This document shows, one piece after another, positions 1-32,678 of a DNA stretch of 32,678 nucleotides. Under the pieces are notes generated by a model, which was not told the DNA's origin, searched no databases, and worked only from the letters and a program-made list of their open reading frames with translations. How positions within the stretch are numbered: the stretch's first letter is position 1; the number at the start of each line of letters is the position of its first letter. Location of the stretch: positions 1 to 32,678 of the forward strand of contig MHPU01000029.1 of NCBI GenBank assembly GCA_001820485.1, written 5' to 3'. The translations under genes were made by a program, and so were the position numbers. The stretch is from Candidatus Staskawiczbacteria bacterium RIFOXYD1_FULL_32_13 (GTDB taxonomy: Bacteria > Patescibacteriota > Minisyncoccia > Minisyncoccales > Staskawiczbacteraceae).

Positions 1-63
1 AAGGAATTGAACCCTCATCTATCCCTTAGGACGGGACTGTTCTATCCGTTGAACTACAGGAGC
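1..63 (-). tRNA. tRNA-Arg (anticodon CCU), 3' end cut off by window edge
   Basis: Read on the minus strand, the sequence folds as a tRNA: acceptor 5' strand GCTCCTG, D-arm GTTC/GAAC, anticodon stem GTCCC/GGGAT with loop GTCCTAA (anticodon CCT at 28-30), and a T-arm with loop TTCAATT. The 3' side of the T-stem is incomplete and the acceptor 3' strand lies before position 1, so the gene is partial here. CCU reads the AGG arginine codon. Confidence 0.88.
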
Positions 64-111
64 TTTTAATTCCTTTAATGTTATCAGAATTTGTTTTTAT
101 TCTCAATAACC

Positions 112-139
112 TTGACATATAAATTAAATTGTGTATAAT
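112..139 (+). promoter_or_regulatory. sigma70-type promoter of csrA
   Basis: TTGACA at 112-117 and TATAAT at 134-139 are both perfect consensus hexamers with a 16-nt spacer. The csrA ATG follows about 70 nt after the -10, leaving a real 5' leader, unlike the leaderless genes nearby. Confidence 0.8.
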
Positions 140-209
140 TAAAATAGTTTTTTTCCCCCCGTTCCGGTTTCTCTCACAAGGATGGTGGAGTCCATCCAAG
201 GAGGTTATT

Positions 210-449
210 ATGACTCTCGTTCTTTCTCGGCATCGTGATGAAAGTATCATCATTGGTGACAACGTGGTTGTCACAATCGTGGACATCCGCGGGGACAAAG
301 TGCGCCTGGGAATTCAGGCACCAACGGACGTGCCCGTACACCGTCAAGAGGTGTACGACGCCATCAAACGCGAAAACGAAAAGGCGGCGCATCTGCAGTC
401 TGCGGACACTTGCGAAATCAAGGCGGTACACGTGCCTCGAACACGCTGA
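210..449 (+). CDS. csrA: CsrA/RsmA-family carbon storage regulator
   Basis: A 79-aa RNA-binding post-transcriptional regulator. CsrA dimers bind GGA motifs in mRNA leaders and change translation or stability. The N-terminus (MTLVLSRHRDESIIIGD) and the segment VRLGIQAPTDVPVHRQEVY match the family's beta strands and RNA-binding region, and the length is close to that of typical CsrA. I chose the ATG at 210, not the 129 start in the ORF track, because AAGGAGG lies 5 nt upstream and homology begins there. It is a single-gene unit with its own promoter and terminator. The gene is clearly GC-richer than its neighbours (codons such as CGC, GTG, GGC), which suggests transfer or different selection. 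CsrA is not, to my knowledge, common in CPR genomes. Confidence 0.95.
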   Translation: MTLVLSRHRDESIIIGDNVVVTIVDIRGDKVRLGIQAPTDVPVHRQEVYDAIKRENEKAAHLQSADTCEIKAVHVPRTR

Positions 450-458
450 GATTGCCCT

Positions 459-474
459 ATTGCCCCGGGGCAAT
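459..474. repeat. perfect 16-bp palindrome downstream of csrA
   Basis: ATTGCCCCGGGGCAAT is a perfect palindrome between the csrA stop and its terminator. Its role is unknown; it could be an operator or an extra 3' stem. Confidence 0.6.
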
Positions 475-475
475 G

Positions 476-514
476 GTGCGGCTAGTTAGTAGTTATGACT
501 AGTCGCACTTTTTT
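476..514 (+). terminator. rho-independent terminator of csrA
   Basis: The arms GTGCGGCTAGT and ACTAGTCGCAC pair over 11 positions with one G-T wobble, and a T run follows directly. Confidence 0.85.
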
Positions 515-531
515 ATTTACAAAAAATAATG

Positions 532-537
532 TAATAT
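532..537 (+). promoter_or_regulatory. -10 box of tatD, leaderless start predicted
   Basis: TAATAT ends 6 nt before the tatD ATG (544), so the predicted transcription start falls on the start codon. No Shine-Dalgarno sequence is present and no good -35 is visible. Confidence 0.45.
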
Positions 538-543
538 CAAGAT

Positions 544-1407
544 ATGATTATAGATACACACTCTCATTTAAATTTTAAAGCTTATGATTCTGATAGAGAT
601 GAGGTTATAAAAAGAACTCAAGAAAATGAGATTATTTGTATTGATGTTGGAACAAAATATGAAACTTCAAAAAATGCAGTTGAGTTAGCAGAACAAAATG
701 AAAATATTTTTGCATCTATTGGCTTGCATCCAATTCATATAAAAACAGATTTGCTAAGGTTAAGGATGGATGAAAGCGAGGGAGGGTTTGAGCCTTTGGG
801 TGAAGAATTTGATAAATCAAAGTATTTAGAACTTGCAAAATCATCAAAAAAAATTGTTGCAGTGGGGGAGATCGGACTAGATTATTACTATAAACCAAAA
901 GGAACTGCTAAAAAAGAATTATTTAAACAAAAGCAAAAACAGGTTTTTATAGCTCAACTTGAAATGGCAGAAGAACTTAATTTACCAGTTATTGTGCATA
1001 CTCGCGTGGCTTTTGATGATACTTATAATATATTAAAATCACAAATCACAAATCACAAATCACAAAAACGGGGAGTAATTCATTGTTTTGTAGGCAATTG
1101 GCAAGAGGCACAAAAATATTTGGAGCTTGGGTTCTATTTAGGTATAAATGGTGTTTTGTATAAGCAAGATATCACAGAAACAATAATGAATTGCCCGCTT
1201 GATAGAATTTTAGTTGAAACTGATTGTCCATACTTAACTCCCTTGCCCGTCGAAGCCTTGGCAAAGGCGGGGCCAGATGGATATGTTAGAAATGAGCCGA
1301 TTTTTGTAAAACATATAATTCAAAAAATTGCAGATTTGAAAAACATAGGCTATGATCAAGTTGTAGAAATCACTACTCAAAACGCTAAAAAACTTTTTGG
1401 AATTTAA
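544..1407 (+). CDS. tatD: TatD-family metal-dependent DNase
   Basis: A 287-aa TIM-barrel metallohydrolase of the TatD/YcfH family, cytoplasmic 3'-5' DNases implicated in DNA repair. Metal-binding motifs are all present: DTHSHLNF (H6, H8), GEIGLDYY (E about 109), VIVHTR, VIHCFVG and the C-terminal VETDCPYLTP. Two in-frame foreign-looking stretches occur: a heptamer tandem repeat translated as NHKSQ-like residues, and a GC-rich palindrome translated as VEALAKAG, sitting where relatives usually have a short HRGK-like turn. Neither removes a catalytic residue. The gene stands alone after the csrA terminator and may be cotranscribed with the next small gene. Confidence 0.93.
   Translation: MIIDTHSHLNFKAYDSDRDEVIKRTQENEIICIDVGTKYETSKNAVELAEQNENIFASIGLHPIHIKTDLLRLRMDESEGGFEPLGEEFDKSKYLELAKSSKKIVAVGEIGLDYYYKPKGTAKKELFKQKQKQVFIAQLEMAEELNLPVIVHTRVAFDDTYNILKSQITNHKSQKRGVIHCFVGNWQEAQKYLELGFYLGINGVLYKQDITETIMNCPLDRILVETDCPYLTPLPVEALAKAGPDGYVRNEPIFVKHIIQKIADLKNIGYDQVVEITTQNAKKLFGI
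1035..1067 (+). repeat. heptamer tandem repeat (AAATCAC)n inside tatD
   Basis: About four copies of the 7-nt unit AAATCAC are read in frame inside tatD. The same unit occurs inside iorA at 8580-8604, and a related TCAAATT heptamer inside leuS at 5101-5128. Confidence 0.85.
1246..1274. repeat. GC-rich palindromic element in frame in tatD
   Basis: The segment has nested arms GCCTT/AAGGC and CCCG/GGGG and is far GC-richer than the gene around it. It encodes PVEALAKAGP directly after the conserved ETDCPYLTP motif. Confidence 0.6.
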
Positions 1408-1422
1408 AGAAGGGAAATTCGT

Positions 1423-1638
1423 ATGGGAAAGTTACTTGTTGTTATTTGCATGATTGTTCTTTTCGCTTTTTGGATTTCAGGAGTTCTACTTCTTGATTGC
1501 GGAACTATTTTGATGACCATAGAAATACTGAGAATAAGTTTCTGTGTTGTGTTTGTGTTTTCAGTAATTATGATTATTCCAGCAAATTGGATCTTTATGA
1601 CTTATTTTTTCCGTAGAAGACGGAAAAGACAAGAATAA
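1423..1638 (+). CDS. small two-TM membrane protein, unknown
   Basis: A 71-aa protein with two hydrophobic segments (roughly residues 3-25 and 33-60) and a strongly basic C-terminus (RRRRKRQE), suggesting a cytoplasmic tail by the positive-inside rule. I do not recognise the family. The ATG is preceded by a GAAGGGA Shine-Dalgarno sequence, 15 nt after the tatD stop, and an intrinsic terminator follows. It shares the SD-plus-terminator style with csrA and the minus-strand small genes. Confidence 0.7.
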   Translation: MGKLLVVICMIVLFAFWISGVLLLDCGTILMTIEILRISFCVVFVFSVIMIIPANWIFMTYFFRRRRKRQE

Positions 1639-1645
1639 AGGTCGT

Positions 1646-1667
1646 GCCCTTTTATGGGCTTTTTTTG
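1646..1667 (+). terminator. rho-independent terminator
   Basis: The stem GCCC/GGGC with a short T-rich loop is followed by a run of T residues, 8 nt after the small membrane gene. Confidence 0.8.
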
Positions 1668-1697
1668 TAAAAATATTTTATTCGTGAATAATTAGTA

Positions 1698-1735
1698 GTG
1701 TATATTAATTATGCTATAGCATTGTTAATATACAT
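1698..1735. repeat. 38-bp palindromic repeat A, copy 1 (left of Cas2-like gene)
   Basis: The outer arms GTATATTAA and TTAATATAC are perfect complements. Between them is a second perfect palindrome, ATGCTATAGCAT. Pairing extends out to about 1696-1737 with one G-T wobble. The right arm overlaps the -35 region of the following gene. Copies 2 (2392-2429) and 3 (29086-29123) have the same length, orientation and plan. Confidence 0.93.
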
Positions 1736-1757
1736 TAGTTATGTTTTATGATATAAT
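1729..1757 (+). promoter_or_regulatory. promoter of Cas2-like gene A, overlapping repeat A1
   Basis: The extended -10 TGATATAAT (TATAAT at 1752-1757) has a weak -35 TATACA at 1729-1734, 17 nt upstream, inside the right arm of palindrome A1. Anything binding the palindrome would block this promoter. Confidence 0.6.
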
Positions 1758-1777
1758 AAAAAAATTAGATTTAAATT

Positions 1778-2356
1778 ATGTTAAGAAAAAATAATTTAGT
1801 AAATTTTAGAAGGGCACGTTCGGAAATTGTTGTAGATATTTTGAGTATATTAATTTTGACCGGCGTGATTATGATTGCAACTACCTCCCCTTATTTTATC
1901 GTTAATATTTTAAAAGGTTTTAAGCAACTTAAAAAGTATCCAGATAAAAAAGTTCGTAGTGCTTTTTACAATTTAAAAAAGCAAGGATTAATTGATTTTG
2001 AAAATAAGAAGGGGCAGATTTTTTTCTCTCTTACTGATGTTGGTAAGAAGAAAGCTAGTTGGATGAAAATAGATAATTTGGAGATTGAAAAACCAAAAAA
2101 ATGGGATAAAAAGTGGCGAATGGTAATGTTTGATATTGCTCAGGCGAAAAGACAAGAAAGGGAAGCTTTGCGTGGAAAATTAAAACAACTTGGATTTTTT
2201 CTTTTTCAAAAAAGTGTTTGGGTGATTCCATATAAATGCGACAAAGAAATTGAGATGCTTAAAAAGTTTTTTGGTCTTAAAGATTCTGAAATTAGATTAA
2301 TAACAATTGACAATATTGGCGAAGATGGGGAATTAAGAAAATTTTTTAAATTATAG
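1778..2356 (+). CDS. membrane-anchored PaaX/Cas2-like winged-helix protein (paralogue A)
   Basis: A 192-aa protein. Residues about 17-45 form a hydrophobic, probably transmembrane segment ending in ATTSPYFIVN. Residues about 53-95 look like a winged helix (VRSAFYNLKKQGLIDF, then a QIFFSLTDVGKKKA wing). Residues about 112-192 resemble the Cas2/PaaX C-terminal fold: WRMVMFDI gives the first strand with the position-equivalent Cas2 Asp (D119), then ALRGKLKQLGFFLFQKSVWVIPY. Relatives are often labelled Cas2, but no CRISPR array or other cas gene is present, so a CRISPR role is not supported. It may be a regulator, a nuclease or a repeat-mobilising protein. It is bracketed by repeats A1 and A2. 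The paralogue at 13693 is the same length and similar throughout. Confidence 0.8.
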   Translation: MLRKNNLVNFRRARSEIVVDILSILILTGVIMIATTSPYFIVNILKGFKQLKKYPDKKVRSAFYNLKKQGLIDFENKKGQIFFSLTDVGKKKASWMKIDNLEIEKPKKWDKKWRMVMFDIAQAKRQEREALRGKLKQLGFFLFQKSVWVIPYKCDKEIEMLKKFFGLKDSEIRLITIDNIGEDGELRKFFKL

Positions 2357-2391
2357 ATTTCAAATCGTATATATTTCTGTATTTAGTATTG

Positions 2392-2429
2392 GTGTATATT
2401 AATTGTGCTATGGCTGAGATAATATACAT
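2392..2429. repeat. 38-bp palindromic repeat A, copy 2 (right of Cas2-like gene)
   Basis: The arms TGTATATTA (2393-2401) and TAATATACA (2420-2428) are perfectly complementary. The core TGCTATGGCTGA is shared with copy 3 and close to the core of copy 1. It has the same length and orientation as copy 1. Confidence 0.92.
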
Positions 2430-2479
2430 AAATAATTTAAAGAATTACAAATAATTATGTGGAAATATATGAGAAATGA

Positions 2480-2516
2480 AACAAAAAAAGAACCACCGTG
2501 GCCGAAGCTGGTGGTT
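2480..2516 (-). terminator. intrinsic terminator of the minus-strand membrane gene
   Basis: The 7-bp stem AACCACC/GGTGGTT is followed, on the minus strand, by a T run (A run at 2482-2488 on +). T residues on the + side suggest it may work in both directions. Confidence 0.75.
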
Positions 2517-2545
2517 TTGAGTTTTTTTTCTTTCTGTTTTCGAAA

Positions 2546-2965
2546 CTATTCTATTTTCCTATATTTATTGTAATGGAGTGGAGCCCTACTCCATTCGTCT
2601 AGCGTTTTTTCGTCTATGCCACGTAGAATTATCCATCGTGGATCTCTCTTAACGTACCCTGGTGTACTTGGGTCGAGTTCTTCGAGAACAGCGATACCCC
2701 TATTGTAGTCGCCAAAATAAAAACCATATTCCTTTCTATAAGTTAGTCCAAATTGTTCCTTGGTGATTTCTTGACAATTTACCAAGGTTACCATCATTTG
2801 ACAAAGTTCGTCAATTTGACGATGTTGTTTTTCTAGATGGTTTTTATTGGAATAGAAACTAATGAGCATTGAAAGGATTAACAAAAATACAATGGTCAAT
2901 AAACACCAATTTAATTTGATTAGGTTGGCGTTTAACTTCACTTGGAGGCTCTCAAAAGTATCCAT
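2546..2965 (-). CDS. single-TM membrane protein, unknown
   Basis: A 139-aa protein. Residues about 20-42 form a strong transmembrane helix (LLTIVFLLILSMLISF); the region after it is polar and possibly helical, ending in a Trp/Tyr-rich C-terminal part. I do not recognise the family. The minus-strand ATG at 2965 is preceded by an AAAGGATC Shine-Dalgarno-like sequence and a TATAAT at 3036-3041. It has its own terminator, is GC-richer than leuS and is transcribed away from leuS, so it looks like a stand-alone unit. Confidence 0.75.
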   Translation of the reverse strand: MDTFESLQVKLNANLIKLNWCLLTIVFLLILSMLISFYSNKNHLEKQHRQIDELCQMMVTLVNCQEITKEQFGLTYRKEYGFYFGDYNRGIAVLEELDPSTPGYVKRDPRWIILRGIDEKTLDEWSRAPLHYNKYRKIE

Positions 2966-3035
2966 AGTTGATCCTTTTCCGTGAAAGTTTGAAGGTGGAT
3001 CTTGCTGATTTTGTACTATTTAAATGTTTGCATGT

Positions 3036-3041
3036 ATTATA
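3036..3041 (-). promoter_or_regulatory. -10 element for the 2546-2965 gene
   Basis: A minus-strand TATAAT. TTGACT hexamers lie upstream, but at poor spacing (5 or 21 nt), so the -35 is uncertain. Confidence 0.45.
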
Positions 3042-3073
3042 GAATAAGTCAAGGTTTACGACAGTCAATAACT

Positions 3074-3101
3074 TTGATAGAATAAAGAAATTATTTATAA
3101 C
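3074..3101 (+). promoter_or_regulatory. promoter of leuS
   Basis: TTGATA (3074-3079) and TATAAC (3096-3101) are separated by 16 nt. The ATG follows 4 nt after the -10, so the transcript is probably leaderless. Confidence 0.55.
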
Positions 3102-3105
3102 TGCT

Positions 3106-5625
3106 ATGAAAAAATATATTCCAAATAAAATAGAAAAAAAGTGGCAAAAGATCTGGGAGCAGAAAAAGATTTTTGAGGCAAAAAATCCTTCGACTCGCTC
3201 TGCTCGCTCAGGACAAAGTAAAAAACAGAAGTTTTTTACTTTGGTTGAGTTTCCTTATCCATCTGGAGATGGTTTACACGTAGGGCATTGCAGAAGTTAT
3301 ACAGGTTTAGATATTATTTCTCGTAAGAAAAGAATGGAGGGTAAAAATGTTTTGTTTCCAATTGGCTGGGATGCTTTTGGTTTGCCTACAGAAAATTATG
3401 CAATTAAAAAAGGCATTCATCCAAGTGTTGCTACAAAAAGAAACACCGACACATTTCGCAAGCAATTAAAAAGTTTGGGATTTTCTTTTGATTGGTCGCG
3501 TGAAGTAAATACCACAGACCCTGCTTACTATAAATGGACTCAATGGATTTTTTTGCAATTATTTAAAAATAATTTAGCTTACAAAGATAAAATTGCAATT
3601 AATTGGTGTTCTTCTTGCAAAATTGGCCTTGCTAATGAAGAAGTAGTTGCAGGAAATTGTGAAAGATGTGGCACAAAAGTTGAAAAAAAAGAAAAGGATC
3701 AATGGATGATTAAAATTACCAAGTATGCAGATAGATTGATTAAAGATTTGGATAATGTAAATTATTTGGAAAAAATAAAAATTCAGCAAAAAGAGTGGAT
3801 AGGGAAATCAGAAGGAATCAATATTGATTATAAAATTGAGGGACAAGCCTTTGCTGAAGCTTCGGCGGACAAGCAAAATAAAATCATTTCTGTTTTTACA
3901 ACAAGACCTGATACAAACTTTGGAGCTACTTTTTTGGTAGCAGGTCCAGATAGTAATTTTGTAAAAGAGAATTTAGAAACATTTCCAGAAAAAGAAAAAG
4001 TAAAGGAATATATAAAAGAAGCTTTGGCAAAAGCAGATATAGAAAGAACTGCCGAGGGTCGCAAAAAAACTGGAGTAGCTACTGGTTGGTATGCAATAAA
4101 TAATTTAAATAATAGAAAAATGCCAATTTATGTTGGTGATTTTGTGCTTGGGCAATTTGGTACTGGTTGCGTTGTTGGAGTTCCGGGACATGACTTAAGA
4201 GATTTTGAATTTGCAAAAGCAATGAACTTGGAAGTTATTAGGGTTGTTATTGGAAAAGATGGTGATACTTCAGAAATAACAGATGCAAAACAAGTACAAG
4301 AAGAAGTTGGCATAATGATAAATAGCGGATTTTTAGATGGCAAAGATATTCATGAAGCTACAAAATTGATAATGGATTATATAGAAGAAAAGGGCTGGGG
4401 TAAAAAAATAATAAATTATAAATTAAGAGATTGGGTATTTTCGCGCCAGCATTATTGGGGCGAGCCAATCCCTCTTATATATTGCAGTGATTGCGGGTGG
4501 GTGGCGGTACCAGAAAAAGACTTGCCAGTAGAACTTCCAAAAGTAAAAAAATATGAACCAACCGATAACGGAGAATCGCCACTTGCGGTAATTGAAAAAT
4601 GGGTAAATACAAAATGTCCAAAATGTGGCGGGCCTGCAAAAAGGGAAACTGATACAATGCCAAATTGGGCTGGTTCAAATTGGTATTTTTTGGCATATAC
4701 TTTTGCCAAAAATGGAAAATATAATTGGAATAATAAAGATATAGAAAGTTTTATGCCAGTTGATTGGTATAATGGTGGAATGGAGCACACCACTTTGCAT
4801 TTGCTTTATTCCAGATTTATTTTTAAATTCTTGTGGGATATTGGAGCAGTTCCAAAATCAATTGGAAGTGAGCCATATATGAAACGCACTTCCCACGGAA
4901 TGGTTTTAGGGGAAGGGGGAATTAAAATGTCAAAATCAAAAGGAAATGTAATTAATCCAGATACAGTGGTTAAAGATTTTGGAGCTGATACTTTGCGTAT
5001 TTACGAAATGTTTATGGGGCCATTTGATCAAGCAATTCCTTGGGATACAAAAGGAGTAATTGGATCACGTAGATTTTTGGAAAAAATATATAATTTAATT
5101 TCAAATTTCAAATTTCAAATTTCAAATTCAAAGGGTGTAATAAAATCTAAAATTGAAAATAGCGAACTAGATGCAGTTTTACACAAGACTATCAAAAAAG
5201 TGAGCGAGGATATTGAGTCAATGAGATTTAATACTGCAGTTTCTGCACTTATGATTTTGGTTAATGCGTTTTATGAATATCAAGAAAGTTTAACAAAAGA
5301 TAATGTAAAAAATCTTTTATTAATTCTTTCACCTTTTGCTCCACATTTAGCAGAAGAACTTTGGAGTGAAATGAAATTTAAGGGTTTGGCTTGCCAGCAA
5401 CCTTGGCCAAAATATGATGAAAAATTAATTACATCAGAAAAAGTTTTGTTGATAGTACAAATAAATGGTAAAGTAAGAGATAAAATAGAAGCTAGTTCTG
5501 GACTTTTGCAAACTGATGCTGAAAAACTTGTTAAAGAGTCAGAAAAATTAAAAGTGCACTTGGAAGGTAAACAGATTCGCAAAATAATTTATATAAAAGA
5601 TAAATTAATTAATATTGTAATATAA
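3106..5625 (+). CDS. leuS: leucyl-tRNA synthetase
   Basis: An 839-aa class I synthetase that charges tRNA-Leu with leucine in the cytoplasm, near usual bacterial length. The HIGH-type motif lies in PYPSGDGLHVGHC (about residues 49-61) and KMSKSKGN at about 606-613. The CP1 editing domain is present, with TTRPDTNFGATF, GVATGW and VPGHDLRDFEFA carrying the conserved editing Asp, so proofreading of mischarged tRNA is expected. Zinc-binding Cys pairs occur in CSSCK/CERCG and again in CPKCGG. Two short GC-rich palindromic stretches are read in frame (PSTRSARSGQS near residue 30 and AFAEASADK near 250), plus a heptamer repeat near 670. All lie outside the catalytic motifs. The start is supported by the -10 box and by homology. 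Confidence 0.98.
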   Translation: MKKYIPNKIEKKWQKIWEQKKIFEAKNPSTRSARSGQSKKQKFFTLVEFPYPSGDGLHVGHCRSYTGLDIISRKKRMEGKNVLFPIGWDAFGLPTENYAIKKGIHPSVATKRNTDTFRKQLKSLGFSFDWSREVNTTDPAYYKWTQWIFLQLFKNNLAYKDKIAINWCSSCKIGLANEEVVAGNCERCGTKVEKKEKDQWMIKITKYADRLIKDLDNVNYLEKIKIQQKEWIGKSEGINIDYKIEGQAFAEASADKQNKIISVFTTRPDTNFGATFLVAGPDSNFVKENLETFPEKEKVKEYIKEALAKADIERTAEGRKKTGVATGWYAINNLNNRKMPIYVGDFVLGQFGTGCVVGVPGHDLRDFEFAKAMNLEVIRVVIGKDGDTSEITDAKQVQEEVGIMINSGFLDGKDIHEATKLIMDYIEEKGWGKKIINYKLRDWVFSRQHYWGEPIPLIYCSDCGWVAVPEKDLPVELPKVKKYEPTDNGESPLAVIEKWVNTKCPKCGGPAKRETDTMPNWAGSNWYFLAYTFAKNGKYNWNNKDIESFMPVDWYNGGMEHTTLHLLYSRFIFKFLWDIGAVPKSIGSEPYMKRTSHGMVLGEGGIKMSKSKGNVINPDTVVKDFGADTLRIYEMFMGPFDQAIPWDTKGVIGSRRFLEKIYNLISNFKFQISNSKGVIKSKIENSELDAVLHKTIKKVSEDIESMRFNTAVSALMILVNAFYEYQESLTKDNVKNLLLILSPFAPHLAEELWSEMKFKGLACQQPWPKYDEKLITSEKVLLIVQINGKVRDKIEASSGLLQTDAEKLVKESEKLKVHLEGKQIRKIIYIKDKLINIVI
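3186..3219. repeat. palindromic element in frame in leuS (N-terminal)
   Basis: A GC-rich stretch beginning TCCTTCGACTCGCTC and ending CTCAGGACAAAG resembles a widespread intergenic repeat sequence. It is translated as PSTRSARSGQS in a non-conserved segment just before the PYPSG motif. Confidence 0.65.
3841..3873. repeat. palindromic element in frame in leuS (editing domain border)
   Basis: GGACAAG occurs at both ends, with a central near-palindrome GCTGAAGCTTCGGC. It is translated as GQAFAEASADK just before the editing-domain TTRPDT motif. Confidence 0.6.
5101..5128 (+). repeat. heptamer tandem repeat (TCAAATT)4 inside leuS
   Basis: Four exact copies of a 7-nt unit are read in frame as alternating Ser/Asn/Phe/Lys-type residues in a linker of the anticodon-binding region. 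Confidence 0.85.
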
Positions 5626-5631
5626 TAAACT

Positions 5632-5703
5632 GTCATTCCCGCAAAAGCGGGAATCCAGAGTACGAGTGTTTAACCCTGGATTCCCAATCAAGTTGGGAAT
5701 GAC
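5632..5703. repeat. 72-bp inverted-repeat element, copy 1
   Basis: The termini GTCATTCCC and GGGAATGAC are perfect inverted repeats. Inside are two hairpins, CCCGC-AAAA-GCGGG and CCCAA/TTGGG, flanked by GAATCCAG and CTGGATTC. It has the same length and plan as 10486-10557 and resembles MITE/REP-like intergenic repeats. It lies just after leuS. Confidence 0.9.
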
Positions 5704-5737
5704 GCGAAGGAAAAAACAAAAATTAAAGTAAAAATTT

Positions 5738-6352
5738 ATGAAACAGGAAAAATTATCAGGAGAAACAAAAGAGCTTTCACCTCAAGAGATAAGGGAATCT
5801 GTTTTAAGTTTGAAACAAGAATTAGAGTTGACAGATGAACAAGTTGAAAAATTTGTAAAGATACTCGCCTTGTGGCAATCCGTTGAGCCACCAAAAGGCA
5901 CGCGTGGTAAAAGTGGAGAAGAATTTTTTTCAAAGAAGTGGGAGGATTTTTTAAAGGGAACCGAAGAGAGGTTGAGAGAATTAGAAGAAGACAATAATTC
6001 TTCAGAAATTATATTAGAACTTAAGAACGGTACATTTAAATATGGCACAAATAATTTTTATATGGATTTTGATTCAGATGTGATGTTGAATGATGATGGT
6101 ATTCTTTCTTTGGGCAAGCTTGGACGTGGTAGTAAACCGGTTTATTTAAATTGCGAACATAACGGAGTATGGAGAGATGTTTGCAATGAAAGATTGAAAC
6201 AAGTAGTCCATTTGCTAAAAGTTGTTGATGATCGTTACCATCATGGTGGTGAGCCAGCATCAACGAATGATTCAGCACAAGAGGAAATGAAGGAAATTAT
6301 ATATGAACTTTATGAAAAATATAATATACCACCTTGGTTTTTAATGGGATAA
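5738..6352 (+). CDS. conserved-looking hypothetical protein
   Basis: A 204-aa protein with no family I recognise. The N-terminal half is acidic and helical, probably coiled (about 15-95, rich in Glu/Lys). The C-terminal half has beta-like segments (GTFKYGTNNFYMDFDSD) and a His pair (DDRYHHGGEP). There is no signal peptide or membrane segment. It begins 34 nt after the 72-bp repeat and is followed 16 nt later by the methyltransferase-like gene, so the two are probably cotranscribed. Confidence 0.7.
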   Translation: MKQEKLSGETKELSPQEIRESVLSLKQELELTDEQVEKFVKILALWQSVEPPKGTRGKSGEEFFSKKWEDFLKGTEERLRELEEDNNSSEIILELKNGTFKYGTNNFYMDFDSDVMLNDDGILSLGKLGRGSKPVYLNCEHNGVWRDVCNERLKQVVHLLKVVDDRYHHGGEPASTNDSAQEEMKEIIYELYEKYNIPPWFLMG

Positions 6353-6368
6353 TTTAAAAATAAAATTT

Positions 6369-7253
6369 ATGACAGGTGAATTTCGAGAAAACTTAGGGGA
6401 TAATGAGGTAGAAGTGGTACAAGCGCTGGTAGAAGGTGAGGATAAGCCTTTTAATATAACAGAATTTTTACAACAACCAAAAGATGATTATAGTGCATTA
6501 ATTAGGCAAAATGATGTGGAGTCTGATCTAGGACATTGGGAAGGAATGTTTTTATTCACTCAACGCGATGATCATTTAGCCGAAAATTTAAACGAAAAAA
6601 CGCCAGAAAGAAAAAAAGTATTTGATTTTGTGTCGGAAAGACTTTCAGAAAAAATGCTTGTAGATTTGGGTGCGGGTAGGGATCGAGGTCGTATACAAAA
6701 TATGGCACAGAGATTGGGCGCTAAAATATATATTGGGGTTGACAAATTTTTTCCTTATAAAGAACGTGAGGAAATTAATTCTGATCAGGATTTGTCTTAT
6801 GGAGAAAAGCAAGAGGATATGCAAGTCGCTACAATTAAGGGAGATATGTTGGATTTTCTTTCAAGACTTCCCGATAATTCTGTTTGTATTACCATGAACG
6901 GAATAGATATTGATATGGTTACTTCTGAGGCATATATAAATGCTCTTGTAAAAGAAATTATTAGAGTCCTTCATCCTAGTGGGATTGCATTTGGCACAGA
7001 TTCTACCGCCCTTAGAAATATCGCGCAGGCAATTTATCTTAAAGAGGAGCTAGAATATATGGAAAAATTACGCGAAGATGATCCAGAAAAATTTAAAAAA
7101 GAATCGTGGGAGAGCTCTTATCTAGCAACTAAAGAAGCATTGTCGAAAGCTAATCAGCAGATATTAACTGATCTTGACTGTGTAGAGTTTCCCGAAGTTT
7201 TTGGAAAAGGCAGTGCCGTTGAAACTGATTTTATTACAAAAATAAGAAAGTAA
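6369..7253 (+). CDS. class I SAM-dependent methyltransferase-like protein
   Basis: A 294-aa protein with a Rossmann methyltransferase core. MLVDLGAGRDRGR (about 97-109) is the SAM-binding motif I, and IYIGVDKFFPY gives the acidic residue ending strand 2. ATIKGDMLDFLSRLPDNS then SVCITMNGIDI corresponds to motifs II-IV, and IIRVLHPSGIAFGTDS to the strand before the C-terminal lobe. The substrate is unknown. The first 90 residues are acidic and not recognisable. It follows the 204-aa gene by 16 nt, suggesting a two-gene operon. Confidence 0.75.
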   Translation: MTGEFRENLGDNEVEVVQALVEGEDKPFNITEFLQQPKDDYSALIRQNDVESDLGHWEGMFLFTQRDDHLAENLNEKTPERKKVFDFVSERLSEKMLVDLGAGRDRGRIQNMAQRLGAKIYIGVDKFFPYKEREEINSDQDLSYGEKQEDMQVATIKGDMLDFLSRLPDNSVCITMNGIDIDMVTSEAYINALVKEIIRVLHPSGIAFGTDSTALRNIAQAIYLKEELEYMEKLREDDPEKFKKESWESSYLATKEALSKANQQILTDLDCVEFPEVFGKGSAVETDFITKIRK

Positions 7254-7283
7254 TTTACATAAAAGATAAATTAATAAATATTG

Positions 7284-7292
7284 TGGTATAAT
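7284..7292 (+). promoter_or_regulatory. extended -10 box, leaderless start predicted
   Basis: TGGTATAAT (TATAAT 7287-7292) lies exactly 6 nt before the ATG at 7299, which fits a transcript starting on the A of ATG. No clear -35 is present, as expected with an extended -10. Confidence 0.6.
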
Positions 7293-7298
7293 GCAAAT

Positions 7299-7541
7299 AT
7301 GACAAAAGTAATTTTAACGCCAAAAAAAGCAGAAGAAATTCAAAAAGAAATTTTCCAAAAAATGCCATTAGAAAAGAAAATAAAAATGATTTATGATTTT
7401 TTTAAATTTGTTAAAAAGGTAACTAACAGTAATTATCATTGTGATCCTAGACGTTTGAGTAAAAAAGATTTGGAGGAAATAGGTGGGAAATATTTTATTA
7501 GTAAAGAAGATCTGCCGAAAATAAAAAGTTGGAAATTTTAG
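7299..7541 (+). CDS. small basic hypothetical protein
   Basis: An 80-aa, Lys-rich, mostly helical protein with one beta/loop patch around NSNYHCDPRRLSKKD. No family is recognised. I prefer the ATG at 7299 (MTKVILTPKKAEE) over the TTG at 7281 in the ORF track, because the TTG would place the -10 box inside the coding region. Confidence 0.6.
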   Translation: MTKVILTPKKAEEIQKEIFQKMPLEKKIKMIYDFFKFVKKVTNSNYHCDPRRLSKKDLEEIGGKYFISKEDLPKIKSWKF

Positions 7542-7573
7542 AAAAATTAGTAAAGGAAACAAAAAATTAAAGT

Positions 7574-7610
7574 AAAAAAAGAGCCCCAGCGCGTTAAAAT
7601 GGTACTGGGG
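7574..7610 (-). terminator. intrinsic terminator of the 7659-7940 gene
   Basis: The stem CCCCAG/CTGGGG is followed on the minus strand by CTCTTTTTTT. A second hairpin, GCCACG/CGTGGC at 7614-7633, precedes it. Confidence 0.8.
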
Positions 7611-7658
7611 TAAGCCACGAATTTATCCGTGGCACATGGTACGACGGATGGATATTCG

Positions 7659-7940
7659 CTAGAGTTGTTCAAGCTCGCTTTGTGTGGCTTCAAGCGCACT
7701 TAAAACTCTAGAGCGGACATATTCGTCAGAAGTCGGATTGGAATCCTCAATGAACAAACTCCTGGTTCTTGGCAGTGGTTTCCCAAACCGTTTCTGGATT
7801 AGTTTTTCGAGTTTGGGTCCGCTATAACAGAGCCTGACACATTTTCCACCTATTCCTGATCCTCGCCAAGGATGCCAATCGATACTAAACCCTTCTGGTA
7901 ATTCATCGCGGAGCTTTTCAAGATTGCTATCGGAAAACAT
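7659..7940 (-). CDS. small soluble hypothetical protein
   Basis: A 93-aa protein without membrane segments. It contains WHPWRGSGIGGKCVRL, a Gly-rich turn, then an alpha-helical C-terminus with Ser/Glu-rich residues. I do not recognise it. The start is set by CAGGAGAG about 6 nt before ATG on the minus strand. It is monocistronic with a near-consensus promoter and a strong terminator, and is GC-richer than the surrounding genes. Confidence 0.75.
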   Translation of the reverse strand: MFSDSNLEKLRDELPEGFSIDWHPWRGSGIGGKCVRLCYSGPKLEKLIQKRFGKPLPRTRSLFIEDSNPTSDEYVRSRVLSALEATQSELEQL

Positions 7941-7987
7941 CGTAACTCTCCTGTAAGAGGAAAATTTGTAACCATAAACGCATTTGG

Positions 7988-8016
7988 ATAATATAATATT
8001 AATATTTAAAAGTCAA
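7988..8016 (-). promoter_or_regulatory. promoter of the 7659-7940 gene
   Basis: On the minus strand, TTGACT (8011-8016) and TATTAT (7988-7993) are 17 nt apart. It lies directly before the divergent iorA start at 8023. Confidence 0.75.
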
Positions 8017-8022
8017 TATTTT

Positions 8023-9720
8023 ATGGAAAACAAAAAATCAAATTTAAAATGTGAGGTTTTGATGGGAAATGAAGCAATTGTTCAGGGGGCTTTGGAAGCT
8101 GGGGTGGATTTTGTGACTATGTATCCGGGTTGCCCAAGCGCAGAAATTGGGGACGAGTTTGGAAAAATTGCCAAAGATTATGGGATTTATTATGAAATTT
8201 CTACAAATGAAAAAGTGGCTTTAGAATCTGCAGTGGGTGCTAGTTTTTCGGGATTGAAAAGCTTGGTAGCAATGAAAAATTTTGGAGTGAATGTATGCTC
8301 TGAAGTTTTATTACCTTTGCTATATACAGGCACAAAAGGAGCAATGGTAATTGTGGTTGGGGATGACCCTGGATGTTGGTCTTCTGCCCAAACAGAAGAA
8401 AATTCTAGAGCATTTTCTTTGATGGCTCATATTCCAACATTGGAACCAGCTGATGCTCAAGAGTGTAGAGATTTTGTAAAACTTGGTTTTGAAATTTCAG
8501 AAAAATTTAATATTCCTGTAATGGTAAGAACCACAATAAGAGTAGCTCATCAAAGAGCACCCGTATCATTTGAAATTCCAAATCACAAATCACAAATCAC
8601 AAATGGAAAGTTTGAGAAAAATTTTCATCAGTATGTAACTTTGCCTCCAAGAGTTTTGGAAATGAAAAAAGAGCTTTTAGAAAAAACAGAAAAAATTAGA
8701 GCATATTTGGAAAAAAGTAAAATTAATTTTGAAAATAAAAAATCAAAAAATAATAAGCTTGGTATTATTGTTTCTGGAATTTCTTATTTGCATACAATGC
8801 AGGTAGTTGAAGAAATGAATCTGAATTTATCAGTTTTAAAAATTTCATCTTTTTATCCTTTACCAAAAAAGAAAATTGCAGATTTTATTAAAAGATTTAA
8901 ACAAGTTTTAGTTATAGAAGAATTAGAACCATATTTAGAAAGAGAAATAAAAATAATTGCTAATGAAAATGGAATTAAAACCAAAATAATTGGTAAAGAA
9001 ATCTTACCAGAAATCGGCGAGCTTAATGTTGGACTAATTGAAAATGCAATCGCTAAAGTTTTAGGTTTGAAAATTAAGAAATTGGGAAATTCATTGAAAG
9101 AGATCCCTGCGGGGAGCAAGCTTGAAAATTTAAAATTGGAAATTCCGAGGCGAACACCTCGGTTATGTGATGGATGTCCTTATTGGTTTGCTTTGCCTGT
9201 AATTAAAAGATTGGCTCCAGAAAATGTAGTGTGGGGTGGGGATATTGGGTGCAATATGATGACAGGTTTAGCCCCACATAATATGCAAGATTATTTGTTC
9301 TGTATGGGTTCTTCTATAGGTATTGGGCATGGAGTTAGCAAAGCAACTGGTAAGAATAATAAAGCAATTACAATTATGGGAGATGGTACATTTTTTCATT
9401 CGGGAATGGTTGGTTTGATAAACGCGGTTTACAATAAATCAAATCCTTTGATGATTATTTTAGATAACAGAATTACAGCTATGACAGGTCACCAACAAAA
9501 CCCTGGAATGGGTTTAAATGGCATGTGGCAAAGTGCCCCAGAAATGAATATTGAAGAAATTGTAAAAGCTTTGGGAGTTAAAAATGTAAAAACTTTAGAT
9601 CAAGGAAATCATGGCGAATTAGAAGCTGTAATGAAAGAATTTTTAACAAAAGATGATGTGAGCGTGATTATTTGCAAACGCATCTGCGCCATTTTGGATC
9701 GCAGACAGAAAAAGAATTAA
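8023..9720 (+). CDS. iorA: indolepyruvate:ferredoxin oxidoreductase alpha subunit, lacking ferredoxin domain
   Basis: 565 aa. IorA with IorB oxidatively decarboxylates aryl-2-oxoacids from aromatic amino acids to acyl-CoA, passing electrons to ferredoxin under anaerobic conditions. The N-terminal pyrimidine-binding domain begins MGNEAIVQGALEAGVDFVT; CDGCPYW (about 381) marks the TPP-domain entry; GDGTFFHSGMVGLINAVYN (about 453) is the TPP/Mg motif. The usual C-terminal pair of [4Fe-4S] CxxCxxCxxxCP clusters is absent: the protein ends KRICAILDRRQKKN. The ATG at 8023 fits homology better than the upstream TTG at 7984. An in-frame AAATCAC heptamer repeat sits near residue 187. Confidence 0.92.
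   Translation: MENKKSNLKCEVLMGNEAIVQGALEAGVDFVTMYPGCPSAEIGDEFGKIAKDYGIYYEISTNEKVALESAVGASFSGLKSLVAMKNFGVNVCSEVLLPLLYTGTKGAMVIVVGDDPGCWSSAQTEENSRAFSLMAHIPTLEPADAQECRDFVKLGFEISEKFNIPVMVRTTIRVAHQRAPVSFEIPNHKSQITNGKFEKNFHQYVTLPPRVLEMKKELLEKTEKIRAYLEKSKINFENKKSKNNKLGIIVSGISYLHTMQVVEEMNLNLSVLKISSFYPLPKKKIADFIKRFKQVLVIEELEPYLEREIKIIANENGIKTKIIGKEILPEIGELNVGLIENAIAKVLGLKIKKLGNSLKEIPAGSKLENLKLEIPRRTPRLCDGCPYWFALPVIKRLAPENVVWGGDIGCNMMTGLAPHNMQDYLFCMGSSIGIGHGVSKATGKNNKAITIMGDGTFFHSGMVGLINAVYNKSNPLMIILDNRITAMTGHQQNPGMGLNGMWQSAPEMNIEEIVKALGVKNVKTLDQGNHGELEAVMKEFLTKDDVSVIICKRICAILDRRQKKN
8580..8604 (+). repeat. heptamer tandem repeat (AAATCAC)3 inside iorA
   Basis: Three copies of the same unit found in tatD, in frame, translated as NHKSQITN in an inter-domain linker. 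Confidence 0.85.
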
Positions 9721-9739
9721 TTTTTCAATTTTTAAATTT

Positions 9740-9856
9740 ATGTCTACAAAATATCCTAATGCAGGACCATTTGATACAAAGGATTTAATTATAGCAATAT
9801 TAATTATATTTGGAATTCCTTTATTATTAATTATTTGGTCAGCATTTTTAAGATAA
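9740..9856 (+). CDS. 38-aa single-TM small protein between iorA and iorB
   Basis: Too short for the ORF track. The ATG at 9740 opens MSTKYPNAGPFDTKDLII, followed by a hydrophobic helix (AILIIFGIPLLLIIWSAFL) and a stop. The polar N-terminus followed by one clean helix is better than chance for a 38-codon frame, and it fills most of the 164-bp iorA-iorB gap on the same strand. It may be a membrane tether for the oxidoreductase, or unrelated. No family is recognised. Confidence 0.55.
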   Translation: MSTKYPNAGPFDTKDLIIAILIIFGIPLLLIIWSAFLR

Positions 9857-9884
9857 AAATTTCTAAAATAAATATTCAAAAAAT

Positions 9885-10478
9885 ATGAAACAAAATTACA
9901 ATATATTAATAACAGGGGTTGGGGGGCAGGGGTTGGTAACTTTGGTGGATGTGCTTACTAAAGCTATTTTGGCTGATGGTAAAGATGTAAAAAGTTCAGA
10001 GCTTCATGGACTCAGCCAAAGAGGCGGAGCTGTGGCAGTGTATGTTAGCATGAGCATACATACTAACCCTGAGCGAAGTCGAAGGGTATACTCACCGTTG
10101 TTTAAAAAAGGTGATGCTGATTTAGTTTTGGGTTTAGATTTGCTTGAAGGTCTGCGTGCTTGTGATTTTGCAAACAAAGAAACCAAATTAATAATTAATG
10201 ATTATTTATTGCCATTTATTGGAGTGATGCCAAAAGAAGAAATTGAAAAAAAATTGCAAGAAATTGGAAAAAATAACTTATATTTTATTGAAGCTTCTAA
10301 AATTTGCAAAGAAAAAATGCAAAGAGAAATATTAGCTACAATGTATTTATTAGGCTATGCTGTATTTAATAAACATTTAGATATTAAACCAGAATCTGTA
10401 ATTAGTGCGATAAATAAGGCAATACCAGAGAAATATCGGAAGATGAACTTGCAGGCTTTCGAACTCGCGAGGTCCTAA
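9885..10478 (+). CDS. iorB: indolepyruvate:ferredoxin oxidoreductase beta subunit (gamma-type domain)
   Basis: A 197-aa 2-oxoacid:ferredoxin oxidoreductase catalytic-domain protein, partner of IorA. NILITGVGGQGLVTLVDVL is the signature N-terminus, followed by KSSELHGLSQRGGAVAVYVSM and DLVLGLDLLEGLRA. A short palindromic stretch is translated as TNPERSRRVY between AVYVSM and SPLF, where relatives have a short loop. The gene lies downstream of iorA and the 38-aa ORF and is probably cotranscribed. Confidence 0.92.
   Translation: MKQNYNILITGVGGQGLVTLVDVLTKAILADGKDVKSSELHGLSQRGGAVAVYVSMSIHTNPERSRRVYSPLFKKGDADLVLGLDLLEGLRACDFANKETKLIINDYLLPFIGVMPKEEIEKKLQEIGKNNLYFIEASKICKEKMQREILATMYLLGYAVFNKHLDIKPESVISAINKAIPEKYRKMNLQAFELARS
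10064..10089. repeat. palindromic element in frame in iorB
   Basis: CCCTGAGCGAAGTCGAAGGG has CCCT/AGGG ends and is GC-richer than its surroundings. It resembles a common intergenic repeat and is the complement-type relative of the leuS N-terminal element (CCTTCGACT...CTCAGG). Confidence 0.65.
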
Positions 10479-10485
10479 CATTAGT

Positions 10486-10557
10486 GTTATTCCCGCAAAA
10501 GCGGGAATCCAGAGTGCGTGCACTTAATTCTGGATTCCCAATCAAGTTGGGAATGAC
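10486..10557. repeat. 72-bp inverted-repeat element, copy 2
   Basis: It has the same length, termini (GTTATTCCC/GGGAATGAC) and two internal hairpins as 5632-5703, differing mainly in the central spacer. It ends a few bases before the next gene's start codon. Confidence 0.9.
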
Positions 10558-10565
10558 AAATGACT

Positions 10566-11324
10566 ATGATAAAAAAAGTTGTTGTTTCAGCAGCGGGGCA
10601 GGGCACAAGAATGCTTGAGCTTTCAAAAGAAAAATCAAAGCATTTAATTTGTATAAATGATAAGCCATTTTTGGCGTATTTGATGGATAATATTTTACTT
10701 GCAGGATATACAGAAATTCTTTTGGTAGTGGGTTTTCACTCAGAACTAATGGGTGAGTTTAAAAATAATTATTTAAATTCTGTGGAAAAAATAGGAATAG
10801 ATAGAAATAAAATTAAAATAGAAATAATAAATCAGCATGAAATTTTGGGACCAAAAGATGTAGCTTATGGAACTGCCTGCCCCATAAAATGTGCAAAAGA
10901 TTTTATTGGCAATGAAAACTTTTTATCTTTGGCAGGTGACAATTTTTATTCCGTGGAAGATTTAAAGCTAATGAATATCGATGATAAATACAATTATGTT
11001 GCAGGTTGCCAAAACGAACATCCTGAAAGATTTGGAGTCCTTGTAAAAGACGGGGACGACTTTTTGGAAAAAATTATTGAAAAGCCAAAAGAATTTATAG
11101 GAAACTTAATTAATATAAGTTTTTATAAGTTTACTCCAGAAATTTTTGATGTGGTAAATAAAATTGAAAAATCTGTTAGAGGAGAGTATGAAATTACTGA
11201 TGCAGTTTCTCTTTCGGCTCGAGAAAAAAAAGTAAAAATTAAAAAAATTAATGACTTTTGGATGGACTTTGGTAGACCAGAAGATATTGAAAAAATGAAA
11301 GAAATTCTTAAAAAATGCAAATAA
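10566..11324 (+). CDS. sugar-phosphate nucleotidyltransferase (GT-A fold)
   Basis: About 252 aa. It belongs to the NTP_transferase family, which forms NDP-sugars from a sugar 1-phosphate and NTP. VVVSAAGQGTRMLELSKEKSKHLICINDKPFL corresponds to the GxGTRL...PK signature, here with SKH in place of PK; LSLAGDNFYS is the metal-binding Asp motif; EHPERFGVL and IIEKP follow. The length resembles UTP-glucose-1-phosphate uridylyltransferase or RmlA-type enzymes; the specific sugar cannot be told. An in-frame ATG at 10560 is an alternative start. The 72-bp repeat ends immediately upstream. It overlaps tsaC by 10 nt. Confidence 0.85.
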   Translation: MIKKVVVSAAGQGTRMLELSKEKSKHLICINDKPFLAYLMDNILLAGYTEILLVVGFHSELMGEFKNNYLNSVEKIGIDRNKIKIEIINQHEILGPKDVAYGTACPIKCAKDFIGNENFLSLAGDNFYSVEDLKLMNIDDKYNYVAGCQNEHPERFGVLVKDGDDFLEKIIEKPKEFIGNLINISFYKFTPEIFDVVNKIEKSVRGEYEITDAVSLSAREKKVKIKKINDFWMDFGRPEDIEKMKEILKKCK

Positions 11325-11932
11325 TAAAACCAACAAAACAAAATATTTCTATTGTAGTTGATGTGCTAAATAGATCTGGAATTGTAATTTGCCCAACTGA
11401 TACTGTTTATGGTTTTTTGGCATTAGCTGAAAATAAAAAAGCAGTAGATAAAATATTTAAAATAAAAAAAAGGTTAAAATCAAAAACTTTGCCTGTTTTT
11501 ATAAATAGTATAAAAATGGCAAAAGAACTGGCTGAAATTTTAGTAGAGCAAGAAAGGATTTTAAAAGATAAATGGCCTGGAAAATATACATTTATTTTGA
11601 AATTACGCGTGCCGTCATTGCGAGGAGCGAAAGCGACGAAGCAATCTCAGAGATTATCAAAACTTTGTATTGGTGGTGATGGGGTTGTGGCTTTGAGAAT
11701 TCCCAAGTATAAATTTCTAAATGATTTGCTAAAAATAATTGGCAAACCATTGGTTCAGACTTCAGTAAATATTTCTGGCAAGCCACCTATAAATAAAATT
11801 TCAGAAATTATTGAAGTTTTTGGTAAAAGTAAAAACATAGACATAATAATAGATGCCGGCATTCTGAAAAATCCCAAACAATCACGCATAATTGATTTGA
11901 CTGGCAAAAAAAAGAAAATAATAAGAAAATGA
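11315..11932 (+). CDS. tsaC: L-threonylcarbamoyladenylate synthase (TsaC/Sua5/YrdC)
   Basis: 205 aa. It catalyses the first step of t6A tRNA modification, making threonylcarbamoyl-AMP from Thr, bicarbonate and ATP. Family motifs are GIVICPTDTVYGFLA, KIKKRLKSKTLPVFI, DKWPGKYTFILKL, VALRIPKYKFLNDLL and PLVQTSVNISGKPP. Length fits the short TsaC form without the Sua5 C-terminal domain. Between FILKL and VALRIP lies a 26-residue insert encoded largely by a GC-rich repeat. It overlaps the upstream gene by 10 nt and ybeY by ATGA, so the set is translationally coupled. Confidence 0.93.
   Translation: MQIIKPTKQNISIVVDVLNRSGIVICPTDTVYGFLALAENKKAVDKIFKIKKRLKSKTLPVFINSIKMAKELAEILVEQERILKDKWPGKYTFILKLRVPSLRGAKATKQSQRLSKLCIGGDGVVALRIPKYKFLNDLLKIIGKPLVQTSVNISGKPPINKISEIIEVFGKSKNIDIIIDAGILKNPKQSRIIDLTGKKKKIIRK
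11614..11650. repeat. repeat element in frame in tsaC
   Basis: A GC-rich stretch starting GTCATTGCGAGGAGCGAA and ending GAAGCAATCTCAG has GATTGCTTC/GTCATTGCG-like inverted ends and resembles a well-known intergenic repeat type. It is translated as PSLRGAKATKQSQ. Confidence 0.7.
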
Positions 11933-12333
11933 TTGATATAAATAATACAACAAAATCTGCTGTGGATAAAAAGTTATTCACAGGGCTTGCAAAAATAATT
12001 TTAAAAGGCGAAAATAAACAAATAGATTTGTCTGTTGCTTTTATTTCGCCAAAAGAAATAAAAAAGGTAAATAAAAAATATCGCAATAAAAATAAACCAA
12101 CAGATGTTTTAGCTTTTGAGAGGATTTTAAAAATTTCTAATTTAGCTGAAGTTGTAATTTGTTCTGAAGTTGCAAAAGAGAATGCAAAAAAATTTGGTAA
12201 TACTTTTAAAAAAGAATTGCTTAAAGTATTTATTCATGGCGTTTTACATGTTTGCGGATATGATCATGAAAAATCTAAGAGAGAAGCAAAAATAATGGAA
12301 GAAAAAGAAAATTTTTATTTATCAAAAATTTAA
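11929..12333 (+). CDS. ybeY: endoribonuclease YbeY
   Basis: A 134-aa metal-dependent RNase for rRNA maturation and ribosome quality control. The zinc-binding signature HGVLHVCGYDHE (about residues 103-114) is intact, and YRNKNKPTDVLAF matches the family's conserved strand. It starts within the tsaC stop (ATGA), 4 nt before ftsA. Confidence 0.95.
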   Translation: MIDINNTTKSAVDKKLFTGLAKIILKGENKQIDLSVAFISPKEIKKVNKKYRNKNKPTDVLAFERILKISNLAEVVICSEVAKENAKKFGNTFKKELLKVFIHGVLHVCGYDHEKSKREAKIMEEKENFYLSKI

Positions 12334-12337
12334 AATT

Positions 12338-13579
12338 ATGGCAAAGGGTCATATTATTGCCGGATTAGATATCGGCACAAATACAATTAAACTTCTGGTA
12401 ATACAAAAAAGAAACAAAGAGTGGGAAGTTTTGTCATACCAAGAAATGCCATCTTTTGGTTTAAGAAAAGGTGCTGTTGTTGACGCAGGGGAAGTTTCTA
12501 AAAATATACAAACATTGTTATCTGAAACTGAAAAAAATTCTTCAAAAAAAATTACTTCTGTTTTTGTGAATATTGGTGGAAATCATATTTATATAACTCC
12601 ATCAGATGGAATTATTTCTGTATCAAGAGCTAATCAAATAATTTCGCAAGAAGATATTGATAGGGTTTTGCAAGCTACAAGAGCAATTAATATACCGCAA
12701 AATGAAGAAGTTTTAGATGTTTTTCCAAAAGAATTTATAATTGATGATCAAAAAGGTATAAAACAACCTTTGGGACTTCGAGGCATAAGACTAGAAGCGA
12801 AAGTTTTATTGTTATGTGTTTTTTCTCCATATTTTATTAATTTGACTCAAGCTGTTTTAAATTCCAAACTTCATATTGATGATATTGTGCCTTCGCCTTT
12901 GGCGGCTTCTGAAGCTGTTTTAACTCGAGAGCAAAAGGAACTGGGAGTAGCTTTAATTGATATTGGAGCCTCTACTACAAGTTTGGCTGTTTTTGAAGAA
13001 GGTAATTTATTGCATTTGGCTGTTTTCCCAATTGGATCAGCTAATATTACAAATGACATTGCTATTGGTTTAAAAACTGAAATATTTGTAGCTGAATCAA
13101 TTAAAAAACAATATGGATCTTGTATGTTAGTTAAACAAGATAAAGAAAAGAAAGATGAAAAAATTAATATTGAAAAAAAGAAAATAGAAATTATTGAAAA
13201 TTCATCAGTCGTAAGTTTTACTAGAAAAGATTTAGTAGATATTATTGAGCCAAGAGTTTCGGAAATTTTAGATTTAATTTTAAAAGAGTTAAAGAAAATT
13301 GGCAGGCAGGAATTGTTACCTTGTGGAATTGTTTTGACAGGTGGGGGAGCAAAAATTTCTAAAATAAAAGAATTAACAAAAGAGCAATTAAAGTTACCTG
13401 TGCAGATAGGAAAGATAAAAAACATTTTAGGGTTAGATGAAGATACAGCTTTAGCTACTGTAGCAGGTCTTGTTCTAAGTTCAGCAGTTATGGATGAGAC
13501 TGATAAAGAAGGTCTATCTGGGGTTTTGAAAGGATTTTGGTCTAAAATAAAAAAAATGCTTAAAGTTCTTGTCCCATAA
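12338..13579 (+). CDS. ftsA: cell division protein FtsA
   Basis: A 413-aa actin-like ATPase that tethers FtsZ to the membrane. Actin-fold motifs are GLDIGTNTIKLLV (phosphate 1), LIDIGASTTSLAVF (phosphate 2) and GIVLTGGGAKI (adenosine). The 1C domain follows the first motif, with VFVNIGGNHIYI. The C-terminus (GVLKGFWSKIKKMLKVLVP) is an amphipathic membrane-targeting helix. It is the last gene of the coupled nucleotidyltransferase-tsaC-ybeY-ftsA cluster. Its usual neighbour ftsZ is displaced by about 1.3 kb. Confidence 0.96.
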   Translation: MAKGHIIAGLDIGTNTIKLLVIQKRNKEWEVLSYQEMPSFGLRKGAVVDAGEVSKNIQTLLSETEKNSSKKITSVFVNIGGNHIYITPSDGIISVSRANQIISQEDIDRVLQATRAINIPQNEEVLDVFPKEFIIDDQKGIKQPLGLRGIRLEAKVLLLCVFSPYFINLTQAVLNSKLHIDDIVPSPLAASEAVLTREQKELGVALIDIGASTTSLAVFEEGNLLHLAVFPIGSANITNDIAIGLKTEIFVAESIKKQYGSCMLVKQDKEKKDEKINIEKKKIEIIENSSVVSFTRKDLVDIIEPRVSEILDLILKELKKIGRQELLPCGIVLTGGGAKISKIKELTKEQLKLPVQIGKIKNILGLDEDTALATVAGLVLSSAVMDETDKEGLSGVLKGFWSKIKKMLKVLVP

Positions 13580-13608
13580 ATTCTTTTTCGAAATTTTTAA
13601 ATTATAAA

Positions 13609-13680
13609 TTTATCTAATAGGAATATTTAAATTTATACGACAATAAATAGCGGTCGCTTCCTATTGTCGTATTAGATAAA
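13609..13680. repeat. outer inverted repeat around B1
   Basis: TTTATCTAATA (from 13609) is the exact complement of TATTAGATAAA (ending 13680), which overlaps the right end of palindrome B1. The two foldings exclude each other. Confidence 0.55.
13635..13672. repeat. 38-bp palindromic repeat B, copy 1 (left of Cas2-like gene)
   Basis: The 11-bp outer arms ATACGACAATA/TATTGTCGTAT are perfect. The inner palindrome AGCG-GT-CGCT is centred between 3-nt spacers, so the plan is 11+3+10+3+11. It is unrelated in sequence to repeat A but has the same length. Confidence 0.95.
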
Positions 13681-13686
13681 TATAAG
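13681..13686 (+). promoter_or_regulatory. -10 box of Cas2-like gene B
   Basis: TATAAG lies 6 nt before the ATG (leaderless start predicted) and 8 nt after palindrome B1; the -35 region would fall inside the palindrome. Confidence 0.45.
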
Positions 13687-13692
13687 ATAAAC

Positions 13693-14271
13693 ATGAAAAG
13701 AAAAAACAATCAGATTTTTAGAAAATTTTCTGGGATATCAGGACTTGTTTTGATTGTGTTATTACTGACTGGTGCTGTTGTTATTTCAGCCACTTCTCCA
13801 TACTTTTTAGTCAATCTTTTTAAGAGTAAGTTTTTTAGAAGTTTTAAAAAATATCCACCAAAGAAAGTTTATGATACTTTTTATAGACTCAGAGAAAGAG
13901 GTTTTATAGATTTTTATTATAAAGGTAGTCAAATTTATTTTACGCTTACTGAAAAAGGAAAGAAAAAAGCTGGCTGGCTTAAAGTTGATGATTTAAAAAT
14001 TAATAAACCAAAAAAGTGGGATGGAAAATGGAGGATATTGTCTTTTGATATTGTGGAATTAAAAAGAAGTTATAGAGAGGCTTTAAGAGGAAAATTAATT
14101 GGCATGGGTTTTAAATTGTTTCAAAAAAGTGCATGGATCATTCCCTATGAGTGTAATAAAGAAATAAAAATTCTTAAAGATTTTTTTGGATTAAACGACA
14201 GAGAAGTAAAGCTTATTACTGCTGTTGATATTGGGGAAGACAAAGATTTGCATGATCATTTTGATTTATAA
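13693..14271 (+). CDS. membrane-anchored PaaX/Cas2-like winged-helix protein (paralogue B)
   Basis: 192 aa, colinear with paralogue A at 1778. A hydrophobic segment lies at about 14-43 (VLIVLLLTGAVVISATSPYFLVN), a winged-helix-like region at about 53-95 (VYDTFYRLRERGFIDF, QIYFTLTEKGKKKA), and a Cas2/PaaX-like domain at about 112-192 (WRILSFDI with D119, ALRGKLIGMGFKLFQKSAWIIPY, GEDKDL). The C-terminal halves of A and B are the most alike, while the flanking palindromes differ completely, as expected if each protein recognises its own repeat. There is no CRISPR array or cas1, so CRISPR adaptation is not supported. It could be an autoregulator or a repeat-processing nuclease. Confidence 0.8.
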   Translation: MKRKNNQIFRKFSGISGLVLIVLLLTGAVVISATSPYFLVNLFKSKFFRSFKKYPPKKVYDTFYRLRERGFIDFYYKGSQIYFTLTEKGKKKAGWLKVDDLKINKPKKWDGKWRILSFDIVELKRSYREALRGKLIGMGFKLFQKSAWIIPYECNKEIKILKDFFGLNDREVKLITAVDIGEDKDLHDHFDL

Positions 14272-14311
14272 AAATATTTAAAATTGCTCTTCTATTTTTG
14301 TTAGTAATAAA

Positions 14312-14390
14312 TATATAGTACGACATAATTTAGCGGTCGCTTCCTATTGTCGTATGGTTGTATTGGCGTTTGACGTATAGTTACTATATA
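14312..14390. repeat. outer inverted repeat around B2
   Basis: TATATAGTA (14312-14320, overlapping the left end of B2) and TACTATATA (14382-14390) are perfect complements enclosing palindrome B2 and 26 more bases. Confidence 0.5.
14318..14355. repeat. 38-bp palindromic repeat B, copy 2 (right of Cas2-like gene)
   Basis: The core AGCGGTCGCTTCC and right arm TATTGTCGTAT are identical to copy 1. The left arm GTACGACATAA has three changes. It has the same orientation and length. Confidence 0.95.
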
Positions 14391-14433
14391 ATTTTTTAAT
14401 TTATTTTAAATATTTTTGGCAAAATAATTTTTT

Positions 14434-14466
14434 ATAAAAAAAGCCCGATTTTTATCGACGCGGGCT
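14434..14466 (-). terminator. intrinsic terminator of the zinc-ribbon gene
   Basis: The stem AGCCCG/CGGGCT is followed by a T run on the minus strand (A run at 14436-14442). Confidence 0.85.
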
Positions 14467-14470
14467 GCGT

Positions 14471-14734
14471 CTATGAAGTTTGTGCATGCTGAGGAAATTT
14501 TTGTTCTTCAGCTCGCCAGTGAAACCAGCTACGCCCCGAACACCTTGGGCACTCGAATATGACTACATTTCTGTCGTCATACAGGATGTCGTAGCCCACT
14601 ACATAATTAAACACGCCCGGATTACAAAGGTCCCAGCCTTTCTCACTTCGATCTTCGCAGTAAGGACATCTCATGCCCTCGGCGTGCCGCATATCGTGGG
14701 TGTGCATCATTCCCCATTTTTGGAATTTTGCCAT
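14471..14734 (-). CDS. small zinc-ribbon-like protein, unknown
   Basis: An 87-aa protein with two CxxC knuckles, RCPYCEDR and ECPRCSGR, about 40 residues apart, which would bind one zinc. Residues between them include DILYDDRNVVIFE, a likely beta hairpin. The N-terminus is His/Met-rich. The function is unknown; nucleic-acid binding is a guess. The start is set by AGAAAGGAG before the ATG on the minus strand. It has its own promoter and terminator. With unit B it separates ftsA from ftsZ. It is GC-richer than both. Confidence 0.78.
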   Translation of the reverse strand: MAKFQKWGMMHTHDMRHAEGMRCPYCEDRSEKGWDLCNPGVFNYVVGYDILYDDRNVVIFECPRCSGRSWFHWRAEEQKFPQHAQTS

Positions 14735-14757
14735 TTTTTGGCTCCTTTCTGGTTTTT

Positions 14758-14787
14758 AGTTTAGCATATTAAATATACTTATGTCAA
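14758..14787 (-). promoter_or_regulatory. promoter of the zinc-ribbon gene
   Basis: On the minus strand, a perfect TTGACA (14782-14787) is followed after 18 nt by TAAACT (14758-14763) with an extended -10 TGC. Confidence 0.65.
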
Positions 14788-14842
14788 GAGTTGAACTCTA
14801 TAACCACTTGAATTAGAATAGAGGAGAAGTTTTGAGGTAAGG

Positions 14843-14848
14843 TATAAT
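14843..14848 (+). promoter_or_regulatory. -10 box of ftsZ
   Basis: A perfect TATAAT lies 21 nt before the ATG, giving a short leader. This indicates that ftsZ has its own promoter now that it is separated from ftsA. Confidence 0.55.
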
Positions 14849-14869
14849 AAATTAATTGTTATTAAAAAT

Positions 14870-15790
14870 ATGCAACCTGTAATAAAAGTAATTGGAGTTG
14901 GTGGGTCTGGTTCAAATACAATTTCCAGAATGAAAAAATTTAGCATTAAAGGTGTAGAGCTTATTGCTATAAATACAGATGCTCAAGCTTTGCATTTTTG
15001 CCAAGCTGATAAAAAGATTTTAATTGGTAAAAATATTACCAAAGGTCTTGGTGCTGGTATGGATGCAACTTTAGGGCAAAAGGCAGGAGAGGAAAATAAA
15101 GTAGAAATTGCAGAAGTGTTAAAAGGCTCTGATATGATTTTTATAACTTGTGGTCTTGGTGGAGGAACAGGAAGTGGCGCATCATTTGTTGTTGCTGAAA
15201 TTGCAAAAAATCTTGGTATTTTAAATGTGGCTGTTATGACAACGCCTTTTTCTTTTGAAGGAGCTTTGAGAAAGAAAGTTGCAGACCTTGCTTTAGAAAA
15301 TTTAAAAACAAAAGTAGATTCTTCTTTGGTTATTTCCAATGACAAGCTTCTGAAAGTAATTGATGAAAAGACAACTGTAACTTCGGCATTTTCAATGTGT
15401 GATGAAATATTAATGCAAGCAGTTTCTAGTATTACTGATTTAGTTTTATCTCCCGGAATAATAAGTATTGATTTTGCTTCAGTAAAATCAATTATACAAA
15501 ATTCAGGGAAAGCAATTTTAGGCCAAGGTATCGCAAAAGGAGAAAATAGAGCAGTAGAATCTGCAGAAAAAGCAATAACCTCACCTTTACTGGATGGTTC
15601 AATAAATGGAGCAAAAGGAGTATTATTTTGTGCATTTGGAAATGATATAAGTTTAAATGAAATTCAACAGGCAGCTAAAGTAATTACCAAAACAGCAGAC
15701 TCAAGAGCCAAAATAATTTTTGGAGCAGTAAAAGATGATAAGCTTGCAAAAGGTGAAATGAAAATAACAGTTATTGCCACAGATTTTTAA
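14870..15790 (+). CDS. ftsZ: cell division protein FtsZ, core only, no C-terminal tail
   Basis: A 306-aa tubulin-like GTPase that polymerises into the division ring. The motifs are intact: IGVGGSGSNTISRM, INTDAQAL, the tubulin signature GLGGGTGSG (about residues 102-110), TPFSFEG and the T7 loop region ISIDFASVKSII. The protein stops at ITVIATDF, precisely where the globular core ends, so the variable linker and the conserved C-terminal peptide that normally binds FtsA are missing. I see no frameshifted continuation downstream. Confidence 0.96.
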   Translation: MQPVIKVIGVGGSGSNTISRMKKFSIKGVELIAINTDAQALHFCQADKKILIGKNITKGLGAGMDATLGQKAGEENKVEIAEVLKGSDMIFITCGLGGGTGSGASFVVAEIAKNLGILNVAVMTTPFSFEGALRKKVADLALENLKTKVDSSLVISNDKLLKVIDEKTTVTSAFSMCDEILMQAVSSITDLVLSPGIISIDFASVKSIIQNSGKAILGQGIAKGENRAVESAEKAITSPLLDGSINGAKGVLFCAFGNDISLNEIQQAAKVITKTADSRAKIIFGAVKDDKLAKGEMKITVIATDF

Positions 15791-15851
15791 ACTACTAAGC
15801 TTGCAATTTAATTTTAGCTGATTTACAATAAAAGCAATTAATAAAGACAAC

Positions 15852-16202
15852 ATGACAAAAATAAAATCAAAAAAAGAAAAACCATTGACTCTTACGGACT
15901 TGGCAAATTATAACCAAGAAGTTTTATTTCCTTATTTGGATGAGAATTTTGTAACAAAAAAATATTTAGATGAAAAATTAGATGAGAAGCTAGATGAAAA
16001 ATTAGATGAGAAATTGGTGGCATTAACAAAATTAGATGATATAGTTGGTAAATTAGATAAATTGATCGCAGAAAAAGATGTTCAGAAATATCAGGATCAA
16101 AAACAAAAAACAATTTTGGAAATTCATAACAAATCATTAGACCGTGGAAAAATTCTCACACCAGAAGAATCAAGTCAAATTGCAAAAATGTCATTTTTCT
16201 AA
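15852..16202 (+). CDS. small coiled-coil protein with LDEK repeats
   Basis: A 116-aa soluble protein. The N-terminus LTDLANYNQEVLFPYLDENFVTKKY is followed by four tandem LDEK tetrapeptides (about residues 39-54), then a helical KLDDIVGKLDKLIAEKD stretch typical of a coiled coil. Proteins of this plan are frequent in CPR genomes, function unknown. The repeat is encoded by near-identical 12-nt units and may vary in number between strains. Confidence 0.75.
   Translation: MTKIKSKKEKPLTLTDLANYNQEVLFPYLDENFVTKKYLDEKLDEKLDEKLDEKLVALTKLDDIVGKLDKLIAEKDVQKYQDQKQKTILEIHNKSLDRGKILTPEESSQIAKMSFF
15966..16013 (+). repeat. 12-nt tandem repeat, 4 copies (LDEK)
   Basis: The units TTAGATGAAAAA/TTAGATGAGAAG alternate, differing only at synonymous positions. 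That suggests pressure to keep the peptide, or alternate-unit duplication of a 24-nt block. Confidence 0.85.
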
Positions 16203-16249
16203 AAAGGTCGGAAAATCTCAAGAATTATTATTAAATTTTTAATATAGAT

Positions 16250-16561
16250 ATGTCAGAAGGAGAACCAAAGTCAAAAATTGAACAAATAAGTAATGCAATT
16301 AATTTTGGAGAACTAAAATTGTTTGCTGAAGATTTGGTGGAGGGTGAAGATTTTAATAGTGCTGAATGGAATGTGGAGGGAATAATAGATACTATTGGTG
16401 ATGTTGAAAAACACGTAGATGGAACATTTGATAGAAATGGAGAAACGCGACATGTAGATAAAAAAGATACAATAAAAATGACTATTGAGAGATTCCCAAA
16501 AGATGGAGTTTTGGGAGCGATAAGAAATAAACTAGTTGAATTATCGGGTATAGAAAATTAA
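16250..16561 (+). CDS. small acidic hypothetical protein
   Basis: A 103-aa protein, acidic and soluble, with no membrane segment or recognised domain. It has helical N- and C-termini with a central GTFDRNGETRHVDKKDTIK stretch. A terminator follows. It may share a transcript with the LDEK gene upstream. Confidence 0.65.
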   Translation: MSEGEPKSKIEQISNAINFGELKLFAEDLVEGEDFNSAEWNVEGIIDTIGDVEKHVDGTFDRNGETRHVDKKDTIKMTIERFPKDGVLGAIRNKLVELSGIEN

Positions 16562-16574
16562 ATAAGAAAACAAG

Positions 16575-16599
16575 AACTGCAATTATATGTGCAGTTTTT
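16575..16599 (+). terminator. rho-independent terminator
   Basis: The stem AACTGCA/TGCAGTT with an 8-nt loop is followed by TTT residues, 13 nt after the acidic small gene. Confidence 0.75.
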
Positions 16600-16660
16600 G
16601 GTTGTTTGAAAGTTATTCACATTTACAACTTAAGATGTTGTTTTTTTGTTATTTTTTTTA

Positions 16661-16669
16661 TGATATAAT
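16661..16669 (+). promoter_or_regulatory. extended -10 promoter of pilB
   Basis: TGATATAAT lies 49 nt before the ATG, with a T-rich upstream region and no clear -35. Confidence 0.55.
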
Positions 16670-16718
16670 TAAATAATTTTTAATGTGCTAATTTAATAAT
16701 TAAATTTAATATTTAAAA

Positions 16719-18470
16719 ATGAAAGTTGAATTACAACAATTAAAGAAATTTCTTTTAGATGCAGGATTAGTTACAGAAAAGCAGTTTGAAAGGGAGCTCA
16801 TAAAGTGTCAAGAAAACAATCAAAAGATTGAAGATATTTTAGTTTTAGATGGTTTGGTTGCTCAAGATGAAATAACAAAACTCCAAGCTTATCTTTTAGG
16901 TATTCCATTTATAAATATTGAAAAAGAAACAATTCCTTTAGATGTTTTAAAAATTGTTCCAGAGCCCATTGCTAGAGCACATAATATAATTGCTTTTAGG
17001 CAAGATGGGGACAATCTTGAAGTAGCTATGGTTGATCCAGAAGATTTAAGAACAATTGATTTTATTAAAAAAACAAATCCTTCTTTAAAAATATTGCCAA
17101 GACTTACGACTAAAGATGGAATTAAAAAAGCACTTTATCAGTATCAGCAAACTTTGCAAGTTGAGTTTGGTGAAATTATAAGAAAAGAAGCAAATACAAT
17201 AAAACATATTAAAGAAGGTGAGGAAGTGGAAGAAAAAAAAGAATTAGAAAAAATTGCAGAGGAACTTCCTGTGATTACTGTTGTAGATACTCTTTTAAAA
17301 CATGCAATACTGCAAAAAGCATCTGATGTACATATTGAGCCATTAGAAAAAGAAGTTATCGTAAGATATAGAATTGATGGAATTTTGCATAATGTTATGA
17401 GTTTACCTATTACAACAGCTTCAGGGATTGTAGCTAGAATAAAAGTTTTGTCTAATTTAAAGCTTGATGAACATAGACTTCCACAAGATGGTAGATTTAA
17501 AATTGAAACAGAGGATTTTAAATATTCTATTCGTGTCTCAATACTGCCAGTTTTTAATGGAGAAAAAATAGTTATGAGAATGTTATCTGAAGGAACAAAA
17601 GCTTATACTCTTGAAGCTTTGGGGATAGACAGTAGAGCTTTAGAATTGTTGCATCATAATTTGAATAGGCCATCGGGAATGATTTTGATTACAGGGCCTA
17701 CAGGATCTGGAAAAACCACAACTCTTTATGCAATGATGGAGATTTTAAATACTCCAGATGTTAATATTTCAACAATTGAAGATCCAGTTGAATATAGAAT
17801 GCCAAGAGTAAATCAAACACAGGTAAATTCTAAAATTGGTTTAACTTTTTCTGCAGGGCTTCGATCCCTGGTTAGGCAAGACCCAGACATTATTATGGTT
17901 GGAGAAATTAGAGATAATGAAACAGCAGCTTTAGCAATAAATGCTGCTTTAACGGGTCACCAAGTTTTGTCTACTTTGCATACAACTGAAGCTGCGGGAG
18001 CCATACCAAGATTAATAGACATGAAGTGCGAACCATTTTTACTTTCATCTACTTTAAATGTAATTATAGCTCAAAGATTAGTTAGAAAATTCCATTCTGA
18101 TAAAGAAAAATATAATTTATCAGCTGATGAATTAAAGGATATGGAAAAATATTGTAAACTTGAAAGAGTTTTAGAGCTTTTAAAAGAAGAAAAAGCTATA
18201 AGTCCAAAAGCACAAATAAAAGATATAGAATTCTATAGAGCAAAACCTTCAAAAGATTGTGCCGATGGTTATTCTGGAAGAATTGGAATTTATGAGGTTT
18301 TATCAGTTACAGATTCTATCAAAGAAATGATTGTTAAAAAAGCCAATACAAAAGAAATTACAACTCAAGCTGTAAAAGAAGGAATGAGAACAATGATTGA
18401 AGATGGATTTGTTAAAGCAGCTAAAGGCTTAACTTCAATTGAAGAAGTTCTTCGCGTTATTACGGAATAA
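16719..18470 (+). CDS. pilB: type IV pilus assembly ATPase PilB (GspE family)
   Basis: A 583-aa hexameric cytoplasmic ATPase that drives pilus extension. The N-terminal MshEN-type domain spans about 1-150 (LKKFLLDAGLVTEKQFER, IPFINIEKETIPLDVLKIVPE). The core has SDVHIEPLEKEVIVRYRIDG, Walker A GPTGSGKTTT (about 326), an Asp box, Walker B DPDIIMVGEIRD and the His box TGHQVLSTLHTTEA. Most CxxC zinc cysteines near the C-terminus are replaced or missing (one C before ADGYSGRIGIYEV). pilC, usually next to it, lies 2.7 kb downstream behind two unrelated genes. Confidence 0.95.
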   Translation: MKVELQQLKKFLLDAGLVTEKQFERELIKCQENNQKIEDILVLDGLVAQDEITKLQAYLLGIPFINIEKETIPLDVLKIVPEPIARAHNIIAFRQDGDNLEVAMVDPEDLRTIDFIKKTNPSLKILPRLTTKDGIKKALYQYQQTLQVEFGEIIRKEANTIKHIKEGEEVEEKKELEKIAEELPVITVVDTLLKHAILQKASDVHIEPLEKEVIVRYRIDGILHNVMSLPITTASGIVARIKVLSNLKLDEHRLPQDGRFKIETEDFKYSIRVSILPVFNGEKIVMRMLSEGTKAYTLEALGIDSRALELLHHNLNRPSGMILITGPTGSGKTTTLYAMMEILNTPDVNISTIEDPVEYRMPRVNQTQVNSKIGLTFSAGLRSLVRQDPDIIMVGEIRDNETAALAINAALTGHQVLSTLHTTEAAGAIPRLIDMKCEPFLLSSTLNVIIAQRLVRKFHSDKEKYNLSADELKDMEKYCKLERVLELLKEEKAISPKAQIKDIEFYRAKPSKDCADGYSGRIGIYEVLSVTDSIKEMIVKKANTKEITTQAVKEGMRTMIEDGFVKAAKGLTSIEEVLRVITE

Positions 18471-18498
18471 TGTTTAAGAAAAGAATAATTTAAATATG

Positions 18499-18522
18499 TT
18501 TGGTTATCATGTGATAACCAAA
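18499..18522. repeat. 24-bp palindrome upstream of the Cys-rich gene
   Basis: TTTGGTTATCA and TGATAACCAAA are perfect 11-bp arms around TG. No T run follows, and it lies 20 nt before the ATG, so an operator or leader hairpin is more likely than a terminator. Confidence 0.65.
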
Positions 18523-18542
18523 AAGTATTTGTAATTTTTATT

Positions 18543-20261
18543 ATGAATTCAGAAACTAAAGTATGTCAAAATTGCAAAAAGGACTTTGTCATTGAGCCCG
18601 ATGATTTTGCATTTTATGAAAAAATCAAAGTCCCAGCCCCCACCTTTTGCTCAGAGTGTAGAATGATGCGTCGACTTTTATGGCGACAACATCGCACAGT
18701 TTATAAAAGACCCTGCATGATGTGCGGAATTGAAACATTTGGAATCTATCATCCGTCTGTAGAAATGAATATCTTTTGTTCAGAATGTTGGCGATCTGAT
18801 AAATGGGATTCGCGCGATTATGGAATTGAAGTAGATTTTTTAAGACCATTTTTGGATCAAATGTTTGAATTAAGAAAAAAAGTTCCTGCTGAATCTTCAT
18901 ACACGTTAAATTCTATAAATTGTAGGTATTGCATAGTCGTAATTGATAGTAAAGATTGTTATTTTTGTTTTGGTTCTATTAATTCTAAATCGTGTCTATA
19001 TTGTTTTGCGCCGTTTTTATCTTTTAATTGTATTGATTCTGATGTTGGAAGAAATATGGATAGTGCTTATGGATGTTATAATTCAAGCTCTATATTTCGA
19101 ACTCAATATGTTTATTTTTCTGAAGAGTGCATTAGTTCTAGCTTTCTTTTCAATTGCATTGGATGTTCGGATTGTTTTGGTTGTATAAATTTAAAAAGTA
19201 AAAAATATCATATTTTTAATGAGCCTTTTACACAAGAGGAATATAAGCAAAAAATTAAATATTGGGATATGGGTAGCTATGCGAAAGTGAAAGAAGCAGA
19301 GGAAAAATTTAATGAAATTTATTATGCTACTCCACATAAATATGCCCACATTATTAATTCTCCCGATTCTGTTGGCGATAATATTATTGGTGGCAAAAAT
19401 TGTAAGCAATGTTTTATGGCTTTGTTCGGCGTGGAAAATTGTAAATATATTTTGAGCTCTGGCCTTTTACTTCGTGATAGTCAAGATGTAAGTTTTGGTG
19501 GATCAAATTCGCAATTAATGTATGAAACATCTGGCACCGAAGAGTCAAAATCCATATTTTTTTCAAGAGGTGGAAAAGTTTGTAGCGATGTGCAATATTC
19601 TGAAAACTGCACCAATTCATCTAATCTTTTCGGTTGTTTTCAAATGAGAAATAGATCTTATTGTATTTTGAATAAGCAATATAAAAAGGAAGAGTACGAG
19701 GTTTTAGTTCCAAAAATTATTGAGCATATGAATAAGATGCCTTATATTTCTCCTCGAGGAATAGTGTATAAATATGGAGAATTTTTTCCGATAGAATTTT
19801 CACCTTGGAAGTACAACGAAGCATATGCTTTTGATTTTATTCCTCTTTCTAGAAAAGAAGCAGTTGATCAAGGGTTTGGTTGGCGAGAAGAAAAACAGAA
19901 AGGTTATGTTATAACTAAAAAAGTAAGTGAATTACCAGATCATATTAAAGATGTTTCAGATTCAATAACACAAGAGATAATAGAATGTGCTCATGCTGAA
20001 AGCGAGTGTGATGAATTATGTTCAAAAGCATTTCGTATTGTTTCAGATGAGCTTGAATATTATCGAAAAATGAATATTGCTTTGCCTAGACTTTGTCCTA
20101 ATTGTCGTTATAGTCAACGCAAAAGATTTAAGACAACACCAAAACTTTACCATAGAACTTGTATGAAATCTAGTTGTAAAAATGAATTTGAGACCGCCTA
20201 TAGTTATGATCGCAAAGAAATTATTTATTGTGATACGTGTTATAAGGTAGATTTTTTATGA
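18543..20261 (+). CDS. large cysteine-rich zinc-ribbon/solenoid protein of a CPR-type family
   Basis: A 572-aa protein. The N-terminus has treble-clef-like knuckles: CQNCKKDFVIEPDDFAFYEK, FCSECRMMRRLLWR, CMMCG and FCSECW. Residues about 120-220 hold many Cys in short repeating strands (NCRYCIVVIDSKDCYFCFGS, SKSCLYC, NCIGCSDCFGCINLKS), resembling a beta-solenoid with Cys ladders. A second such patch is at about 285-375. The C-terminus repeats a zinc-binding pattern (LCPNCRYSQRKRF, then CMKSSCK...YCDTCYK). I have seen this architecture as a recurrent uncharacterised CPR family; function unknown. Codons are AT-rich like its neighbours. It splits pilB from pilC. Confidence 0.8.
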   Translation: MNSETKVCQNCKKDFVIEPDDFAFYEKIKVPAPTFCSECRMMRRLLWRQHRTVYKRPCMMCGIETFGIYHPSVEMNIFCSECWRSDKWDSRDYGIEVDFLRPFLDQMFELRKKVPAESSYTLNSINCRYCIVVIDSKDCYFCFGSINSKSCLYCFAPFLSFNCIDSDVGRNMDSAYGCYNSSSIFRTQYVYFSEECISSSFLFNCIGCSDCFGCINLKSKKYHIFNEPFTQEEYKQKIKYWDMGSYAKVKEAEEKFNEIYYATPHKYAHIINSPDSVGDNIIGGKNCKQCFMALFGVENCKYILSSGLLLRDSQDVSFGGSNSQLMYETSGTEESKSIFFSRGGKVCSDVQYSENCTNSSNLFGCFQMRNRSYCILNKQYKKEEYEVLVPKIIEHMNKMPYISPRGIVYKYGEFFPIEFSPWKYNEAYAFDFIPLSRKEAVDQGFGWREEKQKGYVITKKVSELPDHIKDVSDSITQEIIECAHAESECDELCSKAFRIVSDELEYYRKMNIALPRLCPNCRYSQRKRFKTTPKLYHRTCMKSSCKNEFETAYSYDRKEIIYCDTCYKVDFL

Positions 20262-20360
20262 TGAAAAATATAAAAATAAAAATAGAGAAATTAAAATATT
20301 TTTTTCCCATTATTTGTAAAATGGTTAAATTTAGAATAAAAGTTTGGTGGTATAAAAAAT

Positions 20361-21203
20361 ATGGTAATAAAAGATAAAAAAGATAAAATAGCGATTTTTC
20401 AGGGGAATAAAATCCGTAGGATTTGGGATGATCAAAAAGAGATTTGGTATTTTTCTGTAATAGATATTATTTCTGCTTTGACAGATAGTGTAAATCCAAG
20501 AGATTATTGGTTTAGAATGAAAGAAAGAGTAAAAACTGAAGAGGGTGCTGAGTTGTCGACATTTTGTCGACAACTGAAATTACCTGCTTCTGACGGAAAA
20601 TATTATCTTACTGATGTTTCTGATACTCAAGGTATTTTAAGGATTATTCAATCAATTCCTTCGCCAAAAGCTGAGCCGTTCAAGCTTTGGTTAGCTAGAG
20701 TGGGTTATGAGCGGATTGAAGAAACCGAAGACCCTGAAAAAGCAATTCAAAGAGCTTTGAGAACATATTTGAAAAAAGGTTATTCTAAAGAATGGGTAGA
20801 TTTACGATTGAAAACTATTGAAATTAGGAAAGATTTAACCAATGAATGGCAGGAGCGAGGAGTAAAAACAAATGATGAATTTGCAGTATTAACTGATGAT
20901 ATTTCTTTTGCTTGGGCTGGATTGAAAACAAAAGATTACAAACATCACAAAGATTTAAAAAAAGAAAACTTGCGAGATAATATGACAAATTTAGAATTGG
21001 TTTTAAATATGTTGGCTGAAACAGCTACAATAGAAATTTCTAAAAAATTGGAGCCAAAAACATTCCCTGAAAATAGAAAAGTTGCTCGCGAGGGTGGGGG
21101 AATTGCAGGTACAGCTCGCAAACAGATTGAAGCAAAAACTGGCAAACCAGTAATTAGCAAATTAAATTTTAAGAAAGTTTTAGAACAAAAAAAGTTAAAA
21201 TAA
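20361..21203 (+). CDS. Bro-N / antirepressor-like domain protein (DinD-like)
   Basis: 280 aa. The N-terminal Bro-N domain (about 10-115) is IRRIWDDQKEIWYFSVIDIISALTDS, then YWFRMKERVKTEEG and TDVSDTQGILRIIQSIPSPKAEPFKLWLARVGYERI. The C-terminal part (LTDEISFAWAGL-like ILTDDIS..., NMTNLELVLNMLAETATIEISKK, ENRKVAREGGGIAG) matches proteins labelled DinD or prophage antirepressor. The Bro-N domain binds DNA in phage and virus proteins; the role in chromosomes is unclear. TGGTATAAA lies just before the ATG, suggesting an own leaderless promoter. It starts 99 nt after the Cys-rich gene and ends 5 nt before pilC. Confidence 0.82.
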   Translation: MVIKDKKDKIAIFQGNKIRRIWDDQKEIWYFSVIDIISALTDSVNPRDYWFRMKERVKTEEGAELSTFCRQLKLPASDGKYYLTDVSDTQGILRIIQSIPSPKAEPFKLWLARVGYERIEETEDPEKAIQRALRTYLKKGYSKEWVDLRLKTIEIRKDLTNEWQERGVKTNDEFAVLTDDISFAWAGLKTKDYKHHKDLKKENLRDNMTNLELVLNMLAETATIEISKKLEPKTFPENRKVAREGGGIAGTARKQIEAKTGKPVISKLNFKKVLEQKKLK

Positions 21204-21208
21204 ATATT

Positions 21209-22426
21209 ATGCCAAATTTTTTATATGTAGCAAAAAGTTTTGATAGTAAAACAGAGAAGGGTATTTTACCAGCAGAAGATGTTCATCAACTAGCACAAGA
21301 TTTAAAAAATCAGAACTTGATTTTAATTACAGCAGAAGAGGAAGGGAAAAAGAAAGGTTTAAACCTTATGAATTTATCTTTACCTTCTTTCGGGGTTTCT
21401 TTAAAAGAAAAAATAATGCTTGTTAGAAATCTTTGGATTATGATTTCTACGGGGCTATCAATTGTAAGAAGTTTTACGCTTTTAGCTAATCAGACAAAAA
21501 ATACCAAATTAAAAAAAGCTTTGATAAATATAAAAGAAGAGGTAAGTAAGGGAAATAGTTTTTCTGGGTCTTTAGCAAAATATCCAGATATTTTTTCAGA
21601 ACTTTTCTTAAGTATGGTAAAAGTTGGAGAAGAGTCAGGAACGCTTGAGGATGTTTTTAAAGTTTTAGCTTTGCAAATGGAAAAAGAATATACTTTAAAA
21701 TCAAAAGTTAAGGGGGCGATGATTTATCCTTTAATTATTTTGATGGTTATGCTTGGAATTGGAATTTTGATGCTTGTATTTGTATTTCCACAATTAACTG
21801 CATTTTTTGATTCTTTAAAAGCTGATTTACCAATTTATACAAAAATTATGATTTGGGGAGGGAATTTTATGATGGCTCAATGGTATGTTGTGCTTTTGGC
21901 AGGGTTAATATTAGCTGGAATTTTTTGGCAAGCTTTAAAAACAAAACAAGGCAAGTGGTTATTAAGTACATTTTTAATTAAGATGCCACTTATTTCTTCA
22001 ATGGTAAAAAAAAATAATTCAGCTATTTTGATTAGATCTTTGAGTTCGCTTAATGCTTCTGGCGTGCCCCTAGTTAGATCTTTGGAAATTATTTCTGGAG
22101 TAGTTGGTAATTTTTATTATAAAAAAGCTGTAGTTGAATCTATTGAAAGAATAAAAAAAGGAGAAAAATTATCATCTGCGTTAAAAGTGCATAAAGACAT
22201 ATTTCCTTTTGGAGCAATTGAAATTATTGAAGTTGGTGAAGAAACAGGTAAAAGCACAGTGATTTTAAAAAAGCTAGCAGAATTTTATGAAAATGAAGTA
22301 ATTGATATGGCAGAAAATATGTCAGCTATTATTGAACCAATTATGATTTTAATTTTAGGAATGGGTGTGGCAGTTTTTGCTTTTTCAGTGATAAGTCCAA
22401 TGTATTCAGTCTTAGGCAATATTTAA
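21209..22426 (+). CDS. pilC: type IV pilus inner-membrane platform protein PilC (GspF family)
   Basis: A 405-aa polytopic protein with two T2SSF repeats. The first has LWIMISTGLSIVRSFTLLANQTKN and VKVGEESGTLEDVFKVLALQMEKEY; the second has LSSLNASGVPLVRSLEII and EIIEVGEETGKSTVILKKLAEFYENEV. Three hydrophobic segments lie at about 168-195, 222-245 and 370-400. It works with PilB to extract and assemble pilins. It starts 5 nt after the Bro-N gene and ends 4 nt before the toxin-like gene. Confidence 0.95.
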   Translation: MPNFLYVAKSFDSKTEKGILPAEDVHQLAQDLKNQNLILITAEEEGKKKGLNLMNLSLPSFGVSLKEKIMLVRNLWIMISTGLSIVRSFTLLANQTKNTKLKKALINIKEEVSKGNSFSGSLAKYPDIFSELFLSMVKVGEESGTLEDVFKVLALQMEKEYTLKSKVKGAMIYPLIILMVMLGIGILMLVFVFPQLTAFFDSLKADLPIYTKIMIWGGNFMMAQWYVVLLAGLILAGIFWQALKTKQGKWLLSTFLIKMPLISSMVKKNNSAILIRSLSSLNASGVPLVRSLEIISGVVGNFYYKKAVVESIERIKKGEKLSSALKVHKDIFPFGAIEIIEVGEETGKSTVILKKLAEFYENEVIDMAENMSAIIEPIMILILGMGVAVFAFSVISPMYSVLGNI

Positions 22427-22430
22427 AATT

Positions 22431-22832
22431 ATGGATAAAAATAAGGATAAAAATTTTAATGAATGGAATGAACTAAAGAAAAAATTGCATATTCGTAATG
22501 AAGAAATTTTATTTCACGAGCGTGAAATTTGGTGGTGCTCTCTTGGAGTTAATGTTGGATTTGAAGAAGATGGTAAGAACAAATTATTTGAGAGACCTAT
22601 TTTAATAATAAAAAAGTTTAATAAATTTGTTCTTTGGGTTTTGCCTTTAACAAGATCTAATAAACCATGTGGATATTATTATAAAATAGCTCAGGGCAAT
22701 GAAGATGATTCGGTTATTATTCTTTCACAATTGCGTTTGATAAGTAGCAAAAGATTATTAAGAAAAATGAGAATGATTACAAAGCAAGAATTTGTTGAAA
22801 TTTTAGAAAAAGTTAAGAAATATTTACCATAA
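22431..22832 (+). CDS. MazF/PemK-like toxin, no antitoxin gene adjacent
   Basis: A 133-aa protein. EIWWCSLGVNVGFEEDGKNKLFERPILII matches the N-terminal beta strands of PemK/MazF endoribonucleases, and SQLRLISSKRLLRKM corresponds to the later conserved strand and catalytic Thr/Ser region. In active MazF this fold cleaves mRNA. No small antitoxin ORF lies upstream: pilC ends 4 nt before the start. A strong minus-strand promoter downstream could produce antisense RNA. It may be a non-toxic relative, as single PemK-like genes are common in CPR. Confidence 0.78.
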   Translation: MDKNKDKNFNEWNELKKKLHIRNEEILFHEREIWWCSLGVNVGFEEDGKNKLFERPILIIKKFNKFVLWVLPLTRSNKPCGYYYKIAQGNEDDSVIILSQLRLISSKRLLRKMRMITKQEFVEILEKVKKYLP

Positions 22833-22848
22833 TTTTTGTAAACAAATC

Positions 22849-22875
22849 GGCCCCCGCAAAGGGGCCTCGGAGGCC
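22849..22875 (-). other. two overlapping, mutually exclusive GC-rich hairpins
   Basis: GGCCCC/GGGGCC (22849-22866) and GGCCTC/GAGGCC (22863-22875) share GGCC at 22863-22866, so only one can form at a time. On the minus-strand transcript this resembles an attenuator. The T tract that follows is weak (GATTTGTTT). Confidence 0.5.
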
Positions 22876-22893
22876 AAAGCCATTTATACTGTA

Positions 22894-22921
22894 ATTATAT
22901 CAGATTAAAATCCTATGTCAA
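22894..22921 (-). promoter_or_regulatory. strong minus-strand promoter reading toward the mazF-like gene
   Basis: A perfect TTGACA (22916-22921) and perfect TATAAT (22894-22899) with a 16-nt spacer lie on the minus strand. No annotated gene lies downstream. The transcript would pass the GC hairpins, a 19-codon ORF (MALASEAPLRGPICLQKLW), and then antisense to the mazF-like gene. Confidence 0.7.
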
Positions 22922-23000
22922 TGGTGCGTAGTAAATTACTTAAAATTTAGAAATAAATTAATTGCACTTATTAGTTAATATAATTTGGTAAGTAAAAAAT

Positions 23001-24506
23001 ATGACAGAAAAAATGCCACAAGAAAAAAAACCAGAAACAGGGCTTGATAAAAATCTTAGAAAAAAGATACTTGATTTTTATGGTAAACTTTCAAAAGAAT
23101 CGGAATCGGATGAGCAAAAAGATTATTTGCTGATGAGTAATGAATTGGGATGTTTGGCTGATGATAGGGCAATTGAGGCTATGAAAAAAAGAAGAGGTGG
23201 CGAGAGCATAGCTCCAGATTTTGCTTTTGGGATGAGCGATTTGGTTGGTTCTATTGAAGAAAGAAAAAAAGTTTTGCAAAAAGAAAGCGAGGAGGCTAAA
23301 AAGACTATTTTGCATAAGGATATTGAAGATGCAGAAGAAATTCTTAGGCAGGCTTACAGTGAAGTTTTTCCTGACATAGATATCGATTTAAATGGAGAAA
23401 ATGTAACAGAAGTTTATTCATTAGTTGAGAGGCACATTGGTAAGAAAATAAAAGCTGGTAATCCACAAGATCTTTTAGCTAAAAAACCAGAAGAGTTATT
23501 GGCTCAAATAAAAAAACTTATTAGTTTTGTTTCAATTCGTTCTAAGGATGATGTTTGGAAATTTTTTGAAAAAAGGAGTAATAAAGCAGAGGAGGAGGCA
23601 GAAAGAAAAAAACTGGCAGGATTTTCAGAGGTAATTTTAAAATTAAAACTTTTAGAATATTATTTAGATAACAGAATAAAAGGACAAAATTTGGAAAATT
23701 TAAAATCAGAAACTGCAGATAAAGATGAAACAGATTTAGAGAAAGAAAGATTTGAAATGCTTTTAGATGAAGCCGATAAAAGAGGAAGACTCACAACATA
23801 TACTTCTGTGAGTCCAAGTTTCGGAATAGGACGTCATGTTAACTCGGGATTCCAAGGTTTTATGGATGCTAAACAAGAAAAACCAGAATCAATAAGCCAT
23901 GAACTGATAAACATTCATAAATATTTAACAAATGATGGTTTCCTGTTGGGGCATCAAGGACCCATGCAAGAAGCTGGGGTTAATATGGCAATATCAATTC
24001 ATCCTTTAGAAAAAACTGAAATTGTTACAGAAAAAGTTAAACTGATTAAAAAAAGTTTTTTTGGCGGAGAGAAAGAATTGTTTGTTGATGAAAAAAAAGA
24101 AATTACCAGGCCAATTATTGCCAGAGAACTTAATAATATACAAGAAGACATAGAACAAATGTATAGAATATGTTGTTTTATTACTGGCACTATCACAAAT
24201 GAAAATTCTTACATAAGTGATAATGGTAGAACAGGAAACATTTTAAAAGTCAATATTATTTTACCAGAGACCGTTGCTAAATCACTATTTGCCAAATTAC
24301 AGATAGACCCAATGCGGGTTTTAGATGTCTTAAGGAAAATGGACCCTGAAATGATGTTAGCTCAAGAAAGTTATGGAATGTGCCAAATTAAAAAAGCAAT
24401 GGTAATACCTGAAGGCGATATAGAAAATGCTTTTCCTAAAAAAGGGACTCAGACAAATGCGAGAATGGCAAATCCTGAATACATAAGAGAAATTCCTCAA
24501 AAATAA
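23001..24506 (+). CDS. large soluble hypothetical protein
   Basis: 501 aa. The N-terminal 250 residues are charged and helical (EERKKVLQKESEEAKK, EEEAERKKLAGFSEVILKLKLLEYYLDNR). The C-terminal 240 residues appear globular (TTYTSVSPSFGIGRHVNSGFQGF, LTNDGFLLGHQGPMQEAGVNMAISIHP). I do not recognise a family, and there is no signal peptide or membrane segment. A TATAAT at 22979-22984 precedes it. A hairpin follows the stop. Confidence 0.7.
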   Translation: MTEKMPQEKKPETGLDKNLRKKILDFYGKLSKESESDEQKDYLLMSNELGCLADDRAIEAMKKRRGGESIAPDFAFGMSDLVGSIEERKKVLQKESEEAKKTILHKDIEDAEEILRQAYSEVFPDIDIDLNGENVTEVYSLVERHIGKKIKAGNPQDLLAKKPEELLAQIKKLISFVSIRSKDDVWKFFEKRSNKAEEEAERKKLAGFSEVILKLKLLEYYLDNRIKGQNLENLKSETADKDETDLEKERFEMLLDEADKRGRLTTYTSVSPSFGIGRHVNSGFQGFMDAKQEKPESISHELINIHKYLTNDGFLLGHQGPMQEAGVNMAISIHPLEKTEIVTEKVKLIKKSFFGGEKELFVDEKKEITRPIIARELNNIQEDIEQMYRICCFITGTITNENSYISDNGRTGNILKVNIILPETVAKSLFAKLQIDPMRVLDVLRKMDPEMMLAQESYGMCQIKKAMVIPEGDIENAFPKKGTQTNARMANPEYIREIPQK

Positions 24507-24513
24507 TTAAATA

Positions 24514-24541
24514 ATAAACTCAAAATAAATAATGAGTTTAT
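24514..24541. repeat. inverted repeat between hypothetical genes
   Basis: ATAAACTCA and TGAGTTTAT are perfect 9-bp arms with a 10-nt AT loop. A weak terminator or leader hairpin just before the next ATG. Confidence 0.5.
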
Positions 24542-24548
24542 AGAATAA

Positions 24549-24875
24549 ATGGTAAATTATTTGCAAAATTTGGGCAACTCAATTGGTGATGCAATAGTTA
24601 TCACTGGGGTTTTGACAGATAAAGAGGGGACATCTTCTGAATATCAATATATTTCAGATAAATTTGGTAAAAGAGATGTTGATTGGAAATTAAAAACTCA
24701 ATCTCTTTTAAAAGAAAACGGAAAACATTTTGACAAAATTGACATTACTTTAAATAGTGGAGAAGAAAAAACTTTTTATTTTGATGTAGAAAGTTTTTGG
24801 GATAAAGAATCTGGCAAACAGAATAAATCAGTTCAAACTTTATGGCAGAAAATTTTAAACATATTTAAATCTTAA
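24549..24875 (+). CDS. small hypothetical protein
   Basis: A 108-aa soluble protein. The N-terminal half contains GDAIVITGVLTDKEG, the middle LLKENGKHFDKIDITLNSGEEKTFYFDVESFW looks like a beta sandwich edge, and the end is a Lys-rich helix. No family is recognised. It stops 4 nt before the giant pseudopilin start, so cotranscription is likely. Confidence 0.65.
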   Translation: MVNYLQNLGNSIGDAIVITGVLTDKEGTSSEYQYISDKFGKRDVDWKLKTQSLLKENGKHFDKIDITLNSGEEKTFYFDVESFWDKESGKQNKSVQTLWQKILNIFKS

Positions 24876-24879
24876 TAAT

Positions 24880-27800
24880 TTGAATTCAATCAATAAATCG
24901 CAATTGGGATTTACTTTAATGGAGGTTGTGGTGAGTATTGGGATTTTAGCTATTTTAGTTGGCGTGATTTTTAGTATTTATACTTTGATAATAAATCAAG
25001 TTGCACTTTATCGAGATAAGACAACTGTTTCTTACCTTGCTGGCCAATATATGGAGATTGCCAGAAACTTGCCATATTCAGAAGTTGGAACAATACAAGG
25101 GAATCCAAGTGGCAATTTAGCAGATTTGCCCAATGCTTTAATGTTAAATTTTGGTGGAAATGATTATCAAGTTTATTATGCAGTAAGCTATATTGACGAT
25201 CCAGCTGATGGTACAATTTTACTGGGTACAGATTCAACCCCAACAGATTATAAACAAATTAAACTTTATATAAAAAATGTTGCGACAAATACAGTAAGTA
25301 ATTTTTTAACCAATGTCTCTCCAAAAGGTTTAGAAGGTTTGCTTAGTGGGGGAGCATTAAATATTCTTGTTATGAATGCTATTGGAGAGCCAATTTCTGG
25401 AGCTACAATTCATATTACAAATACACAAACTATTCCAACTTATAATATAACGAGAACAAGTGATGCTAATGGAAATTGGATAGAAGTTGGTTTGCCAGGA
25501 AGCGTGAATAGTTATCATATTGAAGTTTCGAAAAATGGATATTCTTCCGATGAGACATATCCAATTACAATTTCAAATCTAAATCCTGTAAAACCAGATT
25601 CTACAATTTTAGTTGGTCAAATTACTCAAATTAGTTTTTCAATTGATTTATTAAGCAATTTAGATATTGTTGCATTAAATCAGTCTTGTCAAGGAATGCC
25701 TGGGGTTGAGGTTGGAGTAAGGGGTGCAAAATTAATTGGTATTTCTCCAGATATTTATAAATTTGATGATACTTACCATTCAAATAATTCTGGGCATATT
25801 TCTTTTCCAGATATTGAATGGGATACTTATACTCCAACAGTGGTAAGCACTAATCGTATGATTTATGGAAGTTTCCCAATACAACAAATTTCTCTATTTC
25901 CTAATACTAGTCAGGATTTTACTTTAATAGTTGGGCCATCAACACCTTATAGTCTTTTGGTAATTATAAAAGATTCTTCAATTGGTAATGCAGTAGAAGG
26001 AGTTAGTGTAAATTTACAATCAACTATTGCAGGTTATGATGCAACAAAAATAACTGGAGGTAGTATTTGGTCACAGCAAAGTTGGCAAGGTGGTTCTGGT
26101 CAGGTTATATTTTCAGATATTACAAAATATTTTGAAGATAATGGTGGAATAAGTGTAAATGAAATTCCTTCAGGGGTAAGATTAGTAAAGGTAGGGGATG
26201 ATTATGTAAATTATGGAACATTAACTTCTTCTACTTTTGATACAGGTACAGAAGAAACTGTTTATACAACTTTAACATGGCAACCAACCTCGCAAGATCC
26301 AGATGCTATTTTAAAATTTCAGGTTGCTACTAATAATGACAATGAAACTTGGAATTTTACAGGGCCAGATGGCACGGAAAGTTCTTATTATGAAGTTCCG
26401 GGAACAAGTATAAATTCAGCAAATAATGAGAATAGGTATGTAAGATACAAAGCATTTTTATCAACATCAGATGTAAGTAAAACTCCTGTTTTAACTAGTA
26501 TTAATGTGAATTATATTTCTGGTTGTTATACTCCTGGCCAGGTTATTTTTACTGGTCTTATTTCCGCAAAGGATTATGTCATTAGATCATCAATGGCAGG
26601 TTATATGACTCAAACAATTATAGAAAATAATATTGAAGGTTATGCTGTTTCTAATATTTCATTTGTTGCTGGGATTAATCCTCTAACAAATACTGCTCCA
26701 TCAACACCATCAAGTCTCAGAGATGACTCTTCTGTTTTGACACCAACTGTTGCTGGAAACAATGTAACTTTTAGCGCAAATGCTACAGATAATGAAGGAG
26801 ATAAATATTATTTAGCTATTTGTAGAACAAATACTGTTACCTCGCATCCAAATTCTGTTCCAACTTGTGATGGGGGTTCTTGGTGCGTATCTGTATTAAC
26901 TAATTCTGGATATCAAGCAACCTGTAATTATGAAACTTCAAATTCTGATGCAGGAAGTCATATTTGGTATGCTTTTGCTTGTGATTATGATGATTCTTCT
27001 ATTTGCTCTTCTGTTTCTCAGGGAACAGGAAATAATGGTTCGCCCTTTTATGTAGTTCCAAATTGGCTCTTAGGCTGGAACTATAGAAATAAAATTACGA
27101 TTTCACACTCCAATTTAACTTCTAATATTTCAAATTTTCCTTTATATGTAAAAATTGCTGAAACTAGTGGAGCATCAACTAATATAGGAGCTAATGCTTT
27201 ATCTAATGGACATGATATAAGATTTACTTTGGCAGACAAAATAACAACAATACCTTTTGAAAGAGAGAGTTTTTCTATAGTTAGTAATAATCTTATTGCT
27301 GATTTTTGGGTGAAAGTTCCTGAAATCTCAAGTTTGCAAGACACAGATATTTATATTTATTATGGAAAATCAGATGCAATAGATACAGAAGATACTGCTA
27401 ATGTTTGGGATGAAAATTATAAAGGGGTATGGCATTTAAGAGAATTGGGATCTGGATCTGCTGGAGATTATAAAGACAGTACATCGTTTGCTTCAAATAG
27501 TATAAATACTTCTAGTCAACCTTCGCAGGTAGTAGGAAAAATTGGAAAAGCTCAAAGTTTTGATGGAACAGAAAAAATTAATACAGACGCAATAGCGCAT
27601 AATATTTTAGCAGGTAATTTTACTTTTGAGGCTTGGGCAAATCCTACAACTTTAAACGGAAATACTTATCGTTGTTTTATGACAAATGAATCTGAATCGC
27701 CAAAATTTTGCACAAAAGGTTCAAATTTATTGGGATATTTTACATCTGATTTGAATTCTGAAGCAACATTATTAACAAATTTATGGCAACATATTGTTTT

Positions 27801-28089
27801 TAATAGAAGTGGAACTAATACTTTAAATTTTTACAAAAATGGGATAGTAACTTCATCTAGTCCAACAAGTAGCGGCACTTTGGGAAGCTCTGAAATTATG
27901 ACAATTGGACAAAATGGAAATAATTCTAACTCATTTGAAGGGATAATTGATGAAGTTCGTTTATCCAATATCGCAAGATCAGCTAATTGGGTAAAATTTG
28001 AATATTGTAATATGACAAGCACTGTGTCTGGAACTTGTACTGGAAATAATGAAATAATTTTTGCTAATCAAGAAATTTATGAAGAATAA
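24880..28089 (+). CDS. giant type IV pseudopilin with adhesion-type modules
   Basis: A 1069-aa protein. The prepilin N-terminus SQLGFTLMEVVVSIGILAILVGVIF has the peptidase site after Gly and the Glu at mature position 5. Two carboxypeptidase-regulatory-like beta domains follow (about 160-240 and 255-345), then a third such segment at about 360-440. A discoidin-like region is at about 440-560. A DUF2341-like domain occurs at about 745-850 (WNYRNKITISHSNL, DIYIYYGKSDAIDTE). A LamG/concanavalin-like domain is at about 860-1040 (GKAQSFDGTEKIN, FTFEAWANPTT, FEGIIDEVRLSNIARS). Likely a surface adhesin displayed by the pilus. The TTG at 24880 is the only start giving the leader. It overlaps the next pseudopilin by 11 nt. 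Confidence 0.88.
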   Translation: MNSINKSQLGFTLMEVVVSIGILAILVGVIFSIYTLIINQVALYRDKTTVSYLAGQYMEIARNLPYSEVGTIQGNPSGNLADLPNALMLNFGGNDYQVYYAVSYIDDPADGTILLGTDSTPTDYKQIKLYIKNVATNTVSNFLTNVSPKGLEGLLSGGALNILVMNAIGEPISGATIHITNTQTIPTYNITRTSDANGNWIEVGLPGSVNSYHIEVSKNGYSSDETYPITISNLNPVKPDSTILVGQITQISFSIDLLSNLDIVALNQSCQGMPGVEVGVRGAKLIGISPDIYKFDDTYHSNNSGHISFPDIEWDTYTPTVVSTNRMIYGSFPIQQISLFPNTSQDFTLIVGPSTPYSLLVIIKDSSIGNAVEGVSVNLQSTIAGYDATKITGGSIWSQQSWQGGSGQVIFSDITKYFEDNGGISVNEIPSGVRLVKVGDDYVNYGTLTSSTFDTGTEETVYTTLTWQPTSQDPDAILKFQVATNNDNETWNFTGPDGTESSYYEVPGTSINSANNENRYVRYKAFLSTSDVSKTPVLTSINVNYISGCYTPGQVIFTGLISAKDYVIRSSMAGYMTQTIIENNIEGYAVSNISFVAGINPLTNTAPSTPSSLRDDSSVLTPTVAGNNVTFSANATDNEGDKYYLAICRTNTVTSHPNSVPTCDGGSWCVSVLTNSGYQATCNYETSNSDAGSHIWYAFACDYDDSSICSSVSQGTGNNGSPFYVVPNWLLGWNYRNKITISHSNLTSNISNFPLYVKIAETSGASTNIGANALSNGHDIRFTLADKITTIPFERESFSIVSNNLIADFWVKVPEISSLQDTDIYIYYGKSDAIDTEDTANVWDENYKGVWHLRELGSGSAGDYKDSTSFASNSINTSSQPSQVVGKIGKAQSFDGTEKINTDAIAHNILAGNFTFEAWANPTTLNGNTYRCFMTNESESPKFCTKGSNLLGYFTSDLNSEATLLTNLWQHIVFNRSGTNTLNFYKNGIVTSSSPTSSGTLGSSEIMTIGQNGNNSNSFEGIIDEVRLSNIARSANWVKFEYCNMTSTVSGTCTGNNEIIFANQEIYEE

Positions 28090-28687
28090 AGGTTTTACAA
28101 TTATTGAATTGATGGTTGTTATTGCTGTAATATCAATTTTAATGATTTTAGTTGCTAATTTATTAGTAAGTGTTTTATCTGGCTCAAACCAACAATTTTT
28201 AGCAATGACAAATGTTGATCAGGCAGTTTCTGTTTCTACAAAATTTACCAATGATTTAAGGAATGCCACAAATGGAGTTGATGGATCTTTTCCATTATAT
28301 ATAGCAGATGTAAATCAAATAATTTTTTATTCAAATTCTAGTGGAGCTTTAAATGCCAATAGAATCCGTTATTATCTTTCTGGAACAACTTTATATAGAG
28401 GGGTTGTAACACCAACAGGAAGTCCTTTAACTTATAATTTAGCATCAGAAGTTGTAAAACCAGTTCAAACTGATATAGCAAATGGTGCAAATTCCATTTT
28501 TACTTATTTTGACGGAGATTATGCAGGCACAGGTAGTGCTTTGGTCCAGCCTGTAAACATAAATAACATAAAGTATATAAAAATGAATTTAATAATTTTA
28601 AAAAAATCACAAGCAAATAGTACTGATACATTTTCAGTATCTGCAGGAGGGGTTATAAGAAATTTAAAAACTAACCTTGGAAATTAA
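28079..28687 (+). CDS. type IV pilin-like (pseudopilin) protein
   Basis: A 202-aa protein. MKNKGFTIIELMVVIAVISILMILVANLLV is a canonical class III signal: basic leader, G|FTIIE with Glu5, hydrophobic helix. The C-terminal part is a beta-rich head without Cys. I prefer the ATG at 28079 over the 28061 start because the leader is then of normal length. It overlaps the giant pseudopilin by 11 nt and probably forms part of the same minor-pilin complex, assembled by PilB/PilC. Confidence 0.88.
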   Translation: MKNKGFTIIELMVVIAVISILMILVANLLVSVLSGSNQQFLAMTNVDQAVSVSTKFTNDLRNATNGVDGSFPLYIADVNQIIFYSNSSGALNANRIRYYLSGTTLYRGVVTPTGSPLTYNLASEVVKPVQTDIANGANSIFTYFDGDYAGTGSALVQPVNINNIKYIKMNLIILKKSQANSTDTFSVSAGGVIRNLKTNLGN

Positions 28688-28754
28688 AACAAATATAGAT
28701 TTTAATTAGTATATCATTTGCTACAATTTTGTAATTTGCAGTTATTTATTTAAA

Positions 28755-28783
28755 TTGATAGAAATAAAAATTTGTTGTAATAT
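28755..28783 (+). promoter_or_regulatory. promoter of a possible small RNA
   Basis: TTGATA and TAATAT are separated by exactly 17 nt. The predicted transcript would begin at the AGGTCTC/GAGACCT hairpin (28787-28808) and run through a purine-rich tract to the TTGATCA/TGATCAA hairpin (28875-28904). No convincing gene follows. Confidence 0.5.
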
Positions 28784-28786
28784 AAG

Positions 28787-28808
28787 AGGTCTCGTGTTAC
28801 GGAGACCT
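28787..28808. ncRNA. 5' hairpin of a possible small transcript
   Basis: AGGTCTC and GAGACCT pair over 7 bp with an 8-nt loop. It sits at the predicted + transcript start and near the end of the convergent minus transcript. Structure only; transcription is unproven. Confidence 0.35.
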
Positions 28809-28917
28809 ATTGTGAGGGGGGGGGAAGAGAAAAAAGAAAAAGAGGGGGAAAAATGAAAGAGCGAATTAGATTCACTTTCCTTGATCAAAAATGATCAATG
28901 AAAGCTTATCTAACTTT

Positions 28918-28945
28918 AGTATAGCAGAATAAGAACCTGTGTCAA
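28918..28945 (-). promoter_or_regulatory. strong minus-strand promoter without a clear gene
   Basis: A perfect TTGACA (28940-28945) and TATACT (28918-28923) lie 16 nt apart, with an extended TGC. The transcript would cover the hairpins and the C-rich tract; no gene downstream. Confidence 0.65.
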
Positions 28946-28956
28946 TAGCTTATGCA

Positions 28957-28965
28957 TGTGGATAA
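28957..28965 (-). promoter_or_regulatory. perfect DnaA-box sequence 1
   Basis: TTATCCACA on the minus strand matches the bacterial DnaA-box consensus exactly. The 11-mer AGTTATCCACA is shared with box 2. Confidence 0.5.
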
Positions 28966-29020
28966 CTTTTGGGTATTGATTTGTTTGTAAAAATATTTAT
29001 AGACAATAAACCTATAGATT

Positions 29021-29072
29021 AAAAACCTATATTAATATTTATGCGTACGCATATTTATTACCATAGGTTTTT
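29021..29072. repeat. 52-bp near-perfect palindrome
   Basis: The two 26-nt halves pair at 22 of 26 positions, with outer arms AAAAACCTAT/ATAGGTTTTT and centre ATGCGTACGCAT. TT and ATTTT follow, so a terminator is possible, but the length suggests a cruciform or another REP-like element. Repeat A3 begins 13 nt later. Confidence 0.75.
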
Positions 29073-29085
29073 TTATTTTGATTGT

Positions 29086-29123
29086 GTGTATATTAACAAT
29101 GCTATGGCTGAATTAATATATAT
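29086..29123. repeat. 38-bp palindromic repeat A, copy 3 (solo, no Cas2-like gene)
   Basis: The left arm GTGTATATTAA is identical to copies 1 and 2. The core ATGCTATGGCTGA is nearly that of copy 2, and the right arm TTAATATATAT differs by one base from copy 1. It lies about 100 bp upstream of lexA. Confidence 0.9.
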
Positions 29124-29173
29124 ATTTTTGTGTCGTTATTTATTATTGTGGTTGCAGGAAAGGAAATTTTGAG

Positions 29174-29182
29174 TTATCCACA
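29174..29182 (+). promoter_or_regulatory. perfect DnaA-box sequence 2
   Basis: TTATCCACA on the + strand, 208 bp from box 1 and in opposite orientation, just upstream of the lexA promoter. Confidence 0.5.
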
Positions 29183-29193
29183 GTTTTTGAGCC

Positions 29194-29221
29194 TTGACTG
29201 GACTATTTGGTCGGGTATAAT
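29194..29221 (+). promoter_or_regulatory. promoter of lexA, leaderless start predicted
   Basis: TTGACT (29194-29199) and a perfect TATAAT (29216-29221) are 16 nt apart. The -10 ends 6 nt before the ATG at 29228. I could not identify a clear LexA operator. Confidence 0.7.
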
Positions 29222-29227
29222 TAAATA

Positions 29228-29878
29228 ATGAAAAATATGATAACGCAAAGGCAAAAACAATTATTACAGATTATTTATGATTATATTAAGGACACTGGTT
29301 ACCCTCCTACTTTTGAAGAAATGCGAGAAAGTTTAGGCGTGGTTTCAAATCAATCTATAATTGATCTTTTGGCAAAATTAGAAAAACAGAAATTTATTAA
29401 GAAAAGTGAGGCATCTGCCAGGGGCCTTGCAATTTTGCCATTGGGTAACAAAATTTTAGGTCAAATGCCCTTAATTCCATTTTTGGGTAACACTACAGCA
29501 GGTTTACCAATGGAAGCGATGGAAATAACTGGCGAGTGGAAACAAATTTCATCGGAAATTAAAGAATTTAAAAATAATGTTTTCATTTTAAAAGTTTTTG
29601 GTGATTCAATGATAAATGCTGGCATAGAAAATGAAGATATGGTTTTAGTTCAAGAACAAAAAGAATTTATTTCAGGGGATATAGTTTTTGCAAAAATAGA
29701 AGATGGCTCAACAATAAAAAGATTTGTTAAAACATCTGCCTCAAAAAGCAAATTTCCTTGTGTTTACTTAAAACCTGAAAATCCAAAATATAAAAATATA
29801 ATATTCACAGAAAATATGGAGCTTAAAGGAAAAGTAATTTCAATATTAAAAAATGGCTATTGGATGCCAATAAAATAA
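29228..29878 (+). CDS. lexA: LexA repressor
   Basis: A 216-aa SOS repressor with self-cleavage stimulated by RecA filaments. The N-terminal winged helix is ITQRQKQLLQIIYDYIKDTGYPPTFEEMRESLG, then a QSIIDLLAKLEKQKFIKK recognition region. The S24-type protease domain has the A91-G92 cleavage site (TTAGLP), the nucleophile S127 in GDSM and the general base K164 in STIKRF, all at spacings typical of LexA. An inner Met (residue 4) could be the start, but the -10 spacing supports 29228. Targets are not visible here. Confidence 0.95.
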   Translation: MKNMITQRQKQLLQIIYDYIKDTGYPPTFEEMRESLGVVSNQSIIDLLAKLEKQKFIKKSEASARGLAILPLGNKILGQMPLIPFLGNTTAGLPMEAMEITGEWKQISSEIKEFKNNVFILKVFGDSMINAGIENEDMVLVQEQKEFISGDIVFAKIEDGSTIKRFVKTSASKSKFPCVYLKPENPKYKNIIFTENMELKGKVISILKNGYWMPIK

Positions 29879-29882
29879 TTAG

Positions 29883-29888
29883 TATAAT
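29883..29888 (+). promoter_or_regulatory. -10 box of the first DNA methyltransferase gene
   Basis: TATAAT ends 6 nt before the ATG at 29895, the same spacing as tatD, lexA and others, predicting a leaderless transcript for the restriction-modification cluster. Confidence 0.55.
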
Positions 29889-29894
29889 AAGATT

Positions 29895-31166
29895 ATGGAA
29901 ACAGAAATTATAAATTTATTTAAAAATTGTAAAATTGATTATTCTTGGTCCTTTTCTGATAAAACCAGAAAGGATACTGCTTATATTACACATGGTTTTC
30001 ATCGTTATCCTGCAAAGTTTATCCCTCAAATAGTTTCTCGTCTCACAGAAAAATATACGAAAGTAGGTGATTTTATCGTAGATCCATTTGGGGGTTGTGG
30101 TACGACAATTGTTGAGTCAAAAGTTATGGGCAGACCATCAATTGCAGTTGATATCAATCCCGTTGCTACCTTAATAACAAAAGCAAAAGCTACTCCAATA
30201 AATCCTATAAAAATTGAAAAAGAATTTATAAATCTAAAATATAAATTAGATAATTATAGTGATAATACAAAAGTAATTGTTCCAACTCACGAGAGAATTG
30301 ATTATTGGTTTAAAACAGAAGAAAAAAGAAAATTAGCCTTTATTCTTTTTGAAATAATAAAAATTAAGGATCAAGACATTCAAGATTTTTTCTTTTGTGG
30401 ATTTTCAAATATTTTGAAAAATTGCTCAATATGGTTACAAAAAAGCAATAAGCCAACTAGAGATTTTGAGAAAAAATCAGCAGATCCAATTAAATTATTT
30501 TATAGACAAATAAAGATGATGTTAAGAGGCAATGAACAAATTTTTAATTTATTATCAGAAAAAGGTTATTTAAAAACTCCAAGTAAGGTTGTCTGTACTG
30601 ATGCTAGAAAAATTCCAACAAAAGATAATAGTGTCAATTTGATTGTTACTTCTCCGCCATACGTGACTTCTTATGAATATGCTGATTTACATCAGCTTAC
30701 TGCTTTGTGGCTTGAATATACAAAAGACTTAAGTGATTTTAGAAAAAGATTTATTGGGACTTCTTATAATAATAAAAAGAATTTAGTTTTAAACAGTATT
30801 CTTGCAGAAAAAATAAGGAGTGATTTGTTAGATATTGATAAAAAAACTGCTGAAGAAGTCTCAACATATTTTAGTGAAATGAATCAGGTTTTTGTTGAAA
30901 TGAAAAGAATACTAAAAAAAGGAGGGAAAACTTGTATCGTTGTTGGCAATACAAGTTTAAAAGGAGTAAAAATTTTAAATGCAGAAGTTTTTGCAGAACA
31001 ATTAAAAAATTTGGGTTTAAAAATTGTTGATATTATTAAAAGAGAAATTCCATCAAAAAATTTGCCATCTGTTAGAGATAAAGAAACTGGAAAATTCGCT
31101 AAAATAAGCGATAAAAATAAAGTTTCAGCTTATCCAACAGAGTATATTCTAATAATGGAAAAATAA
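29895..31166 (+). CDS. DNA methyltransferase (N4-cytosine/N6-adenine type)
   Basis: 423 aa. HRYPAKFIPQIV and DPFGGCGTT (63-71) form the SAM-binding region; TSPPYVTSYEYADL (from 252) is the catalytic SPPY motif of amino-methyltransferases. Motif I precedes motif IV with about 180 residues between, which likely hold the target-recognition region; this is an alpha-like order. It stands first in an M-R-M cluster with the endonuclease 4 nt downstream, so it probably protects host sites. Confidence 0.87.
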   Translation: METEIINLFKNCKIDYSWSFSDKTRKDTAYITHGFHRYPAKFIPQIVSRLTEKYTKVGDFIVDPFGGCGTTIVESKVMGRPSIAVDINPVATLITKAKATPINPIKIEKEFINLKYKLDNYSDNTKVIVPTHERIDYWFKTEEKRKLAFILFEIIKIKDQDIQDFFFCGFSNILKNCSIWLQKSNKPTRDFEKKSADPIKLFYRQIKMMLRGNEQIFNLLSEKGYLKTPSKVVCTDARKIPTKDNSVNLIVTSPPYVTSYEYADLHQLTALWLEYTKDLSDFRKRFIGTSYNNKKNLVLNSILAEKIRSDLLDIDKKTAEEVSTYFSEMNQVFVEMKRILKKGGKTCIVVGNTSLKGVKILNAEVFAEQLKNLGLKIVDIIKREIPSKNLPSVRDKETGKFAKISDKNKVSAYPTEYILIMEK

Positions 31167-31170
31167 AAAT

Positions 31171-31845
31171 ATGAATTTAGATAAAATTAAAAAAATTTAT
31201 TTAGCGAAAAAAGATAAAGAATTAGATCATAATTTTATCAAAAGTATTTTTGATGAAATTAAAAAGGAGTATAAAGAAGAGAAAATTATTGAGGGCAAAG
31301 ATGCAAATCAATCATGGAATTCTTGGAGTGGGAAGGCATTACAAGAATTGATTAAATTTATCGTCGAGGATTATGTTTCGACCTTAAATTACCCAATTGG
31401 AATAACTGATGATACAAAATTAAGAAATAAAAAATTATCGCCAGAATTAGATAAAGTCAGAAGGAATATAGAAATATTTTATGATTCGTACTCAATTATA
31501 CCAGATGCGGATATAGTAATTTATGATAAGTCTAATTATAAAATTATTGCAGTATTATCTTGTAAGGCAAGTTTGAGGGAAAGGGTTGCACAGGCAGCAT
31601 ATTGGAAATTAAAATTTCAATACAACGATACAACAAAAGATATTTTGTATTATCTTTTGTCTACAGATAATGATGGAGATTTTTTAGAGATTGGGGAAAA
31701 CATAAGTAGAGATAGGGTTATTGTAGAATATGGAGAAATTGATAGAGCGTACATTTTTCGTGATATTCCAGAAAGCGATAAAGTTAAAAATTTTTCAAAG
31801 ATTTTTGATGACCTTAAAGTTTTATTTGGAAAATGGTTTAAATAA
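31171..31845 (+). CDS. type II restriction endonuclease, PD-(D/E)xK, possibly BsaWI/CCGG group
   Basis: 224 aa. The catalytic core is PDADIVIYD (111-119) followed by AVLSCKASLRERVAQAAYWKLK: P111-D112, then S130-x-K132 fits the PD...SxK variant of the CCGG-cutting family, and the SLRER motif resembles the BsaWI-type recognition segment. SWNSWSGKALQELIKF provides an upstream helix with Glu. The site is therefore inferred to contain CCGG. It lies 4 nt after the first methyltransferase and 6 nt before the second. Confidence 0.8.
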   Translation: MNLDKIKKIYLAKKDKELDHNFIKSIFDEIKKEYKEEKIIEGKDANQSWNSWSGKALQELIKFIVEDYVSTLNYPIGITDDTKLRNKKLSPELDKVRRNIEIFYDSYSIIPDADIVIYDKSNYKIIAVLSCKASLRERVAQAAYWKLKFQYNDTTKDILYYLLSTDNDGDFLEIGENISRDRVIVEYGEIDRAYIFRDIPESDKVKNFSKIFDDLKVLFGKWFK

Positions 31846-31851
31846 AAATCT

Positions 31852-32541
31852 ATGGCTAAGGATTTAATAATTGAATCAACAACACTTTGGGATTTTCCGA
31901 CACAAAACTATAGTGACAAGCCACACGGAAGCAATAAATATAATGGAGTTACGCCAGCTTCTGTGATTTGGAATTTATTGCAGAGATATACGAGAGAGGG
32001 CGATTTAGTCGTTGATCCAATGTGTGGAAGTGGAACAACTATTGATGTAGCAAAAGAGTTAAACAGAAAAGTAATTGGCTATGATTTGAACATTATTCGC
32101 CCAGATATTATAAAAAATGATTCTCGAAAAATTCCACTTGATAATAATTTAGTGGATTTTGTTTTTATTGATTCGCCATATTCTGATAATATAAATTATT
32201 CTGAAAATAAGGAATGTATTGGAAAAATTTCTTGCGAGAAAAAGGATTTTTACGATGAATTAGAAAAAACCGCTAGCGAAATTCACAGAATTTTAAAACC
32301 CGGAAAAGTAATGGGTTGGGTTATTGCTGATCAATGGATTAAACGAAAATTTACGCCAACTGGATTTATGATGTGGCAAAGATTAGAAAAATATTTTGAA
32401 CCAATTGATATTATTTGCTTAACTAGACATAATCAAACATCAAACACTGGGATTTGGCATAGTAGAGCAAGACAATATAATTTTTATTTGAGGGGCTTTA
32501 AATATCTCTTTATAATGAAAAAACCAAATTTAATAAAATAG
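31852..32541 (+). CDS. second DNA methyltransferase of the R-M cluster
   Basis: 229 aa. VVDPMCGSGTT (53-63) is motif I; VIGYDLN is motif II; FVFIDSPYSDNINYS (from 104) is motif IV with DSPY instead of the first enzyme's SPPY; EIHRILKPGKVMGWVI is the following strand. It is short and has little room for a separate target-recognition domain. It may modify the second strand of an asymmetric or degenerate site, or a different base from the first methyltransferase. Confidence 0.83.
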   Translation: MAKDLIIESTTLWDFPTQNYSDKPHGSNKYNGVTPASVIWNLLQRYTREGDLVVDPMCGSGTTIDVAKELNRKVIGYDLNIIRPDIIKNDSRKIPLDNNLVDFVFIDSPYSDNINYSENKECIGKISCEKKDFYDELEKTASEIHRILKPGKVMGWVIADQWIKRKFTPTGFMMWQRLEKYFEPIDIICLTRHNQTSNTGIWHSRARQYNFYLRGFKYLFIMKKPNLIK

Positions 32542-32546
32542 TTAAT

Positions 32547-32678
32547 ATGGGAATTTTTGTAAAAAATAAAAAATATTCTTTTGATGATATAGTAGAGATT
32601 TGTGATAAAAATGGTTTGACAACTGTTGATTGTTTGAAAGATGAAAATATGGTTAGTGTTGAAGAATATGAGGATGGA
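32547..32678 (+). CDS. start of an unknown gene, cut by the window end
   Basis: An open frame from the ATG at 32547, MGIFVKNKKYSFDDIVEICD and onward, continues past the last base (44 codons visible). It begins 5 nt after the second methyltransferase stop, so it may belong to the same operon. Not recognised. Confidence 0.6.
   Translation, partial: MGIFVKNKKYSFDDIVEICDKNGLTTVDCLKDENMVSVEEYEDG

Follow-up and report, generated by a model that had tools for sequence, protein, structure and literature searches.

A solitary palindrome upstream of lexA and its relation to palindrome-bordered genes for Cas2-like proteins in Patescibacteria

In the draft genome of Candidatus Staskawiczbacteria bacterium RIFOXYD1_FULL_32_13 (G000; ∼1.03 Mb), a 38-bp palindrome, repeat A, stands alone at positions 29086 to 29123 (+ strand) upstream of lexA, which raises the question of what it is and how it came to lie there. 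The window analyzed here comprises the entire contig C29, with 32,678 nucleotides. The copy, GTGTATATTAACAATGCTATGGCTGAATTAATATATAT, shows 0 mismatches to the repeat consensus, as do the copies at 1698 to 1735 and 2392 to 2429, and all three contain the same left arm, GTGTATATTAA; the number of matches expected from 100 shuffles is 0. The preliminary description of this locus, which reported a third copy with an identical left arm and no Cas2-like gene nearby, is borne out in both respects, the cognate gene lying 27 kb away and the closest paralogue ∼15 kb away. A genome-wide search with up to 3 mismatches yields exactly five copies, namely, the two borders of the cognate gene and three solo copies, two of them outside the window (C39:113643-113680 and C40:8215-8252).

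The gene cognate to repeat A (1778 to 2356, + strand) encodes a protein of 192 amino acids with a winged helix and a Cas2-like domain. Together with an upstream palindrome (U; 1698 to 1735, + strand), which adjoins its promoter region, and a downstream palindrome (D; 2392 to 2429, + strand), it forms unit A, spanning ∼730 bp. The protein matches the Pfam family PaaX_M (E value of 7e-21), and its predicted model (pLDDT of 86) has PaaX from E. coli as the best PDB match, with other PaaX-family and Cas2 structures lower in the list. Unit B is located between ftsA and ftsZ and consists of a gene 57% identical to that of unit A (13693 to 14271, + strand) with palindromes at 13635 to 13672 and 14318 to 14355. 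No Cas1 partner was noticed beside these two units. The window also contains two ∼75-bp stretches (∼5610 to 5710 and ∼10480 to 10565) that match many places in the sister genome G001 at about 80 to 96% identity; these represent another dispersed repeat family with no relation to palindrome A.

The Cas2-like gene is present in ten copies in the genome, the nine others showing 35 to 73% identity to the unit A gene in the aligned parts, and all 10 paralogues carry a palindrome of their own type on both sides. This arrangement extends across the Patescibacteria, where a matching palindrome pair is found at 86.5% of 133 relatives, compared to 1.8% of 164 ordinary genes, and where 60 of 76 pairs from named genomes lie above the 95th percentile of mismatched flanks. 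Among the 133 relatives, the upstream palindrome is situated ∼47 bp 5′ of the start codon and the downstream palindrome ∼39 bp 3′ of the stop codon, with a median centre-to-centre distance of 658 bp. Each palindrome is built of variable arms of ∼8 to 11 bp around a centre such as GCTATAGC, ACGATCGT, GCGGTCGC, or GCATATGC and folds as a hairpin. The repeats are A+T rich, so that a fortuitous or low-complexity resemblance within intergenic DNA of like composition might be considered, but with 0 expected matches, 0 matches of reversed repeats in 424 kb, and the low rate among the control genes, this explanation has a negligible probability.

The arm sequence is specific to the gene. Arms agree at 9.6/10 where the proteins are at least 80% identical and at 7.6 where identity is 70 to 80%, and agreement falls to background below 50%. 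The correlation of protein distance with arm similarity over all pairs is weak (Spearman coefficient of 0.04, reached by 20 of 500 permutations), because the arms agree among close relatives only. The arms at both ends of one unit change together, as in the orthologue of unit A at the same tatD-leuS locus of G001, which has different arms at both ends. The inner sequences of U and D are arranged directly in 22 units and inversely in 7, while each end is perfect in about 14 and the arrangement is undecided in 59. An asymmetric inner sequence common to U and D points not only to binding but also to copying from one end to the other.

Solo copies of these palindromes follow the distribution of the gene. 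With the palindromes of nine units as queries, ∼15 solo copies of all types are found in G000, about five in G001, and one or two in G003; there are none in G002, a genome without the Cas2-like gene. Five other genomes, searched with their own palindromes, contain roughly 14, 16, 8, 5, and 5 solo copies (∼48), counted by hand from a table with known unit ends left out. In six genomes from the same family that lack the gene, no palindrome match is seen, which brings the gene-free relatives without solo copies, G002 included, to seven. The solo copies are intergenic, often near terminators, and do not lie beside a Cas2-like gene of their own type except for the one at C34:10619, ∼570 bp outside an own-type unit. 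At C26:998-1076, two B-type palindromes form a doublet with a gene-free spacer of 12 bp. Of the 14 solo loci examined, three have convergent genes on their two sides and hence no neighboring promoter to serve; together with the five copies of repeat A, this differs from the case that the preliminary description had weighed against a dispersed repeat, a set of no more than three copies, each in the promoter of a coregulated gene. That recombination of end halves at the centre gave rise to the solo copies of types A and B is suggestive but not claimed, since the half-sites differ little and several solo copies of type B do not fit.

These distributions also bear on whether the palindromes belong to the host, as hairpins or cruciforms recognized by enzymes of the host or by a trans-acting transposase, with the Cas2-like gene as a passenger that binds them. 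Their hairpin folding, the fast change of arms between relatives while pairing is kept, and the occurrence of the same layout with different protein families, described below, would be in line with such a repeat; yet the ends of a unit have a common arm sequence and not structure alone, with the close agreement given above for proteins at least 80% identical, and the solo copies follow the cognate gene, which makes a host-driven repeat improbable.

The gene downstream of the solo A copy (29228 to 29878, + strand) had been labeled correctly as lexA, with matches to Peptidase_S24 (E value of 3e-24) and LexA_DNA_bind (E value of 9e-13) in Pfam. A consensus scan places a promoter-like site, TTGACT-16-TATAAT, at 29194 to 29221 (+ strand), and repeat A lies ∼70 bp upstream of its −35 box. 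A second solo palindrome, at 29025 to 29068, which the preliminary description does not mention, stands side by side with repeat A and is of a different type, that of the paralogue at C19:7487-8023 (34/40 identity; hairpin fold); the genome-wide solo search recorded it as C29:29018-29068, and the reversed query gave 0 matches at ≥28/40 in 424 kb. Both palindromes are located 5′ of the promoter-like site. Occupancy in a sister genome, a check named in the preliminary description, shows the lexA promoter conserved in G003 and neither palindrome present there.

Repeat A upstream of lexA is contained in a segment of ∼100 bp (29068 to 29171, + strand) that aligns with the region 5′ of a LOOT RNA gene on contig C40. 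The tail of this segment (29146 to 29171) occurs at two genome sites only, upstream of lexA and in the C40 LOOT upstream region. LOOT RNA genes (RF03000) were found at the C40-side locus (L025:2976-3102, − strand) and at a locus of G003 (L159:1610-1730). In both G003 and G001, the tail is present upstream of the same stretch, beside another palindrome or a complete unit; this and the lack of both palindromes at lexA of G003 indicate that the transfer likely ran from the LOOT locus to lexA. The lexA copy thus moved together with flanking host DNA, which favors a segmental duplication over clean transposition, and an independent clean insertion is rejected on account of the ∼100 bp held in common with the LOOT locus. 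The preliminary view of a dispersed REP-like copy agrees with the three solo A copies, the ∼15 of all types, and the unoccupied lexA site of G003, whereas mobilization of the MITE type by the Cas2-like protein is a conjecture.

The site just upstream of the LOOT RNA is occupied by solo A in G000 and by a different palindrome in G003, and at G001:C60, a complete unit stands beside the matching tail; the site is an apparent hot spot. Directly 3′ of lexA (29895 to 31845), a methyltransferase gene is followed by a gene for a BsaWI-like restriction endonuclease (RE_BsaWI; E value of 2e-23), forming a restriction-modification pair; the spacing to the next match is not the same in G003.

The presence of the units is patchy. 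The gene occurs in 85 of 287 genomes of the phylum, and the numbers of copies within one genus are 10, 6, 0, and 5. Unit B is found between ftsA and ftsZ in three species, and in G002, these two genes nearly adjoin each other. Unit A is missing between tatD and leuS in G002 and G003, the unit upstream of rpsL is missing in G001, with both neighbors conserved and no palindrome left, and the unit after rlmN is missing at that place in all three sisters. The direction of change at these empty sites is inferred, and they could be losses. Several units occupy the same place among sister genomes, and for most units in the genus vertical inheritance seems to apply, accompanied by gains or losses that must be recurrent because the presence patterns conflict: unit A is shared by G000 and G001 and the rpsL unit by G000 and G003. 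Two related pairs have dissimilar flanks in sister genomes, and in comparisons of element with element, the similarity often stops at the outer edge of the palindromes. No target-site duplication was seen by eye in sisters too diverged for base-precise junctions, and neither a circle nor recent identical copies were found.

Carriage by phages was rejected, as no relative is contained in viral contigs or phage records, and carriage by plasmids was likewise rejected, with nothing closer than distant PaaX-type matches in plasmid records from actinobacteria. An existing palindrome as the insertion target, leading to a long target duplication, is not favored either, since the empty rpsL site of G001 has no palindrome and some pairs are inverted. 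At the position of the unit after ksgA of G000, G003 shows a small gene resembling four-helix-bundle proteins (L321; G003:C50).

The promoter arrangement distinguishes the two palindromes of a unit. In 102 of 131 units, the gene-facing side of U carries a TATAAT-like box, compared to 75 of 131 after D, and U is therefore probably also an autoregulatory operator. Outward of D, the count of 75 of 131 represents no enrichment over the 73 of 131 outward of U, so that D needs another reason, most simply that of an element end. A role of D as an operator for the gene that follows was rejected on these counts and because the downstream neighbor is convergent in 35 of 118 units.

A purely regulatory reading would make the protein a PaaX-like autorepressor with U as its operator, D as a second operator that acts by looping, as a road-block, or as an insulator, and the solo copies, that at lexA included, as operators of a small regulon, the gene having spread by ordinary horizontal transfer without a transposition function. 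The best structural match, the repressor PaaX, agrees with this, as do the TATAAT-like boxes following U and the location of the lexA and LOOT copies, each upstream of a gene. The layout itself is not confined to the Cas2-like genes: a scan for paired palindromes in 424 kb found three small helix-turn-helix genes with palindrome pairs of their own, two of the ArsR type (L174:6817-7246 and L173:14911-15239) and one of the HTH_17 type (L173:2961-3184, contig C39), and these palindromes have a few further copies elsewhere. Three unrelated genes with the same layout and extra copies imply that paired palindromes alone are no proof of mobility and make an autoregulator with two operators and additional sites a serious rival. 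It is nevertheless rather unlikely as the whole explanation: D shows no outward promoter enrichment, the convergent neighbors of units and of solo loci noted above do not suit it, the lexA copy lies ∼70 bp upstream of a −35 box whose promoter is kept in G003 without the palindrome, and the asymmetric inner sequence in both U and D is not required by binding alone.

The protein family combines features of two known groups. A PF20803 Cas2-like domain behind a winged helix, the domain order of the PaaX repressors (TIGR02277; E. coli PaaX, PDB 8a39), is present in 64 of 64 members. The family proteins, however, are about 190 amino acids in length, compared to 316 amino acids for PaaX, and lack the C-terminal part, scoring 27 to 49 bits against the full-length PaaX model TIGR02277, with its cutoff of 264.6. 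Moreover, their genes are palindrome bordered on both sides and occur as many paralogues per genome. In common with Cas2 (PF09827 and TIGR01573), they show a ferredoxin-like fold, an invariant aspartate ending strand 1, and a QxS motif. Among 133 proteins, the metal-binding aspartate (D119) is conserved in 99% and the QxS motif in 100%, both of which are absent from E. coli PaaX; the TIGR01573 cutoff of 24.5 bits is reached by 3 of 8 paralogues. Contrary to Cas2, the proteins are fused to a winged helix; none was noticed in a CRISPR locus. Only 3 of 133 proteins contain an HUH-type motif, with no conserved HUH column, and the family has no conserved recombinase motif in these 133 proteins; an identity as an HUH/Tyr transposase is therefore rejected.

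Among known mobile systems, RAYT/REP (TnpA-REP or REPtron; PMC2817692 and PMC8266576) comes closest in layout; its gene lies between two mutually inverted cognate palindromes (PMC2817692) and encodes an HUH/Tyr transposase, and a genome usually contains >100 solo copies. The likeness consists of a single gene between two copies of a short palindrome, of cognate solo palindromes dispersed in intergenic DNA, some as doublets, and of a gene that behaves more as a resident than as an active transposon and to which the palindrome type corresponds. In contrast, the borders described here are direct, inverted, or mixed, the protein is a winged-helix Cas2-like protein, and solo copies are few per type (∼15 over the nine queried types in G000 and roughly 5 to 16 per genome in the five others). 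The GTAG/GTGG tetranucleotide of RAYT/REP was not evident in an informal look beside the listed palindromes. As the HUH motif, consistently inverted ends, and a high copy number are all lacking, the Cas2-like units are RAYT/REP-like in their working at most and not a member of that group. MITEs are similar in being short noncoding repeats that resemble the termini of a longer unit, with the B-type doublet as an example, but the solo copies here are mostly single palindromes with no target-site duplication detected, and a parental transposase is only putative. Casposons and other Cas-derived elements likewise link a relative of a Cas protein to a possible mobile element, although casposons use Cas1 and the protein here is Cas2-like. 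DNA transposons and insertion sequences share the cognate ends on both sides of a gene and the empty sites, seen here at ftsA-ftsZ, tatD-leuS, and rpsL. Judged by sequence, the palindrome-bordered Cas2-like genes with their stray copies have the appearance of small spreading elements of a kind not yet described; no description of such units was found in the literature searched, where absence is no proof.

For the repeat at 29086, the balance of probability tips slightly toward a REP-like solo copy of a predicted binding site, with the gene at 1778 to 2356 and its borders forming a slowly spreading single-gene element. Here, a dimer of the winged helix would most likely bind the two arms of each palindrome, and the upstream palindrome would double as an autoregulatory operator. 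The palindrome pair may also serve as element ends at which movement or recombination is occasionally possible, stray copies being left as by-products, and the lexA copy would have been delivered when ∼100 bp from upstream of the LOOT RNA was duplicated. Palindrome pairing, gene specificity, the joint change of the arms, the solo copies and their lack in gene-free genomes, the empty sites, and the segment common to lexA and LOOT are observed directly; binding, autoregulation, and protein-driven movement are inferred. Doubtful, by comparison, is the farther-reaching proposal that a winged-helix Cas2-like protein with the Cas2 aspartate recombines its own palindromic ends throughout the phylum and scatters REP-like copies without Cas1. 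The REP-like reading with which the study of this locus began is partly supported and leads to a phylum-wide association.

The genes of this family match models that annotate PaaX regulators or stand-alone Cas2 proteins. The paired gene-specific palindromes assign most of them to defined units whose cognate sites are directly readable from the sequence, so that one purified protein and an oligonucleotide of 40 bp suffice to test the function. If the units are mobile, they would be a Cas2-derived counterpart of REP/RAYT, relevant to the way in which the Cas2 fold acquired a role in DNA handling; if not, they would still constitute a large uncharacterized family of regulators with predictable operators in uncultured bacteria.
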